A stretch of 64,000 nucleotides of DNA, from assembly GCF_000005505.3 (NCBI RefSeq), contig NC_016133.3:41939237-42003236 (forward strand). Reading direction: 5' to 3'. Below, piece after piece: positions 1 to 64,000 of the stretch; the first letter of the stretch is position 1; every line of letters begins with the position of its first letter. This stretch comes from Brachypodium distachyon (Eukaryota; Streptophyta; Magnoliopsida; Poales; Poaceae). The position numbers and the translations under genes were made by a program. The notes beneath the pieces were generated by a model. It made no database searches, was not told the DNA's origin, and saw only the letters and a program-made list of their open reading frames with translations.

Positions 1-1490
1 TACGTATTGCACCCTTTTTTATTTGTTTTACATACTTTCCTTTAATGCAATCTATGCATTGATCTATTTCTGAGAACTTTAATGGAGGAAGAATTTCTGT
101 TTTAACAAGTCTTTCTATTCCCCCCCTCAAAATATGGCCTAAACGACAGTGCCATAATTTCGATGATTCATTGGTCCTTTTTCTTTTCTTTTGTACTTTC
201 TCCGACGCGGCAACATGTTCATTCACTTTACACACAGAATGTACTTTTTCACGTATGGATAATAAATAAAGCTCATTGTGAAGGAAGTCAACACCCACAC
301 AATCATTATTAAACCATATGGTACACTTGCCATGTCCAAAATGACATTCATAATCAACTTTGTCCAAACGTGATACACTAATCAAGTTTCTGTGTAATGA
401 AGGAATATAAAACATATCTCTAAGCAGGATCGTGAATCCATCGGGAAGCTCCAAGGAGATGTCACCGACAGCTTCTACGTCCGCTTGGACTTCATTTGCA
501 ACTTCAATGCATCTTTCGTTTCTTTGTGTAGTCCACGTCGAAAGGAATCCCTGTAAAGAATTTGCAACATGAACAGTTGCACCAGAGTAAATCCACCAAG
601 TAGATTTCAAAAACTGTGTATACAGGGATTCATTTACAAAGGAAATGGATTTTATACCATTCTTTGCCATGATTGATTTTAGCCATTCCGGACAATTTTT
701 CTTGTAATGCCCGGTCTTCTTGCAGTGGAGGCATGTATCTTTATCCACTGGAAAAGACTTTTGCTGTTGCTGATGTTGCATGGGAGCTTTACCATGTGGC
801 TTTGAAGGGGAACTTTGATTGCCTTGAGGGAAGTTCTTTTTCTTATTATCCCTCACATAGTTTAGGGAACCACCATATGATGATTTAATTCTGTCCTCTT
901 CTTGCACACACATGGCTATAATCTTTTTCAATATCTCACCGTTCTGGTTGCATATTGTAGTTGACAACAAAAGTGTCAAACTCTTTTGGCAATGAAGCCA
1001 TAACCAGGTGAACAAGCATTGCAGGCTTAAACTCTAGATCAGCATCCATGGGCTTCAACTTAGAAGCCATGTTGCTCATCCTGAGGATATGCTCTCTTAT
1101 GCCATGTCCTTCTCCTGTGTACTTTTTTGTCACCAGCTGCCGAAGCATATATCTTTGAAGAACCGGTGAACTGGCTTTTTATCTTTTCAAGATACTCCCC
1201 TACGGAAGCACACTGCAATTGAGCCCACAATAGCGTGCTCAATTGTGTTATTTATAAAAGCCATGCACTTTTTGTTGGCGGTGAGCCACTTTGTTCTCGA
1301 GGGTGTATGACATCTCCAATGGAGCATACTCCCTCTTCTTTTTCTCCCAAGCATCATCATCATTTTTTGCATCCCTCACCGGCTCTGTAGGCTTTGGTGG
1401 CTGTGGAGTGTCAACCACCCAGTCCACCTCGGCACAAACAAAGGCCAGGTCACAATTGCATGCATTAATCCAATGTTGGTCAAAATTCAT
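1..1490 (-). pseudogene. Copia gag-pol remnant (gag, zinc knuckle, protease, pre-integrase)
   Basis: Minus-strand translation, in several frames, gives a Copia gag (UBN2-type) region at about 936-1490 and a CCHC zinc knuckle near 670-740 (CLHCKKTGHYKKNC). A protease-like region follows at about 560-620, then the GAG-pre-integrase motif LWHCRLGHI near 130-160 with the integrase CxxC just beyond it. The gag part is split over frames by indels (about 936-1242 against 1248-1490), so no intact polyprotein is possible. The protease triad normally read as D-S-G appears as Y-S-G (WWIYSGAT, near 590-610), so the catalytic aspartate is missing. It is a dead copy, truncated by the window edge. Family assignment rests on motif order; I did not classify the Copia lineage. 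Confidence 0.8.
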
Positions 1491-2550
1491 ACATACAATT
1501 ATTTGTGCAATTTTATCTATATCATTGTTGGGCAGAAAATAGAATTAAATGCATAATTTTACCATTAATCATGATCATGCTATTATTGACGTTGGTCAAG
1601 AAAAAATAACGCGGTCACAATTAACATAATAAACACTTTTAATCACGTTCTTTTGATTTAAACAATACTTTTCAACTATTTGCAACGAAAACTATGAATA
1701 AAAACTATAACTTTATACTTTTCAGAAACATCATTTTGCACTTTACTATTTCCTAAAACAAACATGTCGTTGGTTCAGTTTGAATAGGATAAATTTTTTT
1801 ACCAAAATTCATGCAAAATCTGAATTTAAACAGTCAAAAAATGCTTCTGTGAAAAAAAACTCGGTCTTTCGGCGCGCAACCGCGCACGCGGCCCACGGCC
1901 TCTTTCGCGCGCTCGCAGCATGCGCGGCCCACGGCCCGCTCGCGCTCGCGGGCGGCCTTCTTCTCGCGCTGGGCTGCCGCGCTTCCCTTTGCCCGCGGCC
2001 CAGCAGCTGACGGCCCAAAAGCCCAGCTAGGGCGCACCCTGGCCATTGACGATCGCAGCCGTCCATCCCAATCGGACGGCTGCCCGTCACTTTAGCTCCC
2101 TTAAAGGAGCTGGCCGAAACCCTAGCCAAAATAGGTTTTACTCCCGTTTGTTTGACCTTCACTGGCGGCGGCAGGCGGAGCTTTCAGCCGCCGCACCAGC
2201 GACCGCCCGCCGGCGACGGCGAGCCGGCGGCCTTTTTCTCCCGCCCCCCTCCTTCCGCCGCCTCTTTCTGCACCTCTGAGTGATGCTTGCGGCGCCCCCC
2301 TTGCCCCCTTGCCGGCGTGCGCGTGCACCCGAAGGTGCGCGCGTTTCCGTCAAGGGGCTCAACAGCGACCACCTCTTTGCCGGCGTCCTTTGACGTCCGG
2401 TGGGAGCTTCTCCGGCGGCGCATGCCGACGGCCTCCTCTGTTCTTTCTCGGGTAAGGCTAGGGTTAAGAATTTTTTTTTCTTTTTCCTCTTTTCTTCTTC
2501 TTTCTCTTTTCTGACGAGATCTACAACTCTAGGGTTGGCTCGTATACCAT

Positions 2551-3058
2551 TGTTAGATCTTTGCAAACAACTAGGTGTAGATCAATCGGTAGGAAACTGT
2601 TTCTTTCTGTGATTCAATTGGGATTCGGGTAAGGGCCGAGAGAGACAGAGAGGAAGGGGAGGAGGGAATTACCTTCTCCTTGGCTGGACGAAGAACTCGA
2701 CGGTGCGGCCATATCGACGGGGAGGAGCGACGGCGAGAGAGAGTGGACGAAGAACTCGACGGTGCAGCCATATCGACGGGGAGGAGCGACGCGAGAGAGA
2801 GTCAGCGACGAGGAGCGACGACGTGGACGGAGCTTCCCGTCGCCTCTGCGGAAACCCTAGATCGGTAGGGGTGTGTTCGGTGGGGGCGACGGCAACGCAG
2901 CGAACCTCGTAGTGCGTGCCCCGGCCCCCCACCTCTTAATATAACGCAGCGCGACAGGGGCCTGCCAACCATATTGGGCTAGGCGCCCCCGATCAGGGCG
3001 TGTCAGATTTAGGCCTGATGGGCCGTTGGGCCCACACGGCTGGGAGATCACTCTAACA
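2551..3058 (-). repeat. 5' LTR of the Copia element (508 bp)
   Basis: On the minus strand the LTR begins TGTTAGA and ends TCTAACA, a perfect 7-bp terminal inverted repeat with the canonical TG...CA ends. A TATA-like stretch (TATATTAAGAGG) lies near 2932-2943 on the minus strand, as expected for an LTR promoter. The sequence inside the right boundary is a near-standard primer binding site, which fixes the end at 2551. It contains an internal tandem duplication at 2686-2802. Confidence 0.85.
2686..2802. repeat. Two-copy tandem repeat of about 59 bp inside the Copia LTR
   Basis: The segments 2686-2744 and 2745-2802 are near identical, each running from GGACGAAGAACTCGAC to GAGAGAGAGT. They differ by one substitution and one missing base. 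Confidence 0.85.
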
Positions 3059-3925
3059 GAAACCAATTGTGTCATGTGTATCTCCAAGGATGAAGACACC
3101 GGCACCTGTTGTTTAAATGTAAACATGTGAAGTGCTTATGGCAAGCCCTGGATCTTGAGGATTTGAGACAGAATCTAGCTGATAAGGTCACTACTGCTGA
3201 TGTTTTTGATGTCATTCTGGGCTTAAAGGAGAAGGATCAGGCACTCGTTGCTAATATTCTTTGGAATTGGTGGATTGAAAGAAACAGAGTCCGGGAAGGG
3301 GGCAAGGCTAGGCCAACGGATGAGCTGGTGTATATTGTCAAGAATCAAACAAAGGCATTTCTGGAGGTGGTTGCAAAGCAAACGCTAAAGGTTCCAAAGC
3401 CTATCTTGCGATGGCGAAAGCCTGAAGGAAACTGGGTGAAAATCAATTGTGACGGGTCTTTTTTGGAGACCTCTGGTTCTGGTGGATGGGGGGCTGTGAT
3501 GAGGGACAATCTTGGTTCTGTGCTTGCTACTGGGGCTGGCAACCTGCCTTTTCTCCTGGATTCCCTTCAGGCAGAGGCATGTGCTGCAAATCGTGGACTC
3601 CTGCTGGCTGCATCTAATGGAGCTTCTAATGTGATTTTGGAGATAGACTCGTTGAACCTGATAGAGGCGTTGCTTTCTGAAGCTGTCAACTGCAGCAACG
3701 ATCATTGAAGAAACTAAGCTGCTACTTTTGTCTCACTTTAATTCTAGTCATATCACTTTTTGTGACAGGTCATGTAATGTTGTTGCCCACAAACTTGCTA
3801 AGATCAGGCGATCTTTACCTATGGGAACCTCTCTGCATGCAGAGGGTGCCCCTGTTGCTGTAATGTCTGCAGTGGCAAGCCATTTGGCTTTGCCTACTAG
3901 TTAATGCAAATCTGCATTAAAAAAA
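3059..3925 (+). pseudogene. LINE (non-LTR retrotransposon) 3' end: zf-RVT and RNase H-like domain
   Basis: After the LTR, plus-strand translation shows a reverse-transcriptase zinc-binding segment (CVMC, then HLLFKCKHVKCLW near 3087-3145; a one-base frameshift lies between them at about 3088-3091). A plant RVT_3 RNase H-like domain follows at about 3410-3900 (INCDGSF, then SLQAEACAANRGL, LEIDSLNLIEALL and CNVVAHKLAKI). A second frameshift near 3700 separates the last strand-helix unit from the rest. The product ends in TAA at 3901-3903, followed after 13 bases by a short A-run (3917-3925), the usual LINE 3' end. The reverse transcriptase lies beyond the Copia insertion, to the left of the window. 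It is inactive. Confidence 0.75.
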
Positions 3926-4257
3926 ATGTTTCCGGATGCCAGGGCGTTGTCAGGGAGTACGGAACGACTTCGAGGAGGTCAGGAGCTCCATTGCCATAGG
4001 TTGTGCGCAGGCATGGGCTGGGTTGATTCGTTGCCAACAAGAAGGGCCACCACGGTCAAGATTGGCCTTTTTCGAGCTACAATGTGTTTTGCTTTCCGCC
4101 TCTACCCGATGCCGTAGGCTTTACCTATAGTGTACACACCGAGGTATACCGACAACTTTCTGTCTTTCCAATAGATCAGGGGACAATTGGGGGTGAATGT
4201 TCATGTTTTAGCAAACGAGTACTTCCCCTGAAATTCCCCAAAAAATGAAAAAGTACG

Positions 4258-4289
<32 letters not shown>

Positions 4290-5049
4290 AGAATGATTTT
4301 ACTGATGTGTTAAGTGTAGCAACAAAATACTACTCCGTGAAAACGAACGAGAATGTTCCTCCAACTAAGGCAGAGGGTTTACTTCAGACTGTCGAAGTAA
4401 GTTACTCGGATATCAACTGCATCTCAACAGAAGAGACGGATATGGAATGCTGATAAATATGGTTATTGGTTTTATCGACAATTACAAATGTTCCAATGCC
4501 AACTAAATAAAATAAATGATCTGCTCCATAGTTGATCTGAAAGACATGAAGCAGCACACATGAGATACATTCAGAATAATTTAACGAAATCGCTCTGCCT
4601 TGTCATAACAGTGCTTAGAATAAGGAGATACGCATTTTTAATGTAGGAGCTGGCTCTCGAGTTACATTGTAACTTCCTTTTTTCAGAATATAAATGGCAT
4701 CCTACAAAAGTCAAATTTATCTAACTTTGCCTATCTATGTATGAAAAACTGTTTTCATAAACAGAGGCTAGTAAATCTTTTTGCTCAAAAGAAAAGGATT
4801 ATAGCAGATACCTTCACTGAAGAATGAAATTTTAAAAAGAGAAAAAATATTGATTATATTTAAGCCAACAGAGGAATATTCAAATTGAGAAGACATACAC
4901 TGATATCTGCTAGTATTAACTTAATACGCTAGCAGTCACATGTTTAAATCATTGTCGCAAATAATGACATACAGCCAATGTAGCAAGGGTACCCACAAAA
5001 TGGCACAACAGTGTATCATGAAACATGGGTTCAATTAAGTTCTTCTAAA
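3926..5049. other. Intergenic stretch downstream of JMJ30, with a 27-base C-run
   Basis: I see no coding sequence here. The right part (about 4600-5076) is A+T-rich and is the likely 3'UTR of the minus-strand JMJ30 gene. A homopolymer of 27 C occupies 4258-4284; such a tract is also prone to assembly error. Confidence 0.6.
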
Positions 5050-5076
5050 AGTTTCTACCGTCTGGTGGTAGAAACT
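5050..5076 (-). promoter_or_regulatory. Perfect stem-loop touching the JMJ30 stop codon
   Basis: The arms AGTTTCTACC (5050-5059) and GGTAGAAACT (5067-5076) are perfectly complementary over 10 bp around a 7-base loop. On the minus strand the stem begins with the first base after the TGA (5077-5079). It could form in the 3'UTR of the transcript; function unknown. Confidence 0.5.
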
Positions 5077-8000
5077 TCATGGATGAACTGGCGCGCGCCA
5101 CCAAAAGCTAACAGAGAAACTAATAGAAAGAGATCTCACATAATGCCACCATTTCGGTGGAATGTAAAGGAGGTCACCTTCCTCCAATATGCTGTCCATG
5201 AATTCAAGACCTTCTGCCCTCGGGAACTCCTTTAGATCAATGTTATCAATATCTACCTGCAGAGACATTGTTTATCCAATAGTCTCATGAAGATCAATGT
5301 TATTCAATTAAGTTTAGTTCCGTAAAAGAAATGATGGAGCACATAGCTTCAGGCCAAGAACAACGTGTATGGCTTGCACAATTACAATGCAAGGTTGAAC
5401 AGGAGGACCAGAAGAAAATCTGGTACCATGGATAGTCAAAAATTGATTACCAAATTTGCTCTACTTTCAGAATCTCAGCATCAAGGTTGCTTGCAGCAGA
5501 TTTCAGAACAAATTTGGGTATGCATGGAACTTTGTAACTGCAGCTTCCGGAAAATAACAAAAGGCAGGTAAAGGAAATAGTTATGTACTACTACAGGTGG
5601 AGGTTTAGCTCCATTTCTTGCTTGTCAATTTTTTTCAATCACATATTTGTCTAGATTGATCTGGAAAATACATCTATTCCGAATATGTAGTTATCTGAAA
5701 GACCACGCACCTGACTAGTATTGCTTAGCATTGTATCCGTGTGAGGGTACAAATCCTCTGAGATGGAAGGGTGATAGAGTCTGATATACTTCCTGCCCAA
5801 GACCTGTCAAGCAGCAACAACCAGAGCATATCAGTTTTGTTTAGAGCCTAAACAAAATCAGTAACTTCTGTTGTCACAATTAGTCAGTGGCTGATTTCAA
5901 TAGAGCTAAAGGAACTGACGCCAGAAACAAACTAACAGTAGCCTAGAATCACAGAATCAGGCATAGGTGTCAACATGCAGAAAAATAAGATTTTTCGTAA
6001 GCTTTAAGTATATTGGTTACACGGGCTCTCGATCTCATTACCCAATTCTTGTACTCCGTAGCATTCATTGTTATACAAGATGGAAAAGAGCAAAGATTTG
6101 AAAGCAGTGGACACAAAGACTAATGACATAAAAACTAAAAAGTAAGAAAAGCAAAAGCAAAAGCATCGAAAAAGAAAAGCAAATGATGCCCCCAGCTCTT
6201 CATCAAAGGCAAGCAAAGAATCCATCGGTGTTGCTTCTTCACCATATTAGCACTCAAGTGCTCTTGCCACTGTCACTTGTATTAATTTCCACACACCTGG
6301 CCTGTTTGCAACAGGGCAATGGCGCTATCGCGTCCGTATTACATCACCGCATTGCTCACTCTATGCGCATGCTCCATGGCGGCGCCGGCCGTCCTTGCTG
6401 CCAACGTGCCGGTGACAACGTGTCGGTCCTTCTGCGGCAACATCACGGTGGACTACCCATTCGCGCTCCGCTCAGGGTGCGGCCACGCGGGGTTACGTGA
6501 CCTGCTCTTCTGCATCAACCGTGTGCTGATGTTACACCTCCCTTCAGGCTCCTACCGCGTCCTCAACATCGACTACGCTTATCAGGGCCTCACTCTGCAC
6601 GATCCGGCCATGTCCGACTGCCGCGCGCTCGACCGCTCCCGGAGCGGGCGCGGCAATGGATTCGTTCTTGAGCCATGGCGAGCCACATTTCTGGCTCCTG
6701 ATCCAGACAACGTGTTCCTCCTTCTGGGCTGCCGCGCCAACTCACCACTCTTCCAGGGCTTCCCTGACCGGCCGCACTTGACATGCCGGAACAACGTGTC
6801 TGGTATGGGGTGTGGGGATTACTATGGCTGCCCGGCTTGGGACGACTACGGTCAGAGGCCATCTGGATCAGCATATGGGTTGGCTGTGCCACCTGAATGC
6901 TGTGCGATGCCATGGGATGCCATCCGGGCAGTGAACGTGAGCCGGCTCCAGTGTGAGGGGTACAGCAGCGCATACAGCCTGGCACCTGTGCGGACGTCGG
7001 AGGGGGCCCGTGGATGGACATATGGTATCCGGGTGGCATGGCAGCTGCCGGAGGCCAACCGGGGGTTCTGTGGTGCGTGCCTTGCCACGGGAGGGGTGTG
7101 TGGTCATGACAGGGACAGTCACGCTGACCTGTGCCTATGCGGGGACTGGAACTCAACCTCCAACTGTGACTCCTCCACAGACGCAGCAACGTCAAGCGCG
7201 GCGGCCATTACAGGCGTGCTTTTCTCTGCCGTTCTTGCCTCAGGTAAATGTCATTAGTTTCCCTGGATCTGGACATGTGCATAATGCAGAGCTACTTTTT
7301 ACGGTGAAGGCATAATTTTATGCATATACCGCAAGATCTCGACTGTAACACGGGGATCGACTAGATTTAAGGCATTGTACAAATCCAAATTGTGACCTAG
7401 TGTCAGGTTTGTCCCTTTCATTTCATTTTCTGATACAGATCGTGTCACTACCTTTGGTGCAGGACTGTCATCTCTCTGGTGGTGAACGATGAATCTGCGT
7501 CTGTGATGGCTTCATGTTATCGAACAGCGATGCCATAGTTACTTCTGGCAAGTTTGTTATACCTTAGGTTGGACAAAAAACAGTATTATAAAATGTCATC
7601 TGTTCATTTCTTACATCTATATATACCGTTACAACTGTTTTGCTATTTGTAAGGCCACTGAGAATTTCTTATATATCAGTCGATGCCAAGAGCAGTCCGA
7701 TCAGCAAAGAAATCCATGCAAATGGTTTGTTTTTGTATTGTGTGATAAGGTGCATAGGCTTTTCCTTGCTCTCTTCTTGTCTTGTGCTGAGTCGCGGGGA
7801 CGCGGGCCACTTGGGATTTGGGCAGTATTCCATTTGATGGGACGCATGGCTTTTTGTGCGTTCCTTTACCATAATGTAGGTTAAGCTGGACCAAAGAATT
7901 CCACGGTACACACGTCTTGTAGATTGGAGCGTGCAACTAATGTAATACCAACAAGCCCCCTCCCTCATTAAGAAAAAACTATGAATAGCATGTGTTTTCA

Positions 8001-11000
8001 ATGAAGAAATAATGAATTCAACAAGTTTGCAGTGTACTGGTCCGCACAGTGTGTTTTATATTTTTCGGTGCAGCTGGACCTAGGTTAGAAAAACTCCACT
8101 ATTGAAGTTTTAGCAAAATACAACAAAACATTAACGCGATTCATTAGATTTAAATAATTATGAAGGAAAAAATATCAGGAAAATGTGGTTTGTTGTAGCA
8201 GCTGGCGATAGAGATCATGCAATGTATTTGCCTTCTTAATATGTACTATTCGTATTTCAAAATGGAACTCCAGAGCATCAATCAATGAAAACAAGTGAAG
8301 CATACAATTCTCAGAATGTTTGTGTGATCTTTCCTTTTCATTGATTGATCGCTGTTCTGAATTAAAGCCATTTGTTTATATGTTGCTATTAGCTTGTTTT
8401 AGTGGCCTGTTCTTTAAGACAGCCATTTAAACTCAGATTGCTCGTTTCTGTCAGAGTTGACTGTCTCTTACTGACAAAGCTGGGGAAACAGAAAAGAAGA
8501 CTAGTATGTGAAAACTCATATCTAGGATCAGTCATGCAAAGAGCCAGAGATCAATAAGGTTTGCTTAGATCAGATATAATTTCCAAATAATCCCAATCGT
8601 ATGTCAGGAAGTATCGAAGGTTCCTAAATTCTCAAAGCACACCCAATCTAATCGACCCATCCCTCATCTACTAATCTTGGGTGAATGCACCTAGTATGTG
8701 CCTGCAGACTTTGCACTTCATATGCCCATTCCGTGAAGTTGTCCCATTCTTCAGAGATAAACTCTCTATATAGAGTATGGACAATCGGACAGTTGCAGCC
8801 TTTTCAAAAAAAAAACTAATTTGCTGTAATGCCAGTTTGGTAACCATGCATCAACATTACTCAAAACAATAAATATAGAACTATATACATGCAATACCTG
8901 AGCAAAAAGGTTGTGATGTGGGTCATGATGCAGTGGTGTCACTGTCCCATGAGGACCGAACCAAGCATTGAGTGTTTGGAGTTCCCCACCACCAGCATAA
9001 CAGTACTCAGGAATCACTATGTCTTCACGAAGCTCTTTGATCTACAAAATATTGTAAAATAAACTCCAATAACAACACAGGTAACTGCTAAGTCCACATA
9101 TTAAAAATCAATCTTCTTGAGAATTGGTTACCTGGTCAAACAATGGATGCTGTGCTAGATATGTCAAATTCGCAGAACAGTCAGGTGACCACATCCTCTC
9201 AAGAAACTGAGAAAATGTGATAAGATCCTGTCTCCACTCGTTAGAAACATAATGTTTCCCAACCTGAGCCACAATTAGTTATACCAGTGTGCTGAGAACT
9301 TATATAACAGAAGAAAGGTGCATACAAACAACAGTCAACAACAAAAGTAAGACCTAACTGGCTAACTCATTGAAGGCAAAATACTCAAGAGGAGAACACA
9401 AAGAAGCCATTGCTTCTACAATGACTTGTTAATTTATTTATTTTGTGAGGTACTTGTTAAATCTTTTTATTTTGACTATTGTTCAGTTAGCATTTAATGG
9501 CTGGTTAAACGTTGTCAAGATGAGTAGTCAAATGAAAAACATTTATGTAATTGCATGGAAAGAAAGCAGATTTTACACAGATGTTTGGAAGATAGGTCAG
9601 ATACTTAAGCTGACGCTCAGGGAGTTGTCTTCGGTACACATATAATACCACTACAAAGTCAAAGCTAGATATCTACAAAATTACAAATATAAGCTTGGTA
9701 AATGGTATAATAGAAATGTATGATTGCTATATGAACAAAAAAGTGTCAAATCTGGTTTACATAAGTTTGTTCCAGATCATTATTAATTTTTAATATAGTA
9801 AGAAAGAGACGAAGTGAACTTCACAATACAAAAATGCTTTTATTGGAAAAATAGTAAGAATAGATTGCTTTACAGGATAGGTATAAAGTGTAACTGTGTA
9901 AGTAGTCACCTCAACAGGAATGGTGCGGTCTCCAGCTATCCTCTCTAGGTATGTTATGTCCCTCCACTTTGTCCTCGCAGGCCAATGATCAATGCAGCCA
10001 CTGAGTATAACAGGGGATTCGCGTAAAAAGTAATCATGTATAAATGCCTCCAAAGAAATGCATGCCCGCCTCTCGATTTGCTTACAAGATAGGGATTTCA
10101 CAGGCAGAACTTTGAGCGCCTGAAACAAATTAGCGTTAAGAACATTGCAACAAGAAACGGGTAATTAAACATCTTTATCATAATGAAAAATCAGAGAAAT
10201 TACAACATAGTCCATAACTTATAATCCTATCATTATTCCAAACATATGCTTGAACTTGGTGGCAGTGCCAAACCAAAACCCTGTGGGGTGGGTAACCCCT
10301 GTAAAAACTTCCAAACTTGATGTAGTTTGATGCATATATAAAAGAAATAGCACTGTGTTGCAAAAAACTGTGGGAACTGATTTTAAAAAACCCGACAGAA
10401 CTGGCCCTACAAGCATAATTGCATAAATCATGTAGAACACGGTTTACTGCCAATTACAAGACGGTTCACTAGCTAGTGTGCTCTGCATATCAAGCTACAC
10501 GTCTACCAAAAAGGCACTAAATAGCATAATACGTGTTTCTAATCTATTAGGACACATATCACCTTTTTTGGACATCCTTCACCTAAAATAATAAATTGTA
10601 CTTGGATGTCCCAAAAGTTACTATCATGCTCCATGCCAGTTCCATCTCTTGATCTGGGATAATCTAGCAGGCCCCTGAACTTCTCACTGCTGTCATATTG
10701 CTACTATATTTGCTAAGTGACTGTTAGGTGTTGGAACTTTGTGATACTTCTCTAGACTTGATACATCATGGAAACCCATTAGGGCCGTATAACATGGAAA
10801 TCAAATTGACTGACCTGTTGAGCCAAACAAATTCAATCTTATGAGACAGATAGAACTCTAGGGACATAAATAGGAGGGAGACGGCTCGCGTGTCTCTCTG
10901 CAAATGGTCACAACTGCACAAGTTTAAGGAACCTGTGATGCAATATTCTCATGTAAAAAGACGCGCAGCCTGCAACATGATCTGAAAATAGTGCAGTGGC

Positions 11001-11738
11001 ACATTCCACTAGTCCAGGCTTCCAGCCAGCGATGCAGTGAATGTTTTGCAGAAAATGTGTTACGTGAGCCACTCGGTCGAACAATCACCAGGCAGCAGCA
11101 TTAGCAACCAACTAGTGTGACCATTGGTACGTTGACACAAAATCCTCCGCAGACCGTAGAACTTCTCGATCTAATTCTATCGAAGCATTTCATGCACCAG
11201 TCTCAAATGAACTCGTAATCCTCACCCGACCAGAGATGAAAACCTAAAACGGTGGCAGCCCAACAGAAATACTCACATCGGCGAGGTTTAAGTTCCTGCC
11301 GAGTCCTTCCGCCCACCTCTCCACGTCACTGCCGGCGTCTCCCGCGCCGTCGCCGTCGCCGTCGGAATCACGGTTTCCGCCGGCGGGGACCAGCGAGATG
11401 GCTTCCTCGAGCTCCGCGCGGAGGAGGTCGCCGCCCATGATGAGGCCCATGTCGAGCGCCCGGAGCGCGCCGCGGCGATCGTCGCCGGCGCGGAGGCCCG
11501 CCACGTGGAGGCACGCGAGCGCGTACGCGTCCCTCCACGCGGGGCCCACCTCCCTCCAGGGCCCCGAGTGCAGCTGCTCCCACGCCATCTCCCGCGCCGC
11601 CTCCGCCGCGCGCAGGTCCCCAGCGGCCGCCTTCTCCGCGGACGCCGCGAACGCGAAGCCCCCCTCCTCCGTGATCTGCCGCAGCAGCGCCGCCCTCTTT
11701 CTCGCGCCCGCGGCCGCCGCCGGCTCGCCGGTGTCCAT
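5077..11738 (-). CDS. JMJ30: JmjC-domain histone demethylase, JMJ30/JMJD5 type
   Basis: Six exons join in frame: 11738-11277, 10119-9910, 9263-9132, 9041-8898, 5803-5711 and 5256-5077, all with GT/AG introns, giving about 406 residues (Arabidopsis JMJ30 is of similar size). The start is the first ATG, at 11738; the codon upstream at 11756 is GTG. The N-terminal 150 residues are Ala/Arg-rich and helical. The cupin core begins in exon 2 ([15 protein letters not shown]). The iron ligands appear to be His306 and Asp308 in [10 protein letters not shown] and His385 in [10 protein letters not shown]. Family members are Fe(II)/2-oxoglutarate oxygenases acting in the nucleus; in Arabidopsis JMJ30 is an evening-phased clock-associated gene linked to H3K36 demethylation. 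Intron 4 (5804-8897) houses an antisense gene. The promoter contains evening-element repeats. The model looks fully functional. Confidence 0.93.
6319..7485 (+). CDS. Secreted WAK/LRK10-like galacturonan-binding protein, probably GPI-anchored, nested in a JMJ30 intron
   Basis: Exon 1 is 6319-7243; a GT/AG intron of 219 bp joins it to a tiny exon 2 (7463-7485) that adds only GLSSLWW and a stop, giving about 315 residues. A signal peptide spans residues 1-27. A GUB_WAK_bind domain follows ([14 protein letters not shown] from about residue 35), then a Cys-rich WAK-associated C-terminal region ([21 protein letters not shown], about 250-280). The end is a hydrophobic tail ([15 protein letters not shown]) with no cytoplasmic kinase, which reads as a GPI-attachment signal. 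Several N-glycosylation sequons occur (NIT, NVS, NST). Such ectodomains are thought to contact pectin in the wall. The frame is intact. The whole gene lies in intron 4 of JMJ30 on the other strand. Exon 2 is inferred from splice sites and the family's short hydrophobic ending; without it the frame would read to 7257. Confidence 0.85.
7486..8897. other. Remainder of JMJ30 intron 4
   Basis: A+T-rich intron sequence between the nested gene and JMJ30 exon 4. It should include the 3'UTR of the nested plus-strand gene. I recognise no transposon ends and no coding sequence. Confidence 0.5.
10120..11276 (-). other. JMJ30 intron 1
   Basis: Bounded by a GTGAGT donor on the minus strand at 11276 and a TTTGTTTCAG acceptor at 10120. 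The short frames inside it match nothing I recognise, and no repeat ends are visible. Confidence 0.7.
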
Positions 11739-11914
11739 CGCCTCCGCTGAGCGCACCCCCCCACCCCCACGCTGGGAAAAAGCGCAAAAGCGGAGGCGCG
11801 GGGGGCGTGTGCCGTTTGGAGAAGGGGAGGAAAGGAGATATTTCCTGTGCGGTCCACCCGGGTGAGGTGGAATAGCGGGATTTTATTCCACGGGAAGAAA
11901 ACAAAAGTGGATTT

Positions 11915-12122
11915 ACGGTTGTGCCCTCGCTCGTAGCCAGTCTTTCAGATATTTTTGAACCAGATATCTGGGCTCGGACGTGAAACGGAGAAGCAACATT
12001 GACGGTTTTGCCCTCCGTCCTCCTAGCCAGACTTCAGATATTTTGTGTGAGCGACTAGGCCCGCTGGTACCAGCAACGTTTTTACGGTTTCGTCCTCGAT
12101 CCTAGTCAGAGTAAGATATTTC
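11915..12122 (-). promoter_or_regulatory. JMJ30 promoter: degenerate tandem repeat, each unit ending in an evening element
   Basis: Three units start with ACGGTT at 11915, 12002 and 12084 (spacing 87 and 82 bp). They share a core of about 43 bp: ACGGTT..TGCCCTC....TAGCCAG..TTCAGATATTTT. Read in the direction of JMJ30 transcription, each ends in an evening element: AAAATATCT at 11947-11955 and 12036-12044, and the 8-base core AAATATCT at 12114-12121. A further palindromic AGATATCT lies at 11962-11969. The elements lie about 200-380 bp upstream of the ATG. Evening elements are bound by CCA1/LHY-type MYB factors, and Arabidopsis JMJ30 is a known target, so a clock-control role is a well-founded inference. 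Confidence 0.7.
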
Positions 12123-13005
12123 AGAGAACTCTATCCCGATCGCCCCAAACCTCCTCCCCTCTCTTCCCCTCCCTACTGTTCACAGAGAAATCCCTAAATT
12201 TTGTCTGGAGCCCGGCCCGATCCCGTAACCTTTCCGCCTGCGAGGCTGGTCGGAAAGGGGATGGCTCGCCGGCGGAAAGGGATGGGGGAGGTGCTCGGAG
12301 CTCCGAAGTTGCTAGGTTCCCCTTAGGGGTAGTCGGCTTAATGCCGGGGTGTGGCGTAATGCCGTTAGGAAGATGGCCGTGTCTGAGTTCGAGCATAAGC
12401 CGGCGGCGTTCGGCGGCGGCGGTTCCCGTGGTGGCCAGTGGGTGGCTGACGCGGAGATGGTCGCCGGCGACATCTCAAATAAGCTCGAAGTCCCTTCTTT
12501 GCAGGGGATTTGTTTGCCTTCTCCTTACTGTTGGAGTCATCATGGAGATGGCTCTCTGGCGAGGAGATGGCGGCGGATTGGAGCAACCACTCCAAGGTCG
12601 AGCACATCAGCGACGGTTTCCGTGGAGGAGATTCGGCGCCATCAGCTCGTTGCCGGCTCACACCGTGTCGTTGCATCCTCAGGCCGAAGGGCGGCCATAT
12701 CAATTCCTCCTAGCCATGGTGCAGAATAGGAGGCAGATCTACATCCATCTGGTGGCCATGGTTACTTGCTGTGGCAGCTTCGTCGTCCCAAGTGGCGTAG
12801 TCCCCGGCGATGGCGAAGAGATCACCGGCGAGGTGTGGTTTAGGACCCGATTGCGTTTTTCCTTTCCTGATTTGGGTCCTTTCTGCAAAGTCTAGGGACT
12901 TGTGTGTAATTTTAGATCTTCAGTGGGTTTGGTTGTAATCTGTGTGTTGTTCTCTACTAATAAATAAATATGGGATCCTTCTGGATCCTGCTTTTACAAA
13001 AAAAA
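12123..13005 (+). mobile_element. Retroposon (LINE-derived or non-autonomous) with poly-A tail and 15-bp target duplication
   Basis: The 15-mer AGAGTAAGATATTTC flanks the segment perfectly: 12108-12122 on the left, and 13006-13020 directly after a run of about nine A. The 883-bp insert thus has the three marks of target-primed reverse transcription: no terminal repeats, a 3' A-tail and a long target duplication. The last part, before the tail, contains AATAAATAAATA. Two overlapping plus-strand frames (12341-12895, 12349-12729) show no domain I recognise and are probably not genes. It may be a 5'-truncated L1-type LINE or a retroposed transcript. Confidence 0.8.
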
Positions 13006-13011
13006 AGAGTA

Positions 13012-13038
13012 AGATATTTCGAAGCAGTAAGATATTTT
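13012..13038 (-). promoter_or_regulatory. Two evening elements displaced upstream by the retroposon
   Basis: AAATATCT (minus strand, 13012-13019, inside the right target duplication) and AAAATATCT (13030-13038). Before the insertion they would have lain next to the copy at 12114-12122, at the end of the third promoter repeat. They are now about 1.26-1.3 kb from the JMJ30 ATG. Confidence 0.6.
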
Positions 13039-13395
13039 GTTTGAGTGGATGATTTCCAGTGGGAGCGCATGCCATAAAGAGAAAGTCTACAGAAACGGGT
13101 TTGTGATGCCCCTGCCCTCTCCAAGAACGGCAACGTTGGCAATCGGCTTTTGGCGATCAGCGATCTGCTTCCTTGTCTCGTCACGCGTGCATGGCTGCAC
13201 GTACACCCCGTTGGCCGTTGCTATGTTGTTGACGTCACTGGAAGCCGTGAACGACCACTGGTACAAAATAAGCCATACGCGACCTCTATCAGTGGAGGGT
13301 CCCTAAAACCCGCCACTGATGGGCCACTGATGACCGCCCATCAGTGGCGGGTAAAAAAAAACGTCACTGATGGCCTCCTCATGAAACTCGAAAAA

Positions 13396-13835
13396 TGATT
13401 CGAGGGTTTTCGACTAAAAGAGAGCACGGGGTGCACCAGCGATCTCGTCGACTAACAAAGACTAGGGGAGTCGCAAGGTTTACCCAGGTTCAGGGCTCTC
13501 GAAAGGTAAAACCCCTACGTCCTGCTTTTGGTGTATTGTATTGATCGAGATTACAGAGTAGTTATGAAGTTATAATGCGCAGATGGATCTAGCGTGTGTC
13601 TTCCTTCCCGACTCCCCCTCCTAGCCTTATATACTGGCGATAGGTCTCGGACGTGATAACCGGGAAGGTTACAATCAAATCAGTTTATTCTAGTACAAAA
13701 AGATCATGCTCCTTTACTTGAACCTCACTTTGAGGGACTCGACCTACATATGCTTGATGGGCCTTCGAGTGGACCCCCTGATGGGCTGTATCAGGTATAT
13801 GAAGGTTGAGGATTTGAAGAGTTATTCCCTCGTCA
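13396..13835 (-). repeat. 3' LTR of the gypsy element, outer end shortened
   Basis: Aligns along its length with 27113-27557 and ends CCCTCGTCA at 13835. It lacks the 27 bases (27086-27112, starting TGACGAGGG) that form the outer end of the other LTR, so its edge is not a true terminus. Just inside, the perfect 8-bp inverted repeat GAGTCCCT...AGGGACTC can form a hairpin near 13845-13880. Confidence 0.85.
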
Positions 13836-14919
13836 GTTGGCCCCCGAGTCCCTGTTTGAGGTGCAGCCTCGGGTAGGGACTCAAGAGTTTTTTTTGTTTC
13901 AGTAACTTGATCACACGTCAAGATGCAGATAGTTTTCTGGTTTTAACTGTTCACCATTCAATTGATTCGAACGTTTATCAGACCTGAATTAAAGGAATCC
14001 CTAACTTGTGATTTAGAAGCCACAGAGCATTTCTATGATTTGTACTGATACTGTGTTGGATGGTTGCATAACGCGCCTGGAATACTCGATCGGTCGAGTC
14101 CAGTTAATTGCGTCGGGGCAAAAACTCTGTTAGCATACATCAGCACTCGAGTCCCCAGGCTCGAGCCTGGATAACTAGCGGTATTCGGGTCAAACCTGCC
14201 GGGGTTTTACAGACTCGAAATCTAGTACTATAAGGCGATCAACCAACGCATCCGTTGGGATCTTTTCTTCATGCAAGCGCATGGATAGTCTGGAATCGCC
14301 TGATGATGCTGATTTCTAGGCCCAATGAAAAACCATCGGGTCTTACATTCACGTTATGAACGTGGCTTCGGATTTGTTTCGCAGTCTGTGCGACCTGGAT
14401 ATTGCTGTCGAGTGCCCATGAGTGGGGTACACTTCGAGTTCCTGTACCGTTGGGTGGCAATCCCGAGTTTTCTAGAGCTTGACATGACGTCTCAGCTGAT
14501 GCTGTGATTAAAGAAATAATATGGGCAGTTGATGGGATGTACCTTATGCTTTATGCACAGACTGAATTGAATTCTGTGGATGTGGTCAGTTTGATTTGAC
14601 CATACGACGTGCACGAGATTTTAGGCGCAATGCTAGCTGTAGTGGGTTCCTGAACCAACGGGAGGGGGAACGGTTCATTTCTGCCGGGGCCACGCGTCAT
14701 ACAAGGATGTGATACACGTGGCACCATCCTAAATCGTGCAGCGGTGATTCCACTTCGTGCTGTTACCAATCGTCTTCTTCCTTCCTCAAATCACCCCTTT
14801 GTCTCCCCCATTTCACTGCATTTTCCTTCTGCGCTCTGCTCTCTTGCCCAAAACCTAGCCTCCGCTCCGTCGCACTTGCTCCCCACTTCCTCCACCACTG
14901 CCATTGCGCAATCTTCACC

Positions 14920-17746
14920 ATGGGCAGAAAGAAGATCTCCTCCGCCGCCGGTGATAGTGCTGCTGCTGACGGCAAGAGGGCGTCTCGCGACGCTCCCCCC
15001 GCCTTGGACAAGAAATCCAAGAAGGCCACTGATGCCGCGCCCGGCGGTGACAAGAAGACCGGGGAATGGAAACGCTCTAGGATCATGGCGCGTCATCTCT
15101 CGGTGATGCGGAAGCACGGGCTCATTCCCGGCGAGGACTCCGGCAAGGTTCACGTCCCGGGCAACGAGGTAACTCCCCGTCCCAAACCTGGGGAGAGAGT
15201 TGTGTTCTATGACTTCGTGATTCGCGGTCTCTCTCTTCCCGTCCACTTCTTCTTCCATGCGCTGCTGCTAGCATACGGGCTTCAGATGCACGATCTGACG
15301 CCCAATAGCTACCTTCACATTGCGTGCTTCATCACGCTCTGTGAGTGCTATTTGGGCGTGGAACCGCACTGGGGTTTGTGGAAGAAGCTGTTCATCATCA
15401 AGCGGCAGGGCAAAGGTGACTGGATCTACAAGACCGGCGGCACCAACATCCAAGTCCGCGGAGATGTCCAGTACTTTTCCCTTCACCAAATCGAGTCAGT
15501 ACAACAGTGGAGGAGTTGATGGTTTTATCTCCAGGATGAGCCAGTCGACGGCAAGGACTTCAGTCTGCCGAGTTCTCCGCCTCTGCTCGAGTGAGAAAGT
15601 TGAAGTCTTGGAATCACGAGCTGACAGCTGAAGAGGATGCAGAGGCTACTGTTCTGCTAAAGCAAGTGGTTGAGCTTCAACAAACTCCAGAGAAGGAGGT
15701 GAGTGGTCTGCAACTCATCGCCCTATTCATGAAGAGGCGGATTCAGCCGATCCAGGCCAGAGCCCACTCCATGTGGGAGTACTCGGGGGAATCAGACTCC
15801 ACTCGCATCTGTGCGCAAGATTTGTCGGACGAGGACCTTCTGACCCGAATAGGGGTGGTCACCTGAAAAGAGATCACCTTGGAAGATCTGGAGTCGCCTC
15901 TGCCGCCTTACGGACCCGACCGGGCACGTGTAGAGGTGACTTTTCCTTACTCACTTGCCATTTACTACTCTGCATCTTCCAAGTTAGTTTATATTGAATA
16001 AGTGTTGTTGCAGGGCCACCCGGAGCTTATGAGCCAGCCTCCACTGGACGAAGGGGTGCCAGTTGATGATGATGAGCCGGTCGACTGCTCCAACTCCGAC
16101 GCCCTTTATGAGGACGACGCGGATGAGGAGGAAGATGAGCATCAGTCGCACAAGCGTGGTCGGTCGAGTGAAGCAGAGTAGTCGACTGGAGGTTCTCATC
16201 AGCACGAGGTGCCTGAGGAGACGATTCCGTCGCGTGCCACGGCCGCATCCGACGAACCGAAGCTCCGATCACCGTCCCCGTCGGCTCCCCTGACCAAGAA
16301 AGCCAAGGTCACTGTCAAGCCGAAAGGACGCCTTCGCATATTTGATGTGTCGTCGAGTGGCTCCTCCAGATAAGTTCAAAGACAAGTTCCTTTGTTGGTT
16401 AAGAATTCTTCTGTCCAAGTTCATAAATATCTGAAATCCACAGTGATGGTGACCCTGCAGCCAAGAACTCCCGTGCCGTTTCGCCAGCCCGGAGTCCCTC
16501 AAAACCGAGTGCCTCCTTGGCTCGCTGCGAGGCGCGATATTCTTTGCCGGCTAGGAACTCACCCGCCAAGCTTCCTGAGACAGCCATGACTCCGACTGTT
16601 GCTCAACCGTCGACTTCAGCATCTCAGCTTCGTATTGGGGCTTTGGCCCTGGAAAACCATGTGAGTATTCTCCCGATGGGAGTGTTGAGTGAAACATCGT
16701 TTCGTACTAACAGCTTTTTCTCATATTTCTGTCCATTGCAGCCTTTTGTTGAAAGGTTGGTGGACCTTGGCGACCGCTACCTGGTACTGGAGGAGGAAAA
16801 CCAGCAGCTGCGCCTGGAGCTGACCCAAGCGAAAGAGGCCGCTGCTGACGCCCATGGTATGAATTTTAACTTGTACTTAATCCCTGTCTGCAATGTCTGT
16901 ATGGACTTGGCTCCTGTTAACCTTGCTTGTTTTTACAGGATTGACTGAACAGGCCAACCAACTACATGACGTGGCGGTTGGTACCAGTCAAGAGTGGCGG
17001 TCGAAGTATGAGCAGCTGGTTGCTGACTCTGCCAAGGAATTGGCTGCTGCTCGCGCCGAGGTGGACGTGGCTGTCAAGCAGGCCAAGCTGGAAGCGCAAG
17101 AGAGCTTGGCACTCGAGAGGAAAGAAATTGCCTCTCGAGATGATGAGTTGAAGATGCGACTGTCGGCTGCCATCGACGCGCTATCCGGTGAGTTTAACCG
17201 TAACTGACGTTGTTTCCTTGCCCCTTTGATTTCTTCGACTGACCTGATTTTGGCGCAGATTCCCTCAGCTCACTGTCTTCTCTTCGCGGCAAACACCAAG
17301 TCACTGAATTGAGTGGTGTGGTGGGCTCCGTCGGGGAGTTGTGCAATCACGCGGGTGACATGCTCGCGAAGGTGACTTCCTCGCTGGGGTCATTATTTAC
17401 GAGCATGTATCCAGACGTTGAGATGCGAAGCTCACTCGGCAGATTGCTGAGTTTCTTTGACGGTGAAGATCCACTTGAAGACATCACTCGGGCATAGACC
17501 CAGGCAGGTGCTGAGGCTGCATTCATCCTTTCGCTCGTGCATGGACTCAACCAAGCGCTGCTGCAGAAGGTTGCTGATGGCGCCCCCACGACTCCTGATG
17601 GGCAAGTTGTCGAGTTGAAGCGCTTTGTTAAGCGGGGACGCAAATTGGCGAAGAAGTTCACCACCGTGATCGAGCAGCTGAACGCGGCGAATGTTCGATC
17701 CGCGCAGGAGGCTACGGATGAGGTGGGAGCTGGCCCTTTGTCGTGA
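14920..17746 (+). pseudogene. Antisense extra ORF of the gypsy element (Transposase_28 / 'putative gypsy type transposon' family)
   Basis: ATG at 14920 opens a Lys/Ala-rich N-terminus. A conserved region follows (IMARHLSVMRKHGLIPGEDS, then FFFHALLLAYGLQMHDLTPN and ACFITLCECYLGVEPHWGLW), typical of the plant family long annotated as gypsy-type transposon protein. The motif RRIQPIQARAHSMWEYSG sits near 15735-15785. From 16741 the product is coiled coil, interrupted by introns with good GT/AG sites (about 16857-16939 and 17188-17258), ending at 17746 (TDEVGAGPLS). An in-frame TGA (15518-15520), a later frameshift and a TAG at 17495-17497 show that it is degenerate. In Tat elements such ORFs lie antisense between pol and the 3' LTR; their role is unknown. 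Confidence 0.75.
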
Positions 17747-17916
17747 AGTTTGTTTTTGCTTTACTGTAATAGTTGGTAGTATTGACTTTGCCAGGATTAC
17801 ACTTAAGATGACTCCGTACTATGGTGCTTGCAATATCTTCTTTTGATGCAATATAAATCTCTCTTGGCCGTCTTTTGAATATGTATGTTCTTTTCTGTCT
17901 TGCTTAGCGCTGTAGA

Positions 17917-18767
17917 GCGACGACGACGAAACGTGCGAAACACCAGTTGCCCAAGCCGTTCCTGCGCAGTCGCAGCCAGTGCCCGCTGCCATGGCGACTC
18001 CAGCCCCCTCCCCCGCTTCTCTTCTGGACCCGACGATACTGAGGGACCAGCTGAAGGGTCTCGAGCAGAAACTTTGGGTGGTTACGGGGGAGTTGGCCGT
18101 GCAGCGAACCAAAGCCAAAGCCGCCACTGACCGTGAAGAATTTCTGATGAAAGAGTTGTCGACGATGTGCAAGAAACTGGCGGGTAACTGAATTTCTTTC
18201 CTTCGATTGACCGGCTTCTTTGCAACTGTTGTCGTTATTGACTCTGACACTCCAGGCCTTCAAATTGATCCCCAATCGGAGGCCGAATGGGTGGACTCCC
18301 GACTGAGCAGGCTAAACACGTCGAACAGGTCATCCTTCTGGTATGATAGAGAAAGGGGCCGAGCTTTGGCATTGATGCAAGACCGTGTTGACCAGATAGG
18401 GGATTTCGCCGACTCCTGTCGATCGATGTTGGAGCATGTATACCAATCCTTGTTTCCTCTGCGTCGACCGCCTGCTGGACTCAAAGCTTTGATGCAGAAA
18501 TTTCGTGGCGGCACGGGTATACAAAATTTTGCCCGGAGTTTGATGATTAGGGGCGCTCAACATGCGTTGGCGTTTGCCCTAGTGAAGCATCCCAGTTTGG
18601 ATCTTGATCATATCCATGAACTGCCTATGATGCCTGGGGAGACGATTGATATTCGACCCCAAATGGATCGGACTCTGCAACCGGCTCAATGGATCATCTT
18701 CCTCCGTGAAGAGGCGAAGCAAACACAGCTTGAGGCGAACCGGGTCGCAAGTCAAGTCTTGCCGTAG
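17917..18767 (+). pseudogene. Extra-ORF 3' module, copy 1 (two exons)
   Basis: Reads a coiled-coil segment (LRDQLKGLEQKLWVVTGEL, then AATDREEFLMKEL), then an intron (about 18186-18256). A compact region follows: FWYDRERGRALALMQDRVDQ, then SCRSMLEHVYQSLFP and ALAFALVKHPSLDLD, ending at 18767. I do not recognise the domain. It is clearly related to the second copy at 19297-20010, sharing the order REEFL, intron, F-W-x-D-x-(D/E)-R-G, a D-R-x helix, SCR, a LFP motif and LAF. Confidence 0.6.
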
Positions 18768-18782
18768 GCACCTAGGGAAAAT

Positions 18783-19252
18783 TCGGGTGCGCGATCTGCG
18801 CTCCGGATGGGAGTAGCCCCCAAGTGCGTGTCCAACTGCTTGTAGTTGGGGACAGATTCGAAAGAAAAATTCAACTTGTATGTGGTTGCTGTAATGGATC
18901 TGTTATATAAATCGATGTTCAGATGTTGTGCATTTTGTCCATTTGTGCTGCGTAGGTTACCATCGAGTATGCGGGTAGCATCCCTGACGGCAATAGCCCC
19001 CGAGTGCGTGCTCAATTGCGCAGAGTTGGGATAGAACTCGGATGTATCCTGGTTTACGAAGTTATCATCGGGTGCGCGGACAGCACTCCCGATGGGAGTA
19101 GCCCCCGAGTGCGTGGCTAACTGCGTGGAGTTGGGCACGGACTCGAACAGATCTTGAGTTGGTAATATTTCGTCAGGTGCGCGATCAGCGCTCCCCATGG
19201 GAGTAGCCCCTGAGTCCATGGTCGACTATTTATAGTCGGGTTTGGACTCATT
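18783..19252 (+). repeat. Four tandem repeats with a conserved 6-bp hairpin
   Basis: Units begin near 18783, 18961, 19064 and 19173 and share GGGTGCGCG..CAGC.CTCCC..TGGGAGTAGCCCCCGAGTGCGTG. After it each can form a 6-bp stem with a 6-base loop: 18832-18849, 19012-19029, 19117-19134 and 19222-19239. Stem bases differ between copies, yet pairing is kept. The array lies between the two extra-ORF modules. Function unknown. Confidence 0.7.
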
Positions 19253-19296
19253 GATTGGCATATCCCGCTCGATCAGCGGTTCCATTGGTTTCGTCA

Positions 19297-20010
19297 AGAT
19301 GAGTCGCTCTGATGAGATTGTCTATCTTCGCGATCGCGTGAGGGGCGCTGAACGTTAGCTCTTGGCGTTGCGCGGGGAGGTTGTTGTGTGGAAATCGAAG
19401 GCTCGCGCCGCTGCCACCCGAGAGGAATTTCTCCTGGGGGAGCTAGTTTCGATAAGCTCTGATTTGCGTGGTAGGCATTGTCCGTTGTGACTGCGTGTTG
19501 TGTACTGCTTTCCATCTTGAACAAGATGTTTTGTGTTTGCAGAGATTATCCCCGAGTCCCATGAAGAGGCTGGTCGTGTTCGTCATCGCCTGAACACGCT
19601 TCAACGGGCAGGGCTGACTGTTCCTTCCTTCTGGTTTGATTCCGATAGGGGGTATGTACTGGCGCTTCTGCAGGATCGAGCTGCCCGAGCCAAAGCTTGT
19701 TTGAGCTCATGCCGCCAGATTATGACTGATATTCACCGAGCTCTGTTTCCGAATACGCCGGTTCTTAACGGTCTTCAGGGCTTGGTCCGCTTGTCCACGG
19801 ATTCGGCTGTCATCAAGAGCTATATACATGAGCAGTTTGTAACTGTCGCCACCGTTGGCCTGGCTTTCGTTAGGCTTTGATATCCCGGCCTCGATCTGGG
19901 GGGACTGCATGTGGTGCCGTTTTTTGAAGATGGCGAAGTAAACATGGAGTACTATTATGACGCCGTCGAGTGGCATGCTCGAGAACTGGTCAACCTTGTC
20001 AAGATGATAT
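19297..20010 (+). pseudogene. Extra-ORF 3' module, copy 2
   Basis: Begins MSRSDEIVYLRDRVRGAE with a stop soon after, continues with TREEFLLGEL, an intron (about 19471-19541), then FWFDSDRGYVLALLQDRAAR, SCRQIMTDIHRALFP and VGLAFV, a stop at 19878-19880, and a tail to about 20010 (WHARELVNLVKMI). It parallels copy 1 in exon structure and motif order but is well diverged, so the duplication is old. Two in-frame stops make it non-coding. Confidence 0.6.
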
Positions 20011-20601
20011 AGACTTCTACTGCGTTGCTGAGCTTTAGCACTAGTTTTTTCTTTTGGGGGGGAATAGCCCCCGAGTCCTTTCTTGTCATTAGGTGTCGAA
20101 CAGCTTGTGTTTCGTCTTCTTTGTTGTGTTCTGCAACCAAAATTCTGTTAGTTAAATATTTTGAATACGCACCTTTATCGACTGATCTCGTTTGCGGATG
20201 TTGAGTATCTTGTATCATGACGAAGGGTGATAGACGTGCGCCTGAGTGCCGCTCGTTGATGAAGGTGTCGAGCTGGTTGTTTGGAGTTTCCTCCTGGAGG
20301 TGTGTAATTGTGATTTATACGATGTTTGTTTTCGCGGGTGCCTCGCCCAGCCCCCGAGTCCTGATTGACTGTCGGGTGAGTGCCACCCGCGGAGTTTTAA
20401 CTGCGACGCTGGAGTTGCCGTACTCGAGCGAGATCATATAAATGCATCCCTCAGGTCTTTAAAAATACGAAGGTATTTAATGTAGTAATTCAGTTCATGT
20501 GCGAGGGAAAAACTAATCTTTATTCAATGACGTACTGACGAACATAATATTACTGAATAGAAATTGAAGACGATAAAAACTCAGTCTGTTTGCAGAAAAA
20601 A

Positions 20602-23600
20602 CTAAGCGTAAAAACGCCGTAGCTGTGCGGCTTTCCACGGCGTGCCGAAATCGACGCTAGTGGCTGGATCCTTCAGGATGTAGGCTCCACCGGGAATCAC
20701 TTTGGATATGATGTAGGGTCCTTCCCAGGGCGATGCCAATTTGTGGTGACCTTTCCGTTTCAGCCGAAGGACTAGGTAGCCTTCAACGAAAGAACGACGG
20801 CGTAGTCGACGGTCGTGATAATTGCGAAGACTCTGTTGGTAGACTGCTGACCGAGCTAGGGCGATGTCGCGTGCCTCATCTTATGCGTCGAGTGCATCTT
20901 CCATACCTTCTGTGCAATCTGGTCCAGCGTATGTTGTGACCCGAGGTGCGTTGTACCTTACTTCGGATGGCAGCATTGCTTCTGCTCCATACACCATGAA
21001 GAAAGGAGTAAACTATGTTGAAGAATTGGCTGTAGTCCTCAGGCTCTAGAGTACTGAAGGGAGTTCTTCAACCCATGCGCCAGCTGCTCTCCGCAGGGGT
21101 GTCATCAACCTTTTCCGCATGCCTTCGGTGAGCAGACAGTTGGCCTTTTCGACTTGGCCATTTGTATGTGGGTGCGCGACTGCAGCATAGTTGATTCGGA
21201 TCCCCATCTGCGCGCAGAAGTCTTGAAAGTCGGCTGCTTTGAAGTTGCTCCCATTGTCCGTGATGATACTGTGAGGAACGCCAAAACGGAAGACGATAGG
21301 CCTGAAGAATTGAATACCGTTGCAGATGTGGCACTTGCGATTGGCATGGCTTCGATCCACTTCGAAAATTTGTCTACCGCGACGAGCAGAAAACGGTGTC
21401 CTCCATGACGCGACTTCCTCAACGGGCCTACCATGTCGAGTCCCCATTGCGCAAAAGGCCAGGCGATGGGAATTGTCTTGAGTTCGGACGCTGGGGCATG
21501 CTGTTTCGTGGCGAACATCTGACATGCCTCGCATTTGCTGACGATAGACTGGGCTTCGAGTAAGGCCATGGGCCAGTAGAACCCAGCTTTGAAAGCTTTG
21601 GCTGCGATTGTCTTGCTCCCGGCGTGGTGCCCGCACGTGCCCTGATGGATATCTAGGAGGATATCATGTCCCTCTTCTGGTGAGATACATCTCTGAAAAA
21701 TACCGAAGACGTTGCGCTTGTATAATTCGCCGTTGATTACTGTGAAAGCTTTCGATCGCCGCATAACCTCTAGCTTCGGTTGTATCCTCTGGCAACTCCT
21801 GCCAAAGCATGTATGCGAGTAAAGGCTTCATCCATGTTGGTTCAATTGCCAGGACTTCGACTGCGCCGGCCGCTCCTTGCTCATTTGCGAGGTTGTCAGG
21901 TGAGACTGCTGAATCGGCTGTGGGATCTGAGTTGGGCGCCTTCTTGACTGAAATTGTCGCGCTCTTCTCTTTGATGCTTCGCTGCTGGATGATTTCCAGG
22001 AAAACACCAGGCGGAACTACTACCTGTGTGGACCCCAAGTTAGTCAAATGATCAGCTTCTTCATTACTGGCTCGGCTGACATGCGCGAGCTCACAGCCGT
22101 CGAAATTAACCTCCAGTGTGTTGTACATATCTCGGTAGGCAATCATGTTGTCTGATACTGTGTCACATGTCTTCATTGTTTGCTGCACAACCACGTTAGA
22201 GTCACCATAGATCATTCGCCGCACACTTTTGCCATCCGCATGCCATGCAACAGAGCTTCGTACTCGGCTTCATTGTTGTAGGCATTGCGGAAGTGCATCT
22301 GAAAAACATAGCGCATCCTGTCTCCTTTTGGTGAGATCAATATTACTCCTGCCCCGGCACCTTCTGCCCGCTTGGACCCATCAAAATACATGGTCCAGGC
22401 ACTCGACAAGTCGGGTGGCCTTGGAGTCAGCATCTCTGTCCACTCGGCGATGAAATCTGGCAACACCTGCGACTTGATTGCTTTCCGGCGCTCGTATGTG
22501 ATATTCCTGGATGAAAGCTCGATTCCCCACTGGGCGACTCGTCCTGTTGCCTCTGGGTTGTTGAGAATGTTGGCAAGTGGAGCTTCACTTACTACGACGA
22601 TCGGGTGTTGTTGAAAATAATGTTCCAGCTTCCGAGCCGTCATGAACACTCCGTATGCCAGCTTCTGATAATGTGGGTAACGCTGCTTTGTGAGGGACAA
22701 CACCTCACTAACGTAGTATACTGGCCTTTGGACCGGCTACGCTTTCCCTTCTTCTGCTCTTTCGAGTACCAAGGTCGCGCTGACCACTTGATTTGTGGCG
22801 ACGAGGTATAGCAGGAGAGGCTCATTCTCGAGTGGGGCTACGAGGACCGGTGGAGTTGACAGCATGCGTTTTAGATCGGCGAATGCGCTGTTGGCTTCGA
22901 GTGTCCACTTGAATTTGCCCCCTTTCTTGAGTAGCTGGTAGAATGGCAGGGCTTTTCCCGCAATCTACTAATGAAACGGCTAAGAGCTGCCACTCGTCCC
23001 GTAGGCTTCTGTACTGTATGGATGTTTGTTGGTTCCTTCATCGTTACTATTGCTATGATCTTGGCTGGATTGGCTTCGATTCCCCTTGCAAAAATAAAAT
23101 AGCCCAGAAGCTGACCTGCAGGTACTCCGAAGACGCATTTCGTCGGGTTAGGCTTGATCCGATACTTATCAAGATTCTGGAATGTCTCCTGAATATCCTC
23201 TAATAAAGTATCTTCAGTTTTTGTCTTGATAACGATATCGTCGATGTAGACTTGAACATTTCTACCAAGCTGCGCCCCAAGACATGCCTGCATGCAGCGT
23301 TGATACATAGCACCTGCGTTTTTCAGTCCGAAAAGCATCGTTTTGTAGCAGAAAACCCCATAAGGCATTATGAATGTTGTCTTATCTTCGTCCTCCTTCA
23401 ATCGAATCTGATTGTATCCAGAATATGCATCAAGGAATGACAATCAGGCACATCCCGCAGTCGAATCGACAATCTAATCAATTTGAGGCAGGGGAAAATG
23501 ATCTTTCGGGCAGTGCTTGTTCAACGAGGTGAAGTCCACACACATGCGCAAAACTTTCGTATTCTTCTTTGGGACAAGGACGGGGTTCGCCACCCAGGTA

Positions 23601-24791
23601 GTTTGTTTTATTTCCCAGATAAACTTTGCTTCGAGCAAACGATTGACCTCCTCGCCAATGGCCTTTCGCTTTGGTTCTGAAAAACGCCGCATCGGTTGCC
23701 TGGTGGGCTTGGCATGCTCGTCCACATGCAGAGAGTGCTCGGCGAGTTCTCTGAGAATACCCGGCATATCAGATGGTACCCAGGCGAAAATTTTCCAATT
23801 CTCGCGCAGGAACTCGACGAGCGCGCTTTCCTATGCTGGAGGAAGACTCGAGGACACCAGCACTGTTTTACTAGGATCCGTCGGGTGTACCTGATGCTCC
23901 GTCATGTCGCTCTTCATGTTGAACTCCATCTGTTGTGGCGCTTTCTTCGTCATGGGAAGTACGTCGTTATCCGTCGTTTCCTTTAAAGAGGCGAGTTATG
24001 CCTGCATGCCGAATGACTCAGCAAGTTTATGGAATTCTCTGTCACAATTATCCGATCTTGTAAAGCTTCCCCGGATGGTATGATGCCATAGGGTCCAGGC
24101 ATTTTCATCATAAGATATGCATAGTGGGGGATGGCCATAAACCTGGCGAGTGCCGGCCGGCCTAGAAGCACGTGGTATTGTGACATCAGTCGAGTAATTC
24201 AAAATCGATCCGTTCCTTGCAAAAATTAGCGGGGTTGCCAAAGACGACGTCGAGGCTGACCCGGCCCAACGGTACTGCCGGTTTTCCCGGAACAATTTTG
24301 TGGAAATATGTGTCTGTAGCTTGAAGATTTGTTAAAGATCTGTTCATTGCCCGTAGTGTATCCGCAAATATGATATTAATGCCACTGCCTCCATCTATGA
24401 AGACCTTGCTCATCTCGTAGCCTCCCACCTGAGCTTCTACGACTAGTGCTGACTGTCCTGATCTGGGGACCTGAGGTGGGTGATCTGCCCTCGAGAATAA
24501 GATGGCGACCTCGGACCAGTCGAGGTATTCTGGGGTGGCGGGTGGTGCGGCCACAGCCAGATGAACTTGTCGAGTGATGACTTTTTTATGTCGGTTGGAC
24601 GGACTTCCTTTCTGTATCATGCAGATATTTCCCAGAGGCACTGGATATGTGTTAGCTGTAGCTGGTGCTTCTGATGGCCGTGGCGCAGGCTGCATGTGTT
24701 GCACGGATCCGGCAAAATTTGGTGGCAATGGAGGGGGAGGTGGTGCGTTGTGCACGACCATCCCAGCTCGAGTAGCATGTGGCAGAGCCAA
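20602..24791 (-). pseudogene. Gypsy pol (protease, RT, two RNase H domains, integrase), degenerate
   Basis: Minus-strand order: protease with VFIDGGSGINIIFADTL (about 24370-24410); reverse transcriptase with VPKKNTKVLRMCVDFTSLN and the YIDD active site (VYIDDIVIK, about 23230-23260); RNase H; a second RNase H domain (WTMYFDGSKRAEGAGAGVIL, about 22330-22390, continuing to 22060). The integrase has an HHCC zinc site (HQGTCGHHAGS...CEACQ, about 21520-21640), the D-D-E core (VDKFSKWIEA; IITDNGSNF; HPHTNGQVEKAN) and a C-terminal chromatin-proximal region, ending in TAG at 20602-20604. Frames change repeatedly (for example near 21330, 22215 and 23445) and stops interrupt, so no active enzyme is made. 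The doubled RNase H supports the Tat lineage. Confidence 0.88.
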
Positions 24792-24831
24792 AGTATTGGG
24801 ATTACTCCTCGTTGACTGCTGACCTGGCCCT

Positions 24832-26726
24832 CTAGGGTAGTCCCTGCTTGCCGTTGAATTTTGAAACTGGCTGCATGTGTCCTGCGATTAGTGAAAACGG
24901 CGACACTCGAGTAGTATATGACCGCACCTTATATTTCCATTGACATCCCTGGTACCATGGAAGGGGCAGGGAGATTGCAACAGCTCCGCCAACGATAAAG
25001 CAGGTTGCCCATCTCGCCGCAACCTCCGAGGCTGCCATTGCTGATTCTTACTGCTATCCCAGTAATTGCCACGGTAGTTTCTATCCCGCTGCCCTTCATT
25101 ATTTCCTTCACCTCGTCCACTGCCGTTACGGTCGAACTTTGCCACTACGAACTCGGGAGCGTTAGGCTCCCTCTCCTTTCGCTTCTTTCGTCTCTCGGTG
25201 CTACGGCTGTGTCCTCTCTCGGCTTCTTCATCATCAGGTAGTGCATTGTGCTCGTTTCGGTTTGAGTCTTCTCCATCCGCCCATTTATTTGTCATCTCCA
25301 TCAGATCAGCTACTGTTTTTGGCCTGCTCCGTCCCAGTTCCTCCTTAAAAGTGATGCGTTTCAAACCGTGTTTGAAGGTGTCGACTGCACTTTCGTCTGA
25401 TATTTCTTCTGCTGCGTTTTTGAGGGTTGTCCATCGTTATATGCATGAGCGAATGAACTCACTCGACCTCTGGGTGCATGCTCGGAGCTCCTCCAACGAG
25501 ACTGGCCTTTTATATGTTGCCCGAAATGTGCGGGTAAAGACTTGATAGAGCTCGTCCCACTAGCCGATTTCACCCTATGGCAGACTCGCCAGCCATGTGC
25601 GAGCGTGCCCCTTGAGCTGCAACTGCAAGCACTGCATAGCCGTGTTCTTCTTTCCTCCCTGCAGTCGTACCATGGTAAGGTAATCTTCTAACCAAGCTCG
25701 TGGTTCCTGAGATCCGTCAAACTTGATCGCACTCGCCAAAACCGAGAAGTTGTTGGGCATCTTTGAATTGCGAACGCGACGGCTAAAGCAAGCCGTGCCG
25801 CACGGTTCATCCTCTTCTTCTGTGATGCGGTCAGCACGGGCTGATCGCTCGCGATCGATTCTCTGCTGAGTAATAATGTCACGAGCATCTCCTAGCACGA
25901 GGGTGTTGCGGCGGCGATTAGGCTATTCTTCCAGTCCCCGTCATGGAGGAGTCGTGCGATTATTTTGCTGCTGGGTGCCGCCATCCCTATGCCGCTAGGG
26001 CTCCATCAGGTTCAGGTTGGGGCCCATGAGGGCATTCCTGATGAGGCCTAAGCCGACCAAGACCTGCTTGTGAATGGTCGCCCTCGGGTCATCATCTTGT
26101 GGCATAGTGGATAGGAGGTACGTGTTTGCAGCAACCACGGCTCCCTGTGGCGTCTGGGGGAGCACCTCCCCCTGGGTATTGACTGTCATCAGTTCATCAT
26201 CCAGACTGCGTGTCATGCCGATGTGATCTCTCTCGGGGATATTGTTCAACCGAGATTGATAGCGCGACGCTCTATATCTGCGGGTGCTTCGGGAGCAGGC
26301 ACTGCGACTCTGCGCTGAGAGTTGTCGGCGGGCACTCGAGGCGTCAGCGATCTCTCGCCGTCGCTGTAGCTCTGCCTGCTCATCTCGCAGTCGAGCATGC
26401 GTAGTATTCAGCGCATGATGGTATGCCATCATCTCGTTGTGCGTGGCGTCTGCTGACAGAGGGGCACTGCCGTTAAGAGCGGCCTCGGCCCGCACTTCCT
26501 CTTCCTGCGTGAGGATGATTGTTGGGCGATCAGTGGCCTCGTCTCCTGCACGCACCTCGGCGAAGATGGTTCTACCAGCACGGCATCCATCTCCACTACT
26601 CTCGCCTACTTCCGCCACGAAAACCTGTGATAGGGTTTTGCGAGGAATCGCGATCGTATCCTTGGGGTTGGTTGCCGCACTCGAACATGTATTAACGCTG
26701 TAAGGAGTGGGATCTTCAGCGAACAC
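24832..26726 (-). pseudogene. Gypsy gag, degenerate
   Basis: The N-terminal part (26726-25995) is a Ser/Arg-rich region ending in a stop. The Retrotrans_gag core lies at 25898-25575 (IKFDGSQEPRAWLEDYLTMV, then MQCLQLQLKGHARTWLASLP). A basic region at about 25364-24888 ends with CPFHGTRDVNGN...C, a zinc-knuckle-like Cys/His cluster. At least two stops or frame changes (near 25985 and 25570) break it. Confidence 0.8.
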
Positions 26727-27085
26727 CGAGTGATGTGAATCGCACTCGGTGCAAAAAAAATTGGCCCTGCCTCACCCAGCGAACGCATCGGGGGTGAGTG
26801 ATCCGTCGATGACGCCTCCGAAGAATCGCAGATTTGCTTTGTGGGTGATAGATCTGCAAAGCTAACAATTCCCTCGCGGCTGACTCGGAGGTTAAAGCCT
26901 CCAAATGACATGTCCAGAAGACCGTCGAGGTTGCGGAAAGTGGAGCGCAATTCCGTCGGGTGAGCTGAGAAGCTCAAGGACCCGAAGCGGATCGACCCCT
27001 CCATGATTGAATCATTGTGGATTGAGAACAACATGGTCAAGAAGATCGTAGATGTGATGCACTTCTTCCCCACGGACGGCACCAA

Positions 27086-27557
27086 TGACGAGGGACTACC
27101 TCGGCAATACCCTGATTCGAGGGTTTTCGACTGAAGGAGAGCACAGGGTGCACCAGCGATCTCGTCGACTAACAAAGACTAGGGGAGTCGCAAGGTTTAC
27201 CCAAGTTCAGGGCCCTCGGAAGGTAAAACCCTATGTCATGCTTTTGGCGTATTTATTGATCGAGATTATAGAGTAACTATGAAACTATGATGCGCAGATG
27301 GATCTGGCGTGTGTCTTCCTTCCCGAACCCCCCCCCCCCCCCAGCCTTATATACTGGCGGCTAGGTCTCGGACGTGATAACCAGGAAGGTTACAATCAAA
27401 TCAGTTTATTCTGGTACAAAAAGAACAATGTTCCTTTACTTGAACCTCACTTTGAGGGACTCGACCTGCATATGCTTGATGGGCCTTCGAGTGGACCTCC
27501 TGATGGGCTTTATCAGGTATCTGAAGGTTGAGGACTCGAAGAGTTATTCCCTCGTCA
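27086..27557 (-). repeat. 5' LTR of the gypsy element (472 bp)
   Basis: Bounded by TGACGAGGG (27086) and CCCTCGTCA (ending 27557), a perfect 9-bp terminal inverted repeat. The primer-binding region lies directly inside. A run of 16 C at about 27330-27345 replaces a mixed stretch in the other LTR. Confidence 0.85.
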
Positions 27558-28466
27558 GGCGGTTTTTAATTCAAAACACGCCACTAATGACCCTCCTATC
27601 AGTGGCGGCTTCTAGCTAAAACCCGCCACTGATGACTCCCCATGAAACCGCTGAAACAATATTTTGGTTAAAGCAATGTCAAAGTGGTTTATAGTTTTTT
27701 GGTCAAAAAAATAATCAACCATTTTCTAAACGCAAAGAACGCGATACTTTGTGAAGAAAATACAACTAATATTTTTTAGAATGACACGTATCCAATTTTC
27801 ACATATATTATACTATATTTTAGATCTAATAAGCAATTAAACTAGGTCGAAATTGTAGAAGAAACATGAAAAACACAAGCACAAAAACAAAGTTTAAAAT
27901 CCATTAGTGACAGTTTTGCAGTTTGGCCCGCCGCTGATGGGCTAGTGGTTGTAGGCTGAAAAAAAAACACGATCCGTGTGGTTCGCTGTGATTGGTCGAG
28001 GAGAAAAAGGCTGGATCGAGGACGTGGCAGCTCGATCAACCCTCCCCACCGGCCTCTCTCTCTCCTATCTCCTCTCTCTTTCGGTCTTTCCTTTATCTCT
28101 AACTCTTTCCCTATCTCTCTCTCCCTATCTCCTCTCCACCGAACCCCCCTGTCTCTCTCCCTATCTCCTCTCTCACGCACGACCTCCACCCTCCCTTCCG
28201 ATCTGCTGCAGTGCCTCCGCTCCATGGAGGGCGCCAACGCCCCTTCGCCGGCGCCATGGAGGTTGCTGCACCTGCGCCGCCCGTCCCCGCTCGTGTTGGC
28301 CTCCCGCTCCTCCCGCCGGCGAGGAGGTGCCCGACGACGAGGGCCTTCCGCCGGATACGGCTGCCCCGGCCCTGCCTCCGCTCGATCCGGCCAGCCAAGC
28401 CCCGCCACTGCCGGGATCCGCCCCCGCACTCTCTCCCTCTAGGTTTTCTCTCTCTATCTGTTCTTA

Positions 28467-28497
<31 letters not shown>

Positions 28498-28977
28498 CTG
28501 CAGTGCCTCCGCTCGCCGCCACCGTGGAGAGTAGGCTGCCGCTGCCATGACTCGCGGAATGTGCATGCACAACGCCATCGTGCGACTTCCGCGCGGCGAC
28601 GGTGTTCTCGTTGTTCTGGATTTACGGGTGTGGCTATACGGCAACGATTTATGATATGTTTATCTGCTATTTGTTGTATGTCGTTTGCTGTATGTGATTC
28701 GGTGATTAATTCATCAATTCGTTTCATCAAATTCATCGATTTTTGTTTTGTTGATTCATCTCGTGCGGGCCTATGGCCTGCTTTTTTTTTAATTGATGAA
28801 AATGATATCACTGTCGGGTGCGTATGTGACCGACACTGATGGCCTGACCTATCAGCGGGAGGTTTTGCACACGACACTGATGCAAAACCCATCAGTGGTC
28901 AGTAATTAGTGGCATGTGCTGCACACGCCACAGATGGCTATTTTCACCCGTCACAGATGGCATATTTTGCAGTAGTG
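27558..28977. other. Right part of the CACTA element with a possible captured gene 5' end
   Basis: Subterminal repeats at 27560-27635 are followed by A+T-rich sequence. From about 28030 comes a CT-rich block resembling a plant 5'UTR (microsatellites at 28047-28190 and 28470-28497). A G+C-rich stretch with an ATG at 28223 follows, and then A+T-rich filler. The 16-mer TGCAGTGCCTCCGCTC occurs twice (near 28207 and 28500). The CT-rich leader followed by a G+C-rich Ala/Pro/Arg frame resembles a captured first exon of a host gene, but I cannot name it. Confidence 0.4.
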
Positions 28978-29095
28978 GACCATGCAACAAATGCAGGGAC
29001 GCAAATCCGGTATCCAGGCCAGTGTATATCTTGCTTTCATGCATGTTGATTTTTAAAAATTTCAAGTCAGATTTCTTAACCAGTAACAACAAGTA

Positions 29096-29203
29096 CTTCT
29101 CCGTCCCAAATTAAATGACTTTCTGTTACATGTATGTAGACGATTTTAGGCATAGATACAATATTTGAACAAATTTGAATCATTTAATATGAGACGGAGG
29201 GAG
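29096..29203. mobile_element. Stowaway MITE
   Basis: A 108-bp element whose ends (TTCTCCGTCCCAAATTAAATGA, and the right end ending GAGACGGAGGGAG) are inverted repeats of the Stowaway CTCCCTCCGT type. It is flanked by TA at 29094-29095 and 29204-29205. Confidence 0.85.
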
Positions 29204-29205
29204 TA

Positions 29206-29700
29206 AGTCACTAACGATAAGTGCATTCTTTTTTTCAAATAGAATGGCTTATTTATGTGTACTAATTTGAACATTCGATGCTATTTACAGTCTTTTTAGA
29301 TCGCCTTTGATGTTCCCATTTCGATTCTATTGTCCTCGTCATTGACCCATGAAACCGTAAGGTTTTGGACGGTAACTTGAGTTGTCAATTCTTGTGTTAT
29401 TTTCGGATTTAGAAATAAGAATGCCTTTAAAAAAACGTACATTTTGGTTAAAAAAACTAGGGCTAGGCCGAGAAGTAACAATGCTTGATATCACTAACTA
29501 TGGGCCGAACCATATAGACAACACTTGCACCTCGGCCCATAGTCATTGTTTCCCTAGGCCTGAAGGATGGTCTACTACTATACCCTTGCCGGGTCTAACA
29601 AAATATCACGCGAACTTACTCCAGGCTAAGTATGAACATGGCTCAAGGCCCCAAAAAATGAATATGGACTTGAAAAAATGGAGTATGAACAGTGCTCAGG
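29206..29700. other. Upstream region of the EIN3-like gene
   Basis: No gene or transposon end recognised. It contains an inverted pair built on CTATGGGCCGA and TCGGCCCATAG (about 29498-29543), which places two GGCCCA/TGGGCC motifs in opposite orientation. Confidence 0.4.
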
Positions 29701-29704
29701 CTTA

Positions 29705-30026
29705 TACAGAAGCAAACAAGGCCCAAAGCAGGAAAGCCCAGCTAATAATAGATCTGTGTCATTTTCGCCAAAAAAGAAAAAGGGCCAGACTCTTGACTGA
29801 TTTAAACGGTCTAATTTTCTTAGTTTTACTTTTATCTATAGCTTATATTTTTTTCCTAGGGTATTTCTAGCTTACAAATCGGTTGCTCTTTGTGAAAAAG
29901 GAATTCAATTCTGCAAGGCTTATGCAGGCGAATTAAACCATGCGTGTACATGGGCTTTAGGTACAGAAGGAAACCAGGCCCAAAGCAGCAAAGCCCAACT
30001 AACATGCCACCTTCCCCTATAAATGG
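29705..30026 (+). promoter_or_regulatory. EIN3-like gene promoter: duplicated GGCCCAAAGCAG block and TATA box
   Basis: A block of about 40 bp containing GGCCCAAAGCAG.AAAGCCCA.CTAA occurs at about 29705-29746 and again at about 29964-30004, differing at few bases. GGCCCA is the reverse complement of the site II motif TGGGCC, bound by TCP factors in many plant promoters. CCTATAAATGG at 30017-30027 is a good TATA box, about 30 bp before the presumed transcription start. Confidence 0.55.
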
Positions 30027-30049
30027 AAGCAAGAAAAAACGCACACCGC

Positions 30050-31388
30050 GAGATACCGCAGCAGCCCCGGACGACTTTCCCCAAAAAGATAAATAAATCT
30101 CGTCCCCGACGGATGGTTCGGGTTGACCGCCGCCCTGTCTCTCTGTCTCCGTCTCTCCCTCGACGACGACGCTAGCCCTGGCCGGCGGCGCAGCCGCTCC
30201 GTCGCTTCCTCGACGACGCTAATCCTCGCCGAGCCCCACAGCCCCCTCCCTCCTTTCATCTTCTTCCTCCTCGCGCGAGCGCCGCCACTCATCCCGCTGC
30301 CGAGCGCCCGAGCCCCCTTCGTCTTCCTCCTCGCTCGAGCGCCTCCACCGCAGGTTGATCTCCCCTTCGATTCTCTCGCTCCCGACCGTTTCTCCTCCCA
30401 TCACACCACGAACGGATTCCGCCCTTTAGATCCCCGTTTCATAATCTTCCCCAATTCGTAACTGAGGCAAAATCAAGGTAGGGCGGGCGCCCTACCTTGC
30501 CCTACTGGGTCCTCCGCCCGTGAGATGGCTATTGGCTAGAACTAGTGGGTGTACAGAGGTTGATTTTAGCATAATTGTTGAAGTCCTGTACTTTGATAAG
30601 ATGCGCTTGTTACAAATTAGTATGTGGCAGACGTAGAAGAAAATCATGGCTAGAAATATAGAACTGGCCTGATGTCCCTGTAACAGTTCTGTCAGGTGTT
30701 GCTCATTTGCAGTGTACCATTGCCATTCTAAGGCCGTCCTTCTTTTTTAGTTGACAAACAGTAGACTTTTTGATGCTGGGCTTCTTTTATTGCTTATGTG
30801 TGCAGTTTTAACTTCACTAGCTTTGGGGCTGCAGTGGCATGCATTGCCTGAAAGGGTTACTCCTTTTTCCTGTAGAGCTTTATGTATTGCTGTTGATTAT
30901 CTAATGCCATAAGATGTTATGTTGAAATACGCCAAACTGTTTAGGTTGTGAGTGATAGTATTTCTAATTAGCTCGGAAGTTCTGGAGATCAAGTGGTTAT
31001 GCCATACTGTTTTTGTGAATGATGATATTGCGAGCCATATGTCCTCTTTGATCGAAAAAATGTAATACTGTGTTTATCTGCTAACTTTGTGCACAGAACT
31101 TCCTCATTACACAAAGTGAGCAGATAAGTGCTGTTGGAGAAAAAAATAAACCAAGCTGCCCCTTCCAAATTTCTGTCATGTACTTCTCAATTACTTCTCA
31201 TTGTCACTGTATGATCACAATTCCATGGTTAATCTTTTTAGTTGATCAGCATCGCATTCTTTGTTTTCAGGTTTTGACCCCTTGCAGAAATTCGGCAGGT
31301 TGCCTACATTCCTTGTTTGACGGCACAGAACAGATTTGTTCTAAGCTGACTAGGGTTATGCGATTGCAATTAGTAAGCAGTAGTTTTC
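30050..31388 (+). other. 5'UTR of the EIN3-like gene with a 0.8-kb intron
   Basis: The leader, from about 30050, is C+T-rich. A donor AAG|GTAGGG ends the first exon at 30477, and the acceptor TTGTTTTCAG ends the intron at 31270. The second exon then runs to the ATG at 31389. The intron is T-rich with no open frame. Leader introns are usual in this family. Confidence 0.65.
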
Positions 31389-33227
31389 ATGGACCATCTA
31401 GCTATCGTCCCGTCGGAGCTAGGTGATGTGTCAGATTTTGAGGTTGATGGAATCCAGAACCTCACCGAGAATGATGTCAGTGATGAAGAGATTGAAGCCG
31501 ACGAGCTGGCTCGGCGAATGTGGAAAGATAAGGTCAGGTTCAAGAGGATCAAGGAGAGGCAGCAGAAGCTCGCTTTGCAGCAGGCTGAACTGGAGAATGC
31601 CAAGTCAAAAAATATATCTGATCTGGCCCTCCGCAAGAAGATAGCAAGAGCTCATGATGGCATTTTAAAGTACATGCTCAAGTTGATGGAGGTATGCAAT
31701 GCACGGGGGTTTGTTTATGGTATCATTCCTGATAAAGGGAAACCTGTTAGTGGAGCATCAGACAACATTAGAGCTTGGTGGAAGGAGAAGGTAAAGTTTG
31801 ATAAGAATGGGCCAGCAGCAATTGCAAAATATGAGGTTGAGAACTCTGTATTGTTTAACACTACAAGCAGTGGAACCACAAACGAGCATAGCTTGATGGA
31901 TCTCCAAGACGCCACTCTGGGTTCATTGCTTTCAGCATTGATGCAGCACTGCAGCCCTCAACAGCGCAAGTATCCATTGGATAAGGGTATTCCACCCCCA
32001 TGGTGGCCGTCGGGGAATGAGGAATGGTGGATCGCTTTAGGCCTTCCTAAGGGTAAAACGCCTCCCTACAAAAAACCACATGATCTTAAAAAGGTTTGGA
32101 AGGTCGGTGTGCTGACTGGTGTGATAAAGCACATGGCACCCAACTTTGGCAAGATCAGGAATTATGTACTGAAATCAAAGTGCCTGCAGGACAAAATGAC
32201 TGCAAAAGAGAGCTTGATTTGGCTGAGTGTTTTGCAAAGAGAGGAGAATTATATCCACAGTATTGACAGCGGTGTATCAGAGATTACTCACCGTTATGAG
32301 CTAGGGGACAAAAATGGGAACTCATATAGCAGCAGTGACGAGTATGATGTGGACTGCCTGGAGAAGCCTCCTCATTCTGCAACATCCAAAGACAGTGTGG
32401 GAGCTCATCAGCTAGCTCTGCAGATAAGGGAAGATAATGTCTCAAGTAGAGGGGACAGAAAACATCTTGATAAACAGTCCACTCGAGCACTTCCAAGTGA
32501 CAAGAAAACTAAAGAATCACGGAAGCGAAAAAGACGCACTGGACAGTTTCCTGTTGATGAGTCTGTGGTTGAAGTGATGCAGAGAAATGGTGATCTACCA
32601 GAGGTTTTCAGCAATGCAATTCCTGATATGAATAGAAATCAAATGGAGGTGCCCCCTATGGCTAACCGACTGACAAGTGTAAACAATGTCAGTACAAGTG
32701 TGGCTTTACCACACCAGGGACATGCTGAAGAGAACTTCATCTCTCCTGGTCCTGTTGCTATTAATTATAACTGCAACCAGACTACAGATGCTACTCATTC
32801 AAGTGTTTATATTGGAGAGCAGCCTTTAGCTTGTGATAGTAGTGACTACAGGAACCCATGGCCTGTAGACAATTTTCAACAGGATCTTAGCCTTGTACCT
32901 ATTGGTTTTAGCTCTCCTCCACTTGATTACCATACTTCTGCTGCGAAACAATCACTACCACTATCTATGGTGCCTACCATGGGAACAGGAGCATTGGTAG
33001 AGAACACTTCTTACAACCATCATATGGCAGCTAGTGGGAATTCAATTTCTGTTGCTGGTGATGCTCATCAGATCATGAGTGATGACTTTTACATCGACCC
33101 TGATGATAAGTTTGTAGGCAGTTCTTTTGAAGGACTGCCTTTAGACTTCATTGGTATTAATAGTCCAATCCCTGACCTTGATGAATTGCTGGATGACGAT
33201 GATTTAATGCAATACTTGGGGACATAA
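31389..33227 (+). CDS. EIL: EIN3-like (EIL) transcription factor
   Basis: One uninterrupted 612-codon exon, as in other EIN3/EIL genes. An acidic N-terminus ([21 protein letters not shown]) leads into the EIN3 DNA-binding region (residues about 45-300). That region has the basic stretch [12 protein letters not shown], the block [20 protein letters not shown], the motif [19 protein letters not shown], then [13 protein letters not shown] and [23 protein letters not shown] basic cluster ([14 protein letters not shown], about 371-384) may be a nuclear signal, and the C-terminus is acidic ([18 protein letters not shown]). Family members are nuclear factors that bind promoter DNA in ethylene signalling or, in the EIL3/SLIM1 branch, sulfur-deficiency responses. 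The N-terminus and core look closer to EIL3 than to EIN3, but I cannot settle this by eye. Some normally invariant core positions differ (KKIARAHDG in place of the usual KKMSRAQDG). Confidence 0.93.
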
Positions 33228-34890
33228 CATAGGTAATCTCTAATCTTATCTAGATGTTTGTTTTCTCGCTTCTTTGGTCACTTAGATGCACCTTTTCTTA
33301 AACAAATACAAAAAATATAGTAAAGCTTGCTTCATGTTTCTTTGTCTCTAAGCAATAATGTTAGAATTCCAGTATATGTACATGTTAGAGGTGGTATCGG
33401 TTTAAGATTAAATTATGGAATCTGTCTTTTTTTTCATTATGCATAAAAGGGATGATTCCTTGTTTCATTAATGAAACAATCGATGAAAGCACAAAGCATC
33501 CAGGTAAAGGAAGAAAATGTTAAATGTCCACTTGCTATGTTAGAGCGACATTGTGGCATCGAAAAGCCCAATGCCGTGGAGATCTCCAAAGAAAGATTGA
33601 GTTTTAATATCTCGGTTTGCTCAATTAGTTGAGCTTGGTTTCAAGACTTACTCCTGCACTGCCACACAATTGTAAAACGAACTGCCTTTGAAAACTCTAG
33701 GCATCTCTTGTTCTCAGCAGTCAGTACTGATCCTGCCGAATTTACTTTAAGCTCTCTTGATAATTTGCAGGGCTCGATAGTCAACCACCAAGGGGAGGGG
33801 GATATAAGCAAGCAGAGTTCCATGACATTCTGATGTGGTGCTAGTCCTGCTACAGCTAGAGAACGATTTTCAGTTCGTTTGTTCTGTAATTTTACTGGGT
33901 GCTCTTTGGTCCTGTGCCTGATGGGATTAATTTTAGACTGTAAAAATTCGGGTAGAAAACTCGGTGTCTGCGCGACATCTGACTTTGGCTTTTCTGGGGT
34001 TCTTTTACTCTCTTGCGAAGAAGCATCTTGATGCATGTTCAGTTGTTCAGATATGTTCGTTATAGCTCAGTTCAGACTTCAGTCATAATAATAATGCAGT
34101 TCAGATATGTTGGTTGGATACTTGGATGTCGTCCTGAACGTTTGCTGGCTAGGCTGCATGGCTGCTGTGCTTTGTTGTTGCGGGGTTCGTTTCGTACAGT
34201 GTCAGATTTCTCGTCGCAACTCTTTCATTTTGTACGGTGGGGGCATAGCACAGATGTGTTAAGCCTGCAACTGCATCTTCTTTTTTGAGGGGAAATCCAG
34301 TGCACAGATTAAGCCTGGACACACATTGGCGGCCGCCTCCGGCATGGCCGCGGCGTCCCACGGGCCATATATGATATATGGAAGAAAAACAGACACCAGA
34401 GGTAGGAGAAAGGTGCACAAAGTAGAAAAGGAGGGAGCGAGTACTCTTTCTTGGACGATTTGAGCAAGAACACGGGTGAAATTCATTCACCTGCATGTCC
34501 TGCAGCTCCACCCACTGCTCCTCGATCAGCGCGACGCATGGATGAACGACAGGTTAGAGATGTCAGATGTGACACTCTTGGATCGATCGGTCGATTCTTA
34601 GTTTGTTTAAGACCCGGCCGAAAGCCACGTCACAAAATCATCATCCCGCACGGTTGTACTTACGTACACATAATTTCCCGTCCTTACGTGTATGTGTGCT
34701 TATATATCCATGCCTACGTGGGTGTATGTGTATTCTCGGAAAAAAAAAGTATTCTTGAAACGTGGGTGTATGTACACTCTTGACCCCCCCCCCCCCCTTT
34801 TTTTTTGACAGCATGTGCTCCTCCTTCACATGTGACTTGTTTTTTTGACACCACATGTATAAATAAATAAACGTGACTTATTTAGAAATA
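33228..34890. other. 3'UTR and intergenic sequence after the EIN3-like gene
   Basis: The stop is followed after six bases by TAG|GTAATC, a possible 3'UTR intron donor. I see no coding sequence. A run of 16 C followed by 11 T lies near 34784-34806, a likely assembly-sensitive site. Confidence 0.45.
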
Positions 34891-35040
34891 CAAGTCTCCT
34901 ATGCTCATATTGCTATAGTATTGAGGAGTACATCCCCAAGTTACATACATATGGAATGCATACATATATATATACAAGTCTCCTATGCTTATATTGCTAT
35001 AGTAATGCTAAGGAGTAAATCCCCAAGTTACATATACATA
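34891..35040. repeat. Two-copy tandem repeat, period 84 bp
   Basis: CAAGTCTCCTATGCT.ATATTGCTATAGTA, followed by GGAGTA.ATCCCCAAGTTACATA, occurs from 34891 and again from 34975. The copies differ by a few substitutions and a short insertion. Confidence 0.8.
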
Positions 35041-35958
35041 CATCCGTATATAACCCGGTCCTCCGTTGACCGCATCGATCGATCGCGCGCACATGGCGTG
35101 GATGTTTACGCGGCCGCGTCTTTGTTTTCCGTTGTTTACCTCGTCTTCCGCGAATGAACGAAGGAACGGTGAACAGGGATCAATCCAACGTCAACATCGT
35201 GCTCTTCAGACATGGCCAGGGGGACTTTTTTTTTTTGCCAGGGGGACGTTCCCGTCTGAGGAAACAGACGTTTTATACGTACTACCCGTGGAACCTTCCT
35301 AGCTAGCTAGGTGTACGTATTCTACGTATTCTTGCATCGTAGACGACGACGGCTTGGGCCACTTGCTAGGAGTAGTACACGATTTATCACTACTACTCGA
35401 CAAGAAGAAGGTCAGCTGTTTTCCTGAAGAAAAAGAAAGAGAAGGTCAATTCGTACGTACGTGCACGTGGAGGAGGAGGGGAACCGCCGGCCGGGTTTCG
35501 GATTGGTTGCAGATCATTCTTACGATGTTCTTTTTTGGCCTGCTATTACTTTTCAACGCGAAACTCGAAAGGGTATGCATTTGGGGAATGCCGCAGATAG
35601 CGATCGATATATATAGATACCGCTCGCAGGGAGCAGGTAACATTGTACACTCCACTTGTTGGTAAAAGGGACAGCGATCCCTGAACTTGAGACTTTGACC
35701 AGATAGTAGTATTTCTTAGTAGGAAATTACAAAATTGCTTATCTATGGAGTACATGTTTTCAATTGTCTGGTTCAAATATTATTTTGTATTTATATTTAT
35801 TTCCTATTTATGGAGCATTATATATTTCTAGTCAAAATTAGAGAAGTTAGGTCGCTTGTTTTACTATTTCCGAACAGAGGTCCGGTGGTTGGTTCACAAA
35901 CAGCAGTTACGTTGGAGTAATACTACTCACCGGTTGGCCCTATATAAATATATGTTCG

Positions 35959-36142
35959 ATTTTGCTATTTCTTAGACGACTTAGAAATAGTTATTTCTTA
36001 ATTGATGATAACAATTTTTTGATTCAATTATTGCGATTCGTGTAAGATTAATGTAAGTCTGATGGATAAAAAAAAATTGGATGGTCACGATTGTTGATTG
36101 AGAAATAATTATTTCTTAGACGACTGAGAAATAGACACTCCC
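35959..36142. mobile_element. Mutator-type MITE, copy 1
   Basis: A 184-bp insert absent from unit 2, flanked by ATATATGTTCG (35948-35958) and ATATATCTTCG (36143-36153): an 11-bp duplication with one mismatch, the size expected for Mutator-like elements. Ends carry the inverted motif CTATTTCTTAG...CTGAGAAATAG. The empty site in unit 2 reads ATATATGCTCG (near 45050). Confidence 0.75.
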
Positions 36143-36575
36143 ATATATCTTCGTGGGCCGGGAGAAGAGAACTACTGTACAATACACTAGGCTGCACCAG
36201 TTGTACAACGGGCCTCGACAAAGAGCAAGGCGAATCAACCGGTCTTGGCGAATAGAAATCAAGGGCGATGCAAATGTCAACGTGACGATTGCATATCGAT
36301 ACACACGACAATAAATCAACATGTATATGTAATGGCCGCTAGCATGTGTTCGCAGGCACGTGCAATTTGATCGATCGATGACTAGTGCAGAGGGAACAGG
36401 TACATAGAACCTTCTTAGGCCAGTAGTACCTCTTGTTCCAAAGTCCAGTCGCTGGTTGTATATCGTCCATGTATACACAAGTACGTACATACAATAATAC
36501 TATACTGATATATTTCCTCTGATCTTGTATTCTTGACTAAAATTTGCTCAAATATCACTGCTACAGAAAGGGTTA

Positions 36576-36795
36576 TCAGTAACGGTCGAAAACAGTATCA
36601 GTAACGGGCGGGGCCGCTGTTACTAACTTCCTGCCAGTAATGATGGTCATCATCAGTAACGGTCGCTCCGACCGTTACTGATGTACAATCATCAGTGGCG
36701 GGCGGCCCGACCGTTACTGATGATGCCCGCAATCAGTGACGGTCACGTTTCCACGCCCGTCCCATCAGTGTCAGGCGAGTGACCGACACTGATAC
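36576..36795. repeat. Left subterminal hairpin array of the CACTA element
   Basis: Alternating ATCAGTAACGGTCG and CGACCGTTACTGAT motifs, in tandem and inverted order (for example 36666-36700), form repeated short hairpins. Such subterminal repeats are the known binding sites of the small CACTA protein (TNPA in En/Spm). Confidence 0.8.
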
Positions 36796-37079
36796 TTTTT
36801 CAGTAATTAAAAAAAATTAAAACCACAGAAAATACACAACATTTATACACAACACATATATTTCGAATACACAGCACAGCACATATATTTTGAATTAAAA
36901 CCACAACCACATCATTTAAAGCATACAAATGTATATAAAGCCGCATCATTTAAAGCATATAAAGCATACAAATGTATCTCACTTCACGACATTGATTACC
37001 GCACATGTACCCCCTCGGCACGATGGCCGGCCCCTTCTCCAATGACCCGACACGATGGTCGGGCCCACAATTCATTACT

Positions 37080-37340
37080 CAATTCTACAAAATAGCATAT
37101 AAAACAGCATGTATAGCATTTAAAACACCTAGAATAACATATAAAACAGCATGTATATAGCATATAAAAAACCTAAAATCATATAAACAACATGTATATC
37201 ATATAAACAACATGTATATATATCATATAGACAGCATGTATATATCATATATATGACAACAACTAATTTGACACACTTAATATGAGCATTATTCTCCTAT
37301 GGGCATATATATGACAACATATATGATAGCATTATTCTCC
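37080..37340. repeat. A+T-rich short tandem repeats in the CACTA element
   Basis: Irregular repeats of about 20 bp built on CATATAAACAACATGTATAT and TATATCATATAGACAGC. No coding capacity. Confidence 0.7.
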
Positions 37341-37439
37341 TATCATATATATGACAACAACTAATTTGACACACTCAAATCCTAACCTTAATTTCATGGG
37401 GAATCAAATCCTAACTCTAATTTCATGGGGACTCAAATC

Positions 37440-38044
37440 CTAACCCTAACCTGTGTCGGAGGAGGAGGGCGCGGGCTCGGGCGTCGGGGAGGAGGGAGAC
37501 GGCGGCGCTGGGTCGCAGGACGTCGGCGGTAGGCTCGGGGAGGAGGGAGACGGCGGCGGCGGGCTTGGGGACGAGGACGCGGGGTGGCGCCGGGCTTCAA
37601 GCGCGGTGGCGAGGACGACGAGGCGGCGGGCTCCGGGCGCGGTGGCGAGGACGAGGACGAGGAGGTCGGCGGCGGGCTCGGGGCAGCGCGGGGTGGACGG
37701 CGGCGCGGCACGAAAATCGGGCAGGGCTTTGCCCGCGCTAGGGTTAAGTCCAACTGCTGGTCGCTCTGTGTGTTGAGGACGCGCGGGCGGAATAACCTTA
37801 AATTGTTCTAGGTGTTCCTTTATATACCCTAGACTCATCAGTAACGGGCGGGTAAGGTACCGGACCGTTACTGATGTTCCTTCAATCATCAGTACCGGGC
37901 GGGATACAACGCAACCGCCACTGATGTTCTCCTATGAGCAATGCCCAACAACACATCAGTAACGGTCGCTTCCTAACCCGACCGTTACTGATGTGTGCCT
38001 ATACTCATCAGTAATGGGCACATAACCAAGCAACCGTTACTGAT
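37440..38044 (-). promoter_or_regulatory. Internal hairpin array followed by a TATA box and G+C-rich exon-like block
   Basis: A third array of ATCAGTAACGG/CCGTTACTGAT hairpins (37837-38044) lies well inside the element. Reading leftward on the minus strand it is followed by GGGTATATAAAGGAAC (about 37815-37831) and a G+C-rich Pro/Ala/Ser-coding block (37440-37800). The same order, hairpin array then TATA-like then G+C-rich exon, occurs at the right end (43553-43952, 43539, 43200-43530). It may be a second promoter and first exon, or the remains of a related element. Confidence 0.5.
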
Positions 38045-38317
38045 GTGTTCCCATACTTGTTGAGCTTTGTACCAATTTAAATTACAGGAACGTTTAAAAA
38101 ATTTAAAACCTGTCCTTTTGAGTGTTTTAGGACATGTACTTGTCACATTCAATAGATGAAACAAAAAGGTTGAACTTTGATGAATAAATTCATGCATTTT
38201 GTCTAGATTTTTTTGCTAAATTTGGATTGAATTTTTGGGAGTGACAAAGCCATGTATACACAAAAGTACATCGATCACACATAATTTCACTTAGTACAAA
38301 GTTTGCATTCAAATTAA

Positions 38318-41300
38318 CTACAAGTACATTACAATGTGACTACTGGCATTCTCCTTCCTTCGGTAAGTCATAACTTGACTCCTCGCAGTAGTGTTTCTGA
38401 GGTAGGGTTTTTGTGGTATTTTCTCGTTCTCGTTCCCATCACTTCTTCTTTTTCCTCTCCTTTTCCTCGTTAATATTGTGTGTTCCACTTCTTCGTCATC
38501 TGCGGCGGTCGTCGGATCATGAAAACTTTCGTAGTCTTCTTGTGAAGTAACCCCGTCCACTTCAACAATGCTTCTTTTCCCTCTTCTTACTACGACGCGG
38601 CATTTATTTGCCGGATCGTCTATATAGAATACCTGCTTGCATTGTTTAGCAAAGACCCATGGTTCCTCTCTTGCCGGGATTTTTCTCACGTCAACTTGTT
38701 CACAAGGGATCTCAGGAGGTAGCACCATCGTCGTGAACCTGTGACTTTCTTCTTTGTCACCTTTGGTCCATCTTACATGGAACATTGGGATCTTTGTAAT
38801 CGAGTACTCCAATTCCCAGATCTCCTTGATAACACCGAAGAACGCTTTGGTTTTGCTATTGTCGTCAGTCGCGGTCTCAGAAGTCATGACTACACCACTA
38901 TTTTGATACGTGCTTTTACGGTCCTGAGACGCTGTGAAATCATAGGGGATGTGTAACATTGGCGAGTGTTTAGTGAAACATTGATGTGGATACCTTGGGT
39001 AATATGGATACTTATGTGATAATATGTATCTTGTTTAGACTTAGTGCTTTGCTAGTGGTGAGTTGATCCATTAGTTTTTTATGTGAAAACATGGCGTGAG
39101 TTGTGTGGAACTTACCATGAGTCAAGTCGTTGACTTGTACTCGTACTGGTTATTTGTGCGTTTGCTTTCAGGTGTTGCCGGAGCTATAGGAACGTGGTCG
39201 ATGACGGGATCGAGGGACGAAGCTTGGGAGAAGCTGAGATCGAGGATCAAGGTCATGCGGGACGTTCATGCGAAGGAAAAATGAAAGTGAAGGCTACAAT
39301 GATCCGGGAGGGCACCGGTTTGTCGTACGTTGTTTATACTGAAGATGTATGGTATTGGAGATATTTGACACGTGATGGTCGAGTTTTGAAGGCATCAAAG
39401 GAAGAGTTGATGGCATGGAGTGGCATCGACGTGAAGACATATAGGTCCAGCCGTGGCTAGACGAGAGCTGTTTAAAGATTAAACAGTAGAGTCATCAAGA
39501 TTGGTGTCCGATGGAAACGTGTTCCACAAGAAATTTGTGTGCGTCATCGAGACGAACAATTTTTCTTTTGGAGTCATCTTAATCCGAGGTCGTATGCGGG
39601 CCCCACGGGCAGAATACCGACTGGGACAGAGGAGTTCGTGTTGGATTCGGACTCGGTTTAGGGTCGCGAATTTTCCCTTATAAATAGAGGGCGTCCTAGC
39701 TAGGGTTTTAGCAAGGACGTGAGGGAACTCAGAGTTTTTGATCTAGATCAATTCTTCGAGAGTTCTTGGATGCATGGTTCCATCTTTTATAATCGATCAA
39801 CATCGTTGCAATAAAGAGATTCGTAGACGGCGTCATCTCTGTTCTTCTCGAATCTTCGTGAAATCTTTCTGCTAGATCTTTCTAACATTTTGGTGCAGCT
39901 TTCTCATAAGATCATAACACGTTGCTGCAGGTTTCTCATGAGATCAAGGGAAGATTGCGATTAATTCATCTTTCTCGTTATTCCTCGAAATCAATTATAG
40001 ATTAATTCTCGTAACTTTCTGTCAGTTGTTACTGTTTTGATCATATCTTCTAATTGGTACGTCCGATTGAGAGGATTATTGTTGGGTTGGTTAGATAATT
40101 TCAATACCTTTCTTTTGCATATTCATACGTATTTTTTGGTTCATCCAATCAAAAGTTACGACTGTTTTATTATCATGGACAGAAAGGTGATTTAGGGTTT
40201 AAACTTTCGGGAAAAAATTTAATTTGCTTCCGCGCAATCATTCACCCCCCCTCTGATTGCCTATCTCGATCTCACAGACGCAATATAGAAGTTATAGCCG
40301 TTGATCGCATATGATTGCCAAGTAGAGACGTGGTAAGTAGGTTCCCATGACAAACATGCAACCGTCTCTTCAGATTCATCGGTCGTCTTCCTACCGTACC
40401 AATAATTCTTCAGCCACGCTGCGAATGTTTTATTGTGCTCCCAGTGGATCCAGACTTCTCCTCTTTTAGGGTTTTCATTTCGCAGTTGTTCCATGTGCAT
40501 TTTCTGATAAGGCCGTTAGCAATCGACAGTTTGCAACATAACCAAATGTGCTCTTTTCAAAGTCAACTTTCCTTTCTCTTCCATACACATTAAGGAATGT
40601 ATGTCCAAGGCCATCTTCTCCATCGAGCTTGCCCTTGTGCCGTGATTCGGGAACACCTATTGATTTCTGATCGGCCAACCAATCCGTGCAGAACTCGATG
40701 CACTCTTCTGCCCTGAAGCCTTCCACGATGCTACCTTCCGAACGCGATCTGTTACGAACGTAGCGCTTCAAAACCCCGTTATATTGTTTGGGGCCATACA
40801 TGTTATGCAGGAACGAGGGCCCTATGGACAAGATCTCATCGCATATGTGGATCATTAGATGGACCATGATATTGAAGAATGATGGAGGGAAGAACATCTC
40901 GAGTTCGCACAGAATCTGTATCATACTATCCTGCAGTATTTGGCATCGTTTAACAGTGATTGACTTCTGCGAGATGCTGTCAAAAAAGTCAGAAAGCTTC
41001 ATGATTGTCTCCCTGATTGCGACTGGAAGTAACTGAGTGAGTATGACATGGCAGTCGTGAAACTTCATGCCAGATAGCTTGTGACTCTTCATGTCAACTA
41101 GATGCTTGATGCTCGACGAGTAGTTCGATGGAACTTTTATGCCCTGCAGGCACTGGCACATCCTATGCAACTCGTCTTTGTACAGGTTGTAACATGCAAG
41201 ACGACACCGCGTGGTCACCTTCACGAAACCATTCCTGTCGGCTGCCGACACTTGATCTTTGCCCCACAACTCTTTTCTGATAGACATGAGTTCCAAGTCC

Positions 41301-43117
41301 TTCCTTGCATTGGGTCCATCTTTCGTCTTCTCTGGAATGTTCATCAACAACCCCAGCACGCTATCGCATACATTTTTCTCCACGTGCATGACATCTATGC
41401 TGTGTCGGCATTCTAAATGTTCCCAGTACTCCAGGTCCCAGAATACGGACCTCCTTTTCCACACGACGCCTTCAGGTTCCTTATATTTCTTCGCAGCAAT
41501 CTTTCCGACGACAACTTCAAGATCGTTCACAATTTTGAGAATTTGCATACCAGACTTCTCCTTCGACGCTGTCCCGTGCTCCGTCTTCCCATTGAACCTT
41601 TCCTTGCCATCCCTCCAAGGGTCTTTAGCATCCAACCACTTTCGGTGGCCCATGTAAACAATTTTGGATGAAACGGGCAATTTTTCTGATGTCGTGTTTT
41701 CCCCGCACTTTGTACAGGCCTTGTAGCCATGTGTCACATGGCATGAAGTATTTCCATTCGCGGGGTAGTCATGCACACAGGTCAGAAGCGCTGCTCTAAT
41801 CGTGAAGTACTCCCTGTTTGCGTCCCAAACCACTCTGTCAGGGTTCCAAAGCTGCTTCAGCTCATCCTTCACTAGCTGCAGATACACATTTAGGTCAGCT
41901 CCCGGCTGCTTTGGACTCTGTATGGGCATGCACAGGTGGATGTACTTTCTCTTCATGATTAACCATGGAGGAAGGTTGTAGACAAACAAAATCACGGGCC
42001 ATGTGTTGTGCTTGTTGCTCATGTTTCCGAAAAGATTTATCTCATCAGTGCTGAGACCGAGCCTCAGCTTTCTGGGCTCCTCGCCGAAATCTGGAAATGC
42101 CGCGTCGAAGTTACTCCACTGAGTCCCATCGGTAGGGTGTCTTAGAACCCCAGGTTCTTCCACACGGTAGTGCCCGTCAGGATCAAATGCTGCCTGCGCC
42201 GGATCGTGATGGACGAGATACCTCTCGTCCTTAATGTTTTGCATCCAACACTCAACTCGGCCACCTGCCGTAAGATACCAGACAGTCTTTATCGGCCCAC
42301 CCTTCATCACTTCTTCCCCGTCGTCTTTGCCAGCTCTGGCGTTTTTCTTCTTGTATCTCGATGCACCGCGTATGTGGCAACTCTCATGTTTCTCGTACTC
42401 TCCAATGTATACCATGCAGTCGTTTGGACATGAATGATGTTTCACGCGATCTAATCTAAGCAGGCATGTAATCTTCTTCGCCTCGTATGTGCTCTTGGGC
42501 AACTTGTTTGGCTATGCAAAAACCGAAGCAACGTAACTCAACAAGTCCATGAAGCCCTTGTCTGACCAGCATGATGCTCCCTTCAGCCTCAAAAGTTCGA
42601 GCGTTACTTCGAGCACGTTGTTTTCTTCGCTAGCTCCATCATACAAGGGTGTGTTTGCGTCCTCAAACAATTTTTTGAACTGAGCACACTCTGCCTCATC
42701 TTCGGGGTCCTCTAGCTGGTCCCGTAGGTACGGGTCATCTAGCATTTCGACAATCCTGCCACATGAAGCTCCTTCACCTTCCACATTAGCCTCCTCATCG
42801 ACCCTTATTTCTTCCTCGGAATCATTCGCCAGATCATACTGCAGGACATGATCATCTTCGCTACCGCTACCGACATCAACCGCATCCTCCCCGTGACAAG
42901 TCCAGCGTGAATAACCTTCCACAAAACCCGATGCTAGCACGTGCATCTCAACATCTTCAGGCTTCATCATGCATCTGTTTCCACATTTGCGACATGGACA
43001 ACACATCATCACAAGTCCTTTTCGTTCCATATCACCTTTCACGACTCCAAAAAAGACCGTCCATTCGGTTATCCATCGAGCATTGATTCTTTCCGTGGCG
43101 TACATCCAAGAACGGTT
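38318..43117 (-). pseudogene. TNP2-type CACTA transposase (Transposase_21), broken
   Basis: Minus strand. After an intron acceptor near 43118: a Transpos_assoc domain (RSWMY...CPCRKCGN...SGFVEGYSRWTCHGE, about 43110-42890); the LPKSTYEAKK and SCPNDCMVYIGEYE block opening the Transposase_21 core (42500 to about 41370, with LGLSTDEINLFGN and SIDVMHVEKNVCDSVLGLLMN); DUF4218 (41190-40600, KFHDCHVILTQLLPVAI, LKRYVRNRSRSEGSI); then a DUF4216-like C-terminus (FFGVIKEIWELEY, near 38840), ending at 38318. Breaks: an in-frame TAG at 42512-42514, a frame change near 40496, and the solo LTR (38933-40276). The catalytic region is long and otherwise well kept, so loss of function is fairly recent. No intact transposase can be made. 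Confidence 0.88.
38933..40276 (+). mobile_element. Solo LTR (1,344 bp, Copia-like) inside the transposase
   Basis: Ends TGTGAAATC and GATCTCACA (inverted, one mismatch), flanked by the 5-bp duplication GACGC (38928-38932, 40277-40281). It interrupts the transposase frame between a sequence reading NFYIAS and one reading ASQDRKSTYQNSG. A TATA box (CTTATAAATAG, 39678-39688) marks the transcription direction as plus. The C-rich block before the end (CACCCCCCCTCTG near 40245) is common at the 3' end of grass Copia LTRs. No internal coding region remains, which indicates LTR-LTR recombination. Confidence 0.85.
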
Positions 43118-43552
43118 CTTCAATCTACAACACAATACACAAGAAAAAACACAAAGTAAAATAGTTAGCCTAATAATTAACAAGGGATTAAAGGGTTAAT
43201 TAACCGAGCCTAAGGGCTAACTAAAAATTTGAAATTGGGGACATTCGGAGAGAAGTTGGAGGCCGGAGAGAAAGATCAGGAGGAGAGAGTGCTCGCAAGG
43301 GAGAAAGAAGCTCGGGGCTCCAAAAATGGAGCTCACCGACGAACGGCGGCCGGATCTGGAGATGGGGCCGGCTGAGGGGAGATAGGAGGAAGGGAGAGGA
43401 GGAAGGAGCTCGTACCTGCAACTGGGCTAGGCCGCTGTCAGGATTTCGGCATGGCTTCGCCGGTGTCGGTCGCGGAAGTGGCCGCAGCTAGTCAGTGATG
43501 ACGCGCAGCACGACCAGTTGCGGCTCTATCCAGCGTATTTAAACCGCGAGAG

Positions 43553-43952
43553 TTATCGGTGTCGGTCAGGACAAACGCGCCCGTTACTGATAACAGGAGA
43601 GACATCACTAACGGTCGTTGTATGGGCGACCGCGAGTGATGTACAAAACATCAGTGGCGGTCGCGCCACCATCGACCGTTACTGATATGGTGTGTGCATC
43701 AGTGGCGGGCCCGTTCGGGCGACCGTTAGTGATGTACCACTCATCACTAACGGTCGTCCACTCAGCGACCGCCACTGATGACTCTCGCGGGGAATGATGG
43801 TACATCAGTGGCGGTCGCCTCGCGCGATCGTCACTGATGTATGGCTGAGCGGGGACGGACAGACCCCCGTCTGTTCATCAGTGACGATCGGGGCCGCGAC
43901 CGACAATGATGTGATTCATCACTAACGGTCGCGCCCGACCCGTTAGTGATGA
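43553..43952. repeat. Right subterminal hairpin array of the CACTA element
   Basis: About ten ATCA(G/C)T(A/G)(A/G)CGGTCG motifs and their inversions. A TATA-like GCGGTTTAAATACG lies just inward on the minus strand (near 43535-43548), suiting a promoter for the transposase transcript. Confidence 0.8.
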
Positions 43953-44192
43953 TCCGTGAGATATAGACCGATTTGTAGTAATGTATGGATATAGTTATTC
44001 TTAAAACGCGTCTACATATATGTAATATTTCGACAACAATTCAGTACGGGATTGAGTACGACGACTTGGCTTCCTATTGCATGTTTGTGGCGTCGTAAGT
44101 CTTGATGAATACTGTTAGTACTCGGCAAGGAGGTCAACGTCAATGATTCGCTGTAACATGCATGGGGGCGCGTCCGGGTGATTTACCATTCC

Positions 44193-45887
44193 ACATGGCG
44201 TGGATGTTTACGCGCCCGCGTCTTTGTATTTCGTTGTTTACCTCGTCTTCCGCGAATGAACGAAGGAAGGGTGAACGGGGGATCAATCCAACGTCAACGT
44301 CGTGCTCTGCGGACATGGCCAGCGGGACGTTCCCTTCTGAGGAAACAGACGTTTTATAAGTACCCGTGGAACCTTCCTAGCTACTCCGTACTGTAGTTAG
44401 TTGTACGTATTCTACGTGATGGTTTGTACTGTGTAGTCTTCTTGCATCGTAGACGACGGCGGCTTGGGCCACTTGCATACAGTTTATATATCTCACTACT
44501 CGCCAAGAAGAAGGTCAGCTGTTCTCCTGAAGAAAAAGAAAGAGAAGGTCAATTCGTACGTACGTGCACGTGGAGGAGGAGGGGAACCGGCCGGGTTTCG
44601 GATTGGTTGCAGATCATTCTTACCATGTTCCTTTTTCGCCTGCTCTTACTTTTCTACGCGAAACTCGAAAGGATATGCATTTGGGGAATGCCGCAGATAG
44701 CGATGGATATACTACTATAGATACCGCTCGCAGAAGCAGGTAACATTGTACTACACTCCACTTGTTGGTAAAAGGGATAGCGATCCTGGCCTGAACTTGA
44801 GACTTTGACCAGACAGTAGTATTTCTTAGTAGGAAATTACAAAATTGCTTATTTATGGAGTACATGTTTTCAATTGTTTGGTTCAAATATTATTTTGTAT
44901 ATATTTATATTTTTTCCTGCGATATTTCTAGTCAAAATTACAGAAGTTAGGTCGCTTGTTTTACTATTTTCGAACAGAGGCACGGTGGTTCACAAACAGC
45001 AGTTTGGAGTAATACTACTCACCGGTTGGCCCTGTATAAATATATGCTCGTGGGTCGGGAGAAGATAACTACTGTACAATATGTTGTGCAACTCCTGCCG
45101 GCTGGCCGGTTCCGAGGTTGCACACCAAGATCGTAATCGAACACACACAAAATCACGAAATACAATAAAGTAGATGAACACCAGAAAGTAGAGAGAAACA
45201 AGAAATCTTATTAATTTTTGATCTCAAGTATACGTACAAGGGGTAACCTCCTCTCCTTTATATAGGCCAATGGATAAGAGTCCACAACAAACTATTAGAT
45301 GGAAAAACGAGTCAACAGGAGAGTTGGTGGGGGACGCACCACTCGGTGAGCACCCCACCCCGTCGTTGGTTCCTCGACACAATAGACTAGGCTGCACCAG
45401 TTGTAGAACGGGCCTAGACAGAGAGCGAGGCGAATCAACCGGTCTTGGCGGCGAATAGAAATCAAGGGCGATGCAAATGTCAACGTGGCGATTGCATATC
45501 GATACACACAACAATAAATCAATATATGTATATATATGTAAATGGCTGCTAGCCTGTGTTCGCAGGCACGTGCAAGCAAGTTGATCGATCGATGACTACT
45601 GCAGAGGGAACAGGTACATAGAACCTTCTTAGGCTAGTACTCCTACCTCTTTGTCCCAAAGTCCAGTCGCTGCTGGTTGTATATCGTCTCCATGTATACA
45701 CAAGTACGTACATACAATAATACTATACTGATATACCCTAGATGATCGATCGACGACTTGGCTTCCTGCATGTTTGTGGCGCCGTAAGTCTTGATGAATA
45801 CTGTTTGTAGTACTCGGCAAGGAGGTCAACGTCAACCATTCGCTGTAACATGCATGGGGGCGCGTCCGGGTGATTTACCATTCCACA
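44193..45887 (+). repeat. Tandem duplication, unit 2
   Basis: Follows unit 1 directly: the junction CCATTCCAC|ATGGCGTGG lies at 44184-44201. It matches 35091-36512 and 44057-44192, apart from small indels and a private solo LTR (45082-45379). The short motif CAC/AC is shared by all three junctions, suggesting duplication through microhomology. Confidence 0.88.
45082..45379 (-). mobile_element. Solo LTR (298 bp) in duplication unit 2
   Basis: On the minus strand it runs from TGTCGAGGAACC to GTTGCACAACA, has TATATAAAGGAGAGG near 45248-45262, and is flanked by CAATA on both sides (45077-45081, 45380-45384). Unit 1 shows the empty site with a single CAATA (near 36178). Lineage unknown. Confidence 0.85.
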
Positions 45888-46764
45888 CGTCGCGTCGAGC
45901 TAGCAGAGAACGGCCGCTAGCTTATTTCCTTCTTCTTTCCTTATTCCATGCAAAGAAGAATTGACCGGCCGGTTGGCAATCAAAAACGATTTACTGATCC
46001 AGGAAAAAACATGCATGCATTGCCTCATAGGTTCGAGAAAAAAAGAAAGGAAGCTGTAGTACATCGTACGATTGCACCACTTATAATGTTAGTTTTCTCT
46101 ATTTGCTCCCGAACTTTGTAAAACTGATAATTAAGGTCTGGTGAACTTTTCAACCACTACCATATGGGCTTCCACACATTGTAACCTGCAAAGCCAGGTG
46201 AGACTAGTGTCCTTGGGCAAACATAGCAAAACCCCGCTCCACCAAGCTAAACCCCATTTCAGCTCGCGACTTTTCTCGCAAGCCAACTCCAACGACGTAC
46301 CTGGTAGCTTCTCACCAGAAGAAGAAAAAAAAAGTCGCTACCGTACCGTGTATCACATTTTCTCCCCAAGAAAAAGCTACAGGTCGAACTTGAGCCACAC
46401 GATGGATGGCTACATGCATCCACGTACGGCCATTCTCGACCAGAAACCCGAAGGTGCCAGGAAAAAAGAAAGAAAAAATCCGTTGAAATCGAATTAAAGG
46501 AAACTCGGTGCCCATAATTCCAGCCCCCTCACAGCCTCACTGTTTAAATAACCCACGCCGGCAGCCATGCCGCAGCACACAGCGCAGCTAGCAGAGATCC
46601 ATCGATAAGAGCACACGTAAGCTAACGCCCCCGTTTGAATATTTCGAGCAAGCAGTACCCCACGAGATCACGGCAGATTCGTACACGATACTGCCTCACT
46701 ACACCTACCTACCCAATTAATTAAGCTAGCCAAGCTTATATCAGCTTCCCCGGTCTATAAAACC
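45888..46764 (+). promoter_or_regulatory. Intergenic region and promoter of the lipoxygenase gene
   Basis: No coding sequence recognised. TGTTTAAATAACCC (46540-46553) is a plausible TATA region, putting transcription near 46575 and leaving a 5'UTR of about 190 bp. A second TATA-like TCTATAAAACC (46754-46764) abuts the ATG and is too close to serve it. Confidence 0.45.
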
Positions 46765-49700
46765 ATGTCCTTGCTTCCTCCTCAGCAGATCACCAAGCCA
46801 TCATCCACCATCATCAGCAACAACGTCCTGCTTCGTCGTCCCAAGAGCCAGCTCTCGAGCAGTCGTTTCCTGCTAAACGGGCCCTCTAGTTCTTCTTCTT
46901 CATCTCCGTCGTCGATCTCCGGTAGGACCAGGCGCCAACGTCGTTTTGCTTGCGCCGCCGCGTCGACGACGACGCCGTCGAGTAGTACTAGTAGTGCAAG
47001 TGAGAGCGGCGCCGGCGTTGTTGACGGCGGCATGGCCGGAAAGGCAGGAGGAGGGGTGCGCGTGAAGGCGGTGGCGAAGATCAAGGTGACCGTGGGAGGG
47101 TTCCTGGACAGCCTGAGGCCGTCCAGGGCCATGGACGACTTCAAGGACCTCATCGGCCGGTCCCTCGAGCTCGAGCTCGTCAGCGCCCACCTTGACGCAA
47201 GTAAGTGCATGTACATCCATGATCCATAGACACGCACGCTTGCATGCATGGACGCATAATTTTGCATGGATTTTTATGTCCCGTACGCTTGGATTGATTA
47301 ATTAAGCTAGACTACCGTACGCGTCCGGATCAATTTTGTTATGCACGATTTTTAAACCATGGTGGGATTCATGTTGAATTATCGATCACGATCGAGGCAA
47401 TTAGTTAATCAAACACAATAGTATCCACCATCTCTGGAGTACTTTAAAATCGTGCATAACAGCGTAAATTTTTTGTAGGATCTAGCTAGCATGTACTCCG
47501 TATGTTAGTTAATCGTACGTGAAGCAAGTGCCAGAGTGATGAATATCGAACCATCGAAACAGCGATAAGGAACGTTTTGCGACCACAAACAGGGATGTAC
47601 ACGGGATCTCGATCATAGTCTCACAGATGCGTCATTGAATGCACACGTTTTGTAGCTTCTGCGGAGAAAAATTGCAAGGTAGATTTCTACGTGTAGGACT
47701 TAGTCGTCGGTCAGTTCGACCGATTTTTCCCCGCGTATATATGCCCGTCCAAAAGCAATCTAGCTACCAATATATCCCCCGTCCATTTTTACTCAACTTG
47801 TCAGTTTTATTACACATCGAGCTAAACTTCATGCAATTTGATTTTCCTTTTTGCAAGAAAAGGTCAACGGGAAGCTAAGCGCGGCGTCCCATATCCTTGT
47901 TTATTTACCAAAACAAGGATGCTGAGCTTCTTTGTACAGGATCGAGCAAGTTGACACTTAATTTGGTCGACGCAATCTCAGTTAGCAGCCCTCATATGTA
48001 CGTACATGTGATCATGCATCGTCACAAGCAGAGGAACTTTTAAAGTACTCCTCCATTAATTAGTCCATTATACAAAGTGCGACTTGTCCCTATCATTACA
48101 AATTAATGGTCACTACAAGTTTTTCCATCCATTGGTTAAAGACTGAAGACCCTCGTGTCATTTTCCCGAACGTCTTCGTCAGAGCTAGTAGCTAGGGCCA
48201 TCGATCTATCACCTCGTACTACTTCGGTTTGATTGCGTATACACTAAAAGCAAATTACCTCACATCTTCGTTCACTAATTAATCACTCACGTGGGGATAA
48301 TCATGACCTTGATTATTTTAGCGGAAAATAAATCAAGACCTTGATTTTAGCGGTTTTGCTGTTTCTTAGGTTCTGACAACAACATTTTTTGATTCAATCA
48401 CTTAGATTCATGTAAGATTAATATAGGTTTGATGGATAAAAAAATCTTCATTGGATGGATACGATTGTTGATTGAGTAAGAACTATTTCTTAGACGACTA
48501 AGAAATAAACACTTCCTGATTTTAATTACTTTTTTCAGTAATAACTATATAGAACTGTACTTATACAGTTCTATAGTTCACACACGTGATCAAATTAATT
48601 AATGTAAGGTGCTTAACTAACGCTAATCGCGCTGTGTTGCGTATACAGAGACGGGGAAGGAGAAGAGCACGGTCCGGAGCTACGCGCACAAGGTGGACGA
48701 CGACGAGCTGGACGCCGTGGTGTACGAGGCCGACTTCGACGTGCCCCCGGGCTTCGGCCCCGTCGGCGCCGTGCTCATCTCCAACGAGCACCGCGACGAG
48801 GTGTTCCTCGAGGAAATCAAGGTCGTCACGTCCGGCACGGCCATGACCATCCGCTGCAACTCCTGGCTGCAGCCCAGGTCGGACGCCGCGCCCGGGAAGC
48901 GCGTCTTCTTCTCCAACAAGGTAAGGATTAACCGAATTATCAGTTGAATGAATTCAAGCCGATCGAGTCGCTTTAGCACATAAATTTTGGATGAACAGTA
49001 CAAGCTATCTATGTGTAGTGGCTGCATTGCTAGCGTACCAAAGTTCGTTAGCGTGTGATGGATGGATGGATGGATGGATCGATCCATCTCGATGGAATTG
49101 ATTACGCCGACTTGATGGATCGATTTAATTGGGAGATCGAGTGAGGTCGCTTCGAGCGATCTCTGCGGCGATACGGAGGCAGTAGGGCTATTGGTGCCCA
49201 GGGCTTCCACGTACGTGGTCATTGCCTCATTGGACATTAGTCAATCTCGTTCATAAATTCCCTTTTTTTAAGGGGAGAAGAGAACGTGCGTAAATATTGA
49301 GTTAAGTTGTTGCGTATAGTTTGGTCAGTGACTTGGTGCACCCCCATGTTCTCTCTGCTGATTTGAGAGAACGTGTAGTGCGGCCCGTACGATCGGTGCC
49401 ACGGCTCGTATGCACGCGTGGCGGAACCAGGAGCGCTCAACTGCATGCATGCATGTCAACCGTACAGCCGATAAACACGGGAAATTAATCAATTTGTTCC
49501 AGAGCTAGCTAGAAAAATGTACCGCTCATCCACTTTCTAATCCACTGAGAAATTGTCAATTGTGAATTTGCAAATACCTGCCGCTGAATCTGGATCTGCT
49601 ACGTGCAGCCATACCTGCCGAGCCAGACGCCGCCAGGCCTCCAGAGCTACAGAAACAAGGACCTGGCGCAGAAGCGCGGCGACGGCACCGGCAAGCGCTT

Positions 49701-51886
49701 GCCAACCGACCGCATCTACGACTACGACGTCTACAACGACCTGGGCAACCCAGACACCGGCGCCAACAACGCCCGGCCCGTCCTGGGCGGCAACAAACAA
49801 TTCCCCTACCCGCGCCGGTGCCGCACGGGCAGGGCCCGGTCCGCCAAGGACCCGCATTCCGAGACCCGGAGCGGCGACGTGTACGTGCCCCGGGACGAGG
49901 CATTCTCCGAGTCCAAGAACGTGCAGTTCTCGCTCAAGACGCTCACCTCCGTGCTCCACGCGGCCGTGCCCGCAGTGCAGTCCACGCTGGTTGATCCGGA
50001 ACAGGGGTTCCAGTCGTTCTTCGTCATTGACAAGTTGTTTGAGGACGGCGTCGAGTTGCCCCGTGCCGAGGATCTCGGGTTCCTCCGGAGCGTCGTGCCG
50101 AGGTTGCTTGAGCTGCTCCGTGATGGGCCTGGTGATCGCGTGCTCCTCTTCGACAGACCCGCCAACGTCCAGAGTATGTTTGATGACCAGTAGTACTGAT
50201 CCACGAATCTAAATTGATGCACTGTAACTAATTGGTTGGGGAATGCAGAGGACAAGTTTGCGTGGCTGAGGGACGAGGAGTTCGCGAGGGAGACGCTCGC
50301 CGGGATCAACCCGTACGCCATCGAGCTCGTCAGGGTGAGTTATCTGAAACTCTGAAATTTTTCCATGAATGTTCTGTCACGAGATAATTTTGATTTGTTT
50401 GTGAAATTAACGGATGTGAGCCTGCTCGATCGATCTGCAGGAGTTTCCGCTGAGGAGCAAGCTGGACCCGGCGGTGTACGGGCCGGCAGAGTCGGCGATC
50501 ACGGCGGAGCAGCTTGAAACCCAGATGGGCCACGTGATGACAGTGGCAGAAGCCGTGAAGCAGAGGCGGCTCTTCATGCTGGACTACCACGATCTCTTCC
50601 TCCCGTACGTTCACAAGATCCGGTCCCTGGAGAAGCGCACCACCATGTACGGCTCACGCACCGTCTTCTTCCTCTGCGACGACGGCACGCTCCGCCTCCT
50701 CGCCATCGAGCTCACCCGCCCGGCCTCAGCCTCCTCCCCGCAATGGCGCCAGGTCTTCACGTCCTCCACGGACACGACCAAGTCCTGGCTATGGCGGATG
50801 GCCAAGTCCCACGTGCGCGCCCACGACGCCGGCCACCACGAGCTCGTCACCCACTGGCTGCGCACCCACTGCGCCGTCGAGCCCTACATCATCGCCGCCA
50901 ACCGCCACCTCAGCGAGATGCACCCGGTGTACCGCCTCCTGCACCCGCACTTCCGCTACACCATGCGGATCAACGCGCTGGCCCGCTCCGCGCTCATCAA
51001 CGGCGGCGGCATCATCGAGCTCACCTTCTCCCCCGGCAAGTACGCCATGGAGCTCAGCTCGGCGGCATACGACAAGCTCTGGCGGTTCGACATGGAGGCG
51101 CTCCCCGCCGACCTCGTGCGCCGGGGCATGGCCGAGGAAGACCCCGAAGCAGAGCACGGACTCAAGCTCGCCATCAAGGATTACCCGTTCGCTAACGACG
51201 GGTTGCTCATCTGGGACGCGATCAAGAGCTGGGTGAACGCGTACGTGGCCAGTTACTACGCCGATGCCGGGAGCGTGGCCGGGGATGTGGAGCTGCAGGC
51301 GTTCTGGAACGAGGTGCGCACCGTGGGGCACGGGGACAAGAAGGACGCGCCATGGTGGCCGAAGCTCGACACACCGGAGACACTCTCCCACACGCTGACG
51401 ACCATCATCTGGGTCGCCGCGGCGCACCACGCGGCGGTCAACTTCGGGCAGTACGACTTCGGGGGTTACTTCCCGAACCGGCCCTCGATCGCGCGGACCA
51501 AGATGCCCGTGGAGGAGCCCGTGGATGCGGCGGCCATGGAGGCGTTCTTGGATAACCCTGATAAGGCGCTGAGGGAGTGCTTCCCGTCGCAGGTGCAGGC
51601 GACGCTGGTGATGGCGGTTCTGGACGTGCTGTCGAGTCACTCGTCGGATGAGGAGTACCTCGGCGGGGAGGAGACGGCGCCGTGGAGCGACGAAGTGGCG
51701 GTGAAGGCGGCGTATGCCGGGTTCGGCAAGAGGTTGAAGGAGGTGGAGGGGATTATTGACGGGAGGAACAAGGACAGGAAGCTCAAGAACAGGTGCGGGG
51801 CGGGCATCGTGCCGTACCAGCTCATGAAGCCCTTCTCCAAGCCTGGGGTCACCGGCATGGGCATCCCCAACAGCACCTCCATCTAA
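46765..51886 (+). CDS. LOX: Chloroplast 13-lipoxygenase
   Basis: Five exons join in frame: 46765-47200, 48649-48920, 49609-50173, 50249-50334 and 50441-51886, giving 934 residues. Residues 1 to about 70 are Ser/Arg-rich with few acids, a plastid transit peptide. A PLAT/LH2 beta-barrel follows ([34 protein letters not shown]), then the helical catalytic domain. The iron ligands are His591 and His596 ([13 protein letters not shown]), His783 and Asn787 (HAAVNFGQY) and the C-terminal Ile934 (GIPNSTSI). Phe649 in ELTFSPGKY, where 9-lipoxygenases usually carry Val, argues for 13-specificity. The enzyme adds O2 to C13 of linolenic or linoleic acid in plastids, feeding jasmonate and leaf-volatile synthesis. 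No lesions are visible. Introns 1-3 are long and intron 1 carries two MITE-like elements. Confidence 0.95.
47338..47460. mobile_element. Small hairpin (possible MITE) in lipoxygenase intron 1
   Basis: GTTATGCACGATTTTTAAA (47338-47356) and its near-perfect inversion TTTAAAATCGTGCATAAC (47443-47460) enclose a 123-bp segment; complementarity extends into CCATGGTGG/CCACCAT. No clear target duplication. Confidence 0.55.
48350..48516. mobile_element. Mutator-type MITE, copy 2, in lipoxygenase intron 1
   Basis: Related along its length to 35959-36142: it shares TTTTTTGATTCAAT, GTAAGATTAAT, GGATAAAAAAA, GATTGTTGATTGAG and TATTTCTTAGACGACT. Flanked by TGATTTTA at 48342-48349 and 48517-48524, consistent with an 8-9 bp duplication. 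Confidence 0.7.
49057..49079. repeat. GATG microsatellite in lipoxygenase intron 2
   Basis: Nearly six tandem GATG units. Confidence 0.9.
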
Positions 51887-54400
51887 AGTCTCTGATCATC
51901 CAGCCAACCCGACGTGCTACGTGAAGACCGTTTCCTTGTGATTACTACTCCTACTTGGATTGTATATGTTCATTCATTTAGTATGTGTCTCATTTACGCT
52001 TTATTGATCCGTTGATCCCGCTAGTAGAGTATATGTATGTACCTTCGAAAATGACCTGTGTATGTATGTTTATGCATTTCTGTTATGTACTTGATTGATT
52101 GGTCTCACTTTTGTTATATACTGAAAGCAATATGAGGGGTAACAAGATGAGGTTTCACGTTGATTCATATCGTCCCAATTATCTTAGCCGTACGATCTAA
52201 AAGTTACAAAAGTTAGTCCGTTATATCTGCAAAGCACATATCTGGTACAACCGCTGGACCCGTTCCTGCACCTGACACGTGGCAAACAAATCCCAACGCT
52301 CGCAGGCTCGCCGTTTGAACGCACGCCGCTCGCTTCCCTGTTCGCGGCCTGCTCGCCCCCAGCGGTTGGTGCTCGCTCATGGCTGCTGGTTGCTGCTCGC
52401 AAGATCCCTGTCGACACCGCTCCGGCTAATCGCCTCCGTCGATTGCACTCTTCTGAATGGATTTCATCGTTAGATAACGCCAATGAGGCCATGAGGATTT
52501 GACTGCCGCTTAGTTCATCGATCTTTCTTCTGAATCTTATTCTTCTACCTGCCCCATCGCATCTTGCAGCGCCATCACTCGCGAGATTAAAAGAGGCAGA
52601 GTTAATCTGTTCGTTTGCTTTTCGGGGAGACGAGGCCATCGAGAAGTCAAAATTGGTCTGCTGGGGACGGGAATCACGAATTGGCAAACTCGTTGGCTGG
52701 GTTTGGTAAGCGGTAATCAGTCCTTGGAGATTTAAGTCTGTTTTCGCCGGAGAAAGGAATGGAACCGGGATTTGGAATCACTAATCATGCTCTGGGCCTC
52801 GAGATCCGTTTTGCCTGATGGCAACCGCGCAAAAGGGTCGATCTTGCATGCATGCATATGTAGCTCCAAAAGGACTTGATCTCGGAACTTATTGGTCCTT
52901 GCAGTATCGCTGAAGGCTAGCCATCTTCTCTCGAGATTAAAATTGAAGTCAGACAGATATATCGATCCTGACTTGGAACCACATCAGCAAAGCAAACACT
53001 ACCGCGTATAATAGAGATTAACTGAATTCTACCGCTTTTTTTTTTAATCAATGCATGCCTCTGCTCCGTGGTAAGGCATCAGCTTTGGTATCAGCCAAAT
53101 AGCACGGTCCTTAGCTTAGGCGAGGGATTGAGTAGATGAATTGGAAGAAAGATAGATACTGATTAAAAAAATCCTTAATTTTGATCTGTTATTCAGTCCC
53201 AAAGATCAATTTTATAAACGAGAATTGTAGAAATGAACAACAGATCCTTCATTCTGTATATATTTATCAATTTCTTTGTCGTATGATTACTCCATAGCAA
53301 TAAAAGTAAGTGGGCACAGATCATAAAGAATGGAAAATCGAACATTGTTATAGGTCATATAGAAGTATATATAAAATGAGAATTGATTCAACTTTACTAT
53401 TTCATATAGTGGTGTTTACTGCGATTATATACAGGAGATTTAATATTAAAGACGAAACTAGAATAAATAAAGGTGCTGCCCCTGCCTGCATAGTTCTAGC
53501 TAACGTCCTACGACGCCGTTGCAGCTGGTGTACGTTTTTATCCTTACGCGTTCCACGTAGCAAGATGAAGCTCCACACCGATCCACACCACCTAAAATCT
53601 AATGAGCAGGATATGTCTGATGGGTTAGGAACAAAACACCAAACAAGTTTGGGCCCATATAGGTCCAAGCACAATGAGGGGTACTAAACGGAGACACGGC
53701 GCTGATCCACATCATAGACCGTTAGATCTTTTATTTAATTTTTTTGCGATGATTTATTTAATGGTTAAGATTTAGTGAGCGGGTATGCTGGCTAAAGACG
53801 GAGCACCAAAGATGTTTGGGGCCCATATAGGCCTAATATGCTACATAAGCAAAACAAAAAATTATGGTGCCATTGGACGGTAAATATGTTACGGCATGAA
53901 AATTTTGTTTATGATAGGTGGGCCCAAGCGTTTTATCCATGCCACATCATTATCCTAGATAGGCAAACGGGTTTACAAGAAAAAACCGCTAGGATTACTA
54001 GGATTGCAAGTTCAGCGTTCGAAAATCAGGGATTAAGAAGATGATGTTGTATTCAGACTTCGTCTACGAGTTCAAGGTTTGAAATGGAATTTTCTCTTCT
54101 ATATATGTGTAGAATTTCAAGTCCAAATTCACTTGCATTTGGAAGCAGTGAAAAAAAAAACAAATTCAGCATAAATAGTTGTCCTTCACTATTTGACACT
54201 ATTCATTTGTATATTTCTCATTTTAATTGCTTCCAAACGTATTTGATTTTCAACTTGAAATTTTGCACATTTATAGAGCATCACACGCCCAACATATGGA
54301 ATGTTTATAAGAATTTTTTAAACTTCCACATATGATTTTATGAAGTTTGCACAGTTTGCCCCAGAGGGGTGTTCACCTGATAAGCACCTCTAAAATAATA
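51887..54400. other. Lipoxygenase 3'UTR and a 2.4-kb gene-free stretch
   Basis: The first 250 bp are likely 3'UTR. The rest has only short frames, none recognisable. Two blocks (about 53560-53700 and 53770-53850) share the theme of GATCCACAC/ACCGTTAGATCTT and GGGCCCATATAGG, as in degraded transposons, but I find no ends. Confidence 0.45.
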
Positions 54401-54529
54401 CTCCCTCGGTCAAAATTAATTGTCGCAGCTTTGGTAAAATTTGGTCTATATATGTATCTATCTAGACGAGTCTCAGTGTGTAGGTTCAATCATTTTGAAA
54501 ACTGTGACAATTAATTTGGATAGAAGGAG
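54401..54529. mobile_element. Stowaway-like MITE
   Basis: A 129-bp element from CTCCCTCGGTCAAAATTAATTG to a right end CAATTAATTTGGATAGAAGGAG, inverted to each other. TA precedes it; the right flank is CA, so one target base has changed. Confidence 0.75.
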
Positions 54530-54961
54530 CACAACAATACAAATCTCAATGAATCAAACATTAAAAAAAAATATAGATGTTTCCCGCGCGGGACACCATG
54601 CCAGTGTGATACAAAATTAAACGAGTATTTCGATTTATGGTGGAATCTTCGTATTACTCTCCATGTGTGTACTACTTTCAAATGGCCAACGGCTTCTCAA
54701 ATTTCTGGCCGTCCCAACTGTCAGCGCGTAGCAGGTGCATGTACGGTTGCATATGTCACGGCTGCGGCAGGGGCACGCAGTTTAGCAGCAGCTAGCGAAC
54801 GGCGCCAAACAAAGAGACCAGCAGCGTTCCGGACCAACCACTCGTCCACTCCCCCATCTTGCCGCGCTCTCCTCGGGACGAGTTAACCGATTCAAATATA
54901 ACCTCTCGTCGTACGTGGCCCCAGCCACCAGGTCTCGACTGACGCAGCAACCGCGAGATCG

Positions 54962-56909
54962 ATGGCGCCGTCCTCCCCCGTGTCCGGCGCCGGCGGCCAA
55001 CGCGCCGGCGTAGTAGTCATTGGCGGCGGCGACCCTGAGGCGCGGAACGCCGGCGAAGAAGCCATTCACAAATCAGTCGCCGTCCCGGCGGATGACGACG
55101 CACTGTCGGCGTCGGAGGAGGTCCGGTACAGGGGTTGGAAGACGATGCCGTTCGTGATCGGCAACGAGACGTTCGAGAAGCTGGGCAGCATCGGCACGGC
55201 CGCGAACCTGATGATGTACCTGACCTCCGTCTTCCACATGGCCAACGCCGACGCCGCCATGGCGCTCAACGCCTTCAGCGGCACCACCAACCTCGCCACC
55301 GTCCTCGGTGCCTTCGCCTCTGACCTCTGCCTCGGCCGCTTCGCCACCGTCGGCATCGGCTGCGTCTCCACCTTCATCGTACGCGAGCTCCATTTGCCAC
55401 CACTGTCTCATTTTCATCCTGTGAATTACTACTGAAGTTTGTTAGTTTGTTTGTTGTGATTCTTTTGATCGATTTGGCAACTCGACCTGGCACACAGGGC
55501 ATGATAATCCTGACGTTGACGGCTGCCTTGCCGACGCTGCACCCGTCGCCGTGCTCTGCCGAGGACGGCGGGCGTCACCATTACTGCGCGGGCGCGACGA
55601 GGCTGCAGATGGCCGTCCTGGTACTGTCGTTCGCCTTCATCGTGGCCGGCGCGGGCGGCATCCGTCCCTGCAACCTGGCCTTCGGCGCCGACCAGTTCGA
55701 CCCACGCAGCGAGGCCGGCCGCCGCGGCATCAACAGCTTCTTCAACTGGTACTACTTTACCTTCACCATCGCCGTCTGCGTCTCGTCCACGGCCATCATC
55801 TACGTGCAGACCAACCTGAGCTGGTGGGTCGGTTTCGCGGTCCCGGCCGCGCTCATGCTCGTCTCCTGCGCGCTCTTCTTCGCGGGCACGACGCTCTACG
55901 TCCGGGTGAAACCCGAGGAGAGCCCCCTTGCCGGCATCGCCCGCGTGGCCGTCGCCGCGTTCCGGAAGCGGCGCGTGCCGGATGGCAGCAAGTCGCTCTT
56001 CAGGACGACGCGCCATGGTAGCCAGCTCGTGTCCAGGCTCCCTTACACGGACCAGTTCATGTTCCTCGACAAGGCCGCGGTCGTGGTGCACAAGAGCGAG
56101 ATCGACGAGATCAGTGGACTACCCAAGGATCCATGGCGGCTCTGCAGCGTGCAGCAGGTGGAGGAGACCAAGTGCGTGCTCCGCGTCCTGCCGGTCTGGG
56201 CCACCTGCATCGTCTACTACGTGGCCTTCGCGCAGACAAACACCTACCTCGTCCTGCAGGCGGCGCAGTCCGACTGCCGCCTTGGCAGCTTCAAGGTGCC
56301 GCCGGGGTCCTTCACCGTGTTCCCCATGCTCGTTCTCACGGCCTGGGTCCCGCTCTACGACCGCCTCGTCTTGCCATGGGCGAGGCGGCTCACGGGCCGC
56401 GAGGACGGCATCACGCTGCTCAGCGGATGGGCATCGGCATGGCGCTGTCCGCCGTGGCCATGCTCGTCTCCGGCCTCGTCGAGCGGCGGCGGCGCGACCA
56501 CGACGCGAGCGGCAAGGTCTCGCCGCAGTCGGCGTTCTGGCTGGTGCCGCAGCTGGCGGCGCTGGGCCTGTCGGAGGCGTTCAACCAGGTGAGCCAGATG
56601 GAGTTCTACTACAAGCAGTTCCCGGAGAACATGCGCAGCGTCGCCGGCTCGCTGCTCTTCAGCGGGCTCGCGCTCTCCAGCTACCTCAGCGGGCTCCTCG
56701 TCAGCGTCGTGCGCCGCGTATCGGCCGGTGTCGACGGAGACGAAGGGTGGCTCGCCGAGGATCTAAACGTGGGGAGGTTGGACTGCTTCTACTTCCTGAT
56801 CGGCGCCATTGGGATCGCTGATTTCCTTGTGTTCCTTGCGTGCGCGAATTGGTACAGGTACAAGGTCTCCGATGATGACATGCATGAGCATGATGCTGAT
56901 GAAAACTAG
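54962..56909 (+). pseudogene. NRT1/PTR family (NPF) transporter with a single-base frameshift
   Basis: Two exons, 54962-55378 and 55498-56909, in phase 0 with a 119-bp intron. About 609 residues would result if the frame were continuous, a normal NPF length. Seen: the proton-coupling motif ExxEK at residues 69-73 (NETFEKLGSIG), GAGGIRPCNLAFGADQFDP, FFNWYYFTFT, the long central loop, WRLCSVQQVEETKCVLRVLP, and a C-terminal half (VSQMEFYYKQFPENMRSVAGSL) in another frame. One base is missing near 56416-56424, where the family normally reads LLQRMGIGM; the first frame stops about 57 codons later. The sequence resembles the NPF2 branch by eye. NPF proteins are plasma-membrane proton-coupled carriers for nitrate, peptides, glucosinolates or hormones; substrate unknown here. 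No other lesion is visible, so a sequencing error is possible. Confidence 0.85.
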
Positions 56910-57555
56910 CTAATTATATAGTACGTACAGTTGGAGATATTACCATGCTACTACTATGATCTGATCTGACTCTATCAAGTAGTTACCTATTGACATTTTT
57001 GGGGGGTATTTGGATACCGGATTCATGCAGTGTCATGGTATTCATGGAAACGAGACTGGATTGATGTTTTACTGTTTCAAGTTGGACTCGGCGGGCTGGG
57101 CCTGGCCCACCCCACAGAGCACGCATGCGAAGAAGAACCACGCATGTGCATGCATGCATGGCTACCTGCACAAGAACCACACCGAGCAACCTGAACAGAA
57201 TTCCAATGGAGTCCCCGTTTGTTGTAATGATCAATAGTGGTATGGGAATTGTCAGAAACGATGTGTTGTGTACATATAAACTTTTGGTCGTATGGTCGCC
57301 TCGCCATCGATGGAAGCAGAACACACATAACGCAATTGAACAAGCATACAATTGAATTATATACGGCAGAAACAGTTAGACCATGACACTGTTCGAATTA
57401 AGCACCGGATCAATTGAAGGAACCAGACACTTAAATTGAACGACTAGACTGTATATCAAATGGAGATCTTGCTGCTACAAAACTACGACAAATCTGGTAA
57501 CCTTTTGCCACCAAACATTACACAGGTCAAGAAGATCGACGAGATCCGAGGGAAA
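56910..57555. other. NPF 3' flank
   Basis: Only short frames without recognisable domains. TTTTTGGGGGGTATTTGGATACC (from about 56996) resembles a transposon edge, but I cannot find a partner end. Confidence 0.4.
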
Positions 57556-58001
57556 AGAGTAAATTTCATAAAATCACAGTTTTTGAGGTAGTCGTGTCGA
57601 TGAATCACAGTTAACGGAAAACCATTTGCAGAAACACACGTTTTGAGTCAACTTGTCTCAGTCAGCCCGAAATAAGAGATTCGACGGTTTTGCTTGATTT
57701 TTACAGGTGGGACCGGTGGGACCCATCTGTCAGACGCCACGTTGGCCCCAAAAATTTGCAGAAGTGAGAAGGGGGCTGGGGGTTTAATCGCGGGCTAACG
57801 GGTCATCAGGTCGGGTTGGGGCCGACTTAGCATACAACGGGTGGATCCACCTGTAAGAAATCAAACAAAACCGGCAAACCACTCGTTTTTGGGCTGGTTG
57901 AGACAATTGACTAAAAATGTGTGGTTTTGCGAATGGTTTTCCGTCAACTGTGTTTCAGCGACACGACTGCCAAAAAACCGTGGATTTGTAAAATTTACTC
58001 T
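57556..58001. mobile_element. Foldback/MITE element with inverted repeats over 100 bp long
   Basis: The left arm, starting AGAGTAAATTTCATAAAATC, and the right arm, whose inversion starts AGAGTAAATTTTACAAATCC, stay aligned for more than 110 bp (sharing GTCGTGTCG, CACAGTT.ACGGAAAACCATT and GTCAA.TTGTCTCA). They enclose about 200 bp of G+C-richer centre. No clear target duplication; the exact ends are uncertain. Confidence 0.7.
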
Positions 58002-58229
58002 TTATTAATGATAAGCGTAATCAAATTACAACAATCGCCAAATTATCTGGCCACGTACATGAACAAACCGCACCCTGCAATCCACGGTAGACTAGCTCTC
58101 TCGACCCACACTGCCAATCTACCTTAATTTATTCACTCATCACTTCATTCAAATCCGATTCTCGAATTTATTAAATCCAAGCCGTACGTGGCGAATGGGG
58201 CCCGTCGTGGCCAGCCAGCAGCTCATCGA

Positions 58230-60936
58230 TCAGTGGCGTCTCTTGAGGAATCCCTCGAGCCAGTAGCTGGACTTCTTGCGGTACCTGGCGAGCGTGGCCC
58301 GGTCCACGTAGATGAGCCCAAACCGGTCCTTGAACCCGTCCCCGAACTCGAAGCAGTCCATGAACGTCCACGTGAAGTACCCCTTCACGTTCACGCCCTC
58401 CCTGCAGCACCAGAAATTTACATTCAGCGAACGATCAACTAGATGTAACTCGTCTCAATCGAACATTAAGATTCGTGCCGAGAGGTAAGACGTAGCAGGT
58501 GTGGACGTACCGGATGGCCCTGTAGACGAACTCGAGGTGCTTGTAGTGGAACATGATCCGGGTGTTGTCCTTGAGCGCTTCCTTGATCGGGATCGTGCTG
58601 TTGTTCGCCTCGTCAGTCCCTGCACAGAAGCCAGTTAATCTGATGAGATCACAGGATCCAACGAACGGCTAGTTCTGGCTTGATTTGTTTTAATTTTACC
58701 GTTCTCCGTGATGTAGATGGCGGGGTCTTTGTATGTCCTCTTGATGTACAGCAGCAGCTCCCTCAGCCCCGGCGGGTAGTTAAAGAAGATGGGCGTGAAA
58801 GCCTGTCAGAAATTCAGAACCGAGACGGAATCAATTAACCGTCAGTCAACCCAGATTAGTAAATTGCCCCGTTGGGATCGCTTAATGTAGTACCGGTGGG
58901 CCGATGGGGACGCCGTTGCGGTAGCCGGTCTGGTTGGCGTTGTTGTCGGTGCCATAGGCCGGCGTGAGCGCGTTGGGCGCCGGGGCGTGCTTGGCGTAGT
59001 TGCTGGTATAATAGTTGATGCCGATGAAGTCAAATGACCCGGCCAGCTTCTTCTTCTGCTCCGGGGTGAACTCCGGCAGCCGTGATCCCACGAGGCCGCG
59101 CATGGTGGCCGGGTACTCGCCGAACGTCACGGGGTGCTGGAACCAGCCCAACATGAAGTCCAAGCTGCGCTCCTGCGCGCGCACGTCGGCCAAGGATTTC
59201 GGGTCGTAGGGCTCGAACCAGTTGGACACCTGCGTGATCCCGATCTTGCCGCCTTGGGTCTTTTGGTACTTTGTCCTGTAGAGCTCCACGGCCTCGGCGT
59301 GTGCGAGGAGAAGGTTGTGGCCTGCGATGTAAGGCTCTGTAGCTGAGTTTCCGGCGCCGCAGGTCTTGGAGACGTATGGGGAGCAGCGGCCCGGGGCGGC
59401 GATGCCCGTGGCGTAGCCGCCCGAGCAGAAGATCATTGGCTCGTTGAAGGTGTTCCAGAGCTTGATTCGGTCCCCGAATAGCCCGAACACCAGGTCCGCG
59501 TACTCCACGTAGTCCTTGCTGCACATGCCAACCGATTAACGTGTTGCTACATGAGCTCTCTGTTCTGTTCTGATCTCCATTTTTTGCCGGGAACCGTGGA
59601 ATTAAGGAAGAGCATTGGTGGCCTTACATGATCTTGTCGCTGAGGAAGCTCCCGTACTTGTCCTCCAGGGCCTGCGGGGTGTCGAAGTGGAAGATGGTCA
59701 CGAACGGGACCAGCCCTGCAGCCAGGCAAGGATCAACATTTGTCAGAGACAGTAATTTCTAATTTTCCTCGCCTGACAAGTGCCATTAACTGGACTGAAA
59801 GCTTATCACAGCACCTCTGGAGAGAACTTCCTTGATGAGGCTGTTGTAGAAATCGACACCTTTCTGGTTTATACCTCCGGCAATGGTTCCAGCTGCAGCA
59901 AGCACCTCCCGGTCAGACAAAGAACTCAAACAGCGTAGTCTCCATGCGCTGCTGACACAAAAACACTTACTTGGAAGGATCCTGCTCCAGGCGATGGAGA
60001 ACCGGAAGGTGTCCATGTTCATGTCGGTGATCAGCTGCAGATCTTCCTGCGCTCACACCACAAATCCACCGTGAGATCAATCAGTCCAAATTAGTAGCAT
60101 ATGATTGATTAACGGGCACACTGAATAATTAATTTGTTGTGACACCATGATGATTCAATCGACCAGGCAAAAGAGCCGCACCTTGTAGCGATGGTAGAAG
60201 TCGTTCGCTATATCTGTGGTGCCGTTGTCCGCGGTTTTACCTGCAGCCAGAATGTTTTTTTGATCCACCGTCAGTGAATTTCTTCATCGGTGGCCATTTC
60301 CCCCATCCAGGACAAGAAAAAGTTTTTTTTTTAAGAAAGAAAGAGATCTGACTGTTGTTCTTTGGGTGACGTCAACGGTGGACAAGATTTCATCCTGGCT
60401 GTTAAGATGTCACTGTTTCTAAGTTCTAGCTATTGCTACTTATGAGGCTTACCAACCTCTTTCCATGTACAGTATTTTAGCATCTAGAGATTGGTTCCTG
60501 ACACAGAGATCCCTTTTTGTTTCTCAAACCATGGAGACAGAGAGCGAATTACTTAAAGAGACAGAGCTTACCTGGGGTGTGGCTGAAGGTGTCCCAAGTG
60601 GTCTTGCCCCGTTCGAAGGCTCCCTCATACTGCAATGCAGGTCAGAAATGCAGGATGCTAGTCAGATTCAAGTCTGAACTCGGTAATAGAATTATAGAAA
60701 CCAGCATATACCAAATGGGTGTAGCTATCTATTTGCAGATAATGGAGCAATGCCATGCATGGTAGTACTAGTAGTACCTGGATGGCCGAGGAGCCGGTGC
60801 CGAAGATGAAGTCCTTGGGGAAGCTGTACCTGCTGAAGGTGGCGCCATGGATGCCGCCGCTGCAGGCTAGCAGCAGAGCGGCGAGCAGGAGGGCGGGGAG
60901 AAGAAGAACCCTGTCCATCCCAGCACTGACACTCAT
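58230..60936 (-). CDS. GH1 family beta-glucosidase
   Basis: Ten exons join in frame: 60936-60778, 60629-60572, 60240-60182, 60046-59971, 59892-59815, 59715-59628, 59518-58894, 58802-58700, 58619-58511 and 58401-58230, giving 508 residues, normal for the family. The first ATG is 60936; a second at 60918 would also leave a signal peptide ([15 protein letters not shown]). The mature enzyme starts [20 protein letters not shown]. The acid/base catalyst is Glu199 (NTFNEP) and the nucleophile Glu414 (YITENG), both present. The family hydrolyses beta-glucosides of hormones, phenolics or cell-wall oligosaccharides in the apoplast or vacuole. The C-terminal [13 protein letters not shown] and [16 protein letters not shown] suggest the rice Os4BGlu-type group. 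Phe471 occupies the place of the usual Trp in the FEW motif. A TATA box (TATAAAATA, 61023-61032, minus strand) lies about 90 bp upstream. Confidence 0.93.
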
Positions 60937-61033
60937 TCCCAGGTCGAGCCTGGATTGGATGGTTCTTCTCTCGAACCCCGGCTTGCTGTGACTCTGCTTT
61001 GCTCAGTGCTCACCCCTGCAGGTATTTTATACA

Positions 61034-61560
61034 GGCGAGCTAGGAGCAGAGGAGCAGCAGCTGACCAGATGCTGGGGCCTGGGAGTGATAGCTCCACGTT
61101 AGCGAATCCTGTCCTCTGAAAGACCATTATAATCACTAGTAAACTGGCCGGGATGACAGGGCTCTAAATAATCCCTTGTCTGCATGATTGGATGGTCGAT
61201 GCAGAGTGAGAGACAAGATCCATACATATAACGAGAGAATGAATGGAGCAAAGTCAATTCGTCCGTCCCTGATTCAGGAATATCATACTGGAGCATGTGA
61301 TACGCGCCCGCCGTTTCTTTATACGAGAAATGTACTTGATCGGCCGTTAGGAGGTTCAGGTTCCAGTACTTCCTTCCATACATTCCCGTTGCGTGTGCTG
61401 GGATTAGCGGCATGATCCAATGAACAATGATGCAACTGGAAATATGATACGTTCTGCAGTCTCTGCAACTGGAAATTGAAGAAAATGAAAATGAAATCCT
61501 TATTCGGAAACCAATGGGGACGTTCCCGTAGACATACGTAGAGATCTCAAGGTGGACCTA
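61034..61560. other. Intergenic sequence upstream of the beta-glucosidase
   Basis: Promoter-distal region of the minus-strand gene; only short frames and no repeat ends recognised. Confidence 0.4.
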
Positions 61561-61599
61561 ACACACTACGAGAGGGCCTATTCACCTATACCAACTACT

Positions 61600-62240
61600 T
61601 TGGTGTAGTTGATTAGTCCCTTTTTTATTTCTACTTACTTAGTGCAAACTTCCGGGCGGCAGAGCCACTCACGCTAAAGCAAGTCTTGAATCCGGGCGGC
61701 TATGCCACTCACGTTGAAACAAGACCGTTGTGATTCCGGGCGAATCCGCTCACGTTAAATCACAACTTATATGCACTAAGTACTTAGAAATAACAAGGCC
61801 TAACCGGGAGACTTATATGAACAAAGTAGTACTATATTGCTTTAGAAATATTAGTACAAGAGAAAACATACACACTTTACACTTGCTCACACCTTGTTCT
61901 CCACCTTCTTCACTTCCTTATTCTCTATTACTTAAGGTGTGAGGCAAGGGCCTCTATTTATAAGACTACATGGCCATTGAATCTTTGACATGTGTCAAGA
62001 TTTTAGCCATTGATACAAAATATCTAAAACCTTCCACACACTTCTACACAAATATTTAGGTACTAGAAGGTTTCCTATTTATTTATTTTAAACTCCTATT
62101 CTAGAGTATTCAAAAACTTTTACATAATTCTTCATGCATATCTAAACACCAAAAAGTTTCTTTTTTTATTTATTTTATATTCTAGAGTATTCCATAGTAA
62201 TGTTTTTTTTCTTGTAATATGAGAACTGTATTCTCCAACA
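61600..62240 (-). repeat. LTR-like remnant with an internal triple repeat
   Basis: On the minus strand it starts TGTTGGAGAATAC (62240) and has TCTTATAAATAGAGGCC (about 61946-61962), followed by an A/G-rich leader, as in an LTR promoter and R region. Three units of about 40 bp built on CCGGGCGG....CACTCACG occur at 61651-61765. The inner end is unclear: TTGGTATAGG near 61593-61602 may be a primer-binding remnant, and no target duplication was found. Confidence 0.5.
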
Positions 62241-63207
62241 TATTTTGATGTGGACGTCTGGGAGGACCAGAAAGGTAGTAAGATCACGGCTGGGTTGTTC
62301 GCCGGTGACCATCAGTCGGGATTTCGAAACGGGTCTCATCGGTGTCTCATTATTCTCCAATTTCTGGGTCGATCGATCAGATCGTTAATTCCAACCTTTG
62401 ACTGCATGGACCAGACCAGCGAGCATTGAACATCGGTGGTTTCCTCGTCATCCATCAAAGACAGTACGATGTGTTTTTAACCGATGCAGATGATGGGAGA
62501 GAGGTTTTGAAACTGAGCGTCAAGCTGCAGGCCACGTAGTCACGGATACTGTCGGGGATTTTTCTATGCGCCGCGTTATTCACAAGGGAACGCTAGCGCG
62601 CGTGCTTTTATTGCCAGCCCCAGGCTCATGTAGGAGTACTTTTTTTTTTGTTTCTGAAAGTGAGTGTCTGACTACAGTTATCATCCCGGCCACGTGCAAT
62701 GTTGCCAAGATCTGGATTGTAGGCATGATGATTTCCGTGCCGGCAGGACGGGACGGTACAACAGGGGAAAATCGTACTGCATCAGGATGATCAATCAGGA
62801 TCAGAATCGAAAATGAGTAAAGGGTTGATTTGGACATATATGCAGCTGGGGAACGATAAGACAGGGTCCACGGCGACATTCATGCATGGCAGCGACGTCG
62901 ATCGAACAGCCTGGCTGTGGCCGGGCCTATACGCACGCACGCGCGTCCCGACGATGCCAGGGCCAGAGCAGGTGAATAATTCGGACAGGATATATTTTCC
63001 GTCCAAGAAGAAGAAAAAAAAGCTGTGAAAGCGACGACGACTGACATAATTAAGGCTCGTAATTACGTACACACATACATATTTGTCACACAAAACAAGC
63101 TAGACCCGCTCGATCGATCGAGCTTATTTCATTTGCTGCGACGACGACAGCTTATACGTACATGCATATATATGTATATACCGTACGTGGCTCGAGCAGA
63201 ATTCTGG
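62241..63207. other. Gene-free stretch between the two beta-glucosidases
   Basis: Only short frames with no recognisable product. The final 150 bp should include the 3'UTR of the second beta-glucosidase. Confidence 0.4.
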
Positions 63208-64000
63208 TCATTTCTTGAGGAAACCTTCGAGCCAGTAGCTGGACCTCTTGCGGTAGCGCTTGAGCGTGTCGCGGTCGACGTAGATGAGGCCGAAGCGGTC
63301 CTTGAACCCGTCCCCGAACTCGAAGCAGTCTTGGAACGTCCACGTGAAGTAGCCCTTCACGTTCACGCCCTCCCTGCATGCACCCAAAAGGAATTGGGGG
63401 TATTAAAATCGAACGAAGTAGATGCAGTAAATGTGCGCGTGCGCGTGCACGAGACGTACTGGATGGCCTTGTGCACGAACTTGAGGTGGTTGTAGTGGAA
63501 CATGATCCGGGTCTCGTCCTTGAGCGCCTCCTCGATCGGGATCGTGCTGTTGTTCGCCTCGTCAGTCCCTGCCAAATAAAACCCCCAAATTTTGACATCC
63601 ATGTGAATTGTGATGAAGTGAAAGAGCCTAAATGGAATCTGATGAGAGTTTATTACCGTTCTCGGTGATGTATATGGCGGGGTTGTTGTATCTCTTCTTG
63701 GCGTACAGCAGCAGCTCCCGCAGCCCCGGCGGGTAGTTGTAGAAGATCGGCGTGTACGCCTGACAACCAAACAAACATAACATTCACACACCGTATATAT
63801 CCAGGTGCCATATCCACAACAGGAAACCTGAATCTCAACACACGAATTCGCCATCACAGGATAGAAGGAAGATGTACCGGTGGGCCGATGGGGACGCCGT
63901 CGCGGAAACCAGTCTGGTTAACCCGATTATCCGTCCCATAAGACGGCTTCTCAAGCTTATTAGGCGCCGGAGCAGCCTTGGCATAATTACTCGTGTAATA
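63208..64000 (-). CDS. Second GH1 beta-glucosidase, 3' part (cut by the window edge)
   Basis: Exons on the minus strand: beyond 64000 to 63878, then 63759-63657, 63568-63460 and 63373-63208 (stop TGA at 63208-63210). Exon lengths 103 and 109 and all phases equal those of exons 8 and 9 of the first gene, and the protein is very similar (YITENG nucleophile, [45 protein letters not shown]). The acid/base exon is outside the window. Same strand and structure as its neighbour: a tandem duplicate about 3-5 kb away. It also has Phe in the FEF position. No lesions in the visible part. Confidence 0.93.

What the first reader, a model, noticed from the sequence alone, without database searches (positions are those of the whole stretch)
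11915..13038. Tandem promoter repeats each carrying an evening element at JMJ30
Seen: three units (11915, 12002, 12084) share a core of about 43 bp, each ending in AAAATATCT or AAATATCT on the JMJ30 strand; with the displaced copies there are five (11947, 12036, 12114, 13012, 13030). Known: evening elements are CCA1/LHY targets, and Arabidopsis JMJ30 is evening-phased and clock-linked. Inference: this grass copy amplified its clock-response site by local tandem duplication, so dosage of the site may tune amplitude. The spacing (87, 82 bp) is near eight helical turns.
Basis: partly seen in the sequence, partly recalled or inferred. Interest (0 to 1): 0.75.

Follow-up and report, generated by a model that had tools for sequence, protein, structure and literature searches.

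The report
Repeated clock sites before grass JMJ30
A clock-linked grass gene carries a cluster of evening clock-binding motifs in its promoter, most of them apparently made by old local duplication, but one of the counted copies is a scar left by a jumping element that landed in the cluster and split it.

Summary
Upstream of a JMJ30/KDM8-type gene (minus strand, ATG at 11738) lie six AAATATCT cores, all on the gene's strand. Three diverged units align over 45-52 columns, sharing ACGGTT, CCTC and TAGYCAG boxes plus the element. The unit was found at this locus only in the 271-Mb genome. A same-strand triple of the core at 60-90 bp gaps occurs once genome-wide, here.

The main correction is origin. 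The 883 bp at 12123-13005 are a poly(A)-ended retroposon of a dispersed family (44 match rows, its own included), flanked by a 15-bp target-site duplication, AGAGTAAGATATTTC, that contains the core. So the 12114/13012 pair is one site copied by insertion, and the 13030 element was pushed from about 395 to about 1,290 bp upstream. Before insertion there were five cores: 11836, one each in units 1 and 2, and two 18 bp apart in unit 3. Helical phasing fails for core-to-core distances.

Most likely these are CCA1/LHY-type sites giving late-day expression, as in Arabidopsis. Binding, rhythm and dosage are untested here.

The parts
11277..11738 (-). First coding exon of the JMJ30/JMJD5/KDM8 gene; ATG at 11738-11736, donor GT follows 11277
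   Evidence: Pfam ARM_KDM8_N E=1.7e-49; splice context; best named relative a DM8-domain protein of Aegilops tauschii, 80% identity
5080..10119 (-). Span of later JMJ30 exons (approximate pieces 10119-9910, 9264-9128, 9041-8898, about 5803-5711, about 5271-5080) giving the cupin/JmjC domain; exact ends of the last two not settled
   Evidence: Cupin_8 on three pieces (29.1, 26.8 and 58.3 bits, cut-off 27.4) and JmjC_2 on the last; none on 5711-5806; junction context
11836..11843 (-).
11911..11955 (-). Unit 1: ACGGTT / CCTC / TAGCCAG boxes plus evening element AAAATATCT (11947-11955)
11998..12044 (-). Unit 2, with evening element AAAATATCT (12036-12044)
12081..12122 (-). Unit 3, gene-proximal part, with AAATATCT at 12114-12121; its last 15 bp (12108-12122) are one copy of the target-site duplication
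12123..13005 (+). 883-bp poly(A)-ended retroposon inserted inside unit 3, taken as non-autonomous; no AAATATCT inside it
   Evidence: 44 match rows in the genome, own place included; no Pfam family in the 278-aa ORF that overlaps it; no core inside
13006..13020 (.). Second copy of the 15-bp target-site duplication AGAGTAAGATATTTC (its first A is also the last of the A run, so 14 or 15 bp); holds the 13012 core
   Evidence: identical to 12108-12122; flanking repeats in other copies
13021..13045 (-). Displaced distal end of unit 3 with full evening element AAAATATCT (13030-13038); 13030-13045 matches 12036-12051 of unit 2 at 94% over 16 nt

Best explanation
This is a homotypic cluster of evening elements in the promoter of a grass JMJ30 gene. 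An ancestral module (ACGGTT box, CCTC, TAGYCAG, evening element) was locally copied to three units, and an 18-bp step doubled the site in unit 3. Later a poly(A) retroposon inserted, most likely by target-primed reverse transcription, inside unit 3. It duplicated 15 bp holding one core and pushed the most distal evening element about 0.9 kb away. The sites most likely bind dawn-phased CCA1/LHY-type MYB repressors (and possibly RVE activators, from general knowledge), so the gene is held down in the morning and peaks late in the day, as in Arabidopsis. Shown here: the units, that the search found them at one locus only, and the retroposon with its duplication. Inferred from structure: the order of events. 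Inferred from other plants: binding and phase. Conjecture: an effect of copy number.
For: Unit alignments exceed all 1000 shuffles for each of three pairs. The core is invariant in 8 of 8 columns across three units, against 22 of 38 columns in the rest of the unit core and 0 of 21 or 3 of 43 beyond it. The unit was found once; the triple occurs once in the genome. Retroposon: 44 family rows, A run, identical 15-bp flanks. Of 20 copies examined (this one included), 9 have exact flanking repeats of 12 bp or more, against 0 of 380 mismatched-flank controls (maximum 11). Passages of papers: Arabidopsis JMJ30 peaks in the evening and LHY binds its promoter (PMC6362098); [quoted passage not shown] direct repression also in PMC6266252); wheat CCA1 binds evening-element-like sites by DAP-seq (PMC9340162); AAATATCT is enriched in one diurnal cluster of panicoid grasses (PMC7315539) and at evening/dusk in rice (PMC9823482); a soybean JMJ-like gene is strongly diurnal (PMC3903518); sugarcane JMJD5.1 has phase ZT10 in the two internode samples where it is expressed (PMC7162945).
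Against: No expression, chromatin or binding data for this gene. No related grass promoter could be fetched, so conservation is untested. The ACGGTT, CCTC and TAGYCAG boxes are also largely kept, so the element is not the only conserved part. Three units are few for a test of constraint, and spacers between them do not align. The shuffle test treats duplicates as independent. The element with its near flank (TTCAGATATTTTNNG) is not rare: 33 places in the genome against 11 in the reversed control; only the array is unique. The genome search gives lower bounds. One review passage gives the Arabidopsis peak as 2 h after midday instead of evening.
Confidence: 0.75

Rival explanations
1. The units are an ordinary short local duplication kept by neutral drift; the evening elements are along for the ride and only one or two sites matter.
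For: The units are diverged, and other boxes are kept too (22 of 38 columns outside the element invariant); repeats in promoters are common (general knowledge).
Against: The core is invariant in all three units and in the 18-bp second copy, and a further core lies outside the units at 11836, in a gene whose Arabidopsis counterpart is a CCA1/LHY target.
Confidence: 0.3
2. All five copies arose by tandem duplication and the 883 bp is unrelated intergenic sequence.
For: Five cores are seen at the stated places.
Against: The 883 bp belong to a dispersed family with A-rich 3' ends and target-site duplications, and the 15-bp flanks are exact and abut the insert.
Confidence: 0.02
3. The conserved thing is the whole composite module, with ACGGTT/TAGYCAG as a main regulatory site for another factor and the evening element as a partner.
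For: ACGGTT, CCTC and TAG.CAG are shared by all three units; the 14-mer ACGGTTTTGCCCTC has 3 sites in the genome, close to the 2 of its reversed control, so it is not a common repeat.
Against: No factor was matched to these boxes here; common descent of the units explains the sharing without function.
Confidence: 0.2

Closest known systems
Arabidopsis JMJ30/JMJD5 promoter, repressed by CCA1 and LHY
   Same: Same type of gene (KDM8 N-terminal ARM plus cupin/JmjC); CCA1/LHY act on its promoter according to review passages
   Different: Here the sites sit in three units and are split by a retroposon; the Arabidopsis promoter sequence was not compared (primary papers not held)
Evening-element promoters of clock genes such as TOC1
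   Same: AAAATATCT-type sites upstream of a gene expected to be evening-phased
L1-type poly(A) retroposon insertion with target-site duplication
   Same: A run at the 3' end, 15-bp target-site duplication, dispersed copies with variable 5' ends
   Different: The duplicated target contains a transcription-factor core, so insertion added one site and moved another; no coding domain found in the one ORF scanned, so taken as non-autonomous

Membership tests
JMJ30/JMJD5/KDM8 gene | KDM8-type N-terminal ARM region | tested here: met
   PF24472 E=1.7e-49, 167.4 bits against cut-off 27
JMJ30/JMJD5/KDM8 gene | Cupin_8/JmjC domain with Fe(II) ligands | tested here: met
   Cupin_8 on three of four exon pieces scanned, one (26.8 bits) just under the 27.4 cut-off; JmjC_2 36.6 bits on the last, JmjC 21 bits under its cut-off of 24; one piece also had a sub-threshold 7tm_4 match taken as chance. 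HHD and WWH residues are read; their ligand roles are recalled
Evening element promoter | AAAATATCT or AAATATCT upstream of the gene | tested here: met
   Three 9-mers and three further 8-mers within about 1.3 kb of the ATG
Evening element promoter | Binding by CCA1/LHY/RVE proteins | not testable with these tools
   No ChIP or DAP-seq data at hand for this genome
Evening element promoter | Evening-phased transcript | not testable with these tools
   No expression data; only sugarcane, soybean and Arabidopsis statements in paper passages
Target-primed (L1-type) retroposon | 3' poly(A) and target-site duplication | tested here: met
   Run of nine A (12998-13006, the last shared with the duplication) and 15-bp exact flanks; 9 of 20 copies with flanks of 12 bp or more versus 0 of 380 controls
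Target-primed (L1-type) retroposon | Dispersed family | tested here: met
   44 match rows on five large contigs, 66-100% identity, own place and split pieces included
Target-primed (L1-type) retroposon | Autonomous partner encoding reverse transcriptase | not tested
   Not searched

The most novel reading that the evidence does not exclude
A retroposon target-site duplication added a clock-site copy to a locally amplified evening-element array and moved another out to 1.3 kb, so accessions with and without the insertion would form a natural allelic series in which evening-element number and spacing set JMJ30 amplitude or phase.
Probability: 0.12. Interest if true: 0.65.

Novelty: new variant of a known kind. 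Interest (0 to 1): 0.4.

Why it matters
Whether the number of clock sites in a promoter tunes rhythm amplitude is hard to test in nature. An array unique in its genome and built in ordered steps (local units, an 18-bp doubling, then a retroposon that both copied and displaced sites; the order is inferred, not dated), in front of a gene that in Arabidopsis feeds back on the clock, would give a natural test if the insertion is polymorphic. If not, it is still a clear case of how site clusters grow and are broken up.

Tried and rejected
Rejected: five duplication-derived copies (12114/13012 are target-site duplication halves); unit as a dispersed repeat (the 14-mer box gave 3 sites, with 2 in the reversed control); evening elements brought in by the retroposon (none inside it); helical phasing. 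Other clock motifs scanned in 11741-13260 (names recalled): CBS, CACGTG, CACATG, telo-box, GATACG and GGNCCCAC/GTGGNCCC absent; GATWCG once and CCACAC twice, all three inside the retroposon; one TGGGCY and two ACGTG. No TATA or CCAAT in 11741-12122 on the gene strand.

Led nowhere: PDB search with exon 1 (none); bacterial promoter scan (not relevant to a plant); Tandem Repeats Finder did not report the units. The two primary Arabidopsis papers are not held. Paper listings for JMJ30 or JMJD5 with evening element, JMJ30 with Brachypodium, evening element with Brachypodium (20 of 24 listed; 39), evening-element copies and amplitude, transposon duplications (10 of 369 listed) and JMJ30 in grasses (12 of 23 listed) showed no title or abstract start about this promoter. 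The papers opened were read only as passages.

Full report
Setting. The window lies at C4:41939237-42003236 of an unnamed 271.3-Mb genome. The gene on the minus strand has an exon at 11277-11738 with a KDM8-type N-terminal ARM region and later exons, of which three of four pieces scanned match Cupin_8, one just under the cut-off, with splice-like junctions at several but not all of the ends that I chose. It is a JMJ30/JMJD5-type gene; the best named relative of exon 1 is from Aegilops tauschii at 80% identity. Whether the genome holds a paralog did not complete.

What is there. The promoter region 11741-13260 holds six AAATATCT cores, all on the gene's strand: 11836, 11947, 12036, 12114, 13012 and 13030; three extend to AAAATATCT (11947, 12036, 13030). 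The whole window has ten cores on both strands against a shuffle mean of 2.54, largest 7 of 100 shuffles; four lie outside this region.

The units. Three stretches share TTNACGGTT, CCTC, and TC.TAG.CAG, followed on the plus strand by AGATATTT. Pairwise local scores of 51, 31 and 30 were not reached in 1000 shuffles each (maxima 21, 26, 28). In the three-way alignment the core is invariant in 8 of 8 columns; 22 of 38 columns of the rest of the unit core are invariant; beyond the element similarity is lost (0 of 21, or 3 of 43 with the distal site in register). Tandem Repeats Finder did not report them. The 223 bp 11900-12122 match only themselves in the genome (one candidate scored; the tool warns that its counts are lower bounds), and the box pattern matches once, with none in the reversed control. 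A triple of same-strand cores with gaps of 60-90 bp occurs once in the genome, here, with none in the reversed control; from the window's background rate about 0.02 would be expected (a rough estimate from four sites). The single element with its near flank is not special: TTCAGATATTTTNNG has 33 places against 11 in the reversed control.

The insert. Positions 12108-12122 and 13006-13020 are the same 15 bases, AGAGTAAGATATTTC. Between them lie 883 bp that end in a run of A; the run is nine bases, 12998-13006, the last being also the first base of the duplication, so the duplication is 14 or 15 bp. This stretch has 44 match rows genome-wide at 66-100% identity, its own place and some split pieces of one copy included; the nearest other is 92% over query positions 29-836. 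I examined the 20 of 44 rows that were given loci: 9 of 20, this one included, show exact flanking repeats of 12 bp or more, against 0 of 380 comparisons of one copy's 3' flank with another's 5' flank (longest 11). The other 11 of 20 had 4 to 11 bp, which the controls also reach; 3 of 20 had no A run of six or more found by the script. So the 883 bp are best read as a retroposon inserted by the L1 type of mechanism, and the 12114/13012 pair of cores as one pre-existing site copied by the insertion. The insert holds no core of its own. In one search no other row begins before query position 28, so the first 27 bases here are extra 5' sequence of unclear origin.

The promoter before insertion. 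Removing the insert and one copy of the duplication puts cores 95, 206, 295, 373 and 391 bp from the start of the promoter segment at 11741. Unit 3 then has two sites 18 bp apart, the distal one a full evening element; 13030-13045 matches 12036-12051 of unit 2 at 94% over 16 nt. Today that element starts at 13030, about 1.29 kb from the ATG.

How it most likely works. [quoted passage not shown] one passage instead gives a peak 2 h after midday). In grasses, wheat CCA1 binds evening-element-like sites in vitro, AAATATCT is enriched in one diurnal cluster of panicoid grasses and at evening/dusk in rice, and of two sugarcane JMJD5 genes one has phase ZT10 in the two internode samples where it is expressed and the other is rhythmic in all organs. 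So the inference that these sites are CCA1/LHY-type targets is reasonable. That site number sets amplitude is a guess. That the array was kept by selection is suggested weakly by the invariant core and not shown.

Verdict. A real homotypic cluster, unique in this genome as far as the searches reach, in the expected gene, with its history misread in one important respect: the count of five mixes local units, a short doubling and a retroposon scar. Evening elements at JMJ30-type genes fit what is known; the repeat-unit architecture and its interruption are the new part. The listings showed no paper on this promoter, which is a limited search of open-licence papers by title and abstract start.

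Noticed in passing
13256-13352: CACTA-like terminus CACTGGTACAAAATA (resemblance recalled; position) followed by a perfect 17-bp inverted repeat (13308-13324/13336-13352); the JMJ30 promoter seems bounded by a DNA transposon on its distal side. The other end was not found in the window by three exact motif searches.
   Followed up: partly
6286-7254 (+): A 323-aa plus-strand ORF with a wall-associated-kinase galacturonan-binding domain (GUB_WAK_bind) lies between JMJ30 exon pieces, on the opposite strand, apparently inside a large intron.
   Followed up: partly
12123-12149: The first 27 bp at the retroposon's 5' end have no counterpart in the other 43 match rows, which start at query position 28 or later; L012 also shows private bases between its duplication and the element.
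   Followed up: partly
11960-11971: A short palindrome CCAGATATCTGG sits just distal to the unit 1 evening element, giving GATATCT on both strands; it is not an AAATATCT core.
   Followed up: no
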